Source: Pseudomonadota bacterium
GTDB lineage: Bacteria; Pseudomonadota; Gammaproteobacteria; Xanthomonadales; Xanthomonadaceae
NCBI GenBank assembly: GCA_021821195.1
Contig: JAKACT010000004.1
Span: forward strand, 124,001-188,000
Reading direction: 5' to 3'
DNA: 64,000 nt
The notes below the pieces were generated by a model. It saw only the letters and a list, made by a program, of their open reading frames with translations. It searched no databases and had not been told where the DNA came from. This document shows positions 1 to 64,000 of this stretch, in pieces; within the stretch, counting starts at the first letter, position 1; each line of letters begins with the position of its first letter. The translations under genes were made by a program, and so were the position numbers.

Positions 1-534
1 TACTCGCATCGCGTCCATCCGCTGGCGCTGCGCGGCGCCAGCGGCCTGCCGGGGGCGATGCTGTTCAACGCCGGCGCCTTCCTGCTGCCGGGGATCGCGC
101 TGTTGCTGGCCTCGCAGGCGCTGCGGCCTTCGCTGGCCGGGCATGGCTGGGCGGCGCGGATCGGGCTGACGCTGGCGCAGCTGTCGGCGCTGGCATTCGG
201 GCTGCAGGGCGCGCTGCCGCTGGATGCTAGCGGGCAGGACGAGCACGCGATGCGCCTGCATGCGCTGGTGTGGATGCTGTGGTGGATCGCGTTCGTGCCG
301 GCGATGCTGCTGCTGGCGCTGGGCGCGCGACGCGGCGCTGGCTTTGCGGCTGCCTGTGTCGCCGCTGGCGCGCTGGTGCCGCTGCTGGCGGTGCTGGCGC
401 CGGTCGATGCGTGGGTGGGGCTGGCGCAGCGGCTGGTGTTCGCGCTGTGGTTGGGCTGGTGGCTGCTGGCCGCGGCGATGCTCAGCCGTGCTTCAACTTC
501 AGCCGCAGGATCAGCGCCCCCAGCCCGAAGGTGA
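1..534 (+). CDS. DUF998-like membrane protein, C-terminal part
   Basis: The reading frame is open from base 1, so the gene begins outside the window; the ATG at 58 is an internal methionine. The visible part has at least three or four hydrophobic helices rich in Leu, Ala and Trp. The start reads YSHRVHPLALRG followed by GLPGAMLFNAGAFLLPG, which resembles the small-molecule/lipid-associated DUF998 family of integral membrane proteins. No catalytic residue can be named. The last 53 bases overlap the SemiSWEET gene on the opposite strand (tail-to-tail), so the polar Ala/Ser/Pro C-terminus is low-complexity sequence read across that gene. Function unknown; the family call is from sequence resemblance only. 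Confidence 0.6.
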   Translation, partial: YSHRVHPLALRGASGLPGAMLFNAGAFLLPGIALLLASQALRPSLAGHGWAARIGLTLAQLSALAFGLQGALPLDASGQDEHAMRLHALVWMLWWIAFVPAMLLLALGARRGAGFAAACVAAGALVPLLAVLAPVDAWVGLAQRLVFALWLGWWLLAAAMLSRASTSAAGSAPPARR

Positions 535-733
535 TCGCGTTGGAAACGATCATCGGCCACGACTCAAGGAAGATGCCATAGCCGAACCAGCAGGCGATCC
601 CGAAGGTGAACACCACGTACATCCACAGCGAGATGCCGGAGGTGTCGCGGGTGCGCAGGGTCTTAACCGCCTGCGGCACGAACGACAGGGTGGTGCAGGT
701 GGCCGCCAGGTAACCCAGCCATTCCAGGCTCAT
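482..733 (-). CDS. SemiSWEET-type small sugar transporter
   Basis: This 83-residue protein has three predicted transmembrane helices and the PQ-loop signature SFVPQ near residues 17-21, followed by [12 protein letters not shown]. That is the exact size and plan of a bacterial SemiSWEET, which works as a homodimer in the inner membrane to let small sugars cross passively. The ATG at 733 overlaps the last 4 bases of the upstream amidohydrolase gene on the same strand (730), so the two are likely co-transcribed. Substrate cannot be told from sequence. Confidence 0.85.
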
Positions 734-2028
734 CGCGCTGGCTCGCGATGGACGACTCCGTCCTTCATCACGAAATCCACCTTCAGCACGTTGCCGATGT
801 CGGCCAACGGGTCGCCGGGCAGGGCGATGATGTCGGCGCGCTTGCCGGCGGCCAGCACGCCCTGGTCGTCCACGCCCAGCACCTCGGCGGCGCGGATGGT
901 GGCGGCCTGCAGCGCCTGCGCGGCGGGGATGCCGGCCTCGACCATGTACAGGAACTCGCGCGCGTTGTCGCCGTGCGGGCCCACGCCCATGTCGGTGCCG
1001 AAGGCGATCTTCACCCCGTTGCGGTAGGCCTTGCCGGCGGTGTCCTGGATCAGCGCGCCGATCCGCGCCGCCTTTGGCCGCACGATCTCGGGGAAGTAGC
1101 CGTCGATCTTCGCCTTCTCGGCCACGAAGCGGCCGGCGTGGATGGTCGGGATGTACCAGGTGCCGTGCGCCTTCATCAGCCGCATCACCTCGTCATCCAT
1201 GTAGGTGCCGTGCTCGATGCTGGTGACGCCGCCGAGGATGGCGCGGGTCATGCCCTCCTTGCCGTGGGCGTGCGCCGCCACCCGGTAGCCGTAGTCCTTC
1301 GCGGTATCGACGATCGCCTTCACTTCGTCGACGGTGAACTGCGGCGCGTCGCCGGACGCCGCGTAGCTGAGCACGCCGCCGGTGGCGGTGATCTTGATGA
1401 CGTCGCTACCGTCCTTGTAGCGCTGGCGCACCGCCTGGCGGGCGCCGTCGACCGAATTGACCACGCCCTCGGTGGGGCCGGGCGGGCCGACCAGGTGCGA
1501 GAGCGCGTCGTTCCAGCCGTTGGTGGGGTCGGCATGGCCGCCGGTGGTGGCGATGGACTTGCCGGCGGCGAAGATCCGCGGTCCCTTCACCAGGCCCTGG
1601 TTGATCGCATCGCGCAGGTGCAGCGCGACCTCGCCGCCGAGGTCGCGGACGCTGGTGAAGCCGGCGGACAGGGTCTTTTCCGCGTAGCCGACCGAGCGGT
1701 AGGCGTAGTCCACCGGGTCCAGCCGGAACCCTTCGGAATAGCTTTGCGGACTGGACTGGCTGCCCAGGTGCACGTGCAGGTCGGTGAAGCCGGGCAGGCA
1801 GGTGCGGTCGGACAGGTCGATGGCACCGGCCGCGACCGGGCTGCGCCCCGGCACCACTTCGGCGATGCGCCCGCCGCGCACCACCACCGTGTGCGGGCCC
1901 AGCAGCGCCCCGCTGCGGCTGTCGAACAGCTGGCCACAGGCGAGCACGGCATCGCCGGTGGTGGCTGCAGGCGCAGCGGGGGCAAGGACAGCCAGCAGGG
2001 CGGCGGCGAGGGCGAGGCGGGTGCGCAT
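730..2028 (-). CDS. Secreted metal-dependent amidohydrolase
   Basis: The 432-residue protein starts with a signal peptide ([21 protein letters not shown]). It then shows the amidohydrolase TIM-barrel plan: [13 protein letters not shown] gives the first metal-binding Hx[10 protein letters not shown] the lysine strand, AHAHG and IEHG the further histidines, and FGTDMG the catalytic aspartate. The closest known group is the Xaa-Pro dipeptidase/imidazolonepropionase-like set of periplasmic hydrolases acting on peptide or cyclic amide bonds. The true substrate cannot be inferred. It is divergent from leuS, with 83 bases between the two starts, and is followed by the overlapping SemiSWEET gene. Confidence 0.85.
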
Positions 2029-2090
2029 GGCGGATCTCCCACGAGTCGGCGGATAGTGCCATGCGGGCGGCCCGTGGTGCGCTGCGGTAA

Positions 2091-4870
<2,780 letters not shown>

Positions 4871-4871
<1 letters not shown>

Positions 4872-4981
4872 ACCACCAAGGGTGGTTCAGCCCCACCGTT
4901 TCGAATACGAAACGGTGGGGCCCACTCCTTGGCTTCCATCCCCCATTCGCGCTGCGCGCGAATCGCCCCCGACTCGGGGGC
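4871..4981. repeat. Array of four consecutive hairpins between leuS and lptE
   Basis: Four perfect inverted repeats follow one another. AACCACC/GGTGGTT is at 4871-4887. CCCCACCGTTTCG pairs with its complement around an AATA loop at 4891-4920 (13 bp). ATTCGCGC/GCGCGAAT has a TGC loop at 4945-4963. GCCCCC/GGGGGC is at 4965-4981. None is followed by a T run, so it is not a standard terminator, although it may stop transcription or protect the leuS 3' end. It looks like a mobile intergenic palindromic (REP-like) unit; no other copy was noticed in this window. Confidence 0.7.
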
Positions 4982-4997
4982 TGGAGATGAAGCGCGA

Positions 4998-5009
4998 TAC
5001 ACTCCCGAC
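4998..5009 (+). promoter_or_regulatory. Putative leaderless promoter of lptE (-10 box)
   Basis: TACACT at 4998-5003 is a TAnnnT -10 element followed by exactly six bases and then the lptE ATG at 5010, so the predicted +1 is the A of the start codon. There is no Shine-Dalgarno sequence, which fits a leaderless mRNA. No good -35 is visible; the hairpin array ends just upstream. Confidence 0.4.
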
Positions 5010-5516
5010 ATGAAATCCCGCCTCGCCATCCTCGCCCTGTCCGTCGCGCTGCTGTCCGGCTGCGGCTTCCACCTGCGCAACGCGCTCAACCTGCCGGCCG
5101 ATCTCGGCCCCGTCAGGGTGCTGGCGGCGGATCGCTACAGCCCGCTGGCCGACATGCTGGCCGAGGGCCTGCAGCGCGCCGGCGCGCAGGCTGCCCCGGC
5201 GGAGGCCGTCGAGGGTGTCGCCACCCTGCAGGTGATTTCCGAACAGTGGGCAGACACGCCGATCAGCAACGACCAGTCCGGCCGCGCCCAGGAATACGCG
5301 CTGCGCTATGCGGTGGTGTTCAGCTTGCGCCGTGCCGATGGCAGTACCGCGGTGCCGCAGCAGGCGGTGGAGCTGTCGCGCGACTACCTCGCGCCGGCGG
5401 TGGATTCCATCGGCAAGGCCAGCGAGCGCGAAATGCTGGTCCGCGAGCTGCGCCGCGACATGGCGGCCGCGATCCTGCGCCGCGTCGACGCCGCCTCCAA
5501 GCCGGTCGCGCAATAA
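5010..5516 (+). CDS. lptE: LPS-assembly lipoprotein LptE
   Basis: A 168-residue outer-membrane lipoprotein that plugs the LptD barrel and helps insert lipopolysaccharide in the outer leaflet. The N-terminus MKSRLAILALSVALLSGC is a lipoprotein signal with lipobox LSGC (Cys18), followed at once by GFHLRNALNLP, the typical LptE/RlpB opening. The start at 5010 is chosen because it places the signal peptide correctly; upstream in-frame codons read through the hairpin array. It lies between leuS and holA, the conserved order in gammaproteobacteria. Confidence 0.95.
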   Translation: MKSRLAILALSVALLSGCGFHLRNALNLPADLGPVRVLAADRYSPLADMLAEGLQRAGAQAAPAEAVEGVATLQVISEQWADTPISNDQSGRAQEYALRYAVVFSLRRADGSTAVPQQAVELSRDYLAPAVDSIGKASEREMLVRELRRDMAAAILRRVDAASKPVAQ

Positions 5517-5532
5517 CGCCGGCTGTCCGCGC

Positions 5533-6573
5533 ATGGAACTGGGCGTCGACCGCCTTGTCGGGCAATTGGCCAACGAGCCGCTGCGGCCGGTCTACCTGAT
5601 TGCCGGCAGCGAACCGCTGCTGGTGCTGGAAGCGGCCGACGCGGTCCGTGCCGCTGCCCGCGCGCAGGGCATCCCCGACCGCGAAGTGCACGACATGGAA
5701 GGCCGCGACGCCGACTGGGACGGGCTGGATGCGTCGATCAATGCGCCCAGCCTGTTCGCCAGCCGGCGCTTGGTGGAAGTGCGGCTGCCCACCGGCAAGC
5801 CGGGAGCGGAAGGCGCGAAGCTGATCTCCGGCTTCTGCGCCGCGCCGCCGCCGGACGTGGTGCTGCTGGTGATCGCCGGCGAATGGTCGAAGTCGCACGC
5901 CGGCAAGTGGAGCGAGGCCATCGCCCGCGCCGGGCACCTCGCCATCGTCTGGCCGGTGAAGCCGCACGAGCTGTCGGGCTGGATCGGCCAGCGCCTGCGC
6001 AGCCGCGGCATCAAGGCCGCGCCCGACGCGGTGGCGCGGCTGGCGCAGCGGGTGGAGGGCAACCTGCTGGCGGCGGCGCAGGAAGTGGACAAGCTGGCGC
6101 TGTTGCTGCAGGGGCAGGCCGAGGTGCTGGACGTCGAGCGGATGGACGCGCTGGTCGCCGATTCCGCGCGCTTCGACGTGTTCCGGCTGGTCGATGCCGC
6201 CCTCAACGGACAGGCCGCGCAGGTCTCGCGGGTGATCGCCGGGTTGAAGGCGGAAGGCGAGGCGATTCCCGCGCTGATGGGCATGGTGGTGAAGGAGCTC
6301 AATACCGTCGCCGCGCTGGCGCGCGCGCGCAATTTCGCCGCCGAGTGCAAGGCGCAGCGCATCTGGCCGGCCAAGGAGGCCGTGTACAAGCGCGCGCTGT
6401 CGCGGCATCCGCCGGAGCGCTGGCAGCGGCTGCTGGTGGAAGCCGGCGGCGTGGACCGAATTTCCAAGGGCCGGGTGCGGCCGGGCCGCGAGTCCCACGA
6501 CGCCTGGCTGCAGCTGGAACGCCTGCTGCTGGCGGTCGCGGATCCGGGCGCGCTGCGCCTGCTGGCATCGTGA
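5533..6573 (+). CDS. holA: DNA polymerase III subunit delta
   Basis: A 346-residue clamp-loader subunit; delta opens the beta sliding clamp. The N-terminus MELGVDRLVGQLANEPLRPVYLIAGSEPLLVLEAAD matches the HolA opening (the PVYL.GsEPLL block), with the AAA+-like fold lacking Walker motifs. The segment WPVKPHELSGWIGQRLRSRGI and the later ARFDVFRLVDAALNG block are also typical. The ATG at 5533 lies 16 bases after the lptE stop. The gene ends in an overlap with nadD, so lptE-holA-nadD-rsfS form one transcription unit. Confidence 0.95.
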   Translation: MELGVDRLVGQLANEPLRPVYLIAGSEPLLVLEAADAVRAAARAQGIPDREVHDMEGRDADWDGLDASINAPSLFASRRLVEVRLPTGKPGAEGAKLISGFCAAPPPDVVLLVIAGEWSKSHAGKWSEAIARAGHLAIVWPVKPHELSGWIGQRLRSRGIKAAPDAVARLAQRVEGNLLAAAQEVDKLALLLQGQAEVLDVERMDALVADSARFDVFRLVDAALNGQAAQVSRVIAGLKAEGEAIPALMGMVVKELNTVAALARARNFAAECKAQRIWPAKEAVYKRALSRHPPERWQRLLVEAGGVDRISKGRVRPGRESHDAWLQLERLLLAVADPGALRLLAS

Positions 6574-7271
6574 GCAGCCCGCTGCGGGTGTTCTACGGCG
6601 GCAGCTTCGACCCGGTGCACAACGGGCACCTGGCCGTCGCCCGTGCCGCCCGCGATGCGCTGCACGCCGAGGTGGCGCTGGTGCCGGCGCGCGATCCGCC
6701 GCACAAGGACGCCACCCATGCCGATGCCGACCAGCGCGCGCAGCTGCTGGCGCTGGCGATCGAGGGCGAGCAGGGGCTGCGGATCGATTCCCGCGAATTG
6801 CACCGCGCCGGCCCGTCCTACACCTTCGACACCCTGGCCGAGCTGCGCGCCGAAGCGGGCGCCAGCGCGCCGCTGGCGTGGCTGGTCGGCGCCGATTCGC
6901 TGCTGCAGCTGCATACCTGGCACCGCTGGCGCGAATTGTTCGATCTGGCGCATATCGTCGCCGTGCAGCGCCCAGGCGCCCAGGTCGATGCCGCGCGCCT
7001 GCGCGAACAGGCGCCGCAGGTGCTGGCCCAGCTCAATGGCCGCTGGCTGCCGCCCGATGCGTTGGCTGATGGGCCGGCTGGCGGTTTCGTCCTGCTGCGG
7101 TTGGCGGAATTGCGGCCGGAGTCCTCCACCGAGCTGCGCCGCCGCATCGCCGCCGGCGAACCGTGGCGGGAGTGGGTGCCGGCGGCCGTGGCCGCGCGTA
7201 TCGACAGCCTTCATCTCTACCGCAACCCGGCCGTTATACTGCCTGCGTTTCCATCGAGCGATCGCCCTTGA
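6570..7271 (+). CDS. nadD: Nicotinate-mononucleotide adenylyltransferase
   Basis: NadD transfers AMP to nicotinate mononucleotide to give deamido-NAD, the step after quinolinate conversion in NAD synthesis. The 233-residue protein opens with the nucleotidyltransferase signature [17 protein letters not shown] (the HxGH motif is HNGH) and carries [13 protein letters not shown] in the middle. In place of the family's usual SST-S-R signature near the C-terminus it reads [11 protein letters not shown]. The GTG at 6570 overlaps the holA stop (GTGA). The end overlaps the rsfS start by 4 bases. Confidence 0.95.
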
Positions 7272-7672
7272 CCACCGCCGCCCAAGTCATCAAGACCAGC
7301 CTGCCCACCCCGCCGCCCTCCGCGGAGGCCCTGCTCAAGGCCGTGCACGACGGGCTGGAAGCGCTCAAGGCCAAGGACATCGTGGAGATCGACGTACGCG
7401 GCAAGAGCAGCGTCTGCGATTACATGGTGGTTGCCTCCGGTACCTCCACCCGCCACGTGAAGTCGGCGGCGGACGAAGTGGTGCGCTTCGCCAAGAAGCT
7501 CGACGTGATGCCGCTGGGCGTGGAAGGCGAGCGCGAGGCCGAATGGGTGCTGGTGGATCTGGGCGACGTGGTCGTCCACGTCATGCTGCCGCGGGTGCGC
7601 GAGTTCTACGCGCTGGAACGGCTGTGGTCGGTGGGCGACCAGCCGCCGGCAGCGGGTGGCGAAGACGAATAA
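7268..7672 (+). CDS. rsfS: Ribosomal silencing factor RsfS
   Basis: RsfS binds protein L14 of the free large subunit and blocks subunit joining in starved cells. The core [33 protein letters not shown] and the [14 protein letters not shown] block are family signatures. I chose the TTG at 7268, which overlaps the nadD stop as TTGA and gives a protein beginning MTTAAQVIK, in line with xanthomonad relatives as I remember them. That gives 134 residues. An in-frame start further upstream would lie inside nadD. Confidence 0.9.
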
Positions 7673-8798
7673 GCCGGGTGCCGCCACGGCGGTTGCGCCG
7701 GTGGCGGCCGCCAGCGTCCTGCAACAGCTGCAGGCGCAGTCCGGCCTCCGCGCGCCGGCCAGCCCGGCGCGCAAACGCTTCGACAAGCTGCTGTCCGAGC
7801 TGGAACGGCAGCGCGGCGAGCTGCGCGCCTGGGCCGAGGCCCTGCCGCGCTGGCACCAGCGCCACCAGTCGCAGCTGGCGCCGCTGCTGGCGCAGCGGAT
7901 CGAGCTGGACGTGGCGCTGGTGGAACTGCTGGACCGCGCCGACGCCACCATCAAGCTGGCCAAGGGCGACCGCGCCTTCCTCTCCGAACTCCTGTGCCGG
8001 CTGGCCGGACCGTTGATCGCGGCCGGCCGCGAGGATCTCAAGCCGCTGTACGCGCGCCACGACCCGCAAGGCGACGTTGCGGACGCGTCGGAAACGGATG
8101 CGATGCTCAAGCAGGTACTGGGTGCCGTGTTCGGCCTGTCGCCCGAGGACGTGGCGGCGATGGATTCGCCGGACGCGGTGTTCGAACAGGCGCAGGCGCG
8201 CCTCAGCCAGCAGCAGGAACATGCGCGGCGATGCAAGGCACGCCGGCAGCAGCGCGAAGCCACCAAGCAACAGGCCGAAGAGCCGCCGCCGCTGCGCGAG
8301 CTCTATCGCAGGCTCGCGGCCAGCCTGCATCCGGATCGCGCCCGCGACGCCGCCGACGGCCAGCGCCGCACGGTGTTGATGCAGCGGCTCAACGCCGCGT
8401 ACAAGGCGGGTGACCTGATCGGCCTGATCGAGCTGCAGGTGGAGATCGGCCTGCTGGATGCCGCCGGCGTGGATGCGCTCACCGACGCGCGCCTGCAGCA
8501 GTACAACCGCGAGCTGTCGCGGCAGTGCGAGGCGGTCGCACGGGAACTGGCGCAGGTGGAGCAGGGCTTCTGCGAGGACTATGGGCTGGACCTGGCGCAG
8601 CGCCCCAGGCCGCAGCAACTGGACAAACTGCTGGCGCGCTGCAAGCGCGAAGTCGAGGCCGACCTGGCCGGGCTGCGCGGCGACCTGCGCGAACTGCAGC
8701 AGCCGCAGGCGCTGAAGCGCTGGCTCAGGCAGCAACGCCAGCTGGCGGATGAGGATGCGGGTTTCGTGCACGCAGCCGACGACGGGTGGTCCAGGTGA
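7656..8798 (+). CDS. J-domain-like coiled-coil protein
   Basis: A 380-residue, charged, largely helical protein. Residues around 211-255 contain [17 protein letters not shown] followed by [13 protein letters not shown], a degenerate J domain with the HPD motif kept, so a DnaK partner role is plausible. The N-terminal half ([14 protein letters not shown]) and C-terminal half ([13 protein letters not shown]...LKRWLRQQ) look like long helices or coiled coils with no known domain. GTG at 7656 overlaps the end of rsfS; the stop overlaps rlmH. It therefore sits in an operon of ribosome-linked genes, but no function can be claimed. Confidence 0.75.
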
Positions 8799-9265
8799 AG
8801 GCGCGCCTGGTCGCCGTGGGGGAGCGCGCGCCCGGCTGGGTGGCGCAGGGCTTTTCCGAATACCAGAAGCGCCTGTCGCATTGGCTGCCGCTGGAGCTGG
8901 CCGAGGTCGAGCCCGGCGTGCGCGGCAAGGGACGTGATACCGCGAGGGCGATGGCCGACGAAGGCGTGCGGGTGCTGGCCGCGCTGCCGAAGAACGCCCA
9001 CGTGGTCGCACTCGACGGTCGCGGGAAAATGCATTCGTCCGAACAGCTCGCCCAGCGCCTCGAACGCTGGCGCGGGCAGGGCCGCGACCTCGCTTTCCTG
9101 ATCGGCGGCCCCGAGGGCCACGCCGCCGAGGTCATCGCCCGTGCCGACGAGCATTGGTCGCTGGGGCCGCTGACCCTGCCGCACATGCTGGTGCGGCTGG
9201 TATTGGCCGAACAGCTCTACCGCGCCGCGGCGCTGTTGGCCAACCATCCCTACCACCGTGCCTGA
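8795..9265 (+). CDS. rlmH: 23S rRNA pseudouridine-1915 N3-methyltransferase
   Basis: RlmH is a SPOUT-class methyltransferase that modifies pseudouridine 1915 of 23S rRNA on assembled 70S ribosomes. The 156-residue protein shows the family's FLIGGPEGH loop (SAM-binding knot) and the C-terminal LTLPHMLVRLVLAEQLYRA. The start is set at GTG 8795, overlapping the preceding stop as GTGA and giving [16 protein letters not shown]; a GTG three codons earlier would add three residues. The rsfS-rlmH linkage is widely conserved. Confidence 0.95.
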   Translation: MKARLVAVGERAPGWVAQGFSEYQKRLSHWLPLELAEVEPGVRGKGRDTARAMADEGVRVLAALPKNAHVVALDGRGKMHSSEQLAQRLERWRGQGRDLAFLIGGPEGHAAEVIARADEHWSLGPLTLPHMLVRLVLAEQLYRAAALLANHPYHRA

Positions 9266-9286
9266 TCACGGCCCGCGCGGGCAACA

Positions 9287-9314
9287 AAAAACCCGCCGTC
9301 GCCGGCGGGTTTTT
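9287..9314. terminator. Bidirectional intrinsic terminator between rlmH and tsf
   Basis: AAAAACCCGCCG pairs perfectly with CGGCGGGTTTTT around a TCGC loop. Each strand ends in a run of T, so it can stop both the plus-strand rlmH operon and the minus-strand rpsB-tsf transcript. Confidence 0.93.
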
Positions 9315-9337
9315 CGTGGATCGGGTGTTGCGGAAAC

Positions 9338-10216
<879 letters not shown>

Positions 10217-10334
10217 GGGGATTACCTCTAGATGTTTGGAAACGCCGTTCCTGCGAAAGCAGGATCCGGGGATCTTGTCCGTTCGGGGTTCAATGTCCGT
10301 GGACGCCCGCCCGTGCGGGAATGGCGAGCAGTAA

Positions 10335-10366
10335 CCCGCGGCCGCGCAGCTGGGCGCGGCCGCGGG
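10335..10366 (-). other. GC-rich hairpin in the rpsB-tsf intergenic region
   Basis: CCCGCGGCCGCGC pairs perfectly (13 bp) with its complement around a 6-base loop, immediately downstream of the rpsB stop on the minus strand. There is no T run after it, so it is not a complete intrinsic terminator. It could attenuate readthrough into tsf or mark a processing point. Confidence 0.5.
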
Positions 10367-10375
10367 ACGGGGCGG

Positions 10376-11155
10376 TTACTCGCCCTTCTTGCCGTTGCGG
10401 CGGGCCGGCTTGGCCTCTTCGCCTTCGGCGGCGGCGGCGAAGTCTTCCTCGCGCACCGAAGCCGAGTTCGGGGCGGCGGCCTTGCCTTCCAGCACGGCGT
10501 CGGCGGCGGCGCGGGCGTACAGCTGCACGGCGCGGATGGCGTCGTCGTTGCCGGGGATCGCGTAGTCCACCAGCTCCGGGTTGTAGTTGGTATCGACCAC
10601 CGCGATCACCGGGATGCCGAGCTTCTTGGCTTCCTTGATGGCGATGTCTTCATGGCCGATGTCGATCACGAAGATCGCGTCGGGCAGGCGGTTCATTTCC
10701 TTGATGCCGCCCAGCGAGGCTTCCAGCTTGTCGCGCTCGCGGCGCAGGCCCATCACTTCGTGCTTGACCAGCTTCTGGAAGGTGCCATCGGTTTCCGCGG
10801 CTTCCAGCTCCTTCAGGCGCGACACCGACTTCTTGACGGTGGCGAAGTTGGTCAGGGTGCCGCCCAGCCAACGCTGGTTCATGAACGGCTGGCCGCAACG
10901 CTCGGCTTCTTCCTTGATCGCCTCGCGCGCGCTGCGCTTGGTGCCCAGGAACAGGATGGTGCCGCGCTTCTGCGCAACGCCCGAGATGAAGTTCATCGCG
11001 TCGTTGAACAGCGGGACGGTCTTTTCCAGGTTGATGATGTGGATCTTGCCGCGGGCGCCGAAGATGTACGGCGCCATCTTGGGGTTCCAATAGCGGGTCT
11101 GGTGGCCGAAGTGGACGCCGGCTTCCAGCATCTGGCGCATGGTGATCTGGGGCAT
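10376..11155 (-). CDS. rpsB: 30S ribosomal protein S2
   Basis: The 259-residue protein begins [27 protein letters not shown] and continues with [20 protein letters not shown] and [15 protein letters not shown], all standard S2 blocks. The C-terminus is a lysine/alanine-rich tail. Gene order rpsB-tsf is universal in bacteria. Expression is likely controlled by the long leader upstream (see the promoter entry). Confidence 0.98.
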
Positions 11156-11355
11156 TTCTGAAACTCCGATGAGGGAACCCGCGCCGGTTGGATGGAGGCG
11201 CTGCGCCGCGGCCGCAGGGGCTGGCGCTGGATTCCGGGGTTGGGCCTCCCTGTCGTCACCGCTTCCGAACCCGCTTGCGCGGGCACCCCGGAGCGGGGAT
11301 TGCCGACAGGTGTGGATTTGCCGGTGACGCCCGGCATGGCGGATAAAGCCGTGGA

Positions 11356-11384
11356 ATTATGGGGGAAAAGTGCCGGTAAGGCAA
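11356..11384 (-). promoter_or_regulatory. rpsB promoter with a long leader
   Basis: Read on the minus strand, TTGCCT (11379-11384) and CATAAT (11356-11361) are separated by 17 bases, a good sigma-70 promoter. The predicted transcript begins near 11349, giving a leader of about 190 bases before rpsB at 11155. The leader holds short hairpins, for example CCCGC/GCGGG around 11272-11285. The whole 11156-11480 divergent gap holds this leader plus the map start region; I see no other gene in it. Confidence 0.6.
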
Positions 11385-11468
11385 TTTGCGGGGTATTGCC
11401 GTCCCCCCGGGGCACCAGCCACCGGGCGATGACCGGAGGGCCGCGCAGCCGGCACCGCCACAATGCGC

Positions 11469-11480
11469 GATAATCCGCAA
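11469..11480 (+). promoter_or_regulatory. Putative leaderless promoter of map (-10 box)
   Basis: GATAAT at 11469-11474 matches five of six -10 bases, and is followed by exactly six bases and the ATG at 11481. No Shine-Dalgarno sequence is visible, so the mRNA is probably leaderless. No convincing -35 hexamer lies upstream. Confidence 0.45.
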
Positions 11481-12257
11481 ATGACTATCAATCTGAAGAC
11501 CCCGGCCGAAATCGAGAAAATGCGCGAGGCCGGCCGCCTGGCCGCCGAAGTGCTGCAGGTGGTCGCCCCGTTCGTGAAGCCGGGCGTCACCACCGAGGAA
11601 CTCGACCGCATCTGCCATGACCACATCGTCAACGTGCAGGGCGCGATCCCGGCCAACATCGGCTACCGCGGCTATCCCAAGACCGTGTGCACCTCGGTCA
11701 ACAACGTGATCTGCCACGGCATCCCCAGCGAGGCCAAGGTCCTGAAGGACGGCGACATCGTCAACATCGACGTGACCGTCATCAAGGATGGCTGGCACGG
11801 CGACACCAGCCGCATGTACTTCGTCGGCACCCCGTCGGTGATGGCCAAGCGGTTGGTGGACGTCACCCGCGAGGCGATGTTCCGCGGCATCCGCGCGGTC
11901 AAGCCGGGCGCGACGCTGGGCGACATCGGCCACGCCATCCAGAGCTATGCCGAGGCGGAGCGTTTCAGCGTGGTGCGCGACTACTGCGGCCACGGCATCG
12001 GCAAGATCTACCATGACGACCCGCAGGTGATGCATTACGGGCGCCCGGGCGAAGGGCTGGTGTTGCAGGAAGGCATGACCTTCACCATCGAGCCGATGAT
12101 CAACGAAGGCGCGCGGCACACCCGCCTGCTGCCGGACGGCTGGACCGTGGTCACCAAGGATCGCAAGCTGTCGGCGCAGTGGGAACACACCGTGGTGGTG
12201 ACCCATGATGGCGTCGAGATCCTGACCCGGCTGCCGGGCGACGACAACGACCTGTGA
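11481..12257 (+). CDS. map: Methionine aminopeptidase, type I
   Basis: Removes the initiator methionine from nascent proteins using two metal ions. All metal ligands are visible: NIDVT, GDTSRM, GHGIG, FTIEP and WEHT supply the Asp, Asp, His, Glu and Glu, with the substrate His in CHGIP. The ATG at 11481 (MTINLKTPAEIEKMREAGRL) matches the usual N-terminus; an in-frame ATG at 11463 would add six residues and overlaps the predicted -10 box. The gene stops in a 4-base overlap with glnD, a conserved pairing. Confidence 0.97.
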   Translation: MTINLKTPAEIEKMREAGRLAAEVLQVVAPFVKPGVTTEELDRICHDHIVNVQGAIPANIGYRGYPKTVCTSVNNVICHGIPSEAKVLKDGDIVNIDVTVIKDGWHGDTSRMYFVGTPSVMAKRLVDVTREAMFRGIRAVKPGATLGDIGHAIQSYAEAERFSVVRDYCGHGIGKIYHDDPQVMHYGRPGEGLVLQEGMTFTIEPMINEGARHTRLLPDGWTVVTKDRKLSAQWEHTVVVTHDGVEILTRLPGDDNDL

Positions 12258-14848
12258 GCACGCCGGCGGGCGGTGATCCTGCCTGGTCCGCCGCGGCGAA
12301 GGCCGCGCAGGCGCGCATCGACGCCCGCTTGGCGCGTCGCTTCGACAGCGGCCATCCCGCCGACCGCCTGGTCGCCCTGCGCGCGCGCGCGGTCGATGCG
12401 CAGGTGCGCGCGGCGTGGCGGCGCTGCATTCCGGAAGACGCACCGCTGGCCCTGTTCGCGGTGGGCGGTTATGGCCGCGGCGAACTGTTCCCGCAGTCCG
12501 ACATCGACCTGCTGGTGCTGGCCGAACCCGAAGCGCAACGCGCTTGGGAAACGGCGCTGGCGCGCTTCGTCGCGCTGCTGTGGGATGCCGGCCTCGAGGC
12601 CAGCCACGCGGTGCGCTCGGCGCAGGAATGCACCGCCGCCGCGGCCGACGACCACAGCGTGCTGACCGCGCTGATCGAGGCGCGCCCGCTGTGCGCCGCC
12701 GCAGCGACGGAAGAGGCACTGCGCGATGCCATCGCGCCGTCGCGGGTGTGGCCGCCGGAAGCGTTCTTCGAAGCCAAGTGCGAGGAACAGCGCCGCCGCC
12801 ACGCGCGCTTCGGCGACACTTCCGACAACCTCGAGCCCAATCTCAAGGACGGCCCCGGCGGGCTGCGCGACCTGCACCTGCTGGGCTGGCTGGCGCTGCG
12901 CAGCTTCGGCGTGCACGCGCTGGACCGGCTGATCGAGCTGGGCCGGCTGGGCTGGGACGAGGCCGCCGCGCTGGAGCGCGAGCGCCGTGCGCTGTGCCGG
13001 CTGCGCTACGGCCTGCACCTGGTGGCGGGCCGGCGCGAGGAGCGCCTGCGCTTCGATTACCAGAAGCTGCTGGCAGCGCGGCTGGGCTTCGCAGACGATG
13101 CCGATTCACTCGGCGTCGAGAAGATGATGCAGGGCTTCTACCGCAGCGCCGCGGTGGTGCGGCGGATCGGTGACCGCCTGCTGCAGCGCTTCGAGGAGCA
13201 CTTCGAAGGCGTTGCCACGCCCGAGCCCATCGATGCGGATTTCGAGCGCCGCGGCGGCTGGCTGGCGGCGCGCACGCCGGGCTGGCTGGCCCGCGACCCC
13301 GCCAACCTGTTCGCGCTGTTCGCCGCATGGGCGGCGGACCCCGGCCTGCGCGGCCTGCATTCGCAGAGCGCGCGCGAACTGGCGCAGGAGCTGCCGCAGA
13401 TCCCCGCCTACACCGATGCGACGCCGGCGTTGCGCGAGGCCTTCCTGCAGCTGTTGCGCGGGCCGCAGCCGGTCAGGACGCTGGAGCGCATGGCCCGTTC
13501 CGGCGTGCTGGGGCGCTGGATCCCGGCGTTCCAGCGGGTGTCCGGACGGATGCAGTTCGACTTGTTCCATGTGTTCACCGTTGACCAGCACACGCTGGCG
13601 GTGCTGCGCAACCTCGACCAGTTCGCCAGCGGCGAGGCTGATCCGCGTTTCTCCATCGCGCACCTCGTGTGGCCGTCGTTGCGCAAACCGGAGCTGCTGC
13701 TGCTGGCCGGGCTGTTCCACGACATCGGCAAGGGCCGCGGCGGCGACCATTCCGAACTCGGTGCGGTCGACGCGCGCGCGTTCTGCGAAGCGCACGGCCT
13801 ATCCGAGGCCGACACCGCGCTGGTCGAGTGGCTGGTGCGCAGGCACCTGCTGATGTCGGTGACCGCGCAGAAGCAGGACATCACCGATCCCGAGGTGATC
13901 CACCGTTTCGCCGCCGAGGTGGCCGACCGCCAGCGGCTGGATGCGCTCTACCTGCTGACCTGCGCCGACATCGCCGGCACCTCCCCGAAACTCTGGAACA
14001 GCTGGAAGGACCAGCTGCTGGCCGACCTGCATACCGCCACCCGGCTGGCGCTGCGACGGGGGCTGGGGCAGCCGGTGGCGGCGGCCGAACGCGTCGCCGA
14101 GAACCGCGCCGCGGCGCGCGCGCTGCTGCTGGAAACCGGACATGGCGATGCCGACGTCGACGCCATGTTCGCGCGCATGCCGGACGAGAATTTCCTGCGC
14201 AGCCGCCCCGAACAGATCGCGTGGCAGGCCACCGCGCTGCATGGCGTCCGGCCGTTCGAGCCGGTGGTGGCGGCGCGCGCGATCCCGGGTCGCGACGGGC
14301 GCGACGGGCTGGACGTGCTGGTGCACATGCCCGATCGCGACGGCCTGTTCGCCGCCATCGTCATCACGCTTGATCGCCTGGGCATGAGCGTGCTGCAGGC
14401 GCGGGTGCTGGACGGCCCGGACGGCACCATCTTCGACACCTTCCACGTGCTGCCGGCGGAGCAGCGGCAGGCGCCGGAACCGGCGCTGCTGGCCGCGGCG
14501 CTGGCGCGGGCGCTTTCAGGCGACCTCAGTCGCATGTCACCGGCGCGGCGCAGCCAGCCGCGCCACCTGCGCCACTTCCGCGTGGCCCCGCAACTGGACT
14601 TCACCGACATGGCCGGCGGCACCCGCATCGGCCTGGTCTGCACCGATCGCCCCGGCCTGCTGGCCGACGTGGCGCGGGTGCTGCGCGAACAGCGGCTGCG
14701 CGTGCACGATGCGCGCATCGCCACTTTCGGCGCGCGCGCCGAAGACCTGCTGCTGGTCAGCGACGAACACAATCACCCCCTTTCGCCGGAACGTTGCGAT
14801 GCCCTGCGCGCCGCGCTGCTGGCGGTTTTCGACGGAGACAACCGATGA
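12254..14848 (+). CDS. glnD: Bifunctional PII uridylyltransferase/uridylyl-removing enzyme
   Basis: GlnD senses glutamine and adds or removes UMP on PII proteins, controlling nitrogen assimilation. The 864-residue protein has the nucleotidyltransferase motif [17 protein letters not shown] at residues 71-87, a conserved KDGPGGLRD block, an HD hydrolase site in [17 protein letters not shown], and two C-terminal ACT domains ([17 protein letters not shown] and [16 protein letters not shown]). GTG start overlaps the map stop. The end overlaps dapD as ATGA. Confidence 0.97.
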
Positions 14849-15690
14849 CTGCAACCGATTTTTCCGCCCTGCGCGCGATCCTGGAAGATGCGTGGGAGCG
14901 CCGCGCCGAGCTGGGCGCCGACGACATCGCCGGCCGCGTGCGGCCCGCGGTGGACGCGGCCATCGCCGGGCTGGAAAGCGGTGAATTGCGCGTGGCCGAG
15001 CCCGACGGCAACGGCAGCTGGCAGGTCAACCAGTGGTTGAAGAAGGCGGTGCTGCTGTATTTCCGCACCCAGGACATGGCGCTGGTCGATGCCGCGCCGG
15101 CGCCGTTCTGGGACAAGGTGCCGGCGCGCTTCGCCGGCTTCGACGAGGCCGCGTTCCGCCAGCTCGGCGCGCGGGTGGTGCCGGGCGCAGTGGTGCGCGC
15201 GGGCAGCCATATCGGCAAGGACGTGGTGCTGATGCCGAGCTTCGTCAACATCGGCGCCTTCGTGGGCGAGGGCACGATGGTCGACACGTGGGCCACGGTC
15301 GGCAGCTGCGCGCAGATCGGCAAGGGCTGCCACCTGTCCGGCGGCGTCGGCATTGGCGGCGTGCTGGAGCCGCTGCAGGCGGGGCCGACCATCATCGAGG
15401 ACCACTGCTTCATCGGCGCGCGTTCGGAAGTGGTGGAAGGCTTCGTGGTCGGCCACCACAGCGTGGTCGGCATGGGCGTGTTCCTCGGCCAGAGCACGCG
15501 CGTGTACAACCGCATGACCGGCGAGGTGACCTACGGCTCGGTGCCGCCGTACAGCGTGGTGGTGTCGGGCTCGCTGCCGGCCGCCGACGGCAGCCATTCG
15601 CTGTACTGCGCGGTGATCGTCAAGCAGGTGGACGAAAAGACCCGCAGCAAGACTTCGGTCAACGATCTTTTGCGTGGACTGGCGGATTGA
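14845..15690 (+). CDS. dapD: Tetrahydrodipicolinate N-succinyltransferase
   Basis: Catalyses the succinylation step of lysine/diaminopimelate synthesis. The 281-residue protein has an N-terminal helical domain and a left-handed beta-helix built of hexapeptide repeats ([22 protein letters not shown]..., then [20 protein letters not shown]). The start at 14845 overlaps the glnD stop. dapE follows 2.5 kb downstream, with an S15-type hydrolase and an ArsC-like gene in between. Confidence 0.96.
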
Positions 15691-15728
15691 CTGATGGTGT
15701 CGTCGCTGGGCTGGCCGGCATGCGTTGT

Positions 15729-15851
15729 CCGCGACACGCCGTGAATACGTCCATGTAGGCTCATCGGCGGCATCCATGCCGCCGAAGGTCGCGGCCAACG
15801 CACGCCGGCCAGCCTTTCGAACCCGCAGGCATGGCTCGTGGCGTGTCGCGG
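15729..15851. repeat. Nested palindromic intergenic element
   Basis: A perfect 12-base inverted repeat, CCGCGACACGCC at 15729-15740 and its complement at 15840-15851, brackets about 100 bases that include a second palindrome GGCGGCAT-CC-ATGCCGCC at 15766-15783. It lies between dapD and the S15 hydrolase, outside any good reading frame. It resembles the extragenic palindromes scattered in xanthomonad genomes, but no second copy was found here by eye. Confidence 0.65.
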
Positions 15852-15952
15852 GATTGGCTGCCCGCCGTCCATTCCGGAGATCCATGACTTTCGGCAGGGG
15901 AGCCGCGCGGCGCGCCATGCGACAGGATAGGCATCCTCACCGGAGCGATGCC

Positions 15953-17842
15953 ATGAAGAAGCGCCTGTCCATCACCCTGCTGGTCGCCGCGCTGACGGCC
16001 GCCTCGGCCAATTCCGCGCAGGATCTTTCGCGCTACGGCGACGACGGGCTGCAAGCGGAGCTGGGTGCGATCGCCGAGGCCGACATCGCCCTGCTGGTGC
16101 CGATGCGCGATGGCGTGGGTTTGTCCACCAACATCTGGCGGCCGAAGGGCGCGAAGGGCCCGCTGCCGACGATCCTGTGGAAGACGCCGTACAACGAACA
16201 CGTGCTGCGCGGCAGCACCGCGCGCTTCGCCGCCGAGGCGGTGCGCAACGGCTACGCCTTCATCGTGCAGAACGAACGCGGCCGCTATTTCAGCCAGGGC
16301 AAGTACGAGATCCTCGGCTACCCGCAGACCGATGGCTACGACACCCTGAGCTGGATCGCCAAGCAGCCGTGGTCGAACGGCAAGGTCGGCACGCTGGGCT
16401 GCTCGTCGTCGGCGGAGTGGCAGCTGGCGCTGGCGGCCCTGAACCATCCCGCGCACGCGGCGATGGTGCCGATGGCGGCGGGCGCGGGCATCGGCAAGGT
16501 CGGCCCGTTCTGGGAGCAGGGCAACTTCTACACCGGCGGCGTGCCGCGCACGCTGTTCGCGATCTGGATGTACGGCGTCGACAATCCGCTGCGTGCGCAG
16601 CTGCCGCAGGACCTGTCCGGGCCGATGCGCGCGCGGATCGCGCAGTACAACGACCTCGACGCGAAGAAGCCTGATGTCGAGTGGAAGAAACACATCTGGC
16701 ACCTACCTTACGCCAGCCTGCTGTCCTCGCTGGGCGAGCCGGCCGGCACCTTCGAAACCCAGATCGCGCGCGGCCCGGGCGACCCGGCGTGGAAGACCGG
16801 CGGCCTGTACGACGACTCGATGGGCTGGGGCGTGCCGGCGCTGTGGTTCAACAGCTGGTACGACGTGTCCATCGGCCCGAACATGGCGCTGTACAACCAC
16901 GCCCGCAACGTCAATTCGGACAAGGAGGCCAGCGCCAACCAGTACGTGGTGGTGGGGCCGAACCCGCACTGCCAGTTCGCGCGACTGGGCAAGGACTACA
17001 AGGTCGGCGACCGCGACATGGGCGACGCCAGCTTCCCTGTGGATCAGCAGATCTTCGCGTTCTTCGACCGCTGGCTGAAGAACCAGCCGAAGGCGTTCGC
17101 CGCCGACACGCCGCATGTGCGCTACTTCACCATGGGCGCCAACCGCTGGCAGTCGGACACGCAGTGGCCGCCGAAGGCCGCCACCCCGGTCCGCATGTAC
17201 CTGCGCTCCGGCGGCAACGCCAATTCGATGTACGGCGACGGCCTGCTGTCGTTCGAGGCGCCGCGCGCGGACGAGCCGAAGGACAGCTACCGCTACGACC
17301 CGGCCAACCCCGTGCAGACCATCGGCGGCGGCGACTGCTGCAACGGCGGCGTGGTGATTCCCGGTGCGTTCGACCAGCGCCAGATCGAGTCGCGCCATGA
17401 CGTGCTGGTCTATACCAGTGCGCCGCTGGAGGCGCCGATGGAGGTGACCGGCTTCGTCGATGCGGTGCTGAAGGTCTCCTCCAGCGCGAAGGACACCGAT
17501 TTCGCGGTGAAGCTGGTGGACGTGGCGCCGGACGGCACCGCCTGGATCATCGGCGACACCATGCTGCGCGCGCGCTACCGCGACAGCTACACGGTGCCCG
17601 CATTGATGCAGCCGGGCACGGTGTACACGCTCAAGCCCACGCCCATCACCACTTCGATCCAGTTCGGCAAGGGCCACCGCATCCGCGTCGAGATCACCAG
17701 CTCCAATTTCCCCAAGTTCGCCCGCAACCTCAACACCGGCGGGCCGAACGAAACCGAACGCGAGGCGGTGGTGGCCGACAACGCGATCCATCACTCGGCG
17801 GATAATGCGAGCTATATCGAACTGCCGGTGGTGAAACGCTGA
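15953..17842 (+). CDS. CocE/NonD (peptidase S15-type) hydrolase, secreted
   Basis: A 629-residue alpha/beta hydrolase with a signal peptide (MKKRLSITLLVAALTAASANSA). After VPMRDGVGLSTNIWRPKG and TPYNE comes the oxyanion/nucleophile region with GCSSS; Ser151 is the likely nucleophile. The C-terminal jelly-roll domain (from about residue 480, ESRHDVLVYTSAPLEAPMEVTG) is the X-Pro dipeptidyl-peptidase C-terminal type seen in cocaine esterase relatives. Likely an acylase/esterase or dipeptidase in the periplasm. The start has a GGAG seven bases upstream. It breaks the usual dapD-ArsC-dapE spacing. Confidence 0.88.
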   Translation: MKKRLSITLLVAALTAASANSAQDLSRYGDDGLQAELGAIAEADIALLVPMRDGVGLSTNIWRPKGAKGPLPTILWKTPYNEHVLRGSTARFAAEAVRNGYAFIVQNERGRYFSQGKYEILGYPQTDGYDTLSWIAKQPWSNGKVGTLGCSSSAEWQLALAALNHPAHAAMVPMAAGAGIGKVGPFWEQGNFYTGGVPRTLFAIWMYGVDNPLRAQLPQDLSGPMRARIAQYNDLDAKKPDVEWKKHIWHLPYASLLSSLGEPAGTFETQIARGPGDPAWKTGGLYDDSMGWGVPALWFNSWYDVSIGPNMALYNHARNVNSDKEASANQYVVVGPNPHCQFARLGKDYKVGDRDMGDASFPVDQQIFAFFDRWLKNQPKAFAADTPHVRYFTMGANRWQSDTQWPPKAATPVRMYLRSGGNANSMYGDGLLSFEAPRADEPKDSYRYDPANPVQTIGGGDCCNGGVVIPGAFDQRQIESRHDVLVYTSAPLEAPMEVTGFVDAVLKVSSSAKDTDFAVKLVDVAPDGTAWIIGDTMLRARYRDSYTVPALMQPGTVYTLKPTPITTSIQFGKGHRIRVEITSSNFPKFARNLNTGGPNETEREAVVADNAIHHSADNASYIELPVVKR

Positions 17843-17843
17843 C

Positions 17844-18203
17844 ATGGCCGCAACGCTGTACGGACTGAAGAACTGCGACACCTGCAGGAAGGCACTGAAC
17901 TGGCTCAAGCGCTTCGATATCGCGCATGCGTTCGTCGACTACCGCGACGAACGCCAGTCGCCGGAAACCCTGCTTGGCTGGAAGGACGCGGTGGGCGGCT
18001 GGGATGCGCTCATCAACAAATCGTCCACGACGTGGCGGCAGCTGCCGCCCACCCGCAAGGCACCGGGCAGCGATGCCGAATGGAAGCTGCTGCTGAAGGA
18101 ATATCCGCAGTTGATCCGGCGGCCGGTGGTGGTACTGGACGATGGCACCGTTTCGCAGGGCTTTTCCGACAACGGTTTCAAGAAGCTGTTCGGCGTCGGC
18201 TGA
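17844..18203 (+). CDS. ArsC/Spx-family thioredoxin-fold protein
   Basis: A 119-residue protein beginning with a beta strand and the CxxC motif in [15 protein letters not shown], followed by FVDYR and RPVVVLDDG, which is the ArsC/Spx/YffB plan. The conserved Arg of the C-terminal RRP is present. YffB-type members are found next to dapE in many proteobacteria; whether they are reductases is unsettled. It is tightly packed, one base after the upstream stop and one before dapE. Confidence 0.88.
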
Positions 18204-18204
18204 C

Positions 18205-19335
18205 ATGGCTGGCGTCCTTGCACTGGCATGCGAGCTGATCGCGCGTCCTTCGGTGACCCCGGATGACGCCGGCTGCCAGCGCCTGGTCGCCGATCGCCTG
18301 CAGGCGGCCGGTTTCAACTGCGAGCACCTGCGCTTTGGCGAGGTGGACAACCTCTGGGCCACCCACGGCAGCGGCGGCCCGGTGCTGGTGCTGCTGGGTC
18401 ATACCGACGTGGTGCCCGCCGGCCCGGTGGCGGCGTGGGCCTCGGATCCCTTCATGCCGGAGCTGCGTGACGGCGCGCTGTACGGGCGCGGCGCCGCCGA
18501 CATGAAGGGCAGCGTCGCCGCATTCGTCATCGCGCTGGAGCGCTTCGTCGCCGCGCACCCGGGCCACCCCGGCACGGTGGCGCTGCTGCTGACCTCGGAC
18601 GAGGAGGGCGATGCCATCGATGGCGTGCGCAAGGTCGCGGAGGTGTTCCGCGAACGCGGCCAGCGCATCGACTGGTGCATCACCGGTGAGCCATCGTCGA
18701 AGGAAACGCTCGGCGACCTGCTGCGGGTCGGCCGGCGCGGCACGCTGTCGGCGACGCTGACTGTGCGTGGCGTGCAGGGCCACGTGGCCTATCCGGAGAA
18801 GGCGCGCAATCCGATCCATCAGGCGATGCCGGCGCTGGCGGTGCTGGCGGCCCGGCGCTGGGACGATGGCTTCGACAGCTTCCCGCCCACCAGCCTGCAG
18901 ATCAGCAACGTCCACGCCGGCACCGGCGCCAACAACGTCATCCCGGGCGAACTGCAGGCGCTGTTCAACCTGCGCTACAACCCGCACTGGCGCGCGCCGC
19001 AGCTGGAAGCCGAGTGCGAGGCAGTGCTGGCCGCGCACGGGCTGGACTACAGCGTCCACTGGCATCGCGGCGGCGAGCCGTTCCACACCCCGGAAGGCCC
19101 GCTGCGCGCGGCGGCGCGCGAGGTGCTTGCGCAGTTCGCAGGCCACATGCCCGAGGAAAGCACCGGCGGCGGCACCTCCGATGCCCGCTTCATCGCCCCG
19201 CTCGGCGCGCAGTGCATCGAGATCGGTCCGGTCAACGCCAGCATCCACAAGGTCGACGAGCACGTGCGCGTGGCCGATCTGGAGCGGCTGCCCGACCTCT
19301 ACCTGGCATTGATGGAGCGGGTGCTGGCGGATTGA
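18205..19335 (+). CDS. dapE: Succinyl-diaminopimelate desuccinylase
   Basis: A dinuclear zinc hydrolase that removes succinate from N-succinyl-LL-diaminopimelate. The 376-residue protein shows [11 protein letters not shown] (first zinc His and catalytic Asp), [10 protein letters not shown] (bridging Asp), [14 protein letters not shown] (Glu-Glu), and the C-terminal [12 protein letters not shown] and [12 protein letters not shown] motifs. It completes the lysine pathway begun by dapD in this cluster. Confidence 0.97.
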
Positions 19336-19344
19336 GAAGGGCGC

Positions 19345-19374
19345 TTGCGCGCGCCCGATCCGGCGTGCCATAGT
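19345..19374 (+). promoter_or_regulatory. Putative promoter of the asnB leader transcript
   Basis: TTGCGC (19345-19350) and CATAGT (19369-19374) are 18 bases apart. Six bases after the -10 hexamer lies the ATG of the Asn-rich leader peptide at 19381, so the predicted +1 coincides with the start codon. This is the same -10 to ATG spacing seen at lptE, map, nnrS and hemN. Confidence 0.5.
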
Positions 19375-19380
19375 CGGGCC

Positions 19381-19467
19381 ATGCGCCGCTTCGCCACCAA
19401 CGCCAACAACCTCAACCGCAATAATCGCGGCACGAACCATCGTGCGCGGCTGCGGGCCCGCGCATAG
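19381..19467 (+). CDS. Asparagine-rich leader peptide of asnB
   Basis: A 28-codon open frame starting ATG and ending TAG. Seven of the thirteen residues from 7 to 19 are asparagine (positions 7, 9, 10, 12, 14, 15 and 19), in the order NANNLNRNNRGTN. The rest is mainly Arg and Ala. There is no Shine-Dalgarno sequence and the likely promoter ends six bases upstream, so it is probably translated from a leaderless mRNA. The peptide has no other apparent role: it lies ahead of a terminator hairpin and asnB, so it reads as the sensor of charged tRNA-Asn in a classical attenuator. Recognition is from sequence only; I know of no described homologue. Confidence 0.75.
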   Translation: MRRFATNANNLNRNNRGTNHRARLRARA

Positions 19468-19525
19468 GCGAAGCGACAGCAAGCCGGAACCACCCAAAGC
19501 CCGCATCGAAGGATGCGGGCTTTTT
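19443..19525 (+). terminator. Attenuator: terminator and competing antiterminator
   Basis: The terminator is AAAGCCCGCATC (19496-19507), GAAG loop, its perfect complement (19512-19523), and a run of five T at 19521-19525. TGCGGGC at 19451-19457, near the end of the leader peptide, is complementary to GCCCGCA in the terminator 5' arm (19499-19505) and can form an antiterminator. TGCGCGG (19443-19449) and CCGCGCA (19458-19464) can form a hairpin holding that segment in its loop. A ribosome stalled at the Asn codons (19399-19437) would leave 19451-19457 free. A ribosome at the stop codon would cover it and allow termination. Confidence 0.75.
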
Positions 19526-19565
19526 CGTTGTGCGGTTTTCACCCATCCACCAAGGAATCCCCACC

Positions 19566-21296
19566 ATGTGCGCCATCTTCGGCATCTTCGGGCTGCAGCC
19601 CGGCGACGACCTCCAGGCCCTGCGGCGGCAGTCGCTGGAACGCTCGCAGCGGCAGCGCCATCGCGGCCCGGACTGGAGCGGGGTGTACATCGACAACGGC
19701 GGCGGTGGCAGCGGCGCGATCCTCGTGCACGAGCGGCTGGCCATCGTCGATCCGGCCGGCGGTTCACAGCCGCTGTTGTCGGCCGACGGGGCGCTGGCGC
19801 TGGCGGTGAACGGCGAGATCTACAACCACGTGGCGCTGAAGCGGGAGCTGTCGCAGCCGTATGCCTTCCAGACCGAGTCGGACTGCGAGGTCATCAACGC
19901 GCTCTACCGCGAGGGTGACGCCGATGGGAGCGGGCCGGCGTCGTTCCTCAACCGCCTCAACGGCATCTTCGCGTTCGCGCTGTGGGACAGCGCGAAGGGG
20001 CGCGCGATCATCGCCCGCGATCCCATCGGGGTGGTGCCGCTGTACTGGGGCCACGATGCCGAAGGCCGACTGCGCGTGGCCTCGGAGATGAAGTCGCTGG
20101 TGGACGATTGCGCCGACGTGGCGCAGTTCCCGCCCGGGTACTGGTATGACACCGCGAGCGGGCAACTGACGAAATACTACGAGCGCCCGTGGCGCGACTA
20201 CGACGCGGTGGAAGGCGTCGAGGTGCCGCTGGCCGAGCTTCGAGAAGCGTTCGAGGCTGCCGTGCACCGCCAGTTGATGACCGACGTGCCCTATGGCGTG
20301 CTGCTGTCGGGTGGGCTGGATTCCTCGCTGGTGGCGGCGGTGGCGGCGCGCTACGCCCGCCACCGGATCGAGGACGGCGACAGGTCCGAGGCGTGGTGGC
20401 CGCGCCTGCACAGCTTCGCCATCGGCCTGGAGGGCTCGCCCGACCTGGCCGCGGCGAAGGTGGCGGCGGACATGCTGGGCACGGTCCACCACGGTTTCGA
20501 ATACACCTTCGAGGAAGGCCTGGACGCGCTGCCGGAGGTGATCCGTCATATCGAAACCTACGACGTCACCACCATCCGCGCGTCCACGCCGATGTTCCTG
20601 CTGGCGCGGCGGATCAAGGCGATGGGGGTGAAGATGGTGCTGTCCGGCGAGGGCAGCGACGAGGTGTTCGGCGGCTACCTGTATTTCCACAAGGCGCCCA
20701 ACGCGCGCGAGTTCCACGAGGAACTGGTGCGCAAGCTCGATGCGCTCAGCAACTACGACTGCCTGCGCGCCAACAAGTCGATGATGGCTTGGGGCGTGGA
20801 GCCGCGGGTGCCGTTCCTGGATCGCGAGTTCCTGGACGTGGCGATGCGGATGGACGCGGCGCACAAGATGGTGCGCAAGGGCGATCCCGGCCCGCAGCGG
20901 ATGGAAAAGGGCGTGCTGCGCGCGGCGTTCGAGGGCTATCTGCCGCCGGAAATCCTGTGGCGGCAGAAGGAGCAGTTCAGCGATGGCGTGGGCTACGGCT
21001 GGATCGACGGACTGAAGGCGCACGCGGAGGCCGAGGTGTCGGACCGCGTGTTGGCCGCGGCCGACAAGCGTTTCCCGGTCAACCCGCCGCAGACCAAGGA
21101 AGCGTACTGGTACCGGCACATCTTCGAGCAGTTCTATCCCAGCCGCGCGGCGGCGGAGACGGTGCCGGGCGGCAAGTCGATCGCCTGTTCGTCGGCGGCG
21201 GCGATCGCGTGGGACGCCAGCTTCGCCGGCATGGCCGATCCCTCCGGCCGCGCGGTGGCGGGGGTGCACAACGACGCCATCGCGGCGGCGGGCTGA
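19566..21296 (+). CDS. asnB: Asparagine synthase (glutamine-hydrolysing), class B
   Basis: Makes asparagine from aspartate, glutamine and ATP. The 576-residue protein begins MCAIFGIFG, so Cys2 becomes the N-terminal glutaminase nucleophile after Met removal; the start at 19566 is therefore fixed, with AAGGAA eight bases upstream. HRGPDWSG and NGEIYNH belong to the Ntn glutaminase domain. LLSGGLDSSLVAA is the PP-loop ATP site and SGEGSDEVFGGY the second synthetase motif. The transcript must pass the Asn-leader attenuator. It ends tail-to-tail, one base from the next gene. Confidence 0.97.
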   Translation: MCAIFGIFGLQPGDDLQALRRQSLERSQRQRHRGPDWSGVYIDNGGGGSGAILVHERLAIVDPAGGSQPLLSADGALALAVNGEIYNHVALKRELSQPYAFQTESDCEVINALYREGDADGSGPASFLNRLNGIFAFALWDSAKGRAIIARDPIGVVPLYWGHDAEGRLRVASEMKSLVDDCADVAQFPPGYWYDTASGQLTKYYERPWRDYDAVEGVEVPLAELREAFEAAVHRQLMTDVPYGVLLSGGLDSSLVAAVAARYARHRIEDGDRSEAWWPRLHSFAIGLEGSPDLAAAKVAADMLGTVHHGFEYTFEEGLDALPEVIRHIETYDVTTIRASTPMFLLARRIKAMGVKMVLSGEGSDEVFGGYLYFHKAPNAREFHEELVRKLDALSNYDCLRANKSMMAWGVEPRVPFLDREFLDVAMRMDAAHKMVRKGDPGPQRMEKGVLRAAFEGYLPPEILWRQKEQFSDGVGYGWIDGLKAHAEAEVSDRVLAAADKRFPVNPPQTKEAYWYRHIFEQFYPSRAAAETVPGGKSIACSSAAAIAWDASFAGMADPSGRAVAGVHNDAIAAAG

Positions 21297-21297
21297 A

Positions 21298-22602
21298 TCA
21301 GCCTGCTTCCAGCCCGCGCACCTGGTTGCGGCCGCCGGCCTTGGCCAGGTACAGGTGCCGGTCGGCCTCGCCCAGCAGCTTGTGCAGGTTGGGGAACTGC
21401 GGCGAGCGCCGGCTGGCGCCGATGCTGATGGTCATCCGCAGCGGCCGGCCGTCGATGTCGATCTCCATCGCTTCCACCGCCTGGCGCAGGCCCTCCAGGT
21501 GGCGCAGGCTGGCCTGTGCATCGAGGCCATCGATCAGCATGCAGAATTCCTCGCCGCCGAAGCGCCCGCAATAATCCTCCGGGCGGTTGTGGGCGTGCAG
21601 GGTATCGGCCATCGCCCGCAGCGCGCGGTCGCCGGCCTCGTGGCCGTAGCTGTCGTTGATGTGCTTGAAGTGGTCGATGTCGATCATCGCCACGGTCACG
21701 TCGCCGCTGCTGCTGCGGGCGATGTGCTTCTCGCTCTGCTCGAGGAAGCTGCGGCGGTTGGGCAGCCCGGTCAGGAAGTCGCGGGTGGCCAGGTCCTGCA
21801 GGGTGCCGATCAGCTCCAGCTGGTCGATGTTCTGCGAGACGCGGCAGAAGAACTCCTCGCGCGAGAAGGGCTTGCGCAGGAAGTCGTTGGCGCCGTTCTT
21901 GAGGAAGCGCGGGATCAGCGAGGCATCGGTGCTGCCGGACACGCCGATCACCGCCATCCGGTCGCGCGCGCGCAGCTGGCGCAGGCGGCGGGTCAGCTCG
22001 ATCCCGTCCATGCCCGGCATTTCCTGGTCGACGATGGCCAGGCGGATGTCGGGATCGGCTTCGATCATGCGCAGCGCCGACTGGCCGTCGGCGACGTGGG
22101 ACACGCGGTAGCCCTGCAGCGACAGCAGCGAGGCGATGTAGGAGCGCGCCGACAGCGAGTCGTCCACCACCAGCGCGCTGATCCGGCGGTTGCGCTCCAG
22201 CCGCTGCACCAGCCAGACCAGGTAGTCGAGACTGTCCGGCGTGCTCTTCAGCACGTAGTCGATGATGTGCTGCTGCAGCGCGCGTTCGCGCAGCGCGTCG
22301 TCGTACACGCCGCTGACCACGATGGTGGGCATGCGCCGCTCGACGAAGAAATCGATGACCTGGTCGCGGTCGCCGTCGGCCAGCACCAGCCCGGTCAGGG
22401 CGAGGAACCAGTCGGATTCGCGGTCCAGCAGTTCGCGCGCTTCCGCCAGCGTCGAGGCCACGCTGATCGGCAGCTGCACGCGCTGCTCGATGGCTTCGCG
22501 CAGCATCGACGTATAGGCACGGGAATTCTCCAGCAGCAGGATGCGCTGGGGCAGGGCGGCGATGGGTTGGCGGGCGTTGGCCAAGGCGAATCCGGCCGGC
22601 AT
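21298..22602 (-). CDS. PleD-like response regulator diguanylate cyclase
   Basis: A 434-residue cytoplasmic protein with two receiver-like domains and a GGDEF domain. The first (about residues 20-140) is degenerate and lacks the usual acidic pocket. The second contains ALVVDDS and LAIVDQEMPGMDG with the phosphoacceptor Asp and a FLRKPF lysine. The cyclase domain has DFLTGLPNRRSF and GRFGGEEF, an active-type signature. RPED five residues upstream is an intact c-di-GMP inhibitory (I) site. So it should make c-di-GMP upon phosphorylation and be feedback inhibited. The sensor kinase is not next door. Confidence 0.92.
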   Translation of the reverse strand: MPAGFALANARQPIAALPQRILLLENSRAYTSMLREAIEQRVQLPISVASTLAEARELLDRESDWFLALTGLVLADGDRDQVIDFFVERRMPTIVVSGVYDDALRERALQQHIIDYVLKSTPDSLDYLVWLVQRLERNRRISALVVDDSLSARSYIASLLSLQGYRVSHVADGQSALRMIEADPDIRLAIVDQEMPGMDGIELTRRLRQLRARDRMAVIGVSGSTDASLIPRFLKNGANDFLRKPFSREEFFCRVSQNIDQLELIGTLQDLATRDFLTGLPNRRSFLEQSEKHIARSSSGDVTVAMIDIDHFKHINDSYGHEAGDRALRAMADTLHAHNRPEDYCGRFGGEEFCMLIDGLDAQASLRHLEGLRQAVEAMEIDIDGRPLRMTISIGASRRSPQFPNLHKLLGEADRHLYLAKAGGRNQVRGLEAG

Positions 22603-22703
22603 CGGGAGGGTTCCTGTGGAAGTGCTGGCGCGGGGGGCGGCCTTGCGGCCATCCCGATTATGCAGCAGCCGCAACGCGGAATCAGTGCGGTCCTTGACCG
22701 GGA

Positions 22704-23426
22704 TCAGGCCGGCAGGCTGCGGCATCCCAGTGCGGCGAGGATGCCGTGCATGGCCGGCAACTGCATCAGCCAGGGCGCCGCGATGGTGAGCAGGCCGGCG
22801 CCGATCACCAGCACCCCGGCGGCATTGCGCAATGCGCCGCGCTGCAGGCGCTGGCCGATGCGCGCGCCGGCCCAGGTCAGCGACACCATCACCGGCAGCG
22901 TGCCCAGCCCGAACGCGGCCATGGTCAGCGCGCCGTGCAGCGGGCTGGCACTGAGCCACGCGGCGGCCAGCAGGGTGGTGGACAGGCCGCAGGGCATCCA
23001 GCCCCAGAGCATCCCGAGCAGGAACCGCTTGCCGGCGGTGTCGGCCGGCAGCAGGCGGCGCTGCAAGGGGGCAAGCGCCCGCCACAGCCGGTTGCCGGGA
23101 CCACCGGAAAAGCGCGGCAGGCGGCCCTTGGCATCCAGCATGCGCAGGCCGGCAATGACCAGCACGATCCCGACCAGCGCGCGCATCGCGATGCCCAGCT
23201 GCGGGATGCGCGCCACGCCCAGCAGGCCGCCGCCGAGGCCGCCGACCAGCGCGCCGGCCAGCACGTAGCCGCCGACCCGGCCGAGGTTCGGCTGCAGCGC
23301 CGCGAACCAGCCGCGCGAATGCACCGAGAACCCGGTGGCGATGCCGCCGCACATCGCCACGCAGTGCGCGCCGCCCAGCAGGCCGGTCAGCAGCGCCGCG
23401 CCGAGCACCAGCAGGTCAACCGGCAT
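22704..23426 (-). CDS. TauE/SafE (UreH-type) membrane protein of the cco cluster
   Basis: A 240-residue polytopic membrane protein (six or so helices) beginning MPVDLLVLGAALLTGLLGGAHCVAMCGGIATGF. The HCxxMCGG motif and WGWMPCG in the second half are typical of the sulfite-exporter/DsbD-like family that follows ccoS in many cbb3 clusters. A role in copper handling or cytochrome maturation has been suggested for such proteins; that is inference here. Its start overlaps the end of ccoS by 11 bases. Confidence 0.85.
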   Translation of the reverse strand: MPVDLLVLGAALLTGLLGGAHCVAMCGGIATGFSVHSRGWFAALQPNLGRVGGYVLAGALVGGLGGGLLGVARIPQLGIAMRALVGIVLVIAGLRMLDAKGRLPRFSGGPGNRLWRALAPLQRRLLPADTAGKRFLLGMLWGWMPCGLSTTLLAAAWLSASPLHGALTMAAFGLGTLPVMVSLTWAGARIGQRLQRGALRNAAGVLVIGAGLLTIAAPWLMQLPAMHGILAALGCRSLPA

Positions 23427-23607
23427 CGCGGTCGTCCGCTGGCGCGCCTTGCGCGGGGGGCGGTGGCCTGTCGTCCTCGCGCAGGATATCCAGCGCCGGG
23501 GTGTCCAGGTCCTCGAACTGGCCGTGCTTCACCGCCCAGGCGAACAGCAGCGCGGCGGCGCCGATCATCACCAGGCTGATGGGGATCAGGAACAGCAGGA
23601 TGTTCAT
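23416..23607 (-). CDS. ccoS: cbb3-type oxidase assembly protein CcoS
   Basis: A 63-residue single-span membrane protein, MNILLFLIPISLVMIGAAALLFAWAVKHGQFEDLDTP... in outline: one N-terminal helix then the conserved FxWAxxxGQFxDLDTPA motif. CcoS is needed to insert haem b and copper into CcoN. The start is set by the ATGA overlap with the ccoI stop (23604-23607). Confidence 0.95.
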   Translation of the reverse strand: MNILLFLIPISLVMIGAAALLFAWAVKHGQFEDLDTPALDILREDDRPPPPAQGAPADDRDAG

Positions 23608-25976
23608 CGCGGCGGGACCTTGGTGAGGCGCAGGGCATTGGCGGTGACGGCCAGCGAGGACAGTGCCATGCCCAGCGCCGCCAGCCACGGCGTGACCATC
23701 CCAGCGGCGGCTAGCGGCAGCGCCAGCAGGTTGTAGCCGATCGCCCAGGCCAGGTTCTGGCGGACGATGCGACGGGTGCGCCGCGCGATCCCGATGGCCG
23801 CCGGCACGTTGGCCAGCGAGCTGCCGGACAGCACCAGATCGGCCGAGCGCTGCGCCAGTGCGGCGCCGTCGCCGATCGCCAGCGAGACATCGGCGCCGGC
23901 CAGCACCGGCGCGTCGTTGAGGCCGTCGCCGACCATCGCCACCACCCGGCCCTCGCGCTGCATCGCGCGGACGAGTGCCAGCTTGTCTTCCGGCGACTGG
24001 CGGGCGTGCGGATTCGCAATTCCCATCGCGCTGGCGAAGCGCGCCACCGGCGCGGCGGCGTCGCCGCTGGCCAGATGCAGCGTCAGGCCCTGCTCGCGCA
24101 GCCGCTGCAGCGCCTGCGCGGCGTCCGCACGTTCGCGTTCGGCGAAGCTGAAGCGTGCGCGCGCGCCGGCGTCGTTGCCCAGCCAGACCGCACCATCGTC
24201 GTCGTCACCGGTCGCGAACGGCGCGGTGCCGATGCGCCAGCGCACGCCCTCGACCGTGCCTTCCACGCCGCGGCCGGCAACCGCGCGCACGCCGCTGGCC
24301 ACCGGTGCGCCTGGCACCTGCGCGAACGCGGCGGCCAGCGGATGGCTGCTGTCGCGCTCCAACGCGGCGGCGATGCGCAGCGCCGCATCGGCATCAACGC
24401 CGATGCAGGCATCCACGCCCTGCAGGTGCGGCTTGCCGTCGCCGAGGGTGCCGGTCTTGTCGAACACCACGTCGGTGGCCTGCGCCAAGCGCTGCAGCGC
24501 ATCCGGCCGCACCGACAGCACGCCGATCCGGGCCAGCGCGCCGTGGGCAGCGGCCAGCGCCGCGGGCACCGCCAGCGATAGCGCGCACGGGCAGCTGATC
24601 ACCAGCAGCGCCAGCACCACCTCGAACGCGCGCGCCGGCTCATGCACGCGCCACCACCAGTACACCGCGACTGCCGCCAGCAGCAGGCCGGCCACGAACC
24701 AGCCGGCGATGCGTTCGGTGCCCAACGCCAGCGCCGGGCGGTGCGCCTGCGCGCTTTCCACCAGCCGCGCCAACTCGGCAAGGCGGGTGCCGGTGCCGAC
24801 GCCGGTCACGCGGATCTTCGCCGCGTGCTCGCGGCAGGCGGTGCCGGCAAACACCGGGTCGCCGGCATGGCGGGTGACCGGTGCCGATTCGCCGGTCAGC
24901 AGGGATTCCTCGAAATGCGCCTCGCCTTCGAGCAGCACGCCGTCGGCGGGTACCGGCTCGCCCACCGCGACCTGCACCACGTCGCCCACCGCCAGCGCAT
25001 CGATGGGCACCGACTCGCGGCTGCCGTCGGCCAGTTCGCGGGTGGCGAACGCCGGCCGCGCCCGTGCCAGCGCATCCACCTGCGCGGAGGCAATCCCGCG
25101 CGCGCGCTGCTCCAGCTGGCGCGCCACCAGCAGCAGGAACACGAACATCACCGCCGCGTCGTACCAGACGTGGACGCCGCCGCGCACGGTTTCGATGGTG
25201 CTCACCGCCCACGCCAGCAGGGTGGAGCCGGCGATCAGCACGTCCATGCCCAGCCGGCGCCCGCGCAGTTCGTTCCATGCGCCGACGATGAACGGCCAGC
25301 CGGCCCAGAACACCACCGGGGTGGACACCATGAAGGTGATCCAGCGGAAGAAGTCGCGGGTGGGCAGCGGCATTTCGCCGCGGGTGTCGAGGTACAGCGC
25401 TTCCGCGAACATCATCGCCTGCATCGCGCCGATGCCGGCCAGGCCGATCCGCAGCAGGTCGCGGTTGCGTTCGCGCCGGCGCGCCGCTTCGCGCGCCTGG
25501 CCGGTGGCGAGGTAGGGCCGGTAGCCGAGCGCGGCCAGCCGCGCCAGCGGCTGCGACAACGCGGTGCGGGCGGGGTCCCAGGCGATGCGGATGCGCCCGG
25601 TGATGGCGTTGGCGGTGGAGTCGAGCACGCCGGGCTCGCGTGCCAGCGCGCGGTCGATCAGCCAGGCGCAGGCGGCGCAGCGCATGCCGTCGGTGAGCAC
25701 GGTGATCTCGCGGCCGCCATCCACCTCGCGGGCGTGGCCAGCCAGCAGCTCCTCGCGGTCCCACGCAGCCAGTGCCGGCGCGTCGGCATCGACCCGTCCG
25801 CCTGGCGCGCTGCGCAAGCGGTAGTAGTCGTCCAGGTGCGCGTCCACGATCCAGCGCGCGGCGGCGGCGCAGCCTTCGCAGCAGAAGTCGCGCGTGCCGC
25901 TATCAGCGTCGGCGCGCACCGGCGACTGCGGCAGCGGTTCGCCGCAGTGGTGGCAGACCCCGGCCATGGCATTCAC
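23604..25976 (-). CDS. ccoI: Copper-translocating P-type ATPase for cbb3 oxidase
   Basis: CcoI/FixI exports copper to the periplasm for the cbb3 active site. The 790-residue protein has an N-terminal cysteine-rich metal region (Cys8, Cys11, then Cys32, Cys33, Cys36), an HMA-like domain with MRCAAC (Cys100, Cys103), the actuator TGES, the membrane metal site SCPCAL, the phosphorylated DKTGT and the hinge GDGLND. The N-terminal CxxC plus FCCEGC pattern is typical of FixI rather than CopA. It sits between ccoH and ccoS in the standard order. Confidence 0.95.
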   Translation of the reverse strand: MNAMAGVCHHCGEPLPQSPVRADADSGTRDFCCEGCAAAARWIVDAHLDDYYRLRSAPGGRVDADAPALAAWDREELLAGHAREVDGGREITVLTDGMRCAACAWLIDRALAREPGVLDSTANAITGRIRIAWDPARTALSQPLARLAALGYRPYLATGQAREAARRRERNRDLLRIGLAGIGAMQAMMFAEALYLDTRGEMPLPTRDFFRWITFMVSTPVVFWAGWPFIVGAWNELRGRRLGMDVLIAGSTLLAWAVSTIETVRGGVHVWYDAAVMFVFLLLVARQLEQRARGIASAQVDALARARPAFATRELADGSRESVPIDALAVGDVVQVAVGEPVPADGVLLEGEAHFEESLLTGESAPVTRHAGDPVFAGTACREHAAKIRVTGVGTGTRLAELARLVESAQAHRPALALGTERIAGWFVAGLLLAAVAVYWWWRVHEPARAFEVVLALLVISCPCALSLAVPAALAAAHGALARIGVLSVRPDALQRLAQATDVVFDKTGTLGDGKPHLQGVDACIGVDADAALRIAAALERDSSHPLAAAFAQVPGAPVASGVRAVAGRGVEGTVEGVRWRIGTAPFATGDDDDGAVWLGNDAGARARFSFAERERADAAQALQRLREQGLTLHLASGDAAAPVARFASAMGIANPHARQSPEDKLALVRAMQREGRVVAMVGDGLNDAPVLAGADVSLAIGDGAALAQRSADLVLSGSSLANVPAAIGIARRTRRIVRQNLAWAIGYNLLALPLAAAGMVTPWLAALGMALSSLAVTANALRLTKVPPR

Positions 25977-25980
25977 CGCG

Positions 25981-26496
25981 CTACGGTTGCCCGTCGTCCA
26001 GTGACGGCCGCAGCTGCGCCGCGAGCTGGCCCTTCGGCATCCGTCCGCGCAGGCGCCAGTCTTCGCCAGAGGCCGGCTGCAGTTGGACCAGCCAGTCGTG
26101 GTCCACGGCCGGCTTGGCGTCGATGCGCCAGCCGGTGTCGGTGGCGGCCAGTGCCAGCGACAGGTCCTGTTCGGCGCGGGTGGGGTGGTGCAGGCGCAGC
26201 GTGAGCGCGGCTGCGCGGTCGAAGTCGCCGCTTACCGGCAGCACTTCGACGAAACCGTGTTCCTCGTCGATGCGCACGATCGCGCCCAGCTTGCGCTCGG
26301 CTGCCCGTGCATCGGGGGTGAGGTCGGCCTGCTGGGCCTGGCCGGTGCGCTGCACTTCATCCGGCACCGCGTCGATGGCATCACCGTTGCCAGCGACGGT
26401 GAGCATGACCACGCTGCCAACCACCACCGCGCCGACCAGTGCCACCATCAGCCAAACGATGGGCTGCCGCCACGGCGATGACGATTCGCGTTCCAT
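25981..26496 (-). CDS. ccoH: FixH/CcoH family protein
   Basis: A 171-residue protein with one N-terminal membrane helix (WRQPIVWLMVALVGAVVVGSVVML) and a periplasmic domain ending LVQLQPASGEDWRLRGRMP. The LxLxHPTRAEQD block is characteristic of FixH, which works with CcoI and CcoG in assembling the cbb3 oxidase. It ends 4 bases before ccoI begins. Confidence 0.9.
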   Translation of the reverse strand: MERESSSPWRQPIVWLMVALVGAVVVGSVVMLTVAGNGDAIDAVPDEVQRTGQAQQADLTPDARAAERKLGAIVRIDEEHGFVEVLPVSGDFDRAAALTLRLHHPTRAEQDLSLALAATDTGWRIDAKPAVDHDWLVQLQPASGEDWRLRGRMPKGQLAAQLRPSLDDGQP

Positions 26497-26562
26497 CCGG
26501 ATTCTCCTGGAAGCCAGTGCGCGCTCCGCTGCGGGAAGCGCAGCGGTTCGCGACGATGAGGG

Positions 26563-28107
26563 TTACATGGGGCCAAAGAACGTGCTGTCGACGCGCGCCT
26601 TGGCGCTGCCGTCGTCGGCCTCGATCACGAAGACCAGCGGGTGGCGGCCGCGCAGGGTGGCGGGCGCGCCCACCTCGACCGCCTGCGACACCACTTCGCC
26701 GGCCGGCACGCGCACCTCCAGCGGTGCGTCCTTGAGCGACAGCGACGCGGCGTCGGCCGATTCGATCCGCACCCGGTAGCTGCGGTCGGCGTCGGTCTTG
26801 TTGACCAGCTTCAGGGTGTAGCCGTTGGCAGTGCGGTCGCCCTGCTGCTGGTACAGCGCATTGCGGTCGCGCAGCACGTCGGCGATCAGCGGGCTGCGGT
26901 TGAACACGCCCCAGGTCCACGCCGCCACCAGCGCGGTGAGCAGGAAGCCATAGACGAAGATGCGCGGGCGCAGCACCCGGCCCGACTTGCCGTCCAGCGC
27001 GTGCTGGGTGGTGTAGCGGATCAGCCCGTGCGGCATCCCCATCTTGTCCATCACGTCGTCGCAGGCGTCGATGCAGGCGCCGCAGGCGATGCACTCGTAC
27101 TGCAACCCGTTGCGGATGTCGATGCCGACCGGGCAGACCTGCACGCACATGGTGCAGTCGATGCAGTCGCCCAGCTCCTCGGTCTGGAACTTCGGCAGCG
27201 GCGCGGCATCGGTGCCATCCAACATCACCGTGCCGGCGGCCTGCAGCCGCGATGCGGCGGCGCTGGGATGTTTGCTGGCGCGGAACACGTAGTCGTAGGC
27301 GGTGCGCAGGTCGAGCAGGCCGCGCGCGCGTTCGAGCACGCTGGCCAGGCCCTTCTTGCGCGGGCCGCGCGGCTCGCCGCGCATCGGGTCGTAGGCGATG
27401 ATCAGGGTGTCGCGGTCGAACATCGCGCTCTGGAAGCGCGCGTACGGGCACATGTACTTGCACACCTGCTCGCGCAGGATGCCGGCGTTGCCCCAGGTGG
27501 CCAGCGAGTAGAACAGCACCCAGAACAATTCCCAGCCGTTCCAGTCGAACGGCACCAAGCGCGCGCCCAGGCTGGCGATGGGGGTGAAGAAGCCGACGAA
27601 GGTGAACCCGGTCCACAGCGCGAACGCTAGCCACAGCAGGTGCTTGCTGCCCTTGCGCAGGATCTTTTCACGGTTCCACGGGCCGGCATCCAGCTTCATC
27701 CGCTTGGCGCGGTCGCCTTCGGTCCAGCGCTCCATCCACAGGAAACATTCGGTCCATACCGTCTGCGGGCAGGCATACCCGCACCACAGGCGGCCGGCCA
27801 GGGCCGTGGTGAAGAACAGGGTGAACGCCAGGATCATCAACAGCAGCGCCAGCAGGCTGAAGTCCTGTGGCCAGAAGGTCAGCCCGAACACGTGGAACTT
27901 GCGCGCCGGCAGGTCGAACAGCACCGCCTGGCGGTCGTCCCAGGTCAGCCACGGGAACAGGTAGTACATCCCCAGCAGCCAGAACACCGCCGCCTTGCGC
28001 AGGCGGTCGAAGCGCCCGGAAACGTCGCGCGGATAGACCTTCCGCTCGCTCACATAGACGGAATCGCCGCCGGAATCCAGCAGGTCGATGTCGATGCGTT
28101 TGTTCAC
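26563..28107 (-). CDS. ccoG: cbb3 oxidase accessory ferredoxin-like protein CcoG
   Basis: CcoG/RdxA/FixG is a membrane iron-sulfur protein that reduces copper for delivery to cbb3. The 514-residue protein has an N-terminal region with YVSERKVYPRDVSGRFDRLR, several membrane helices with CGYACPQTVWTECF, and two [4Fe-4S] motifs, CIDCTMCVQVCP and CIACGACIDACD. A C-terminal immunoglobulin-like domain (from about residue 400) follows. It lies 66 bases upstream of ccoH on the same strand. Confidence 0.96.
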   Translation of the reverse strand: MNKRIDIDLLDSGGDSVYVSERKVYPRDVSGRFDRLRKAAVFWLLGMYYLFPWLTWDDRQAVLFDLPARKFHVFGLTFWPQDFSLLALLLMILAFTLFFTTALAGRLWCGYACPQTVWTECFLWMERWTEGDRAKRMKLDAGPWNREKILRKGSKHLLWLAFALWTGFTFVGFFTPIASLGARLVPFDWNGWELFWVLFYSLATWGNAGILREQVCKYMCPYARFQSAMFDRDTLIIAYDPMRGEPRGPRKKGLASVLERARGLLDLRTAYDYVFRASKHPSAAASRLQAAGTVMLDGTDAAPLPKFQTEELGDCIDCTMCVQVCPVGIDIRNGLQYECIACGACIDACDDVMDKMGMPHGLIRYTTQHALDGKSGRVLRPRIFVYGFLLTALVAAWTWGVFNRSPLIADVLRDRNALYQQQGDRTANGYTLKLVNKTDADRSYRVRIESADAASLSLKDAPLEVRVPAGEVVSQAVEVGAPATLRGRHPLVFVIEADDGSAKARVDSTFFGPM

Positions 28108-28113
28108 TGCCTG

Positions 28114-28407
28114 TTACCTGGTGCTGGGTCCGTTGAAGCGGCTGGAAGGCCGCAGCAGGATCCAGGTGAAGAGGCTGGACGACGCCGTCGCCAGCCAGAA
28201 AGTGAAGAAGCCGAGGGTGTAGCCCAGCCCGCGGGTGATCGCCAGGCCGGGGAAGGTCAGGTCACGCAGTTCCAGCGGATCGATGAAGGCGAAGAACACC
28301 ATCGTCGCCACCCCGGCCGCGAAGAAGCTGGGCCACAGGATGGCCCCGATCCGCTGCGCCATGGGGCGCGGCGGATGGTCGAAGTCCGGGGTGGTGTACG
28401 GGGTCAT
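28114..28407 (-). CDS. Small membrane protein between ccoP and ccoG, unrecognised
   Basis: A 97-residue protein with two strong hydrophobic helices (WPSFFAAGVATMVFFAFI and ITRGLGYTLGFFTFWLATASS) separated by DPLELRDL, and a basic C-terminus. Its start overlaps the ccoP stop by 4 bases and it ends 7 bases before ccoG, so it belongs to the cbb3 transcription unit. Similar small proteins occur at this position in related bacteria, but I cannot name a function. The position suggests a cbb3 assembly or stability factor. Confidence 0.75.
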   Translation of the reverse strand: MTPYTTPDFDHPPRPMAQRIGAILWPSFFAAGVATMVFFAFIDPLELRDLTFPGLAITRGLGYTLGFFTFWLATASSSLFTWILLRPSSRFNGPSTR

Positions 28408-29339
28408 TGCTGGGTCTGGGCGTCTGGCTTGGCTTGGTGGGAGAGCGACCAGACATAGGCCGCGACCAAGCGTGAACGGGTATCGCCCAATACTTTACCC
28501 CAAGCTGGCATCACCCCATGGCGGCCTTCGCCGATGGTGGTCCGCAGTGCCTCGCGGCCGTCGCCGTACAGCCAGTAACCATCGGTCAGGTCCGGTGCGC
28601 CGACCTTCTGGTCGCCCTTGCCGTCCTTGCCGTGGCAGGCCACGCAGACGCCTTCGTACAGGGTCTTGCCGCGCGCCGCGGCGTAGTCGTTGCGGTTGCC
28701 GCCGGCCGGCTCGCCCAGCTGGTGCACGTAGGCGATCACGTAGTCCACCGCATCCGGGCCACCCATGCCCTGCAGCACCTTGCCCCACGGCGGCATCACG
28801 CCTTCGCGGCCTTCCACCACCGTATGCAGGACCTGTTCCGGGCTGCCACCCCAATGCCAGATGTCGTCGGTGAGGTTGGGATAGCCCACGGCGCCCTTCG
28901 CCGACGAGCCGTGGCAGGTGGCGCAGGTATTGGCGAAGATCGACTTGCCCAGCGTGACCGCCTGCGGGTCGCGCGCCAGCACGTCGATCGCCTGGCCCTT
29001 GTACGGGGCGAAGGTTTTTTCCAGCCGCGCGTTGGCGACGGCGGCCTGCGCGTCGTGTTCGCCCTGCGAGCTCCACTTGCCAAAGCCCTGGTAGGTGCCG
29101 AAGCCGCCGTACCAGAACAGGTAGCCGAAGGCGAATGCGATGGCGATGTAGAAGCCGTTGATCCACCAGCGCGGCATCGGCTTGTTGTACTCGGTGATGT
29201 CGCCGTCCCAGTAGTGGCTGGTGTCCTCCGGCTTGGGATCGCCGGGGCGGCGCTTGGCGGTCCACCACAGCAGCCAGGTCACGCCCAGCAGGTTGAACAG
29301 CACCAAGATGATGACGTACCAGTTCCATGCGGTGGTCAT
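28404..29339 (-). CDS. ccoP: cbb3 oxidase dihaem subunit CcoP
   Basis: The 311-residue protein has an N-terminal anchor (WYVIILVLFNLLGVTWLLWW), the CcoP block HYWDGDITEYNKPMPRWW, a second helix, and two c-type haem sites: CATCH at residues 139-143 and CVACH at 232-236. It passes electrons from soluble cytochromes to CcoO. The start overlaps the ccoQ end by 4 bases. Confidence 0.97.
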   Translation of the reverse strand: MTTAWNWYVIILVLFNLLGVTWLLWWTAKRRPGDPKPEDTSHYWDGDITEYNKPMPRWWINGFYIAIAFAFGYLFWYGGFGTYQGFGKWSSQGEHDAQAAVANARLEKTFAPYKGQAIDVLARDPQAVTLGKSIFANTCATCHGSSAKGAVGYPNLTDDIWHWGGSPEQVLHTVVEGREGVMPPWGKVLQGMGGPDAVDYVIAYVHQLGEPAGGNRNDYAAARGKTLYEGVCVACHGKDGKGDQKVGAPDLTDGYWLYGDGREALRTTIGEGRHGVMPAWGKVLGDTRSRLVAAYVWSLSHQAKPDAQTQQ

Positions 29340-29509
29340 GCGTTCGTCCCCTCGTTGTCGCCGGCCAGGGCTTCGCCCGCCGGCACGTGGTCATCCACCG
29401 CCAGCCGCGCGGCGGCGTCGAAGCCGCTGCGCAGGCCCGGCTGCCAGGCCCACGCCCACAGGCCGATGAACAACAGCAGCAGCAGCGTTGTCACGATTCC
29501 GGAAATCAT
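29336..29509 (-). CDS. ccoQ: cbb3 oxidase small subunit CcoQ
   Basis: A 57-residue protein beginning MISGIVTTLLLLLFIGLWAWAW with one membrane helix, followed by FDAAARLAVDD, which fits CcoQ/FixQ. The start at 29509 is the only one that gives the expected size. It lies 4 bases after ccoO and overlaps ccoP. Confidence 0.92.
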   Translation of the reverse strand: MISGIVTTLLLLLFIGLWAWAWQPGLRSGFDAAARLAVDDHVPAGEALAGDNEGTNA

Positions 29510-29513
29510 CTGC

Positions 29514-30128
29514 TCAATTCCCCCGTGGCGCGTGCTTGCCGAGGCCCTGCAAGTAGGCCACCAGCGCATCCAGTTCGGTCTTGCCCTCGACGGCCGCGGG
29601 CGCGGCCGCGACCTCGGCATCGGTGTAGGGGTCGCCCAGGCGCTTGAGCGCGCGCATGTGCGACTGCACGGTGGCGCCGTCCAGGGCGTTCTCCTGCAAC
29701 CACGGGAACGACGGCATGTTCGATTCCGGCACCACGTCGCGCGGATTGACCAGGTGCACCCGGTGCCAGTCGTCGGAGTAACGGCCGCCGACCCGGGCCA
29801 GGTCCGGGCCGGTGCGCTTGGAGCCCCACTGGAACGGACGGTCGTAGACGGATTCACCGGCCAGCGAATAGTGGCCGTAGCGCTCGGTTTCGAAGCGCAG
29901 CGTGCGCACCATCTGCGAATGGCAGTTGTAGCAACCTTCGCGGATGTAGACGTCGCGCCCGGCCAGTTCCAGCGCCGGGTAGGGCTTGACCCCTGGCAGC
30001 GGCTTGATCGCCTCGGCCTGGAACATCAACGGGACGATCTCGGCCAGGCCGCCGAGGGAAACGGCGACGGCCACCAGCACGGCCAGCAGGCCGATGTTCT
30101 TCTCGAGCTTCTCGTGTGCGATTCCCAT
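29514..30128 (-). CDS. ccoO: cbb3 oxidase monohaem subunit CcoO
   Basis: The 204-residue protein carries an N-terminal membrane anchor and the haem c motif CYNCH at residues 66-70, inside the CcoO signature [15 protein letters not shown]. The following [33 protein letters not shown] block is diagnostic. It relays electrons from CcoP to CcoN. Confidence 0.97.
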
Positions 30129-30137
30129 GTCTCGTCC

Positions 30138-31577
30138 TCAGGCCTTGGCTTCAGCGACGTCGGGCGACATGACCGGATGTTCGGCAACGCCGGACGCCAT
30201 CTTCCAGGTCTTCCACATGTGCCAGCCCATCAGGCACATGCCGGACAGGATCAGCAGGCCGCCCAGCAGCCGCCCCAGGTAGTAGGGGTAGGTGGCGACC
30301 AGCGACTCGACGAAGCTGTAGGTCAGCGTGCCGTCGGCGTTGGTGGCGCGCCACATCAGGCCCTGGGTGATGCCGGCGATCCACATCGAGACGATGTAGA
30401 ACACCACGCCGATGGTGTGCATCCAGAAATGGGTGTCGATCAGCTTGGTCGAATACATCCCCGGCAGGCCCAGCAGGCGCGGGTATAGCGCATACAGCGA
30501 GCCGATCGAGATCATCGCCACCCAGCCCAGGGTGCCGGCATGCACGTGGCCCACGGTCCAGTCGGTGTAGTGCGACAGCGAGTTGACCGTTTTGATCGAC
30601 AGCAGCGGGCCTTCGAAGGTCGCGATCATGTAGAAGCTGATCGCCACGATCAGGAACTTCAGGATCGGGTCGGTGCGCAGCTTGTGCCACACGCCGGAGA
30701 GCGTGAGGATGCCGTTCATCGCGCCGCCCCAGCTGGGGGCCAGCAGGATCACCGAGAACACCATGCCCACCGACTGCGCCCAGTCCGGCAGCGCGGTGTA
30801 GTGCAGGTGGTGCGGGCCGGCCCACATGTAGATCGAGATCAGCGCCCAGAAGTGGACGATGGACAGGCGGTAGGAGTAGATCGGGCGCTGTGCCTGCTTC
30901 GGGACGAAGTAGTACATCATCGCCAGGTAGCCGACGGTGAGCAGGAACGCCACGCCGTTGTGGCCGTACCACCACTGCGCCATCGCGTCGACCGCGCCGC
31001 TGTAGACCGAGTACGACTTCCACAGCCCGGCCGGCATCACGATGTTGTTGACGATGTGCAGCAGCGCCACCGCGATCACGTAGGCGCCGTAGAACCAGTT
31101 GGCGACGTAGATGTGCTTGACCCGGCGCTTGGCGATGGTGCCGAAGAACAGCCAGCCGTAGGCCACCCAGACGATTGCGATCAGCACGTCCAGCGGCCAT
31201 TCCAGCTCGGCGTATTCCTTGCTCTGGGTGATGCCCAGCGGCAGGGTGATCACCGCACCCAGCATCGCTGCCTGCCAGCCCCAGAACACGAACTGGGCCA
31301 GCTTGTCGGAGATCAGCCGCACATGGCAGGTGCGCTGCACCACGTACAGTGACGTGGCGAACAGCACCGAGCCGCCGAATGCGAAGATCATGCCGTTGGT
31401 GTGCAGCGGCCGGATCCGGCTGTAGGTCAGCCACGGGATGTCGAAGTTGAGGGCGGGCCAGTACAGCTGCGCGGCGCAGAGGACGCCGACGGCCATGCCG
31501 ACGATGCCCCAGAACACGGTCGCAACCGCGAACTGGTGCACCACCTTGTCGTTGTAGGTGCCGGTGGTGGCTTGCAT
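30138..31577 (-). CDS. ccoN: cbb3 oxidase catalytic subunit CcoN
   Basis: The 479-residue, twelve-helix haem-copper subunit reduces oxygen at low concentrations. Haem and copper ligands are visible in [22 protein letters not shown] and [11 protein letters not shown]. An open frame extends upstream to an ATG at 31613, but I place the start at 31577 ([13 protein letters not shown]). GGAG at 31584-31587 sits six bases upstream, and the Fnr-box geometry predicts transcription to begin near 31596, after the upstream ATGs. The operon ccoNOQP continues with the assembly genes. Confidence 0.97.
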
Positions 31578-31602
31578 GCGGGTCTCCGGAGTGAACATGG
31601 AC

Positions 31603-31644
31603 ATGCTAGTCATGCCTCGAGGACCGGGGCTTGACGTAGGTCAA
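31603..31644 (-). promoter_or_regulatory. Fnr/Dnr box and -10 for ccoNOQP
   Basis: TTGACGTAGGTCAA at 31631-31644 is a full dyad of the Fnr/Dnr type. Reading toward ccoN, 22 bases separate it from TAGCAT (31603-31608) and the predicted +1 at 31596 is 41.5 bases from the box centre. The box also lies 112 bases upstream of the divergent fnr gene and could affect it. Confidence 0.75.
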
Positions 31645-31755
31645 ATTGACGGGGTCTATCGCAGTCGTGGCGGGCGGTGTAAGCCGGGCAACGGATGGCA
31701 GGATCGGCGATAATTGTAGCCCTAGCCTCCCCGATTTGCAGGCACAAGCAGAGTC

Positions 31756-32526
31756 ATGAGCGACCCGATCCCGCTGAACCTGGCACGGCTGCGGCGTACC
31801 TGTGCCGAATGCTCGCTGCAGATGCTGTGCCTGCCTGCCGGGGTGGATGCGGACGACCTTGGCAGGTTGGATACGGTGGTGCAGCGGCGCAAGCCGCTGG
31901 CCAAGGGCGAAAGCCTGTATCGCACCGGCGATGCGCTGCGGGCGGTCTTCGTGGCCAGCGAGGGCAGCTTCAAGACGGTGGTGGTGAACCCGGCCGGCGA
32001 GGAGCACGTGCTTGGCTTCCACCTGCCGGGCGAGCTGTTCGGGCTAGACGGCATCGGCAGCGGCCAGCACCGCTGCGAGGCGGTGGCGCTGAGCGATGCG
32101 CGCGTATGCGAACTGCCGTTCTCGCAGCTGGCGACCATCGCCGCCAAGCTTCCTAGCCTGCAGCAGCAGCTGCTGCGCGTGATCGGGCAGAGCGCCGACC
32201 GCGACCACGACCACGTGGACGTGCTGTCGCGGCGCCAGGCCAGCGAGCGCATCGCCCTGTTCGTGCACGGCCTGAGCGAGCGCTACCGGCGCATCGGCCG
32301 GCCCAGCGATGATTTCCAGCTGCCGATGAGCCGCGACGAGATCGCGCGCTACCTGGGGCTGGTGCTGGAAACCGTCAGCCGCGGCTTCAGCCGCCTGCAC
32401 GAGGACGGCGTGATCGAGGTGCGCGGCCGCCGCGTGCGCATCCTCGACGAAACGGCGTTGTGCCTGGCCGCCAACGGCGGCAGCGACGGCCTGAGTCCGC
32501 AGCCGCGCAAGCGCGACCGCGCCTGA
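31756..32526 (+). CDS. fnr: Fnr-type oxygen-sensing transcription regulator
   Basis: A 256-residue Crp/Fnr-family protein. The N-terminal cysteines Cys16, Cys19 and Cys25 (RRTCAECSLQMLCLPAG), plus Cys118 in ARVCELPF, match the four [4Fe-4S] ligands of E. coli Fnr in spacing. Then comes the cyclic-nucleotide-like fold (LPGELFGLDGIGSG) and a winged helix with LGLVLETVSRGFSRL, whose E-SR recognition residues are those that read TTGAT half-sites. It is divergent from ccoN and is a good candidate for the regulator of the boxes in this window. Confidence 0.93.
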   Translation: MSDPIPLNLARLRRTCAECSLQMLCLPAGVDADDLGRLDTVVQRRKPLAKGESLYRTGDALRAVFVASEGSFKTVVVNPAGEEHVLGFHLPGELFGLDGIGSGQHRCEAVALSDARVCELPFSQLATIAAKLPSLQQQLLRVIGQSADRDHDHVDVLSRRQASERIALFVHGLSERYRRIGRPSDDFQLPMSRDEIARYLGLVLETVSRGFSRLHEDGVIEVRGRRVRILDETALCLAANGGSDGLSPQPRKRDRA

Positions 32527-32590
32527 CCGGTTCGCGCGGCGTGTCCCTGCCGGGCTTGCCCGGCGGCGGGGCTTCCGCGAAGCTGCCCGG

Positions 32591-33826
32591 ATGATGGCGG
32601 ACTTGGACATTCTTCGCGGGCTGGCGGTGGCGCTGGGACTTGGGCTGCTGGTGGGCGTGGAGCGCGAGCGCCGGCGCGCCGACGACGGCCACGGCGTGGC
32701 CGGGGTGCGCACGTTCGCATTGATCGGATTGGCGGGGGCGATCGCCGAGCGCATCGGCGGCATCGGGATCGCGCTGGGTGGCGCCTTCGTGGTGCTGGCG
32801 GCGCTGGCCGGCTACCGCGCCAGCCGTGGCCGCGACCCCGGCCTGACCACCGAGACCGCTATGCTGGTGGTATTCCTGCTGGGCGTGCTGGCGATGCGCG
32901 AGCTGGTGCTGGCGGCGGGCCTCGGCGTGGCTGTCACGCTGCTGCTGGCGATGAAGACGCGCGCCCACCACTTCGTCCACCAGGTGCTGACCGACCAGGA
33001 GCTGCACGATGCGCTGCTGCTGGCGGCGGCCGCGACCGTGGTGCTGCCGCTGCTGCCGGATCGCGCCATCGATCCGTGGGAGGTGCTCAATCCGCGCAAG
33101 CTGTGGCTGCTGGCGGTGATCGTGATGGCGATCAGCGCGCTGGGGCACGTGGCCAGGCGTGCATTCGGCGTGCGCGACGGGCTGCTGCTGGCGGGATTCG
33201 CCGGTGGTTTCGCCTCCAGTTCCGCGACCATCGCCAGCATGGGCGCGCGGGCGCGTAATGAACCCGCCTTGGCCAGCGCCTGTGCCGGTGCCGGGATGAT
33301 GTCCAACGTCAGTACCGTGGTGCAGCTGGGCGTGGTGGTGGGGCTGCTGTCGCCGCCGCTGCTGGGCCGGCTGTGGCCGGCGCTGCTGGTCTCCGGGGTG
33401 GTGGTGGCTGCATTCGCCCTTGCTGCCGTCCGCGCTGCGCGTGACGTACCGGGGGATCCTGCGCTTGCGACCGGGCGTGCGTTCGAGCCGAAACAGGCGT
33501 TGCTGTTCGTGGCGATCGTGGCGCTGGTGATGCTGGCCGCGGCCGCGCTGCAGGCATGGCTGGGCAATGCGGCGCTGGGCGCGGTGTTGGCGGTTTCCGG
33601 CTTTGCGGATACCCATTCGGCGGCGGCTTCGGCGGCGCAGCTGCATGCGACCGGCCACCTCGGGCCACGGGCCGCGATGTCGGGCATCGCGCTGGCATTG
33701 GCCACCAATTCGATCACCAAGCTAGGCCTGGCCTGGGCCAGTGGTGGCCGTGGCTATGCGCTGCGGCTGCTGCCGGGCATCGTCGCCATGCTGCTGGCGT
33801 TCGTGTTGGCCCTGCGGCTGCTGTAA
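32591..33826 (+). CDS. MgtC/SapB and DUF4010 domain membrane protein
   Basis: A 411-residue polytopic membrane protein. The first third matches MgtC/SapB (LGLLVGVERERR, then GVRTFALIGLAGAIA), the remainder DUF4010 (ATVVLPLLPDRAIDPWEVLNPRKLW, then GGFASSSATIASMG and SNVSTVVQL). Family members are annotated as putative Mg transporters or regulators, and the true role is unknown. A second ATG follows immediately at 32594. It ends at a strong terminator. Confidence 0.88.
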   Translation: MMADLDILRGLAVALGLGLLVGVERERRRADDGHGVAGVRTFALIGLAGAIAERIGGIGIALGGAFVVLAALAGYRASRGRDPGLTTETAMLVVFLLGVLAMRELVLAAGLGVAVTLLLAMKTRAHHFVHQVLTDQELHDALLLAAAATVVLPLLPDRAIDPWEVLNPRKLWLLAVIVMAISALGHVARRAFGVRDGLLLAGFAGGFASSSATIASMGARARNEPALASACAGAGMMSNVSTVVQLGVVVGLLSPPLLGRLWPALLVSGVVVAAFALAAVRAARDVPGDPALATGRAFEPKQALLFVAIVALVMLAAAALQAWLGNAALGAVLAVSGFADTHSAAASAAQLHATGHLGPRAAMSGIALALATNSITKLGLAWASGGRGYALRLLPGIVAMLLAFVLALRLL

Positions 33827-33827
33827 A

Positions 33828-33851
33828 AAGGCGCGGCAGAAGCCGCGCCTT
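33828..33851. terminator. Intrinsic terminator between the MgtC-like gene and the SCO gene
   Basis: AAGGCGCGGC and GCCGCGCCTT pair perfectly around an AGAA loop. An A run precedes it on the plus strand, giving a T run for the minus-strand nirK-nirV-SCO transcript. On the plus strand only TT follows. Confidence 0.8.
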
Positions 33852-33896
33852 CGTGGGGCAAGCCCCGGCCCGCTGCGCGGGACGGCGGTGGCGAAC

Positions 33897-34496
33897 TCAG
33901 CCGCCCACGGCCTTGCGTACGGCGGCGACGAACTCCGGATCCGGCTGGGTGCCGATCTTCTCGGTGCGGGCGAGGATGCGGCCGTTGGCGTCCACCAGGA
34001 CCAGCATGCTGCTGTGGTTGAACTCGCCGTCGGCCAGCTGGCGGTAGCGGATGCCGAGCACCGCGGCCACCGAACGCACGTTGTCCGCCGGCGGCGTTGC
34101 CAGCGTCCAGCGGCCGAGATCGAGCTTGCGCTGGTCGACCACCTTCTTCAGCGCCGCCGGGGTGTCGCGGGCAGGATCCATGCTGACCAGCAGCACGCCC
34201 AGGCGCTTCTGCTGCGCGGGGGTGAGCTGGCGCTCGACCGCCTTGCCGGACTCGATGATGAGCGGGCAGATGTACTGGCACGAGGTGTAGAACATCGAGA
34301 CCAGCCGCGGCTTGCCGCGCAGCGTGCGCCAGTCGCGGGTCTGGCCCTGGCTGTCGGTGAGCGGCAGCGGCAGCTGGTAGATCGAATCGCCCGGCAGCGC
34401 CGGCGCGGGCTGGGCGGCCGAGGCCAGGCTGGCCAAGCCGAGCAGCACGGTGGCGGTGATGCCGCGCAGCAGGTGTTTACTCGAGGTCATCGTCAT
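33897..34496 (-). CDS. SCO1/SenC family copper chaperone
   Basis: A 199-residue exported thioredoxin-fold protein with signal peptide and the copper ligands of SCO proteins: Cys73 and Cys77 in TSCQYICPL and His161 in FNHSS. SCO proteins deliver copper to cytochrome oxidases. Here the gene overlaps nirV by 4 bases and follows nirK, so it probably serves the copper centres of the nitrite reductase. The cbb3 oxidase nearby has its own CcoI/CcoG system. Confidence 0.93.
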   Translation of the reverse strand: MTMTSSKHLLRGITATVLLGLASLASAAQPAPALPGDSIYQLPLPLTDSQGQTRDWRTLRGKPRLVSMFYTSCQYICPLIIESGKAVERQLTPAQQKRLGVLLVSMDPARDTPAALKKVVDQRKLDLGRWTLATPPADNVRSVAAVLGIRYRQLADGEFNHSSMLVLVDANGRILARTEKIGTQPDPEFVAAVRKAVGG

Positions 34497-35287
34497 GGTG
34501 CGCTCCTGGCGCAACGGAATCCCATGTTGGCGGTGGCGTCGCGGCCCTCCAGCGAAGACAGCATCGCCACCCGCATCATCACCGCGTAGTTCTCGCGGTC
34601 GTCCATCGACAGCGCGCCGGCGCCGCAGAACTTGCCCCTGTCGGGGTCGCCCTGGGTGCGGTTGTCGCTGTCGACCATCAATGAGGAGGCGTCCTCGGTC
34701 CATTCCCAGACCAGGCCGTGCAGGTCGTGTACGCCGTATGCATTGGCCGCCTGCATGCCCACCCTCGGCAGGGCGTCCCGCGAGGAGCGCGAGTACCAGC
34801 CGAGGATGCGTTCGCGCCAGGCGGGATCCTGGCGGGCATCGCGGTGGGTTTCATCCGCCGCGGCGGCATATTCCCATTCGTTCCAGGTGGGCAGGCGCGC
34901 ACCCAGCCAGCTGCAATAGGCGTCCGCCGCGAACCAGCTGACCCACACCACCGGGCGGTCCGGCAGTGCGTTCGGGCCGAGCGTGTCCGGCCCGGCCCAG
35001 TGCGAGAGATAGCGCGATTCGGCGAACACGCTCGAGACCCGGTCGCGCCGCCATTCCGGGTGGCGCTTCAGGAATGCCTGGAAGTCGGCGTTGGTCACCG
35101 GCTTGCGCATCAGCGCGAACGGCTTGATGCGCACGCCGTTCTTGGCGTCCTCGTAGCGCAGTACAGACTTGAACTGGCCGCCCGGCAGCCCGGCATAGCG
35201 CCCTGCCACCACGCCGGCCGCGAGGCCGGCGAGGGGCAGGACGACGAGGCCCAGAACCAGAAGCGGGGCGGTCAGCCGCTTGCGCAT
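34493..35287 (-). CDS. nirV: NirV-like formylglycine-generating-enzyme family protein
   Basis: A 264-residue protein with an N-terminal membrane anchor or signal (MRKRLTAPLLVLGLVVLPLAGLAAG) and the SUMF1/FGE fold: RPVVWVSWFAADAYCSWLGARLPTWNEWEYAA, then GLVWEWTED and NMGFRCAR. It starts 4 bases after the nirK stop and overlaps the SCO gene, the position of nirV in other nirK clusters. NirV's function is not established; the FGE catalytic cysteine pair is not evident. The start is chosen at 35287 for the anchor and the spacing from nirK. Confidence 0.88.
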   Translation of the reverse strand: MRKRLTAPLLVLGLVVLPLAGLAAGVVAGRYAGLPGGQFKSVLRYEDAKNGVRIKPFALMRKPVTNADFQAFLKRHPEWRRDRVSSVFAESRYLSHWAGPDTLGPNALPDRPVVWVSWFAADAYCSWLGARLPTWNEWEYAAAADETHRDARQDPAWRERILGWYSRSSRDALPRVGMQAANAYGVHDLHGLVWEWTEDASSLMVDSDNRTQGDPDRGKFCGAGALSMDDRENYAVMMRVAMLSSLEGRDATANMGFRCARSAP

Positions 35288-35291
35288 GGCC

Positions 35292-36818
35292 TCAGTGACC
35301 CTCCGAGGCGTTGGCCGGCTTGGCGGCGCGAGCCGCGGCGGCATCGGCCTTGCTGACCTGGCCACCCGGGTTGCCCCAGCTGTTCAGCACATAGGTCGAG
35401 ATGTTGGCCACTTCGTCGTCGGTCAGCTGGCTCATCGGCGGCATGTTGGAGTTGTAGTCCTTGCCGTTGACCTTCACCGGGCCGACCAGGCCGTGCAGGA
35501 TGATTTCCGGCACGCGCTTCGGATTGGCCTTGATGTAGTCCGAACCGGCCAGCGGCGGGAACACGCCCTCCATGCCCTTGCCGTCGGCGCCGTGGCAGGT
35601 GGAGCAGGTACCGGCGAACACCACCTTGCCGGCCGCGATCTGCTCTTCCTTGGTCAGGGTGCCGGCCTTGGCGGAGGCGGCGGCCACCGACACCGGTGCG
35701 CGGCTGGTGCCGGCGACCTGGTCACCCAGGTAGACGGCATCCACTTCCTTGCCCGAGTAGATATCCTTGCGCTCCTTGCCTTCGGCCTGGAGGATCGCCA
35801 GCGCGCCCTTGTTGAAGGCACGGAAGATGCTGTGGTCGACCAGCACGTAGCTGCCGGGCACTTCCATGTGGAACTCCATCATCGCCGCGCCGCCGGCCGG
35901 GATCAGCGTGGTCTGCACGTTCTCCTGGAAGCGGGTGCCGCCTTCGTACCAGACCTTGTCGAAGATCTCGCCGATGACGTGGAAGCTGGACACCAGGTTG
36001 GGGCCGCCGTTGCCGACGTACAGGCGCACCTTCTCGCCGGTCTTGGCCTTGAGCGCCTTGTCGCCGGTCATCGAGCCTTCCATGCCGTTGAACAGCACGT
36101 AGGTCGGGTTCTCGTCGATGGCCTTCTCCATGTTGAAGCCCTGGTGGCCCTTCTCGCGGTACTTGCCGGTGGTGTAGAAGTCACCCTGCATCACGTAGTA
36201 CTCGCGATCGACCTTCGGCAGGCCTTCCGGCGGCTCGACCAGGATCAGGCCGTACATGCCGTTGGCGATGTGCATGCCCACCGGCGCGGTGGCGCAGTGG
36301 TAGACGTACAGGCCGGCGTTGAGCGCCTTGAAGCTGAAGCGGCTGACGTGGCCGGGGGCGGTGAAGCTGGCGGCGGCGCCGCCGCCGGGGCCGGTGACGC
36401 CGTGCAGGTCGATGTTGTGCGGCATCTTGCTGTCCGGCATGTTGCGCAGGTGGAATTCCACCGTGTCGCCCTGGCGCACGCGGATGAAGCTACCCGGCAC
36501 GGTGCCGCCAAAGGTCCAGAAGGTGTAGGTCACGCCTTCGGAGATCTCCATGTCCTTCTCGACCACGTCGAGCGAGACGATCACCTTGGCGGGCTGGCTG
36601 CGGCCGGTTGCCGGCGGCACCAGCGGCGGCGAGGTAAGCACGGCCTGGACCGGTTCGCCCACCGGCGGACCGAAGTCACCCTTGGCGGAGCCGCCGGTTT
36701 CGTCTTGGTGGACGGCGCCGTTCGGGGGCGGGTTCGGCTGCTCGATGCGGCAAGCCGACAGGCCCAAGCTGGCCGCGGCGGCCAAGGCCAGGGTGGCATA
36801 CCTGACTGCGGGTTTCAT
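35292..36818 (-). CDS. nirK: Copper nitrite reductase lipoprotein with C-terminal haem c domain
   Basis: Reduces nitrite to NO. The 508-residue protein has a lipoprotein signal (LSAC, Cys23), two cupredoxin domains and a cytochrome c domain. Type 1 copper ligands are His134, Cys175, His183 and Met188; type 2 ligands His139, His174 and His329; the catalytic pair Asp137 and His280. After a linker at about 375-395 comes CSTCH (405-409) with a NMPPM segment (459-463) for the axial Met. This three-domain architecture is known from Ralstonia-type NirK. AGGGA precedes the ATG at 36818. Transcription should start near 36855 from an Fnr box. Confidence 0.97.
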
Positions 36819-36861
36819 CGTGTGTTTCCCTTTTTGGAGTGATGTGTCGTTGTTGGCGGCA

Positions 36862-36904
36862 AGCATCGTTTGGCGGCGGGGTTTTGCATGTTGATCCAGG
36901 TCAA
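36862..36904 (-). promoter_or_regulatory. Fnr/Dnr box and -10 for nirK
   Basis: TTGATCCAGGTCAA at 36891-36904 is followed, reading toward nirK, by 23 bases and GATGCT (36862-36867). The predicted +1 at 36855 is 42.5 bases from the box centre and 37 bases before the ATG. Confidence 0.8.
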
Positions 36905-36940
36905 AACCCGTAGGCGACCAGCGATCGGCAGTGCGACCGC

Positions 36941-36982
36941 TTGACCTGCATCAACATGCGGCCCGTGCGAAGCGCAGAACCT
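36941..36982 (+). promoter_or_regulatory. Fnr/Dnr box and -10 for the porin-ubiT operon
   Basis: TTGACCTGCATCAA at 36941-36954 is followed by 22 bases and GAACCT (36977-36982). The predicted +1 at 36989 is 41.5 bases from the box centre and 24 bases before the porin ATG. Together with the neighbouring nirK box this gap carries one site per direction. Confidence 0.78.
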
Positions 36983-37012
36983 TGCGCCACGCATCCAATA
37001 CCGGCACCCCCG

Positions 37013-38230
37013 ATGGCGAACCATACACGAGTGATTTCCATTCTTGTCATCACGTTGGCGGCGGGCTTCCCGCTGCATGCAGCCGAGCCACCGAAGGTCG
37101 CACTGGAGTGGGATCTGCGCCTGCGCCACGAGCAGGTGGACGACGCCGGTTTCGGCCGCGATGCCGCTGCGACCACTGCACGCTTGCGCGCCGGCCTGCG
37201 GTTGGCGCCGGCGGCGGGCTGGACCGTCCTTCTCGAAGGCGAAGGCGTGGCCGGTGCCGGCAACTACAACAGTGGCGCCAACGGCAAGACCGCATTCCCG
37301 ACCGTGCTGGATCCGACCGGTGCCGAACTCAACCAGGCCTGGGTCGGCTGGAAGGGCGCGCAGGGCGGCATTACCGTCGGCCGCCAGCGCATCGCGCTGG
37401 ACAACCAACGCTGGGTGGGCGCGGTGGGCTGGCGGCAGAACGAACAGACCTTCGATGCGCTGGGCGCGCAGTGGAAGCCGCGCGTGGACCTAGGCGTGCA
37501 GTACTACTGGCTGGACCGGGTGCATCGGGTGGCCGGCGACAAGGCGGTAAATCGACTGGCGCGCGAGCGCGACCTCGACAGCCATCTGCTGAATGTCGCG
37601 TGGAAGCGCGGCGCGCAGCAGCTGGTCGGTTATGCCTACCTGCACGACGACCGCGACACCGCCTCCGCTTCCACCGCTACCTATGGCGTGCGTTGGACCG
37701 GTGCCGCCGGGCAGGGCGGACAGGGCTTCGGTTGGACCGGGGAATACGCGCGGCAGACCGACCATGCGCGCAATCCGGCCGATTTCGGCCTCGACTACTG
37801 GCTGCTGGAACCCAGCTGGACGCAGGGCAGGACCACCCTGCGCGCGGGCTGGGAGCGGCTGGGTAGCAATGGCGTGGTGGCAGTGCAGTCGCCGCTGGCC
37901 ACGTTGCATGCCTTCAACGGCTGGGACGACCAGTTCGGCACCACCCCGGCGAAGGGTTTGGAAGATCGTTACCTTGGCGCCGGCGGCAAGTTCGGCCGCG
38001 GTCGTCTCGACGGCAAGCTGGCCTGGGCGCTGGCGTGGCACGACTACCGCGCCGATGTCGGCGGCCTGCGTTACGGCAGCGAGTGGAACGCGTCGCTTGG
38101 TTTTCCGCTGCCGGGCGGCCTGGGCGGACTGGTGAAGCTGGCCGATTACCGCGCCGACGGCTTCTCGCGCGACAACCGCAAGCTCTGGCTGCAGGTGGAA
38201 TGGCGCGGCGCGCGGACGCTGGCGCCATGA
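37013..38230 (+). CDS. Alginate-export/porin-like outer-membrane protein
   Basis: A 405-residue protein with a signal peptide ending at AAGFPLHA-AEPPK. It contains many alternating amphipathic strands (VALEWDLRLRHEQ, then TARLRAGLRLAP) and ends in an aromatic strand, the pattern of a beta-barrel. WVGWKGAQGGITVGRQRIALDNQRWVGAVGWRQNEQTFDA is typical of the alginate-export (AlgE-like) porin group often found in denitrification clusters. Its cargo is unknown; nitrite or a copper complex is possible but speculative. It is the first gene of an Fnr-box operon and its stop overlaps the DUF2249 start. Confidence 0.8.
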   Translation: MANHTRVISILVITLAAGFPLHAAEPPKVALEWDLRLRHEQVDDAGFGRDAAATTARLRAGLRLAPAAGWTVLLEGEGVAGAGNYNSGANGKTAFPTVLDPTGAELNQAWVGWKGAQGGITVGRQRIALDNQRWVGAVGWRQNEQTFDALGAQWKPRVDLGVQYYWLDRVHRVAGDKAVNRLARERDLDSHLLNVAWKRGAQQLVGYAYLHDDRDTASASTATYGVRWTGAAGQGGQGFGWTGEYARQTDHARNPADFGLDYWLLEPSWTQGRTTLRAGWERLGSNGVVAVQSPLATLHAFNGWDDQFGTTPAKGLEDRYLGAGGKFGRGRLDGKLAWALAWHDYRADVGGLRYGSEWNASLGFPLPGGLGGLVKLADYRADGFSRDNRKLWLQVEWRGARTLAP

Positions 38231-38445
38231 GGAAATTGGACCTGCGCGCGCTGCCGGCACCGGAACCGCTGGTGCAGGCACTGGCCGCGGCCGATGCGCT
38301 GCAGCCGGGGCAGGCGCTGGAAGTGTTGACGCCGCTGTTGCCGATGCCGTTGCTGGAGGCGCTGGAAGCGCGCGGCCTGCGTTGGCGCAGCGAGCCGTGC
38401 GCGGACCACGGTACGTGGGTGGCTATCCTGCGGCCCGCCGCCTGA
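38227..38445 (+). CDS. DUF2249 domain protein
   Basis: A 72-residue protein beginning MRKLDLRALPAPEPLVQALAAADAL with QALEVLTPLLPMPLLEALEARG, the DUF2249 fold (a TusA/SirA-like alpha-beta sandwich). It lacks the TusA cysteine at the usual place; the only Cys is in SEPCADHG. DUF2249 genes are common beside nitrite and NO metabolism genes. ATGA overlap with the porin stop. Confidence 0.8.
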   Translation: MRKLDLRALPAPEPLVQALAAADALQPGQALEVLTPLLPMPLLEALEARGLRWRSEPCADHGTWVAILRPAA

Positions 38446-38455
38446 TGTTGGCACG

Positions 38456-39709
38456 ATGACCAAGCTGGCGATGCAGCAGGCGCCGACGCCGGCCACGCCG
38501 CGGCGGTTCCTGCTGTCGGCATCGCTTTGGGGCGCGGTGGCCGGGCTGCTGCTGGCGCTCGATGGCGGCGGCGCGCTGGCATCGCGCTGGGGAGGCGCCA
38601 CGCTGGCGCTGGTGCATGCACTGGCGCTGGGCGTGCTGGGCAACGCGATGTTCGGCAGCCTGCTGCAGTTCCTGCCGGTGGCCGCCGGTGCGCGCGTGCG
38701 TGGCGGGCGCCCCGCGGCGTGGCTGCTGCATGCGCTTCTCAACGCAGGTGCGCTGCTGCTGGTACTGGCGCTGCGCCAGCCGGCGCTGCTGTCGCCGCAC
38801 TGGGGCGGCCTGCTGCTGTTGGCCGCGTTCGTCCTGCTGGCGGCGCTGGTGCTGCCGGGGCTGGCCGGTGCTGCAGGACAGGCGCTGCTGCGCTGGGGAA
38901 TCGGCTGTGCGATCGCCGGCGGGCTGGTGGCGGCATTGCTCGGGCTGTCGCTGGCATTGGCGGTTGCCGGGGCCTGGCGATTGCCGCTGCTGCCGCTGAC
39001 CGATGCGCACGCCGGCTGGGGCGTGCTGGGTTGGGTGCTGGCGCTGCTGGTGGCGGTGGCGCGGGTGGTGATGCCGATGTTCCAGGGCGTGGCGGCGGTG
39101 CCCGCGCGCTTGCAGGCGGGTTGGCAGTTGGCGCTGTACGCGCTGCTGCTGGCGGCGCTGGCGATGGCGCTGCGCGGCGAGTCGGTGCCGGCCCTGCGGA
39201 TGGGCGCGGGGCTGCTGGTGCTGGCCGTCGCGCTCGGTGGCCTGCTGGTGCAGTTGCGCGCACCGAAACTGCGGCGTGCGCCGCTGACGTATTTCTGGAT
39301 GGCGGGCTTCGCCGCGCTGGCCGCGGCGGCCTGCGCGCTGCTGGCGGGCGGCGAGGATAACCTGCTGCTGGCCGGCGTGCTGGCGCTGGCGATCGGGCTG
39401 CCGCTGCTGGTCACCGGCATGCAGCTGGAAATTTCCGCCTTCCTCGGCTGGATCGACCTGCAGCGGCGCTGCGGGCGCGGGGTGCGCCTGCCCGGCGTAC
39501 AGCTGCTGCTGCCGGCGCGCGACAAGGCCATCGTGCTGGCGCTGCACGGGCTGTCCGCGATGGCGCTGTTGGCCGCCACGGCGCATCCTGCGCTGGTGCG
39601 GTTGGCAGGCAGCGCGCTGCTGCTGGCGCATGCGGCGGGCTTCGCCGCGCTGTGCGGCGTCGACTGGCGCCGCACCCGTTTCATCCGCGGTTTGAAGGAG
39701 CAGGGATGA
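38456..39709 (+). CDS. Twelve-helix membrane protein of the denitrification region
   Basis: A 417-residue, extremely hydrophobic protein with about twelve helices. The segments LALVHALALGVLGNAMFGSLLQFLPVAAG and TDAHAGWGVLGWVLALLVAVARVVMPMFQG recall the HAHxGxxGW helices of haem-copper oxidase subunit I and of NnrS-like proteins. It does not have the full six-histidine ligand set, so it is unlikely to be an oxidase. Related genes occur near nir and nor clusters without assigned function. It lies 10 bases after the DUF2249 gene and overlaps the next gene by 4 bases. Confidence 0.75.
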   Translation: MTKLAMQQAPTPATPRRFLLSASLWGAVAGLLLALDGGGALASRWGGATLALVHALALGVLGNAMFGSLLQFLPVAAGARVRGGRPAAWLLHALLNAGALLLVLALRQPALLSPHWGGLLLLAAFVLLAALVLPGLAGAAGQALLRWGIGCAIAGGLVAALLGLSLALAVAGAWRLPLLPLTDAHAGWGVLGWVLALLVAVARVVMPMFQGVAAVPARLQAGWQLALYALLLAALAMALRGESVPALRMGAGLLVLAVALGGLLVQLRAPKLRRAPLTYFWMAGFAALAAAACALLAGGEDNLLLAGVLALAIGLPLLVTGMQLEISAFLGWIDLQRRCGRGVRLPGVQLLLPARDKAIVLALHGLSAMALLAATAHPALVRLAGSALLLAHAAGFAALCGVDWRRTRFIRGLKEQG

Positions 39710-40089
39710 GCAAACCGTTGCCGCTGGTGTATTCGTGTTCGGGCTGTTCCAGCGCGGCGCAGATGGCCAACCACCTGGCGCTGCAGTTGGATCGCGCCGG
39801 CGCGGCGGAAATGTCCTGCATCGCAGGCGTCGGCGGCGGCGTGGCTGGGCTGGTGCGCACCGCGCGCAGCAAGCGCCCGATCCTGGCGCTGGATGGCTGC
39901 GTGCTGCGCTGCGTGTCGGCCTGCCTGGCCAATGCCGGGGTGGTGGCCGACACCCACCTGGTGCTGTCCGACTACGGGGTTAAGAAACGCAAACACGCCG
40001 ACTTCGATGGCGAGCAGGCCGAAGCGGTGTATCTGCAGCAGGTGTTGCCGGCGGCGCAGGCGCTGGTGGAGGAGAGCGATGATGCGTGA
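39706..40089 (+). CDS. DGC-domain putative zinc-binding protein
   Basis: A 127-residue cytoplasmic protein with a CSGC motif (LVYSCSGCSSAAQMANHLA), a MSCIAGVGGG segment, and ALDGCVLRCVSACLANAG. The DGC tripeptide names the family (putative zinc-binding, DGC domain). Six cysteines are arranged to bind metal. It is found in denitrification or anaerobic gene sets in several proteobacteria; the role is unknown. It overlaps both neighbours in the operon. Confidence 0.83.
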   Translation: MSKPLPLVYSCSGCSSAAQMANHLALQLDRAGAAEMSCIAGVGGGVAGLVRTARSKRPILALDGCVLRCVSACLANAGVVADTHLVLSDYGVKKRKHADFDGEQAEAVYLQQVLPAAQALVEESDDA

Positions 40090-40933
40090 ACGGGCTCGAG
40101 GACTGACGCCGGTGCGGCTGGCGATCGACGGCGTGGACGATGGACTGGTGCTACTGCTGGCCGCGCGGACCCGACTGGCAAGACTGGCCGGCCGGCTCAA
40201 GGCCGGCGCCGGCATGCAGGGCCGTGACGATGCGCGCGAGCAGCGCGTCCACCGGCGCGCGGAAACGCTGGCCAGCGTGCTGGGGGTGGCCCCGGCCACC
40301 GCCAGCGGCGTGCTGGCGCTGGCGATTGGCGACGCCTGCCGGGCGCAGGGGCTGCAATCTGACCTGGATCAAGGAGCGGCCCCCGGCGATGGCCGCATGA
40401 TCGCGACCATCATGCACACCCATTCCGATTCCGCGCCGGCCCCGGCGCATCCCTTGCTGCGGCTGGTGCCGCCGCCGCGCCGCATCGCGCCGCTGCTGCG
40501 GGTGCTGCCTCTGTCCACGCAGAAGCGCCTGCTGGAACGGGCGATGGCGAAGGTGCTGGCGGCGCCGATGGCCGATGGCACCCTCGACTTCATGGCCGGC
40601 CGCCGGCTGGGCATCGAGGTCAGCGACCTTGGCCTGCGCTGGGTGGTGGAACTGCAGGGCCAGCAGCTGGTGGTGGTGGATGCGCCTGCCGAAGCCACCG
40701 TCCGCGGCACCGCCACCGACCTGCTGCTGTTGGCCGGCCGGCTGGAGGACGCCGACACCCTGTTCTTCCAGCGCCGGCTGGTCCTGACCGGCGACGTCGA
40801 GCTGGGCCTGACCGCGCGCAACATGCTGGACCGGCTGCCGTGGGAAACCGTGCCGCTAGGCCTGCGCATCGCCCTCAACCGCGGCGCCCGCTTCGCCCGC
40901 GCCGCCCGTGGCGCCTATCGCGCGAAAGCCTGA
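40079..40933 (+). CDS. ubiT: Chorismate mutase-UbiT fusion (or two in-frame products)
   Basis: An uninterrupted 284-codon frame. Residues 9-91 form an AroQ-class chorismate mutase: Arg13, Arg30, Lys41, Asp50, Arg53, Glu54 and Gln90 match E. coli Arg11, Arg28, Lys39, Asp48, Arg51, Glu52 and Gln88 with a constant offset of two. From Met112 the sequence is UbiT (YhbT), an SCP2-fold lipid-binding protein of oxygen-independent ubiquinone synthesis (LLRLVPPPRRIAPLLRVLPLS in outline, DTLFFQRRLVLTGDVELGL). UbiT alone from 40412 would be 173 residues, the normal length. An Fnr-type box sits at the junction, so a shorter UbiT may be made separately. ATG at 40079 overlaps the DGC gene by 11 bases. Confidence 0.9.
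   Translation: MMRERARGLTPVRLAIDGVDDGLVLLLAARTRLARLAGRLKAGAGMQGRDDAREQRVHRRAETLASVLGVAPATASGVLALAIGDACRAQGLQSDLDQGAAPGDGRMIATIMHTHSDSAPAPAHPLLRLVPPPRRIAPLLRVLPLSTQKRLLERAMAKVLAAPMADGTLDFMAGRRLGIEVSDLGLRWVVELQGQQLVVVDAPAEATVRGTATDLLLLAGRLEDADTLFFQRRLVLTGDVELGLTARNMLDRLPWETVPLGLRIALNRGARFARAARGAYRAKA
40359..40401 (+). promoter_or_regulatory. Internal Fnr/Dnr-type box and -10 ahead of the UbiT domain
   Basis: CTGACCTGGATCAA at 40359-40372 has one mismatch to the dyad. It is followed by 23 bases and CATGAT (40396-40401), which predicts a +1 at 40408. The methionine codon at 40412 would start a UbiT of normal length. The site is inside the chorismate mutase-UbiT frame. Confidence 0.55.
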
Positions 40934-41002
40934 GCGCCATCTTGTTTCCATCGCCCGCGCGGTCGTCGCGCGGGTGTTGCCTGTCCACGATCCGAAGAGC
41001 CC

Positions 41003-42031
41003 ATGAACGCATCCGTCGCGCCGTCCTGGCATCCCGCACTCGAAGCGCGCCACGCGCCGCTGGTCGAGAAGCTCGAACGCCTGATCCCGTGCATGGAGGT
41101 GCCGCTGCACCTGCCGTGGATCGACGCCATCCTCGAACTCAAGCGCCAGCGCGGCGCGGTGATCATGGCGCACAGCTACCAGTCGCCGGAAATCTTCCAC
41201 GGGGTGGCCGACGTCACCGGCGATTCGCTGGCATTGGCGCAGGCCGCGGCCGACTGCGACAGCGACCTGATCGTGCTGTGCGGCGTCCACTTCATGGCCG
41301 AGAGCGCCAAGATCCTCGCCCCGGACAAGACCGTGCTGATCCCGGACCTGGAAGCCGGCTGTTCGCTGGCCGCCTCGATCACCGCTGCCGACGTGCGCGC
41401 GCTGCGCGCGCAACACCCGGGCACGCCGGTGGTCAGCTACGTCAACACCAGCGCGGCGGTGAAGGCAGAATCCGACGCTTGCTGCACCTCCGCCAACGCG
41501 GCGCAGGTGGTGGAAGCCATCGCCGCCGAGTTCGGCGTGGACAAGGTGATCTTCCTGCCCGACCGCTACCTCGGTTCTTGGGTGGCGCAGCAGACCGGCA
41601 TCGAGCTGGTGCTGTGGAACGGCGTGTGCGAGGTGCACGAGAAGTTCACCGCGATGGAAGCGCGCCACACCCGCGAACGCTTCGACGCAAAAATCGTGGC
41701 GCATCCGGAATGCGCGCCCGAGGTGCTGGCCGAGGCCGACTTCGTCGGTTCCACCAGCGCCATGGGCAAGTGGCTGGAAAAGGAAAAGCCGTCGCGGGTG
41801 GCGATGATCACCGAGTGCTCGATGGCCGACAACCTGCGCAACCAGTTCCCGCAGGTGGAGTTCATCAAGCCCTGCAACCTGTGCCCGCACATGAAGCGGA
41901 TCACCCTGCCCAACATCCATGCCTGCCTGCGCGAGCTCAAGCATGAGGTGACCGTGCCCGAGGATGTGGCGATTGCTGCGCGGCTCGCGCTGGCGCGGAT
42001 GCTGGCGGTGGGGCGTCGCGACCGGGTGTGA
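41003..42031 (+). CDS. nadA: Quinolinate synthase A
   Basis: Condenses iminoaspartate with dihydroxyacetone phosphate to quinolinate, the NAD precursor. The 342-residue protein contains AHSYQSPEI, CGVHFMAESAKI, NTSAAVKAESDACCTSANA and KPCNLCPHMKRITL, which supply the three cysteines of its oxygen-sensitive [4Fe-4S] cluster. It overlaps nadB by 4 bases. A gap of 69 bases separates it from the ubiT frame, so it may share the upstream transcript or have its own promoter. Confidence 0.96.
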   Translation: MNASVAPSWHPALEARHAPLVEKLERLIPCMEVPLHLPWIDAILELKRQRGAVIMAHSYQSPEIFHGVADVTGDSLALAQAAADCDSDLIVLCGVHFMAESAKILAPDKTVLIPDLEAGCSLAASITAADVRALRAQHPGTPVVSYVNTSAAVKAESDACCTSANAAQVVEAIAAEFGVDKVIFLPDRYLGSWVAQQTGIELVLWNGVCEVHEKFTAMEARHTRERFDAKIVAHPECAPEVLAEADFVGSTSAMGKWLEKEKPSRVAMITECSMADNLRNQFPQVEFIKPCNLCPHMKRITLPNIHACLRELKHEVTVPEDVAIAARLALARMLAVGRRDRV

Positions 42032-43494
42032 GCGCGCCCGCGCCCGTCATCGTCGTCGGCGGCGGCATCGCCGGCCTGTCGGCGGCACTGGCCGCCGCAC
42101 CGGCGCCGGTGCTGCTGCTGGCGCGTACGCCCGGCACCCGCGGCGCCGCCAGTGCGCTGGCGCAGGGCGGCATCGCCGCTGCCATCGATCCCGGCGACAC
42201 CCCGCAGGCGCATGCGCGCGATACCTGCGTGGCCGGCAGCTTCCACAACGACCCCGCCATCGTCGACCTGCTGACCGCCGCCGCTGGCGATGCGGTGCGC
42301 TGGCTGCAGGCGATCGGCGTGGCCTTCGACCGCGAACCTGACGGCAGCCTGCAGTTCTGCCGTGAAGGCGGCCACGACCGTGCCCGCATCGTCCACGCCG
42401 GCGGTGATGCCACCGGTGCGAAGGTGATGGAGGCGCTGGTCGCTGCCGCGCGCGCGGCAGCGCACATCGAGCGTCGCGTCGGTGTGGACGTCGACGGGCT
42501 GGTGCTGCGCGACGGCGAGGTCTGCGGCGTCTGCGTCACCCGTGCCGATGGCACCCGCGAGGCGCTGCACGGGCGCGCGGTGGTGCTGGCCACCGGCGGC
42601 ATCGGTGGGCTGTTCGCGCAGACCAGCAACCCGGCCGATGCCGATGGCAATGGGCTGGCGCTGGCGCTGGCCGCCGGCGCGCAGGCGCGCGACCTGGAGT
42701 TCGTCCAGTTCCATCCCACCGCGATGGCGCTGCCCGGCCTGCACAGCCTGCCGCTGGTGACCGAAGCCCTGCGCGGTGCGGGCGCGCGCCTGCTGGGCGC
42801 CGATGGCGCATCGCTGATGGACGGCGTGCATCCGCTGGCCGACCTGGCGCCGCGTGACATCGTCGCGCGCCGGGTCTGGCAGGCCTGCCGTGACGGCGGC
42901 GCGTGGCTGGATGCGCACAAGGTCGGCGCCGCCTTCCCGCAGCGATTTCCCACGGTGTTCCAGGCTTGCATGGACCACGGCATCGATCCGCGCGTGCAGC
43001 CGATCCCGGTGACCCCGGCGGCGCACTTCCACATGGGCGGGATTGCCGTCGACGCCGACGGCCGCAGCTCGCTGCCGGGCCTGTATGCGGTGGGCGAGGT
43101 GGCCTGCAACGGCGTGCATGGCGCGAACCGGTTGGCCAGCAATTCGCTGCTGGAGGGCGTGGTGTTCGGGCGCCGGCTGGGCGCGCTGCTGCGCGCGTTG
43201 CCTGACGGCGGGCAGCCGCGCGGCAGTTTCCGGATGGTGCGGCGCAAGCCGTCGCTGGAGGCCGCGCAGCTGGACTATCTGCGTGCGCTGATGATGCAGG
43301 CGATGGGGCCGCTGCGCAGCGGCGCGACCTTGCAGGCGGCGCTGCAGGACTGCACGGAATTGGCCGGGTTCGGCTGGCAGGGCGAACTGGCGCAGCGGAT
43401 GCTGGGTGAGGCGCTGCGGCGGACGCAAAGCCTGGGCGCGCACTACCGCAGCGATGCGGAGGCGTCAGCCTATTCGCACCTCTCGCGAACGTGA
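42028..43494 (+). CDS. nadB: L-aspartate oxidase
   Basis: FAD enzyme that oxidises aspartate to iminoaspartate using oxygen or fumarate, the step before NadA. The 488-residue protein begins with a dinucleotide fold (VIVVGGGIAGLSAALAA), has SALAQGGIAAAI and GGHDRARIVHAGGDATG for the substrate site, QFHPTA, and the C-terminal GLYAVGEVACNGVHGANRLASNSLLEG. GTG start overlapping nadA. Fumarate as acceptor would let it work in the anaerobic conditions implied by its neighbours. Confidence 0.96.
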   Translation: MSAPAPVIVVGGGIAGLSAALAAAPAPVLLLARTPGTRGAASALAQGGIAAAIDPGDTPQAHARDTCVAGSFHNDPAIVDLLTAAAGDAVRWLQAIGVAFDREPDGSLQFCREGGHDRARIVHAGGDATGAKVMEALVAAARAAAHIERRVGVDVDGLVLRDGEVCGVCVTRADGTREALHGRAVVLATGGIGGLFAQTSNPADADGNGLALALAAGAQARDLEFVQFHPTAMALPGLHSLPLVTEALRGAGARLLGADGASLMDGVHPLADLAPRDIVARRVWQACRDGGAWLDAHKVGAAFPQRFPTVFQACMDHGIDPRVQPIPVTPAAHFHMGGIAVDADGRSSLPGLYAVGEVACNGVHGANRLASNSLLEGVVFGRRLGALLRALPDGGQPRGSFRMVRRKPSLEAAQLDYLRALMMQAMGPLRSGATLQAALQDCTELAGFGWQGELAQRMLGEALRRTQSLGAHYRSDAEASAYSHLSRT

Positions 43495-43695
43495 AACGCC
43501 GCGTACCAAGTCCGCTTCGTGTTTCGAGTGTCCGGTCGTCGCATCTGGAAGCGTTGGATTAGTCGACGCGGTGGCGGTTGGTCTCGAGGTGGCGAGGCTG
43601 CCGAGTTGTCATCCGTCCTACAAGGCGTCGTCTGGCGATTGTCTCTTCCGGGGCCCCGCCTCGGACTTCTCGGTTCGTCCGGCAAGGAGATGTCG

Positions 43696-45834
43696 ATGTC
43701 TGTTTCCCGATGGGGTTCCTACGTGCTGTGCTTGGCGATGTTGCCGTGGCCGGGGATGGCCAGTGGGCAATCCAGCGATCCGCCGCTGGCTCCGGACGAG
43801 CCGGTTCGTGACAGCATCCATGGCGTCACGGTGGTGGATCATTACCGCTGGATGGAAGGTGCGCCGATCGTGCCACGTCTGGCGACGTGGTTGACCGCTC
43901 AAAACCGCCATACGCGCGACCGGCTGGATGCGCTGCCCGGGCGGGATGCTGCGTTGGCGCAGGTCATGCGCTACCGGCAGGACGTGGATCTCTCCGTCGT
44001 CGCTGACGCCGTCAATGGCCGGGAGATCGTGATGCGGTATTCCAGCGAGGTGCCGTGGGTACGCTATTTCCTGCGCCGCGACGGCCGGGAAACCCTGCTG
44101 TTGGATGCCAAGGGCGGGAGCGCCAGTTCGACCTTCCGTGCGGACTGGTCTTCGCTGTCCCCCAATGGTCGCTGGTTCGCCTACGGTCTGTCCGAGGGCG
44201 GAACCGAACTCAGCCTGCCGCGCGTCATAGATCTGGACACGCTGGCCGATTCGCCCATGGACCCGCGGGTAGCGGATTGGGCGGGCTGGACTGCCGACGG
44301 CAACGGCGTATTCCTCTATCGTCGCCGCGAAGGCGCGGTTGTCGGTGCTTCGGACTTCCGCGAAGGTGGGGCTTGCTGGCTGCATGTGATCGGAGCGGAT
44401 CCAGCATCCGATGTGCGGGTGTTTTCGGCGGGAGAAGGCCCCGGATTCCAGCCTCAGAGCAGTGACGAACCTTATTGCGAGGGTGCGCCCGGCTCGCGCT
44501 GGATCCTGGGGGTCCACCGCCTCAACGACACGTTCCTGAATCAGATCTACATCGCCGACGGAAGCGGATTGGGCGCCGGCAAATTGCAGTGGCGGCGGGT
44601 CGCCGGCAGCGAAGACGGCATCCAGCAGCTGGTGCTGGTCGGCGATACCGTGTACGCCATCGGTAACGGCCGGGTTGCTAACGGTGAGCTGCGCGCCATC
44701 GACGCGCGCAGCGGCGATTTCAGTTCCGCGGAGGTGGTTCTGCCGGCCGCGGAGCAAGTGCTGGATTCGATGGTGGTGGCCAGCGACGGGCTGTACGTGC
44801 TGCGCGGTCTGCTGGGCAGCAATCAGGTCGTGCGGATTGCCCGCGATGGCAAGGTGGAGGCGGTGGCCGGGATGCCGGATGGCCAGATCAGTCACCTTCG
44901 CGCGGATCGGGTGCTGGCTGGTTTTCGATATGTCGTCTCCGACAGAAACAGCTTGCCGGCTGCTTATCAGGTGTCCTCGTTGCAGGGGCCAGGCTTGCAT
45001 GATGCAGGGGTGTCGGTGTCGGCGCCCACGGATTGGAACCTGTCGCGCTTCGAGGTGCTGCGCACGCGGGTGGCGGCTCGTGACGGCGCGATGATTCCGG
45101 TCACGCTGTTGCGGCAAAGACAGGCCACTGGCCCGCGTGCAGTCCTGCTGAAGGCCTACGGCGCCTACGGGTATCCGGCAGATCAAGGTTTCAGGCCCGA
45201 CCTGCTGGCGCTGGTGGAAAGCGGCATCGATATCGCCACCGTGGGCGTGCGCGGTGGCGGCGATCTGGGCGAGACCTGGCATCGTGATGGCATGAAACTG
45301 AAGAAGCCGAACACGTGGCGTGACGCCATCGATGTCGGCGAATGGTTGCTGCACGAAGGGCATGCGGCACCGGGCAAGCTTGCGCTGTGGGGCGGTTCGG
45401 CCGGCGGCATTCTGGTCGGACGCGCCTACACGGAGCGGCCTGATCTGTGGGGAGCGGCCATCGGTGATGTCGGGGCGTTCAATACCTTGCGCTTTGAATT
45501 CACCGCCAATGGCCCCGGCAACGTGGCCGAATTCGGGTCGGTGAAGGATCCCGATGAGTTTCGTGGTCTGCTGGCCATGGACTCCGTGCAGGCGGTGCGC
45601 AAGGGCGTCGACTACCCGCCGATCCTGTTGACCACGGGCCTCAACGACCAGCTGGTGGAGTCCTGGCAGGTCGCGAAGTTTGCTGCTGCGCTGCTGCAAA
45701 ACGCACGTCGGCGCGCCAATGTCTGGCTGAGCGTCGAAGACGATGCGGGGCATTCAATTTCGTCCGCAGACGACGAATTGCGCTCGCAGGTGGACCGACT
45801 GGCGTTCCTCAAGCAGGCGCTGGATGTGCCCTGA
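43696..45834 (+). CDS. Prolyl oligopeptidase (S9) family serine peptidase, exported
   Basis: A 712-residue protein with a signal peptide (WGSYVLCLAMLPWPGMASG) and the two-part S9A plan: a beta-propeller domain, then an alpha/beta hydrolase domain. The catalytic triad is Ser568 in GGSAGG, Asp651 in GLNDQLVES and His686 in DDAGHS. RGGGDLGETWHRDG is the conserved S9A loop. AAGGAG at 43684-43689 favours ATG 43696 over 43690. The gene is visibly more AT-rich with less biased third positions than its neighbours, and it interrupts a region otherwise given to nad and ubi genes, so transfer is likely. Confidence 0.9.
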   Translation: MSVSRWGSYVLCLAMLPWPGMASGQSSDPPLAPDEPVRDSIHGVTVVDHYRWMEGAPIVPRLATWLTAQNRHTRDRLDALPGRDAALAQVMRYRQDVDLSVVADAVNGREIVMRYSSEVPWVRYFLRRDGRETLLLDAKGGSASSTFRADWSSLSPNGRWFAYGLSEGGTELSLPRVIDLDTLADSPMDPRVADWAGWTADGNGVFLYRRREGAVVGASDFREGGACWLHVIGADPASDVRVFSAGEGPGFQPQSSDEPYCEGAPGSRWILGVHRLNDTFLNQIYIADGSGLGAGKLQWRRVAGSEDGIQQLVLVGDTVYAIGNGRVANGELRAIDARSGDFSSAEVVLPAAEQVLDSMVVASDGLYVLRGLLGSNQVVRIARDGKVEAVAGMPDGQISHLRADRVLAGFRYVVSDRNSLPAAYQVSSLQGPGLHDAGVSVSAPTDWNLSRFEVLRTRVAARDGAMIPVTLLRQRQATGPRAVLLKAYGAYGYPADQGFRPDLLALVESGIDIATVGVRGGGDLGETWHRDGMKLKKPNTWRDAIDVGEWLLHEGHAAPGKLALWGGSAGGILVGRAYTERPDLWGAAIGDVGAFNTLRFEFTANGPGNVAEFGSVKDPDEFRGLLAMDSVQAVRKGVDYPPILLTTGLNDQLVESWQVAKFAAALLQNARRRANVWLSVEDDAGHSISSADDELRSQVDRLAFLKQALDVP

Positions 45835-45845
45835 AATGCAAAACG

Positions 45846-45863
45846 GGCACGTCCCTGTGCCCC
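45846..45863 (-). terminator. Probable terminator of ubiUV
   Basis: GGGCAC and GTGCCC pair around a 6-base loop. On the minus strand the hairpin is followed by GTTTTG, a short T run, just beyond the ubiV stop at 45881. It may also end the S9 peptidase transcript weakly. Confidence 0.5.
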
Positions 45864-45880
45864 CCGAAACACGTTGCGGC

Positions 45881-46756
45881 TCACGCGGCGGGCATTCGCA
45901 TGCCCGGCTCGCCGTGCCAGTAGCCGTTGCGCTCGCCGATGCGCGCCGGTGCTTCGCTGGCGGTGCGGGCGGCGTCGAAGTGGCGGACGATGGCTTCCAT
46001 CCCCTCGGCCTGCGGATATAGCCGCAGGATGTCCACGCCCAGCGCGCGCAGCTCGGGCAGTTCGGGCCCGAGGTCGGTGATTTCCTCGCCCTGCACCGAG
46101 ATGCCGTTGATGCGCAGGAACGGGCGGCCTTCGCGGGTGGCCAGCGGCATGCCGTCGGGATAGTCGATGCAGCGGAAGCCGCACTGGTCCTTCGGCACGT
46201 CGAGCGCGCGCGCGGTGAAGCAGCGCGCCGAGAACGACAGCGGCAGCCGGCCCCAGCCGATCACCTCGAGTTCCGGCATGCTGCCGCCGTCGGCAACAAA
46301 GGCGTCCTTGAGTTCGCCGATCAGCGTGCGGCCCTGTTCGACGCCCGGTACCCAGCGGCGCAGCCCATCTTCGCCCAGCATCGCCAGCGCGCGGTGGTTG
46401 TAGACGTTCAGCGTCGGCCCGGCCACGAACGGCCGGCCCTTTTCCTTGCACAGCTGCACCGCGGACAGGTCGTTGGCTTCGACCCAGAAACCGCCGTGGG
46501 AGATCTGCCGGTCCAGCACGCTGAGTTCGGATTCGGCCTCGATCAGTGCCAGCGTCGACAGCACGATCTGCTTGCCGGAGGCGGCCAGTTCTTCCGCCAG
46601 CGCCAGCCAGTCGGTGGTGCGCAGCTCGCGGCGCTTGCTGCACACGGTTTCGCCGAGATAGACGATGTCGACCGGCCAGTGAATGGCCTCGCGGTAGAAC
46701 GCCAGCGTGCGCTCGCGCGGCCAGAAATACTGCAGCGGGCCAAGGCTCAGTTTCAT
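45881..46756 (-). CDS. ubiV: Ubiquinone biosynthesis protein UbiV
   Basis: UbiV, with UbiU, carries out oxygen-independent hydroxylations in ubiquinone synthesis; both are U32-family iron-sulfur proteins. The 291-residue protein begins MKLSLGPLQYFWPRE and has cysteines in ETVCSKRRE, SARCFTARA and DQCGFRCIDYPDG that fit the four [4Fe-4S] ligands. The start is set by AAGGAA, which overlaps the ubiU stop region; the gap between the genes is 10 bases. Confidence 0.94.
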   Translation of the reverse strand: MKLSLGPLQYFWPRERTLAFYREAIHWPVDIVYLGETVCSKRRELRTTDWLALAEELAASGKQIVLSTLALIEAESELSVLDRQISHGGFWVEANDLSAVQLCKEKGRPFVAGPTLNVYNHRALAMLGEDGLRRWVPGVEQGRTLIGELKDAFVADGGSMPELEVIGWGRLPLSFSARCFTARALDVPKDQCGFRCIDYPDGMPLATREGRPFLRINGISVQGEEITDLGPELPELRALGVDILRLYPQAEGMEAIVRHFDAARTASEAPARIGERNGYWHGEPGMRMPAA

Positions 46757-46766
46757 CGTGGTTCCT

Positions 46767-47765
46767 TCAGTGCCAGGCGCGGTGGTACGGGCCCAGCGTG
46801 GTCTGGTGGCCTTCGGCGTGGCGCGACAGTTCCGCCTGCCATTCCGGCTTGAGTTGCCAGTGCGCTTCATCGGCGATGACCTGGTCGATCGCCTTGCGCC
46901 AGGTGCGGGTGACCGAGCTGACGTAGGCCACGCCGCGCTGGCGGCCCTCGATCTTCAGCGCGACCACGCCGATCTGCTTGAGGCGCGGCAGCAGCTCCAT
47001 CGTGTTGAGGCTGGTCGGTTCTTCTAGCGCGTGGAAGACTTCGTTGCCGACTTCGAAACGGCCCTTGCACACGGTGGGATAGCCGGCCGGTTCCTCGGGC
47101 TTGAATTCGTCGATCAGCACGTCGTTGAGGCGCACGCTGCGGCTGCCGTCGTCCTGTTCGTCCCAGCGCACGAACTTGGCCGGCGAGCACACGCCGTGGC
47201 GGTTGGGTGAGGCGCCGGTCACGTAGCTGGACAGCTGGCAGCGGCCTTCCACCATGATGCACAGGCTGCCGAAGGCGAACACTTCCAGCGCCACCGGCGA
47301 CTTCTCGCACAGCCGCTCCACCTGCTGCAGCGACAGCACCCGCGGCAGTACCGCGCGGCTGATGCCGAAGCGCTCGAACGCGTAGCGCAGCGCCGGCGCG
47401 GTGGTGGCGCTGCCCTGCACGGACAGGTGGCGAGGCAGGTTGGGGTGGGTGCGCGCAGCGTAGTCCAGCACCGCCATTTCGGCGGCGATGATGGCGTCGG
47501 CGCCCAGCGAGGCGGCCTTGTCCACCGCGGCGTGCCAGTCGCGCAGGCGCACGGCGTCGGGGTAGGTGTTCAGCGCCAGATAGACCTTGGCGTTCTTGGC
47601 ATGCGCATAGCGGATGCCGGCGCGCAGTTCGTCGTCGCTGAAGTTCAGCCCGGGGAAGGCGCGCGCGTTGGTCTGGTCGCGGAAGCCGGCGTAGACCGCG
47701 TTGGCGCCGGCATCCACCGCCGCCTGCAGGGCCGGCAGGTTGCCGGCGGGACACACCAGTTGCAT
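46767..47765 (-). CDS. ubiU: Ubiquinone biosynthesis protein UbiU
   Basis: The 332-residue U32-family partner of UbiV. MQLVCPAGNLPALQAAVDAGANAVYAGF is the classic start, followed by FGSLCIMVEGRCQLSSY and GVCSPAKFVRW with cluster cysteines and a further Cys in TVCKGRFEV. The ATG at 47765 has GGGAG upstream. Transcription likely starts near 47786 from the Fnr box at 47822. Confidence 0.95.
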   Translation of the reverse strand: MQLVCPAGNLPALQAAVDAGANAVYAGFRDQTNARAFPGLNFSDDELRAGIRYAHAKNAKVYLALNTYPDAVRLRDWHAAVDKAASLGADAIIAAEMAVLDYAARTHPNLPRHLSVQGSATTAPALRYAFERFGISRAVLPRVLSLQQVERLCEKSPVALEVFAFGSLCIMVEGRCQLSSYVTGASPNRHGVCSPAKFVRWDEQDDGSRSVRLNDVLIDEFKPEEPAGYPTVCKGRFEVGNEVFHALEEPTSLNTMELLPRLKQIGVVALKIEGRQRGVAYVSSVTRTWRKAIDQVIADEAHWQLKPEWQAELSRHAEGHQTTLGPYHRAWH

Positions 47766-47792
47766 GGGAAGCTCCCAGCTGGGGAAGCGTGC

Positions 47793-47835
47793 ATGGTCTG
47801 GCGTGGGGCCGGGGGGCGTCATTGATTTGCGTCAA
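47793..47835 (-). promoter_or_regulatory. Fnr/Dnr box and -10 for ubiUV
   Basis: TTGATTTGCGTCAA at 47822-47835 is followed, reading toward ubiU, by 23 bases and GACCAT (47793-47798), giving a +1 at 47786, 42.5 bases from the box centre. The divergent PepSY gene starts 116 bases away and might be affected as well. Confidence 0.75.
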
Positions 47836-47950
47836 TCGGGTTGGCCGCCGCTGGACGAAACCCGGATCCGGCCAGGCCTTAAGGCGCCCATAAGCCGGCG
47901 GCGGTGGAATGCGTCCGTGGGCAAGCCGCCCACTCCTGGAGAGAGACGAC

Positions 47951-48235
47951 ATGAAAGCCCCCCTGCTCAGTTTCATCACGCTGGCCACCGTGACCGCCGC
48001 GCTGTTCGCGCCGGCTGCCGTCGCCGGTCCCAAGTGCACCGACGCGCCGCGCGGCAAGTGGCTGCCGGAGAAAACCATGCAGGACCGCATCACCAGCGCC
48101 GGTTACGTCATCGACAAGTTCAAGGTGTCGGGCAGCTGCTACGAGATCTACGGCAAGGACAAGGCCGGCAACCGGGTGGAGATCTACTACGACCCCACCA
48201 ACGGCAAGGCGGTCAAGGAACGTGTCAACGACTGA
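47951..48235 (+). CDS. Periplasmic PepSY-like small protein
   Basis: A 94-residue exported protein: signal peptide to about residue 25 (LFAPAAVAG), then a PepSY-type domain KWLPEKTMQDRITSAGYVIDKFKVSGSCYEIYGKDKAGNRVEIYYDPTNGKAV. Two cysteines (PKCTDAP and GSCYE) could form a disulfide. It is followed 12 bases later by a cytochrome b gene, a pairing seen for small PepSY proteins that may modulate membrane cytochromes. Function is unproven. Confidence 0.82.
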   Translation: MKAPLLSFITLATVTAALFAPAAVAGPKCTDAPRGKWLPEKTMQDRITSAGYVIDKFKVSGSCYEIYGKDKAGNRVEIYYDPTNGKAVKERVND

Positions 48236-48247
48236 CGGAGGTTCGCG

Positions 48248-48826
48248 ATGGACACCATCCTGCAGCATTCGGGCAATGGGCCGGCGGCGACGCCGGCACC
48301 GACGGTCAAGGTCTGGGATCCGCTGGTGCGGCTGTTCCACTGGTCGCTGGCGGCGTGCATCCTCGGCGCGTTCTTGGTGGAGGAGGGCGATACCGCCCAC
48401 CGCTGGTTGGGTTACACCGCGCTCGGGTTGATCGGATTCCGGGTGCTGTGGGGCATGGTGGGCTCGCGCCATGCACGCTTCGGAGACTGGGTGCGCGGCC
48501 CGCGGTCGGTGGCTAGCTACCTGCGCGAGCGGCTTGCTGGCCGCTCACGGCGCAGGCTGGGACACAATCCGGCGGCGGCGGTGATGATCCTGCTGTTGAT
48601 GGCCTGGGTGGCCGCGGTGGGCGTGACCGGCTGGATGCAGACGCTGGATGCCTACTGGGGCGTCGAATGGCTGGAGGAACTGCACGAGGCGTTGGCCTAC
48701 GGCCTGCTCGCGCTGGTCGGCGTCCACGTGCTGGCGGCCATCGTCGAGAGCTGGTACTACCGCGAGAATCTGGTCGCCGCGATGGTGCATGGCCGCAAGC
48801 GGGCACTCGACAATGCGCCCGATTGA
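48248..48826 (+). CDS. Cytochrome b561-type dihaem membrane protein
   Basis: A 192-residue protein with four helices and haem-ligand histidines in VRLFHWSLAA, AHRWLGYTALGLIGFRVLWG, LEELHEALAYG and VGVHVLAAIVESW. This is the bacterial cytochrome b/b561 (CybB-like) family that passes electrons from quinol to periplasmic partners. GGAGG precedes the start. Its redox partner may be a soluble cytochrome c not in this window. Confidence 0.88.
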   Translation: MDTILQHSGNGPAATPAPTVKVWDPLVRLFHWSLAACILGAFLVEEGDTAHRWLGYTALGLIGFRVLWGMVGSRHARFGDWVRGPRSVASYLRERLAGRSRRRLGHNPAAAVMILLLMAWVAAVGVTGWMQTLDAYWGVEWLEELHEALAYGLLALVGVHVLAAIVESWYYRENLVAAMVHGRKRALDNAPD

Positions 48827-48883
48827 GGTCGCGCCGGCCACCCTTCGCCCACCCAATGCGGTGGGCGAAGGCGCGCCGGCGGT

Positions 48884-48925
48884 TTGCCCCAGATCAAGGC
48901 TGCCCGTTCCGGGCCGGCCTAAGGT
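48884..48925 (+). promoter_or_regulatory. Degenerate Fnr/Dnr-like box and -10 for the two-component genes
   Basis: TTGCCCCAGATCAA at 48884-48897 has one poor half-site. It is followed by 22 bases and TAAGGT (48920-48925), which predicts a +1 exactly at the response regulator ATG (48932). No Shine-Dalgarno sequence precedes it. Confidence 0.4.
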
Positions 48926-48931
48926 GCGCCC

Positions 48932-49630
48932 ATGCGCCTGCTCCTAGCCGAAGACGACCACGCGCTGGGCCGCGCCCTGGCGGACGGCCTGCGCCACCTC
49001 GGCCACGCCGTGGACTGGGTGGAGGACGGCCTGCACGCGCTGCATGCCTTTGATGGCACGCCCTACGCCGCGGCCATCCTCGACTGGAACCTGCCGCGCA
49101 TGACCGGCGTCGAGGTCGTGCGCACCCTGCGTCGTCGCGGCGATGCCACCCCGGTACTGCTGCTGACCGCGCGCGATGCGCTGGACGACCGGGTCTCCGG
49201 CCTGGACTGCGGTGCCGATGATTACGTGGTGAAGCCGGTGCATCTCGATGAGCTGGCTGCGCGCGTGCGCGCGCTGCTGCGGCGTTCGGCCGGCGATGCC
49301 GCACCCGTCCAGCGCTTGGGGACGCTGGAGCTGGATCCGGCCAACCGCAGCGCGCGCCTCGAAGGCTGCCCGTTGGAGCTGTCGCCGCGCGAATACGCGC
49401 TGCTCGAATCGCTGGCCGCGCATCCCGGGCGCGCGCTGTCGCGCACCCAGCTGGAGGAGGCGGTGTACGGCTGGGGCGAGGAGGTGGCGAGCAATGCCAT
49501 CGAAGTGCACGTGCACCACCTGCGCCGCAAGCTGGGGCCGGGCTGGGTGCGCACGTTGCGCGGCGTGGGCTATGCGTTGTTCCCGCCGGCGACAACGCCG
49601 ATGGCGGGGGACGAAGGGGCCCTGCCATGA
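48932..49630 (+). CDS. OmpR-family response regulator
   Basis: A 232-residue regulator with a receiver domain (LLLAEDDHALG; phosphoacceptor Asp51 in LDWNLPRM; YVVKPVHLDEL lysine) and a winged-helix effector domain (LSPREYALLESLAAHPGRALSRTQLEEAVYG, then IEVHVHHLRRKLG). It most resembles the QseB/PmrA/TctD group. It overlaps its sensor kinase by 4 bases. Target genes are unknown; the PepSY and cytochrome b genes upstream are candidates. Confidence 0.94.
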   Translation: MRLLLAEDDHALGRALADGLRHLGHAVDWVEDGLHALHAFDGTPYAAAILDWNLPRMTGVEVVRTLRRRGDATPVLLLTARDALDDRVSGLDCGADDYVVKPVHLDELAARVRALLRRSAGDAAPVQRLGTLELDPANRSARLEGCPLELSPREYALLESLAAHPGRALSRTQLEEAVYGWGEEVASNAIEVHVHHLRRKLGPGWVRTLRGVGYALFPPATTPMAGDEGALP

Positions 49631-50979
49631 GGCGCCCCTCGCTGCAGCGCCGACTGCTGTGGTTCGTCGGCCTGCCGGTGGTCGCGCTATGGATTGGCGC
49701 AGGGCTGTGGCTGGCGCAGGGCGCGCGGCACGAAACCGCGGAGATGTTCGACCGCGAGCTCGAGCGCACCGGCGCGAGCGTGCTGGCGGTGATCGCCTCG
49801 GTGCCCGACGCGGCGCTGGCCGCACGGGGCAACGGAGTAGCGGTCGCGTTGGCCGAAGACGGGGACGAAGGGCCGCGCCCCGAGATCGTGGTCCGCGATC
49901 GCAGCGGCCGCGTGCTGCTCGATGCCTCCAGCTTGCCGCCGCTGCAGCTCGACGACGCGAAGGCGCATTTCCACAGCATGGCCCACGCCGGCGAAACCTG
50001 GCGCGTGTACCAGCGCTGGGATGCGGCCGGCCGGCACTGGATCCAGGTCGCCGCGCCGCTGCACGACCGCGATGAACTGCTTTCGGCGCTGGTGCGGGGC
50101 ACCTTGCTGCCGTTGCTGGCGCTGCTGCTGTTGCTGCCACTGGCGACGTGGCTGGGCCTGCGCGGTGGATTGGCGCCGCTGCGATTGGTGTCCCGCTCCA
50201 TCGATGCGCAGCCTGCGCGCACGCCGACATTGACCCGCGCCGACGTGCCCGTCGAGCTGCTCCAGCTGACGCGGGCGGTCGATGCGCTGGTCGGTAAGCT
50301 GGATACCGCGCTCGCGCGCGAGCGCCGCTTCACCGCCGACGCCGCGCACGAGCTGCGCCATCCGCTGTCGGTATTGCAGCTGGAGCTCGACCTCGCCGGC
50401 CAGGCCGGCGATGCCACGGGCCGCGCGCAACATTTGCAGCGCGCGCGCGAGGGCCTGCAGCGCATGGAGCGGCTGGTCACGCAATTGCTGACCCTGGCGC
50501 GCGTGGAGTCGCTGGACGCGGTGCCGGACGCAGCCACGCTGTCGCTGGCCGAGCTGGTGCGCGGCGTGGCGGCCGATGCCAGCGAACACGCACAGCCGCG
50601 GGGCGTGCAGCTCTCGCTGATGGCGGCAGACGGAATCCCTGTCCACGGCAGCGCCGGGTTGCTCCGCATCGCCATCCACAACCTGGTGGACAACGCCATC
50701 GCGCATGGTCGAGCGCCGGGGCGCGTGGACATAGGCCTGCAGGTGCGGGGTGGCCACGTCGAACTGATGGTGGACGACGATGGCCCTGGCTTTCCCGAAG
50801 ACCAGGCCCAGCGGTTGGGCGAGCGCTTCCTGCGCAGCGGGGGCACCGGAAGTGGCCTCGGGCTGTCGATCGTGCACGCCATTGCCGCGCTGCATGGCGG
50901 TTCGCTGGCGATCGAACGCTCGCCACTAGGCGGTGCGCGGCTGGTGATGCGGTTGCCTGCGCAGGATCGGCCGGGCTGA
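49627..50979 (+). CDS. Sensor histidine kinase
   Basis: A 450-residue inner-membrane kinase. The N-terminal helix (WFVGLPVVALWIGAGLWLA), a periplasmic domain to about residue 155, and a second helix (LPLLALLLLLPLATWLGL) precede a HAMP-like linker. His241 in DAAHELRHPLSV is the phosphorylated residue; NLVDNAIAHG, DDDGPGFPE and GSGLGLSIV are the N, G1 and G2 boxes. The periplasmic part is of the two-component sensor (2CSK) type. The signal is unknown. Confidence 0.93.
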   Translation: MRRPSLQRRLLWFVGLPVVALWIGAGLWLAQGARHETAEMFDRELERTGASVLAVIASVPDAALAARGNGVAVALAEDGDEGPRPEIVVRDRSGRVLLDASSLPPLQLDDAKAHFHSMAHAGETWRVYQRWDAAGRHWIQVAAPLHDRDELLSALVRGTLLPLLALLLLLPLATWLGLRGGLAPLRLVSRSIDAQPARTPTLTRADVPVELLQLTRAVDALVGKLDTALARERRFTADAAHELRHPLSVLQLELDLAGQAGDATGRAQHLQRAREGLQRMERLVTQLLTLARVESLDAVPDAATLSLAELVRGVAADASEHAQPRGVQLSLMAADGIPVHGSAGLLRIAIHNLVDNAIAHGRAPGRVDIGLQVRGGHVELMVDDDGPGFPEDQAQRLGERFLRSGGTGSGLGLSIVHAIAALHGGSLAIERSPLGGARLVMRLPAQDRPG

Positions 50980-51000
50980 CCAAGTCAATGCGCTGGCGTA

Positions 51001-51042
51001 TTGACATGGGTCATGGCTGCTGGCAATGGGGCGTGCGATGGT
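51001..51042 (+). promoter_or_regulatory. Fnr/Dnr box and -10 for the DnrO-like gene
   Basis: TTGACATGGGTCAT at 51001-51014 has a single mismatch at the last base. It is followed by 22 bases and GATGGT (51037-51042), giving a +1 at 51049, 41.5 bases from the centre and 35 bases before the ATG at 51084. Confidence 0.65.
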
Positions 51043-51083
51043 GCATGCAGCGCGGGCACCGCCTGCGACCTTGGAGAAGAACC

Positions 51084-51563
51084 ATGCTGTCGGGAATCAA
51101 GCTTTCTGCATCCGCGCTGGCGCTGGTCGGCGCGCTGTTCGCCGCGCCGACGATGGCGCAGTCCGCTGCCCACCACGACCACGCCGCGCACGCCAGCCAC
51201 GACGCCAAGCCGCAGGTGCCGGCGCAACGCTGGGCCACGGACGCGCCGCTGCGCGCCGGCATGCGCAACCTGCGCGAGGCGACCGAGACGCTCAACCATT
51301 ACCAGATGGGCCATCTGGATGATGTGCAGCGCGACAACGCGGTGGAAAAGATCGATGCCGCGATCAAGGACATGATCGCCAACTGCAAGCTCAAGCCGGA
51401 GGCCGACGCCGCCCTGCACGGGCTGCTGGCGAAGTTCATCGCCGGTGCCGGCGCCGCGCGTGCCGGCACGTTCAGCAAGGCCGAACTAGCGCCGATGCAA
51501 GAAGCGCTGGCGCTGTATCCCCGGATGTTCGACGACCACGACTGGAGCGAAGCGGCCCACTGA
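51084..51563 (+). CDS. DnrO-like periplasmic histidine-rich protein
   Basis: A 159-residue exported protein: signal peptide (MLSGIKLSASALALVGALFAAPTMA), then a His-rich stretch (HHDHAAHASHDA) and a helical domain (WATDAPLRAGMRNLREATETLNHYQMGHLD...MIANCKLKPEADAALHGLLAKFIAGA). Similar proteins in related bacteria carry the name DnrO and sit near denitrification genes; no biochemical role is known to me. The histidines and a lone Cys may bind copper. An Fnr box lies upstream. Confidence 0.75.
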   Translation: MLSGIKLSASALALVGALFAAPTMAQSAAHHDHAAHASHDAKPQVPAQRWATDAPLRAGMRNLREATETLNHYQMGHLDDVQRDNAVEKIDAAIKDMIANCKLKPEADAALHGLLAKFIAGAGAARAGTFSKAELAPMQEALALYPRMFDDHDWSEAAH

Positions 51564-51584
51564 GCCGCCCGTTCCACAGGCCCG

Positions 51585-51604
51585 CGCCGGACGCTTGTCC
51601 GGCG
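51585..51604. terminator. Hairpin between the DnrO-like gene and ubiD
   Basis: CGCCGGAC and GTCCGGCG pair perfectly around a GCTT loop in the convergent gap. There is no T run on either side, so termination may be weak or factor-assisted. Confidence 0.45.
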
Positions 51605-51609
51605 TGTGG

Positions 51610-53103
51610 CTACCGTTGCCGCACAGGCGCTTCCTGCGTGGCCAGCACGCCGCGCCACAGCGCATCCACCCGCTTCTCCACTCCCGCATCCAGCTGGATC
51701 GGCTTGCTCCAGGTGCGGCTGGTTTCCGCCGGCCACTTGTTGGTGGCATCCAGCCCCAGTTTCGAGCCGAGGTTCGGCGTCGGGCTGGAGAAATCGAGGT
51801 AGTCGATCGGGGTCTTGTCGATCAGCACGCTGTCGCGGACCGGATCGACGCGGGTGGAGATCGCCCAGATCACCTGCGACCAGTCGCGCACGTCGATGTC
51901 CTCGTCGGTGACGATCACGAACTTGGTGTAGGTGAACTGGCGCAGGTAGGACCAGATGCCCATCATGATCCGGCGCGCGTGGCCGGGGTACTGCTTGCGG
52001 ATCGACACCACCGCGATGCGGTAGGAACACGCTTCCGGCGGCAGGTAGAAGTCCACGATTTCCGGGAACACCTTGCGCAGCAGCGGCACGAACACGTCGT
52101 TCAGCGCCATCGCCATCACCGAGGGCTCGTCGAACGGCGCGCGGCCCATGTAGCTGCCCTGGTAGATCGCGTCCCTGCGCAGGTGCATGCGCTGGATGGT
52201 CATCACCGGGAAATGGTCCTGCGCGTTGTAGTAGCCGGTGTGGTCGCCGAACGGGCCTTCCAGCGCGGTTTCGGCCGGGTCGATGAAGCCCTCCAGCAGG
52301 ATCTCGCAGCCGGCCGGCGCGTCCAGCCCGGTCAGCTTGCTGGGCCAGACGCGGGTGCGCTCGCCGCGCAGCAGGCCGGCGAATTCGTATTCCGACAGCG
52401 TGTCGGGAATCGGCGCCACCGCCGCCAGCAGGGTGCCGGGATCCGCGCCGATCGCCACCAGCACCGGGAACGGTTTTCCGGGATGGGTCGCCTTCCAGTC
52501 GGCGAAGTCCAGCGCGCCGCCGCGGTGCGGCAGCCAGCGCATGATGATGCGGTTCCTGCCGATCACCTGCTGGCGGTAGATCGCCACGTTCTGGCGCGGC
52601 TTGCGGGTGCCGCGGGTGACCACGAGGCCGAGGGTGATGAGCTTGGCCGCATCCTCCGGCCAGCAGCGCTGGATCGGCAGGCGCGACAGGTCGACCTCGT
52701 CGCCTTCCAGCGTTTCATGCTGGAACGCGGCTTCGCGCACCTTCTGCGGCGCCACGTGGGCCAGCTGCGCCAGCTCCGGCCAGCTGCTCAATGCATCGCG
52801 CAGGCTGGACGGCCAGCGCGGCTCGCGGATCGCCGCCAGCAACTCGCCGAGCTCGCGCAGCGAAGCCAGCGGGCGGCCGGCCAGCGCCGCCTCGATGCGG
52901 TCGCGGTGTCCGTACAGGTTGCCGAGATAGGCGTGGTCGCTGCCGATGGGATGTTCCATCAGCAGCGCGGGCCCGCCTTCGCGCAGGGCGCGCAGGCTGA
53001 GCGAGGTAGTTTCGAGTTCGGGGTCGACCGGCTCGCCGACGCGCTGCAGGCGTCCCTGGCGTTCGAGTGCGGAAAGGTAGGCGCGCAGGTCGTGGAAGCT
53101 CAT
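51610..53103 (-). CDS. ubiD: 4-hydroxy-3-polyprenylbenzoate decarboxylase
   Basis: UbiD decarboxylates the polyprenyl-4-hydroxybenzoate intermediate of ubiquinone synthesis using prenylated FMN made by UbiX. The 497-residue protein begins MSFHDLRAYLSALERQGRL and contains GNLYG, YRQQVIGRNRIIMRW, EGPFGDHTGYY (the active-site acid loop), and the C-terminal KPIQLDAGVEKRVDALW. The start overlaps the upstream cysteine-synthase-like gene by 4 bases. ubiX is not in the window. Confidence 0.96.
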   Translation of the reverse strand: MSFHDLRAYLSALERQGRLQRVGEPVDPELETTSLSLRALREGGPALLMEHPIGSDHAYLGNLYGHRDRIEAALAGRPLASLRELGELLAAIREPRWPSSLRDALSSWPELAQLAHVAPQKVREAAFQHETLEGDEVDLSRLPIQRCWPEDAAKLITLGLVVTRGTRKPRQNVAIYRQQVIGRNRIIMRWLPHRGGALDFADWKATHPGKPFPVLVAIGADPGTLLAAVAPIPDTLSEYEFAGLLRGERTRVWPSKLTGLDAPAGCEILLEGFIDPAETALEGPFGDHTGYYNAQDHFPVMTIQRMHLRRDAIYQGSYMGRAPFDEPSVMAMALNDVFVPLLRKVFPEIVDFYLPPEACSYRIAVVSIRKQYPGHARRIMMGIWSYLRQFTYTKFVIVTDEDIDVRDWSQVIWAISTRVDPVRDSVLIDKTPIDYLDFSSPTPNLGSKLGLDATNKWPAETSRTWSKPIQLDAGVEKRVDALWRGVLATQEAPVRQR

Positions 53104-54203
53104 GAAGAACCGTCAGGTGGCGTGAATGTTCCGGTGGCCAGTGCCGTGGCCAGCGACTGCTGCCAAGGCGCGATGTCGAGGCCGTGCGCGTCGCGCCAGC
53201 CGGGATCGAACAGAGTCTGCTGGTAGCGCTTGCCGCGGTCGCAAAGAAGACTGACGATGCTGCCGCGCTCGCCGCGCGCACGCATGTCGGAGGCCAGCTG
53301 CAGGCAGGCGGCGAAGTTGGTGCCGGAGGAGCCGCCGTAGCGGGTGCCGAGCAGCTCTTCCAGCTGCAGTGCGGCGGCGATGGAGGCGGCGTCCTCGACC
53401 TCGACCACGTCGTCGACCACGTCGAAGATGAAGCCGGGCTCGACTCGCGGGCGGCCGATGCCTTCGATCAAAGTAGGCCTGCTGGCCACCGCGTCGCGGC
53501 TGCGCTGGCGCCAGCCGTGCACGTAACCGCTGCCGGCGGGCTCGGCCACGCACAGGCGGGTGTCCATGCGCCGGTAGCGCAGGTAGCGGCCGATGGTGGC
53601 GGAGGTGCCGCCGGTGCCCACGCCGCAGACGATCCACGACGGCTCCGGCTGCGGTTCGCGGCGCAGCTGGCCGAGGATGGATTCGGCGATGTTGTTGTTG
53701 CCGCGCCAGTCGGTGGCGCGTTCGGCAAGGCCGAACTGATCCAGATGGCAGGCGCCGTTGGCGGCGTGCTCGGCGGCGCGCGCGTGCACCTGCGCCGGGT
53801 CTTCGACCAGGTCGCACTGGCCGCCCAGCGCCTGCACGTCGAGGATCTTCTGCGGCGCGGTGCAGGCCGGCATCACCGCGATGAACGGCAGCCCCAGCAG
53901 CCGCGCGAACCACGCCTCGGAAATCGCGGTGCTGCCCGAGGAGGCGTCCACGACCGTCTGTCCCGGCTGCAGCCGGCCGTTGCACAGCGCGTACAGGTAC
54001 AGCGAGCGCGCCAACCGGTGCTTGAGGCTGCCGGTGGGGTGGCTGGCCTCGTCCTTGAAGTAGAAGGCGATGTCCGGGAAGCCGGGGAAATCCAGCCGCA
54101 GCAGGTGGGTGTCGGCCGAGCGCGTGGCCTCCTGTTCCAGCAGGGCCAATGCATCGTGCACCCAGGCGCGGGCGGCGTCGGTACGGATCGTGGTCGTGTT
54201 CAT
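53100..54203 (-). CDS. PLP-dependent cysteine synthase-family enzyme (Cds1-like)
   Basis: A 367-residue fold-type II PLP enzyme. PTGSLKHRLARSLYLYAL carries the PLP lysine, VDASSGSTAISEAWFARLLGLPF the cofactor Asn/Ser loop, and VCGVGTGGTSATIGRYLRY the phosphate cup. The pattern matches the desulfhydrase-like Cds1 group more than CysK/CysM. It probably degrades or rearranges cysteine-type substrates. It overlaps ubiD and follows a PLP decarboxylase by 31 bases. Confidence 0.85.
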   Translation of the reverse strand: MNTTTIRTDAARAWVHDALALLEQEATRSADTHLLRLDFPGFPDIAFYFKDEASHPTGSLKHRLARSLYLYALCNGRLQPGQTVVDASSGSTAISEAWFARLLGLPFIAVMPACTAPQKILDVQALGGQCDLVEDPAQVHARAAEHAANGACHLDQFGLAERATDWRGNNNIAESILGQLRREPQPEPSWIVCGVGTGGTSATIGRYLRYRRMDTRLCVAEPAGSGYVHGWRQRSRDAVASRPTLIEGIGRPRVEPGFIFDVVDDVVEVEDAASIAAALQLEELLGTRYGGSSGTNFAACLQLASDMRARGERGSIVSLLCDRGKRYQQTLFDPGWRDAHGLDIAPWQQSLATALATGTFTPPDGSS

Positions 54204-54234
54204 GCGCCCATGATCCCGCGTCCGCCGCCGATCC

Positions 54235-56178
54235 TCAATTTCCCGCCGCCAGCAGCGCGCGCACGCGCACGCCGAGGTAGTCGAAGTAGCGGTCGATGTA
54301 GCTGATGCCGTTCTCGTGGTCGATCAGGTACGGGTTCATCAGCGTATGGCGCAGGATCATCAGCCGGTCGCCGCCGTCCTCGCCCAGCGTGGCCACGTCC
54401 AGTCCGAGCGCATCGAGGATGCGGCGGGTTTCGACTTCCCCCAGCGCGTCCGGCCGCAGCGTGGTCACCGAGCCGAAGAACTGCTTGTCCTGCAGCGGCC
54501 GGCTGGGGTCGATGCGCAGTTCGTCGTGCACGCGGCGGACGAAGGCGTTGGCGGCGGCCACGTGGCGGTTGCCGACGGGATTGAGGGCGAAGCAGACTAG
54601 GTTACTGTCCGGTGCGAACGGCACCACCGCGCGGACCACGTCGTGCAGGTCGCCGGCGAAGCGCAGCGCGCGTGCGTGGAAGGCTTCGGCAGAACGGATG
54701 GTCTGCGCCGGCAGGCGGCCGAAATGGGCATGGTCCAGCGGCAGCACCTTGTGGGTCACATACACGCCGGCCACCGCCGCCCCGGACTTCGAGCCTTCGG
54801 GGATGAACTGGCCGAGGCTGCGGTAGCGCCCCATGTAGTCCTTCGGCGCCTCGCCGTGGAACACGTAGTCGGCTTCCTCCGACAGCAACGCCACTGCGCG
54901 GTGGTCGCGGCAGATGAAGGCGCCGGCGCCGTAGGGCAGGTAGCCGAGCTTGTGCGGGTCCACCGTCACCGAATCGGTATCGCCCAGCGCGGCGATGGCC
55001 GAATACACCTCTGGCGAGGGGAAGGCGGTGAAGCCGGCGGCGATCTCCTCGCGCGGGCGCAGGCTGCCATCCTCGTTGCGGAACAGGGTGGCGAGATAGC
55101 CGCCCCAGGCAGCATCGACGTGCACCGCGAATCCCAGTCCGCGCGCGGCGAAGCGCTGGCGCGCGCCTACCACCGCGTCGATCGGGTCGATCGTGCCGTA
55201 TTCGGTGGTGCCCATCACCGCCACCGCCACCAGCACCGGCTGGCGCTCGCGCAGGCAGCGCTCGAGGGTGGCTTCCAGCGCGTCGGCGTCGATGCGCATG
55301 CCGCGCTCCGGCAGCAGTTCCAGCTGCGCGCGCCCCAGTCCCAGTAGTTTGCAGCCCTTGCTCCACGAGTAATGGGCGGTGATCGGCGCCAGCACCTTCG
55401 GCAGCTTCAGGGTGGGGTGGGCGGCGAAGAAGCCGGCCAGCCCGCGCTGCTCGATGCGCTCGCCCTGCACGCGCGCCTGCCAGCGCCTGCGCTCGCCGGC
55501 GCTCGCCTGCGCCAGCCACTGGCCCCAGCGGTCCACCAGCGCGGTGGCCTGGTGCGGATGCAGGTTGAATGCACTCCAGGCGTCCTCGGGCAGTTCGAGG
55601 TCGGGCACCCCGGCGGCTAGCAGCGCCACCGGAAACGCCTTCTGCGCCAGCGCCAGCCGCAGTGCCTGGTAGTTGGCCAGCGTGCCACCCGAGGTCAGGT
55701 GGCCGAAGGCGCAGTCCGCGCGCGCCGGATCGTTGACATAGCCCAGCATCCCGGCCAGCTGCAGGCCCACCTTCACCTCCAGCTCCACCGTCACCGGCGC
55801 AGCATCTTCGGAGACGTTGTTGGGGTTGTAGGGCAGGGTCAGGATCTGCGCGGCAAGCCCGGGCAGCAGCAGGTCGGAGGCCATGTGGCCGATGTAGCGC
55901 GGGCTGTGGAACGGCACCGACTTCTTCAGCGCCGCCGACAGCTGGTGCAGCTCGCGGCGCATGCGCGCCTCGAACGCCTGGTAGTCGGGGTGCTGTGCCG
56001 CGGCGGTGGAGATCGCCGGCGGGTCTTCGGGATGGAAATTGCGCCGCCAGTAGACGTGGTCGCGCAGGAACTCGACGACGAGTTTTTCCAGCAGCGAATC
56101 GTTTTCGCCATAGGGGCCGAGGAAACAGGCATCGGGCACGCGTGGCTGCGCGGCGGAAGTGGGCGTCGCGGATTGCAT
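54235..56178 (-). CDS. Group II pyridoxal-dependent decarboxylase
   Basis: A 647-residue enzyme of the glutamate/tyrosine/aromatic amino acid decarboxylase family. Residues about 190-200 contain LTSGGTLANYQALRLA; VHVDAAWGGYLATLFRNE carries the PLP-contacting Asp; and TVDPHKLGYLPYGAGAFICRD carries the PLP lysine. Its N-terminal region is longer than in typical GadB. The substrate cannot be fixed from sequence. The start at 56178 is the first ATG that gives a sensible N-terminus. Confidence 0.85.
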   Translation of the reverse strand: MQSATPTSAAQPRVPDACFLGPYGENDSLLEKLVVEFLRDHVYWRRNFHPEDPPAISTAAAQHPDYQAFEARMRRELHQLSAALKKSVPFHSPRYIGHMASDLLLPGLAAQILTLPYNPNNVSEDAAPVTVELEVKVGLQLAGMLGYVNDPARADCAFGHLTSGGTLANYQALRLALAQKAFPVALLAAGVPDLELPEDAWSAFNLHPHQATALVDRWGQWLAQASAGERRRWQARVQGERIEQRGLAGFFAAHPTLKLPKVLAPITAHYSWSKGCKLLGLGRAQLELLPERGMRIDADALEATLERCLRERQPVLVAVAVMGTTEYGTIDPIDAVVGARQRFAARGLGFAVHVDAAWGGYLATLFRNEDGSLRPREEIAAGFTAFPSPEVYSAIAALGDTDSVTVDPHKLGYLPYGAGAFICRDHRAVALLSEEADYVFHGEAPKDYMGRYRSLGQFIPEGSKSGAAVAGVYVTHKVLPLDHAHFGRLPAQTIRSAEAFHARALRFAGDLHDVVRAVVPFAPDSNLVCFALNPVGNRHVAAANAFVRRVHDELRIDPSRPLQDKQFFGSVTTLRPDALGEVETRRILDALGLDVATLGEDGGDRLMILRHTLMNPYLIDHENGISYIDRYFDYLGVRVRALLAAGN

Positions 56179-56195
56179 CGGAGGCTCCGGGTAAG

Positions 56196-56606
56196 TCAGC
56201 CCAGCAACGGCAGCAGCCAGCCGGCGGGATGATGCGCGCGGGCGATGCCGTAGATGAACAGGAAGGTGGCCAGCGCGGCCACGTAGAAGGCGGCACGCTG
56301 GGCGCGGCTGCGCTTCTCGCGCATCGCCAGCACGCCCAGCACCACGTAGGCCACCACCAACACCAGCTTCAGCGACAGCCAGCCGTTGGCGAACATCGCC
56401 CCCGGCAGCATCGAGAACAGCATGGTGGCGGTGGTCAGCAGGATCGTATCGACGGTGTAGCTGGTGTATTTCGGCAGCCAGTGGCGCGGCCAGCGCGCGC
56501 CTAGCAGGGCGGCTCCGCCGCGCAGCGCGAAGATCGCGCCGCTGCACATCACCGCGTGCACGTGCGTCCACTTGACCTGCGGGTAGAACTCCATCATCGG
56601 CGACAT
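56196..56606 (-). CDS. SirB2-like membrane protein
   Basis: A 136-residue, four-helix protein: YPQVKWTHVHAVMCSGAIFALRG, LLTTATMLFSMLPGAMF, LSLKLVLVVAYVVLGVLAM and FYVAALATFLFIYGIARAHHP. These match the SirB/SirB2 family (invasion-gene-expression-up-regulator, function unknown). It lies 10 bases after nnrS and 17 before the decarboxylase, so it is co-transcribed. Conserved histidines in THVHAV and ARAHH are reminiscent of haem ligands. Confidence 0.8.
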   Translation of the reverse strand: MSPMMEFYPQVKWTHVHAVMCSGAIFALRGGAALLGARWPRHWLPKYTSYTVDTILLTTATMLFSMLPGAMFANGWLSLKLVLVVAYVVLGVLAMREKRSRAQRAAFYVAALATFLFIYGIARAHHPAGWLLPLLG

Positions 56607-56616
56607 GCGCAGGCCC

Positions 56617-57867
56617 TCAGCCCGGCCGCCCGTCGGCGCGCGGGTGCAGGTAGATCGACAGCGAACGCAGCACCCACGGCAGGAACGCCAGCAGCCAGCC
56701 GGCAGCGGCGACCACCTGCCAGAAGTAGGAATCCGGCGCGGCCTCGGCGGCGATCCGGGTCAGCGCCACCAGCTGCAGCGCGGCGAAGGCGAACCAGCCC
56801 ACTGCCGGCATCGCCATCGGCCGGCCGGAATGGCCCTGCGTCACCCGCGTCACCATCGCCACCAGCAGGCTGCCGAAGAAACCGATGAACAGCGCGTGCG
56901 CCGGCCCGCGGCCCAGCACGAACTCGCCGCCGGCGGCATAGAGGGCGCTCTGCACGGCATACAGCGCGAACGCCACCGGCAGCCAGGCGAAACCCGCGAA
57001 CAGCACCCACAGGATCCCCGGCGCCTTGCCGCGCGGCCACCAGCGCAGCAGCACCAACGCGCTGCCGATGGCCAGCAGCGCATCGACCGGCCACATCCAG
57101 GCGTTCGCATGCGCCAGCTCCAGCGCCAGATGCGCCAGCAGCAGCGCCCACAGCGACGCCAGCACCCACAGCGGTCGCCACGCGCGGTAGCCGGGGATGA
57201 TGTTGCCGGCGAAGAACGGGAACATCCGGTGCGCCACCGTCGCGTACACCGGCAGCAGCAGCCCGAACGTGCCCAGCTTGATCGACACCGTCACCGCCCA
57301 CGGCCCGGCGCCGTGCAGGTGCGCCGCCATCAGCAGCAGGCCGGCCAGGCCGAACGACAGCGCGGCGAAGCACGACCAGGCGTGCCAGGTCGGCCCCTTG
57401 CCGGCGCGGCGCTCGGCCAGCAGCACCCGCAGCAGCTGCGACAGGCCGTAGGTCCAGCCGACCAGCGACATCACCACGCCGACGTGGACCATCGCCGCCT
57501 GCCCGGACAGCATGCCGCCGACCACCGCCAACTGGCCACCCAGCAGGCCCAGCCCCACCGGCACGTAGTGCCAGCGCGACAGGTCGGGCGTGCCGGTCCA
57601 GCGCGGGAAGGTGGTCAGCAGGAAGCCGAACATGAACGGCGGCAGCAGCTGGTACTGCATGACGAAGGCGTGCATCCAGCCGCCGAACGGCGTGCCGGTG
57701 GGCAGGCCGATGGCGCCCCAGCGGGCATCGATGAGCCACAGCAACCACCAGCTCATCGCCAGCAGCACGTTGACCGCGCCGACGAAGAACAGCAGCCGGT
57801 GCGGGGCTTCCGCTAGCAGCGCGGGCGAAAGTCCGCCGCTGGCTTCGTTTTGAAGGTTCCTGTCCAT
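56617..57867 (-). CDS. nnrS: NnrS family membrane protein
   Basis: NnrS is a twelve-helix haem and copper protein that protects cells from nitric oxide stress. The 416-residue protein has [46 protein letters not shown] and [28 protein letters not shown], all signature segments. The ATG at 57867 has no Shine-Dalgarno sequence and coincides with the +1 predicted from the Fnr box, so the mRNA may be leaderless. SirB2-like and decarboxylase genes follow closely. Confidence 0.94.
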
Positions 57868-57873
57868 GCCGGA

Positions 57874-57915
57874 AGTGTCGCGCGCGCCGGTGATGGTCGC
57901 CTTGATTCAGGTCAG
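57874..57915 (-). promoter_or_regulatory. Fnr/Dnr box and -10 for nnrS
   Basis: TTGATTCAGGTCAG at 57902-57915 has one mismatch in the last base. Reading toward nnrS, 22 bases separate it from GACACT (57874-57879); the predicted +1 is the A of the nnrS ATG, exactly 41.5 bases from the box centre. Confidence 0.72.
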
Positions 57916-58009
57916 ACGGCCAGAACGGCATTTTGCATCGCCTCGCGGCTGCCGCGGGACGACTGTGGTCGCGGCCGCCGGGCCCGGGCCGGGGCTGCAG
58001 TCGTGCGCG

Positions 58010-58042
58010 CAAAAAAACGGGGACGGCCTTGGCCGTCCCCGT
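58010..58042 (-). terminator. Intrinsic terminator of norB
   Basis: ACGGGGACGGCC pairs perfectly with its complement around a TT loop. On the minus strand a run of seven T (A run at 58010-58016 on the plus strand) follows the hairpin, 24 bases after the norB stop. Confidence 0.93.
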
Positions 58043-58066
58043 GGTCTTGTTGCTTGTGGCGAAAGG

Positions 58067-60316
58067 TCAGTTCGCCGCGATCTTCGGCTTCAGCCACTTC
58101 ATGGCCACGAACAGCGCCAGCAGGATCGCGCCGCTTGCGAACACCATGTCGCCCGGCATGCGCATCCACACCAGCATGTCGATGATCGGGCGGTTCATGA
58201 ACTCGGCGGAGCGGGCGAACCAGTAGCCGTTCTCCAGCGCCGCGTTGAGCTGCAGCACGCCGAGCGGCAGCAGGGTCAGCAGCCCCATCAGGCCAAGGCC
58301 GATGTTGAAGCACCAGAACGCGCCGCGCAGCAGGCCGGTCGGCCATTGCACCTGCGGGCGCAGGCCGCGCAGGCAGAACAGCATCAGGCCGATGCCCAGC
58401 ATCCCGTACACGCCGAACAGCGCGGTGTGGCCATGCAGTGCGGTCAGGTTCATGCCCTGCATGTAGTACAGCGCGATCGGGGTGTTGACGAGGAAGCCGA
58501 ACAGGCCGGCACCCACCAGGTTCCAGAAGCTGGTGGCCAGGAAGAACATGATCGGCCAGCGGTAGCGTTCCATCCACTCGGTGGCGCGGCTGTGGCTCCA
58601 GGTCTCGTAGGCCTCAAGCCCGATCAGCGCCAGCGGCACCACTTCCAGCGCCGAGAAGCTGGCGCCCAGCGCGACCGCCGCGGTGGTGGTGCCGGAGAAG
58701 TACAGGTGGTGGAACATGCCCAGCACGCCGCCGGCCATGTACACGATGGTGGCGAACAGCACGTTGATGGTGGCCGACTTGCCGCGGATCAGGCCCAGCT
58801 TCACGAACAGGAAGCTCAGCACCGCCACCGCGAACACTTCGAAGAAACCTTCCACCCACAGGTGCACCACCCACCAGCGCCAGTAATCGACCACCGACAT
58901 GTGGCTCTTCTCGCCCCACATCAGGCCGGCGCCGTAGAACAGGGCGATGGCGACGGTGGACAGGAACAGCAGGCCGACGATCGAGGACATCTCGTCCTTG
59001 CGCTTGAGCGCCGGCCACAAGGCGCGGCCCATCAGCAACAGCCACAGCAGCAGGCCGATGAACAGGAACGCCTGCCAGAAGCGGCCGATGTCGACGTACT
59101 CCCAGCCCTGGTGGCCGAACCAGAAGTTGTACTTCATGTCCATCTTCTGCATCACCGCGAACCACTGGCCGGCGAAGGCGCCGACCACGATGACCAACAG
59201 GCAGACGAACAGGAAGTTCACCCCGAGGCGCTGGAACTTCGGCTCATGGCCGGAGACCGCGGGGGCGATGTACAGGCCGGTGGCCAGCCACGCGGTGGCG
59301 ATCCACAGCACCGCTAGCTGGGTATGCCAGCTGCGGGTGAGCGAGTAGGGCAGGATCTCGGAGATGGCGAAGCCGTAGGCCTCCTGGCCTTCCACCTGGT
59401 AGTGCGCGGTGGTCGCGCCCAGCAGGATCTGGCACAGGAACAGCGCCACCACCACCCAGAAATACTTGGCGGTCGCCTTCATCGAGGGCGTGATGGTGAG
59501 GTCTTGCAGCGGATCCTTCGCCGGCGGCGTGGGTAGCTCTTCCTTGCCGTGGTAGGCGGCGTAGTGCCAGGCCAGCAGGCCGATGCCGCCGATCAGGAAC
59601 AGGATCGAGAACACCGACCAGATGAAGTTGTCCGAGGTCGGCTTGTTGCCGACCAGCGGCTCGTACGGCCAGTTGTTGGTGTAGGTGCGGTTCTCGTAGC
59701 CCGGGCGGTCGGTGCCCGCGGCCCACGCGGCCCAGAAGAAGAAGCCGGTCATCGCACGGCGGCTATCCGCGTCCGGCATCGTGCCTTCGCGCATGGCGTA
59801 GGCTTCACGCAACTTGTGGGTGGCCGGATCGTTCGAGAACAGGCTCTCGTAGTGCGCCGCCACCGCGCTGATGGCCTGCGCGCGCTGGTTGCTGACCACG
59901 ATTTCGTTCTTGGCCGCGTCGTAGGTGTTGGTCCGCATCTGCGGCTTGACGCTGGCCTGGGTCTTGGCCTTGTCGGTCTCGTCCATGCTGTCGTAGGACT
60001 GGCCGGTATCGGCGCGCGCCTGCAGCTCCAGCATGGCCACGGTTTCGCGGTGCAGCCAGTCGGCCGACCAGTCGGGCGCGACCAGGGCGCCATGGCCCCA
60101 GACGGAGCCAAGTTGCTGGCCACCGATGCTTTGCCAGGCCTGCTGGCCCTTCTGGATGTCGTCCTTGGTGTAAAGCACCTGGCCGTTGGCCGCGACGACG
60201 CGATCTGGGATGGGCGGCTTGGAATGGATCAGATCCACGCCAAGCCAAAGCATGACGGCGAAGCTTGCGGCCAGGAGGGCCCCCAAGCCCAGCCATAGCC
60301 GTTTGGTGATGGACAT
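58067..60316 (-). CDS. norB: Quinol-dependent nitric oxide reductase
   Basis: qNor (NorZ type) reduces 2 NO to N2O with electrons from quinol. The 749-residue protein has an N-terminal helix and a large extra domain (about residues 30-215: KDDIQKGQQAWQSIGGQQLGSVWGHGALVAPDW) that replaces NorC. Twelve haem-copper helices follow, with ligands in RSWHTQLA, WVVHLWVEGFFEVF (His and Glu near FeB), MFHHLYFSG and ALHGHTALFG. GGGAG precedes the ATG at 60316. It has its own Fnr box and terminator, so it is monocistronic. Confidence 0.96.
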   Translation of the reverse strand: MSITKRLWLGLGALLAASFAVMLWLGVDLIHSKPPIPDRVVAANGQVLYTKDDIQKGQQAWQSIGGQQLGSVWGHGALVAPDWSADWLHRETVAMLELQARADTGQSYDSMDETDKAKTQASVKPQMRTNTYDAAKNEIVVSNQRAQAISAVAAHYESLFSNDPATHKLREAYAMREGTMPDADSRRAMTGFFFWAAWAAGTDRPGYENRTYTNNWPYEPLVGNKPTSDNFIWSVFSILFLIGGIGLLAWHYAAYHGKEELPTPPAKDPLQDLTITPSMKATAKYFWVVVALFLCQILLGATTAHYQVEGQEAYGFAISEILPYSLTRSWHTQLAVLWIATAWLATGLYIAPAVSGHEPKFQRLGVNFLFVCLLVIVVGAFAGQWFAVMQKMDMKYNFWFGHQGWEYVDIGRFWQAFLFIGLLLWLLLMGRALWPALKRKDEMSSIVGLLFLSTVAIALFYGAGLMWGEKSHMSVVDYWRWWVVHLWVEGFFEVFAVAVLSFLFVKLGLIRGKSATINVLFATIVYMAGGVLGMFHHLYFSGTTTAAVALGASFSALEVVPLALIGLEAYETWSHSRATEWMERYRWPIMFFLATSFWNLVGAGLFGFLVNTPIALYYMQGMNLTALHGHTALFGVYGMLGIGLMLFCLRGLRPQVQWPTGLLRGAFWCFNIGLGLMGLLTLLPLGVLQLNAALENGYWFARSAEFMNRPIIDMLVWMRMPGDMVFASGAILLALFVAMKWLKPKIAAN

Positions 60317-60361
60317 TGCGTCTCTCCCGGGAGTTGAACAAGCGATTGAACGAGCGCCGGC

Positions 60362-60403
60362 ATCGTCGGCCGATCCGCCGCGCTGCACCATGACTTGCGT
60401 CAA
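60362..60403 (-). promoter_or_regulatory. Fnr/Dnr box and -10 for norB
   Basis: ATGACTTGCGTCAA at 60390-60403 has one mismatch in the first base. It is followed, reading toward norB, by 22 bases and GACGAT (60362-60367), predicting a +1 at 60355, 41.5 bases from the centre and 39 bases before the ATG. Confidence 0.72.
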
Positions 60404-60458
60404 CTGCCTGCGAGGATCGCGCCGACCTAACGAAGCCTAGCGTTTTCGATGACGCGTT

Positions 60459-61211
60459 TCACTCGCGCAGGATCGGCGCGGCCAGCGTTTCCAGGCGGGC
60501 GGGATCGAGCAGTTCGACTTCGCGCCGTTCCACCGCCAGCACGCCGTCGTCTTGCATCCGCCGCAGCACGCGGCTGACCGTCTCCGGTGCCAGCCGCAGG
60601 TAGTTGGCGATGTCGGTGCGCGCCATGGTCAGTTGGAAACGCGTGGACGAGAAGCCGCGCGCGGACAGCCGCCGCGACATCCCCACCAGGAACGCCGCTA
60701 CCCGCTGGTCGGCGCTCCAGTCGCCGGCCAAGAGGGCGGCACGGCCGATGTCGCGGCTGAGCAGGCGGAACAGCTCGCGCTGCACGCCGGGCACGCGGGT
60801 GGCCAGCACCGAGATCTTCGGGAACGAGAAGCGGCACAGCATCACCGTGTCCAGCGCGATCGCGTCGCACGGGTAGCGATGGCCATCGATGGCATTCAGG
60901 CCGATCACTTCGCCGGGGAAGTGGAAGCCGAGCACGTGCTCGTGCCCCTCGCGGTCGGTGACGCAGGTCTTGACGCTGCCGGCGCGCACCGCGGCAATCG
61001 CCTCGAAGGGGTCGCCTTCGCGGAACAGGTAGTCGCCGGCGTGGAACGGGCCGATGTGCTCGACCAGCACGTGCAGTTCCTTCAGCGCGCTCTTGTCCAT
61101 GCCCTGCGAGAGGCAGGCATGCGAGAACGCGCAGGTGGTGCAGAACTGCAGCTCGTCGCCATCGTCGGACAGGACCTGCGGGCCCAGCCGCGGGAACGGC
61201 AGATTGCTCAT
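60459..61211 (-). CDS. Second Fnr-type transcription regulator
   Basis: A 250-residue Crp/Fnr protein with Cys24, Cys27 and Cys33 (QFCTTCAFSHACLSQG) and Cys126 (TVMLCRFSF), again the full Fnr-like set. GFHFPGEVIGLNAIDG belongs to the sensory barrel and LRLAPETVSRVLRRMQDDGV is the recognition helix with E-SR. It is only moderately similar to the fnr at 31756. Its place between norB and hemN suggests it controls denitrification or haem genes. I start at ATG 61211; a GTG three codons upstream is possible. Confidence 0.92.
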   Translation of the reverse strand: MSNLPFPRLGPQVLSDDGDELQFCTTCAFSHACLSQGMDKSALKELHVLVEHIGPFHAGDYLFREGDPFEAIAAVRAGSVKTCVTDREGHEHVLGFHFPGEVIGLNAIDGHRYPCDAIALDTVMLCRFSFPKISVLATRVPGVQRELFRLLSRDIGRAALLAGDWSADQRVAAFLVGMSRRLSARGFSSTRFQLTMARTDIANYLRLAPETVSRVLRRMQDDGVLAVERREVELLDPARLETLAAPILRE

Positions 61212-61272
61212 CGTGGGCACCCGCTTGGGCAGCGCACCGGGACACGCCCGGCGTCAGGATCGCGGGAACGGC

Positions 61273-62673
61273 TCAGATCGCGCGGGAGAAGCGCGGCCGG
61301 GCGTCGGGTTCGGGCGGGGCCAGGTATCGGTCGAAGCACATGGCAATGTTACGCAATAGCAGCCGTCCTTGCGAGGTGGCTTCGATGCGTCCGGGCAAGA
61401 CCCGCACCAGGCCATCCTCGGCCAGCGGCCGCAGGCGCTCCATTTCCTCGCCGAAGTACTCGTCGAAGCGGATGCCATAGCGGCGCTCCAGCGCGGCCAT
61501 CGGGATTTCGCCCTGGCACATCAGCGACTGGATCAGGTCGGCGCGCAGTTCGTCGTCCTCGCTCAGGCGCATGCCGCGGAACACCGGCAGGCGGCCGGCG
61601 TCGATCGCCGCCTCCCACGAGGGCAGGTCGCGCGGGTTCTGGCTGAAGCTGTTGCCGATATGGCTGATCGCGGACACGCCCAGGCCCACCAGGTCGCTGT
61701 CGGCATGGGTGGTGTAGCCCATGAAGTTGCGATGCAGGCCGCCGCGCTGCTGCGCGCGGGCCAGGTCGTCGTCGGGCAGGGCGAAATGGTCCATGCCGAC
61801 GTAGACGTAGCCGGCGGCGCTGAGTTTCTCCACCGCCAGCTGTAGCAGCGCCAGCTTTTCTTCGCCGCTCAACAGCAGCTTCTCGTCGATCTGCTTCTGC
61901 GGCTTGAACAGGTGCGGCATGTGCGCATAGCTGTACACCGCCAGCCGGTCCGGGCGGATCTCGGTGACGATGTCCAGCGTCTTGCCGAAGCCTTCCAGGT
62001 TCTGCCCGGGCAGGCCGTAGATCAGGTCGATGTTGACCGAGCGCAGGCCCGCCTTGCGGCTGGCGTCCACCACCGCGCGGGTTTCCTCCACGCTCTGGAT
62101 GCGGTTGACAGCCTCCTGCACCTTCGGGTCGAAGTCCTGCACGCCCAGACTGGCGCGGTTGAAGCCGATCTTCGCCAGCTCCGGCAGCCAGCCGGGTTCG
62201 CAGAAGCGCGGGTCGATCTCGATGGAGATGTCGCGGTCGCCGGCCTCGGCGAAATGGAACTGCCGGCGCAGCGCGTCGACCACGTCGCCCAGCTGCTGCG
62301 GGGTGAGGAAGTTGGGGGTGCCGCCGCCGAAATGCAGCTGGATCACTTCGCGGTCGCGGTCGAACATCGGCGCGACCAGCGCGATCTCGCGGTGCAGGCG
62401 CGCCAGGTAGGCCTCGCCGCGGGCCAGGTCGCGGGTGATGATGCGGTTGCAGCCGCAGTAGAAGCAGGGGCTGAAGCAGAACGGCACGTGCACGTACAGC
62501 GACAGCCGGCGCGGGATCGGCTCTTCGTTGCTGGCCTGGACGACCTCGCGCAGCTGGGCCTCGCCGAAGTCCGCGGAGAATTGCGGCGCAGTCGGGTACG
62601 AGGTGTACCGGGGGCCGGGCCGGTCATAGCGGCGCAACAGGCCGGCGTCGAAGGCGATGTGCTGGGAGTGCAT
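61273..62673 (-). CDS. hemN: Oxygen-independent coproporphyrinogen III dehydrogenase
   Basis: A radical SAM enzyme that makes protoporphyrinogen IX without oxygen. The 466-residue protein has the cluster motif Cys66, Cys70 and Cys73 in VPFCFSPCFYCGC, the LHFGGGTPNFLTP loop, GVQDFDPKVQEAVNRIQ and a C-terminal HemN domain. It is a true HemN length, not a HemW-like short form. The ATG at 62673 lacks a Shine-Dalgarno sequence and falls at the +1 predicted from the perfect Fnr box upstream, so the mRNA may be leaderless. Confidence 0.97.
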   Translation of the reverse strand: MHSQHIAFDAGLLRRYDRPGPRYTSYPTAPQFSADFGEAQLREVVQASNEEPIPRRLSLYVHVPFCFSPCFYCGCNRIITRDLARGEAYLARLHREIALVAPMFDRDREVIQLHFGGGTPNFLTPQQLGDVVDALRRQFHFAEAGDRDISIEIDPRFCEPGWLPELAKIGFNRASLGVQDFDPKVQEAVNRIQSVEETRAVVDASRKAGLRSVNIDLIYGLPGQNLEGFGKTLDIVTEIRPDRLAVYSYAHMPHLFKPQKQIDEKLLLSGEEKLALLQLAVEKLSAAGYVYVGMDHFALPDDDLARAQQRGGLHRNFMGYTTHADSDLVGLGVSAISHIGNSFSQNPRDLPSWEAAIDAGRLPVFRGMRLSEDDELRADLIQSLMCQGEIPMAALERRYGIRFDEYFGEEMERLRPLAEDGLVRVLPGRIEATSQGRLLLRNIAMCFDRYLAPPEPDARPRFSRAI

Positions 62674-62679
62674 GGGCGC

Positions 62680-62722
62680 AGCTTAGGGCAGATTGGCAGG
62701 GATGCGAATTGATCCGGATCAA
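62680..62722 (-). promoter_or_regulatory. Fnr/Dnr consensus box and -10 for hemN
   Basis: TTGATCCGGATCAA at 62709-62722 is a perfect palindrome matching the Fnr consensus in all ten conserved positions. It is followed by 23 bases and TAAGCT (62680-62685), and the predicted +1 is the A of the hemN ATG (42.5 bases from the centre). Confidence 0.85.
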
Positions 62723-62738
62723 CCCACGTGGCGGGCTG

Positions 62739-63392
62739 TCACCGGCGCTGCAGCGCGTAGACGGCGGTCTGCAAGGTGGATACCCCATTCACGAAACCCG
62801 GGTGGTCGGCCGGGATCGGGCGCCGTTCGAGCAGGTCGACGCGCCATGCGTCGGCGTACAGCTCCCGCACTTCCGCCTCCGGCACCGAGAACGGCGGGCC
62901 ATCGCGCTCGGCCTGCGGATACTCCAGCGTGACCAGCAGGCCGCGGCAGCCGGCGGGCAGGCGGGACTGCAGTTCGCCCGCGTAGCGCTGGCGCAGCGCC
63001 GGCGGCAGCGCGATCAGCGCGGCGCGGTCGAACATGGCGCCGCAGTCGGCCAGCAGCTCGGTGTCCAGGCCGAAGGCATCGCCGCAGATGATTTCGATGT
63101 CGCCGGCGCGGAAACGGGTGCCGTAGCGGCTGTCCTCGATGGTGGGCTGCAGGCCGTGTTCGGCGAAGAACTGCTCGATCGCCAGTCGCGACAGCTCCAC
63201 CCCGAGCACCCGGTGCCCCTGCGCCGCCAGCCAGGCCATGTCCAGCGATTTCCCGCACAGCGGCACGAACACGCGGGCGCCGGCGGGCACGCCCAGCGCT
63301 GGCCAGTGTTTCTGCAGCAGCGGAGTGGGGGTGTGCTGATGGAAGCCGATCTGGTTCTGCTGCCAGCGCTGGTGCCAGAAATCAGGGTGCAT
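62739..63392 (-). CDS. tpm: Thiopurine S-methyltransferase family protein
   Basis: A 217-residue SAM-dependent methyltransferase. MHPDFWHQRWQQNQIGFHQ is the bacterial Tpm start; VFVPLCGKSLDMAWLAAQGHRVLGVELS gives the SAM site and IEIICGDAF and DRAALIALPPALRQRYA follow. Such enzymes methylate thiols and can detoxify selenium or tellurium oxyanions. The ATG at 63392 has AGGAG upstream. It lies 28 bases after parC on the same strand and 65 bases from the hemN start, so it is probably read through from parC. Confidence 0.93.
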   Translation of the reverse strand: MHPDFWHQRWQQNQIGFHQHTPTPLLQKHWPALGVPAGARVFVPLCGKSLDMAWLAAQGHRVLGVELSRLAIEQFFAEHGLQPTIEDSRYGTRFRAGDIEIICGDAFGLDTELLADCGAMFDRAALIALPPALRQRYAGELQSRLPAGCRGLLVTLEYPQAERDGPPFSVPEAEVRELYADAWRVDLLERRPIPADHPGFVNGVSTLQTAVYALQRR

Positions 63393-63420
63393 GCATGTCT
63401 CCTCGCCGTCGCGGTAGTGA

Positions 63421-64000
63421 TCAGGTTTCGACGGCCAGCCCGTCCACCTTCTGCCAGCCGCGCGGCAGTAGGCCGCCGCGCGAACCGCGGGCGCCAAGGT
63501 AGGGGTCGAGGTCGCGGAAGGCGAGGGTCATGGTGCGCGCGCCGGACTGCACCAGCAGCTTGCCGCCCTCCGGGACTACCGCGATCGCCACCACCTTTTC
63601 GGTGCCGCGCTTGGCCTTCGGGATCTCGATGATCTTGTTGCCTTTGCCCTTGTCCAGCTCGGGCAGTTCGGCCACCGGGAAGGCCAGCACGTGGCCGGCG
63701 CTGGTCACCGCCACGATGCGGTCGGCCTCGACGCTGGCCACCGCCGCCGGCTGCAGCACGTGGCCGCCCTCGGACAGCGACAGCAGCGCCTTGCCGGCCT
63801 TGTTGCGGCTGGTCAGGTTCTCGAAGCGGGTGACGAAGCCGTAGCCGTGGCTGGAAGCGATCACGAGCCGGTCGTCGTTGCCGCCGCTGGCCAGCGCCTC
63901 GAAGCTGGCGCCCGGCGCCGGCGAGAAGCGCCCGGTCAGGGGTTCGCCGTTGCCGCGCGCGCTCGGCAGGGTGTGCACGGACGTCGAGTAGCTGCGGCCG
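63421..64000 (-). CDS. parC: DNA topoisomerase IV subunit A, C-terminal part
   Basis: The frame runs to the window edge, so the gene is cut; the valine codon at 63978 is internal. The visible 193 residues match the C-terminal beta-pinwheel end of ParC: GRSYSTSVHTLPSARGNGEPLTGRFSP, ASSHGYGFVTRFENLTSRNKAGKALLSL, and LLPRGWQKVDGLAVET at the stop. Topoisomerase IV separates replicated chromosomes. GyrA is an alternative, but the short, box-poor C-terminus favours ParC. Confidence 0.92.
   Translation of the reverse strand, partial: GRSYSTSVHTLPSARGNGEPLTGRFSPAPGASFEALASGGNDDRLVIASSHGYGFVTRFENLTSRNKAGKALLSLSEGGHVLQPAAVASVEADRIVAVTSAGHVLAFPVAELPELDKGKGNKIIEIPKAKRGTEKVVAIAVVPEGGKLLVQSGARTMTLAFRDLDPYLGARGSRGGLLPRGWQKVDGLAVET

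Follow-up and report, generated by a model that had tools for sequence, protein, structure and literature searches.

We infer, at a probability of roughly 0.9, that the asparagine synthase gene asnB in the window (the whole 64-kb stretch of DNA that was analysed) is under the control of a ribosome-mediated transcription attenuator that is specific for asparagine and has its leader peptide translated from a leaderless transcript. Ahead of asnB, a short Asn-rich frame is followed by an intrinsic terminator (Table 1). An attenuator of this specificity had been predicted from the DNA sequence, and this reading is supported by the conservation of frame and terminator among relatives and by the covariation of two RNA arms, B and C; the predicted coordinates of leader frame, Asn codons, terminator and antiterminator match were correct to the base.

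The mechanism would work as follows; of its steps, we infer where transcription starts, that initiation is leaderless, that the ribosome stalls and that readthrough changes. Transcription would start at the leader ATG, and a ribosome would initiate on the 5'-terminal AUG. With ample Asn-tRNA, the ribosome would reach the stop codon and cover arm B, the terminator C:D would form, and RNA polymerase would halt about 145 nt into the transcript. With scarce Asn-tRNA, the ribosome would stall on the Asn codons; arm B, just beyond the stalled ribosome, would stay free and pair with C before D is made, and asnB would be transcribed.

Anatomy of the asnB leader region

Table 1. Features of the asnB leader region; positions are those of the window
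Feature	Position	Strand	Remark
-35-like element TTGCGC (conserved part TTGC)	19345..19350	+	Over 95 distinct loci, the consensus has TTGC some 36 nt ahead of the leader ATG; not matched by the E. coli consensus scan
-10-like element CATAGT	19369..19374	+	18-nt spacer; 6 nt from its end to the ATG
Leader peptide frame, 28 codons and TAG, predicted leaderless	19381..19467	+	Transcription predicted to start at 19381 or an adjacent base
Regulatory Asn codons (residues 7, 9, 10, 12, 14, 15, 19)	19399..19437	+	Asn run also in relatives
Segment A (CCGCA within the Asn run)	19416..19420	+	Potential partner of 19451-19455; paired with it in the ribosome-free minimum-energy fold
Possible pause hairpin, its loop at the last Asn codon	19425..19449	+	Fold prediction; pausing role putative
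Antiterminator arm B (TGCGGGC), within the last leader codons	19451..19457	+	Complementarity and covariation
Intrinsic terminator: arm C 19496-19507, loop GAAG, arm D 19512-19523, T run 19521-19525	19496..19525	+	
Antiterminator partner of B within arm C	19499..19505	+	Pairs with B
Shine-Dalgarno-like AAGGAA of asnB	19552..19557	+	
asnB, asparagine synthase B	19566..21296	+	NF006949, 849 bits (cut-off 499)

The leader frame, MRRFATNANNLNRNNRGTNHRARLRARA, opens with ATG at 19381 and closes with TAG at 19465-19467. It has the 28 codons and the seven Asn among residues 7-19 that had been predicted; 7/28 codons of a short frame specify the very amino acid that the product of the downstream gene makes. 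The six frames of the 64 kb hold no second 13-codon stretch with at least six Asn, and among the 180 ATG frames of 15-60 aa in the window, the leader is the sole one with at least three Asn per 13 residues. A genome pattern search for the codon pattern NNxNxNN returned one occurrence in the 2.9-Mb genome, at the leader; the backward control of this search also gives one match, the reversed word fitting nearly the same sequence. Counted genome-wide and at any position, the pattern occurs in 8 of 18 other genomes of the same genus, seven of these eight having the NRNN form of the window leader.

Asparagine accounts for 16.5% of the residues in 143 distinct leaders versus 1.85% of asnB codons. 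The leader Asn codons comprise 503 AAC and 443 AAT, an AAT share of 47% compared with 12% in the asnB genes of the window and its 80 closest relatives; the AAT-rich Asn codons of the leader may slow or tune decoding. Leader length ranges from about 20 to 47 aa in the listed frames, the N-terminal part being variable in both length and sequence; the residues ahead of the Asn run differ between loci, and the Asn run and arms B and C are kept. Two C-termini are frequent, ...NNRARPMRVCD and ...NNASLPRAGD, which have differing RNA arms and equal logic. In our reading, the C-terminal residues are kept because their codons hold antiterminator arm B, and the apparent selection on the leader is on codons, not on a peptide.

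Terminator and competing RNA folds

The terminator, AAAGCCCGCATC-GAAG-GATGCGGGCTTT, is the perfect 12-bp hairpin with GAAG loop and five T residues that had been described from the sequence. This stretch folds with -23.3 kcal/mol (z -5.2; 0/200 shuffles equally good), and one terminator-like site is found in 18500-20500 versus 0.6 in shuffles. As in known attenuators, the intrinsic terminator lies between leader and gene, and the antiterminator both excludes it and covaries with it.

Arm B (TGCGGGC) is the exact complement of GCCCGCA within arm C, as predicted. Taken alone, the window's 7-bp B:C pairing is marginally above chance (p 0.04 versus base shuffles), and the stretch 19440-19508 has a z of 0.19. 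The pairing reaches p <0.05 versus base shuffles singly in 94 of 136 distinct loci and lies above it in 42. Among 101 distinct loci, the own B:C pairing beats that of B dealt randomly, with none of 5000 permutations equally good, in a test which is inflated by kinship among the loci. C reads CCTGC in seven loci, six of which have B as GCAGG, compared with 2/129 where C is CCCGC. In six of these seven loci, arm D keeps GCGGG and pairs with C through G-U wobble. Were B and C not paired, such a compensatory change in B would be difficult to account for. In 85/136 distinct loci, the first base of B comes 11 nt after the last Asn codon counted, which is approximately where the footprint of a ribosome stalled on that codon would place its downstream edge. 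In two loci (L161 and L131), B, C and D are all changed jointly (GCAGG / CCTGC / GCAGG), constituting a three-way covariation.

Folding predicts the two RNA states that the mechanism would need. With a ribosome placed on the last Asn codon, the modelled B:C probability exceeds 0.5 in 128 of 136 loci, and with a ribosome at the stop codon, the terminator probability exceeds 0.8 in 136/136; arm B had been picked by its pairing with C before modelling, which favours the attenuator reading. Hence, in the fold model, B is free when the ribosome sits on the Asn codons and hidden when it sits at the stop. The modelled stalled state does not come out in the other eight loci, among them L013 and L021, both of which have the window's type of leader C-terminus. 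In ribosome-free RNA before D is made, the mean probability is 0.58 for B:C versus 0.25 for A:B (136 loci), and in the full ribosome-free RNA, the terminator is preferred in 116/136 and the antiterminator in 19/136; by this model, ribosome-free RNA does not clearly default to termination.

Upstream of the antiterminator, the CGCAA at segment A is invariant in 12/12 aligned sequences, and the pairing of A with 19451-19455 is weak. The original prediction placed the antiterminator segment in the loop of a further hairpin (19443-19449 with 19458-19464). Its arms, TGCGCGG and CCGCGCA, are indeed complementary; this hairpin, however, is absent from the minimum-energy fold, and it was rejected as a general element because just 4 of the 12 aligned sequences (window, L002, L021, L061) contain the right arm CCGCGC. 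In its place, the fold predicts a hairpin at 19425-19449 together with the weak 19416-19420/19451-19455 pairing. The pause-hairpin stretch 19422-19466 of the window folds no better than shuffles (z -0.28); in relatives, z is -2.48 (L049), 0.07 (L003), -2.03 (L073) and -0.67 (L053).

Promoter and leaderless start

For the 95 distinct loci that have just one in-frame ATG, the upstream consensus is TTGC some 36 nt from this ATG and TANNNT at a distance of 13 or 12 nt. TANNNT is exact in 74/95, the window's CATAGT being among the other 21. With +1 set on the leader ATG, the -35/-10 geometry scores 6 or 7 of 7 in 139/144 distinct loci versus 0.6% of slid positions; this scoring used the best in-frame ATG of each locus, which favours the leaderless reading. 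A Shine-Dalgarno match of at least five bases precedes the leader in 0/95 and asnB in 77/95 loci, and a match of 3 or 4 bases precedes the leader in 80/95. The promoter and Shine-Dalgarno count left out L139, L107, L160 and L012; L125 has no ATG, 110 loci have one in-frame ATG and 51 have several. A sigma-70 promoter scan of 18500-20500 gave none (0.1 in shuffles), using the E. coli consensus, by which the window elements are weak.

The leader peptide is, thus, predicted from sequence to be leaderless, with the transcription start on its ATG. That it would be read without a ribosome binding site had been proposed before, and the -35/-10 elements fixed on the ATG together with the lack of a five-base Shine-Dalgarno argue for this prediction. 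A leaderless attenuator was also called unusual, which it is, but a precedent exists in the trpL leader of Sinorhizobium meliloti.

Conservation and distribution

The anatomy is conserved beyond the window. In the best 80 of 505 confirmed asnB relatives, a set biased to near kin, an Asn-rich short frame (at least five Asn codons, ending 85-179 nt before asnB) is present in 80/80, as is, 20-35 nt past the leader stop, a G+C-rich terminator and its T run (81/81 rows including the window copy). ATG, GTG and TTG were allowed as start codons in this frame search; L012 is partly masked, and L027 has four Asn from its ATG. Conservation among relatives, on which the original prediction had staked itself, is thus found for both the Asn codons and the terminator, with free exchange of AAC and AAT and covarying antiterminator and terminator arms. 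Nine of 145 distinct loci miss the terminator rule, all nine having a strong hairpin with a poorer T tail. The numbers of distinct loci differ between analyses (95, 145, 136, 101, 143, 144), since duplicates were removed on different stretches.

In the wider family, an asnB match at E 0.001 or better is present in 137/149 genomes, four of the matches being too weak to be asnB. Sixty upstream regions of further family genomes were chosen by genus, and an Asn-rich leader is found in 45/60, a count including two loci restored by eye (L139, L160) and three (L115, L161, L164) which fall below the 4-in-13 rule and were counted for their matching C-termini. In L160, about 340 nt separate the end of the Asn-rich frame from asnB and contain G+C-rich inverted repeats, perhaps an insertion. 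The 15 loci lacking the leader are L121 and all 14/14 loci with a divergent asnB (61-64% identity).

Among other families of the order, 12 of 13 loci of f12 have the leader by the strict rule and one more weakly, as do 3/3 loci of f2. No Asn-rich leader was found in 14/15 loci of f7, 5/5 of f9, the single loci of f5, f10 and f4, and one more distant member of the class; L206 is cut by a contig end, and in L093 no start was found. A wider distribution was rejected on account of these leader-free loci in f7, f9, f5, f10 and f4 and by those with divergent asnB. The remaining f7 locus, L193, has an isolated Asn-rich leader with a strong terminator, its promoter sitting some 20 nt farther upstream from the ATG; this leader may be of independent origin or a non-leaderless form. 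A class-level search gave an asnB match in 4/185 genomes at E 1e-150, three of them in the window's family.

Comparison with known systems

Ribosome-mediated leader-peptide attenuators are known for the trp, his, leu, ilv, thr and phe operons of Proteobacteria. These share with the asnB leader a short frame rich in codons of the amino acid concerned, an intrinsic terminator and an antiterminator just after the regulatory codons, but the asnB leader is asparagine-specific and predicted to be leaderless. The proteobacterial attenuator survey by Vitreschak and co-workers is said to cover branched-chain amino acids, His, Thr, Trp and Phe. In Xanthomonas, leaderless mRNAs have reportedly come to light through the mapping of start sites. 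No known Rfam family reaches its gathering threshold in the window; the leader models score below it on the + strand (Thr_leader 21.6 of 55, Leu_leader 16.6 of 50, Trp_leader 17.7 of 41 bits). T-box elements likewise sense tRNA charging by antitermination, but bind tRNA directly and need no translation; the window has no Rfam T-box match at the gathering threshold, and none is among the seven matches up to E 10 for 19330-19580. According to the available part of PMC2494555, asnS is T-box-controlled in a few Firmicutes.

The closest likeness in transcript layout is rnTrpL of S. meliloti, which, in the portion of the source available, begins with the ATG of trpL (PMC7298713), as is predicted for the asnB leader. 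It differs in being specific for tryptophan, in its 14-aa leader and in belonging to the Alphaproteobacteria; no homology is claimed. Mycobacterial polycysteine frames, which are also leaderless, short and rich in one amino acid, though in cysteine, are described as an amino-acid-responsive attenuator in work cited in the accessible part of PMC13236596. For mycobacterial cys leaders, a comparison found no conserved terminator hairpins, and asparagine is absent from the same Actinobacteria paper, as far as its available text goes (PMC1262725). Asparagine is also absent from the available main text of an attenuator survey (PMC2965389), and in the accessible part of a Xanthomonas paper, asnB2 is merely listed among the measured genes (PMC3771888). 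In the titles and abstract openings listed, with subscription journals thinly covered, no asparagine-specific leader-peptide attenuator is described. The kind of attenuator is already known; its asparagine specificity is that for which no description was found.

Alternative explanations

An attenuator translated from an ordinary 5' UTR, with a promoter other than the one seen, would fit the empty E. coli consensus scan, and L193 demonstrates an arrangement with a promoter further upstream. However, the -35/-10 elements are fixed on the ATG in nearly all loci scored, and five-base Shine-Dalgarno matches are lacking throughout, although shorter ones of 3 or 4 bases are frequent; we consider this reading unlikely. 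Lower still is the probability that the locus mainly yields a small RNA or small peptide that acts in trans, with the terminator as its 3' end. Such a role would be comparable to that of rnTrpL and peTrpL of S. meliloti, and a transcript that opens with a start codon and is terminated at about 145 nt does have the rnTrpL layout, as given in the part of PMC7298713 available; yet it is the N-terminal residues and the length that vary and the Asn run and arms B and C that are kept. A trans-acting role could be added to attenuation rather than being an alternative to it.

That Asn-dependent stalling acts on the translation of asnB or on Rho instead of on the intrinsic terminator is highly improbable. 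The mycobacterial polycysteine leaderless frames, which go by the title of attenuators of operonic expression in what is available of the source, lend it some plausibility, but the asnB leader region has a strong intrinsic terminator that pairs with the leader, and some 26 nt separate the T run from the asnB Shine-Dalgarno, which is not part of the described pairing. The idea that the hairpin is merely the terminator of the upstream dapE, with the Asn-rich frame incidental, has next to no probability left and was rejected: the window and 46/80 relatives do have dapE upstream in the same orientation, but the idea is contradicted by synteny, since the 34/80 relatives with no dapE match in the upstream flank (up to 1500 nt) keep both frame and terminator, and it leaves the Asn enrichment and the B:C covariation unexplained. 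The leaderless, asparagine-specific attenuator is the reading that we retain.

Asparagine supply in the family

The enzymatic setting in the family would suit such a switch. Among 60 family genomes, asnS is above cut-off in 58, the exceptions being G030 and G049 (87 and 92% complete), and gatA is above its curated cut-off in 0/60, compared with 12/14 control genomes. Weaker matches to the gatA model in 44/60 family genomes are taken for other amidases. With AsnRS present and gatA absent by its cut-off, charged tRNA-Asn should depend on free asparagine, and therefore a sensor of tRNA-Asn charging placed before asnB makes sense.

All five genomes drawn from one genus, g3 (G002, G054, G082, G108, G132), gave no asnB match. 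In two of them, G002 and G054, asnS is present and no gatA is above cut-off; g3 genomes may need external asparagine.

Other amino-acid leaders and significance

The promoter-on-ATG design may not be confined to asnB. In all eight same-genus aspartokinase upstream regions read (L256, L255, L254, L253, L251, L249, L248, L257), one order of elements recurs roughly 200-240 nt ahead of the aspartokinase match: TTGACA, about 18 nt of spacer, a CAGAGT/CACAGT-like hexamer, 6-7 nt and an ATG. The frame of this ATG is Thr/Ile-rich by rule in seven of these eight loci; overall, a Thr/Ile-rich frame precedes aspartokinase in 7/13 loci and in 0/5 of other families. From their promoter geometry, the thr leaders look leaderless, too. 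No terminator with a T run was found after the seven Thr/Ile-rich frames. A His-rich leader before hisG was found by rule in 0/14 loci, and an ilv leader in 1/10, that one in another family.

The geometry shared by the asn and thr leaders raises the tentative idea, which we hold to be possible but with the odds against it, that leader-peptide attenuation in the order of Xanthomonas and its kin is generally built on leaderless transcripts and that amino acid supply is sensed there via initiation on a 5'-terminal AUG. If true, the switch would combine two signals, namely, charged tRNA and the cell's capacity for leaderless initiation. The predicted leaderless leaders form a conserved natural series, on which the timing of leaderless initiation versus transcription would be testable. 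With the attenuator proposed here, asparagine would join the amino acids predicted to be under ribosome-stalling leader-peptide control, providing a testable prediction for the control of asnB in a group that includes Xanthomonas, Stenotrophomonas and Pseudoxanthomonas.
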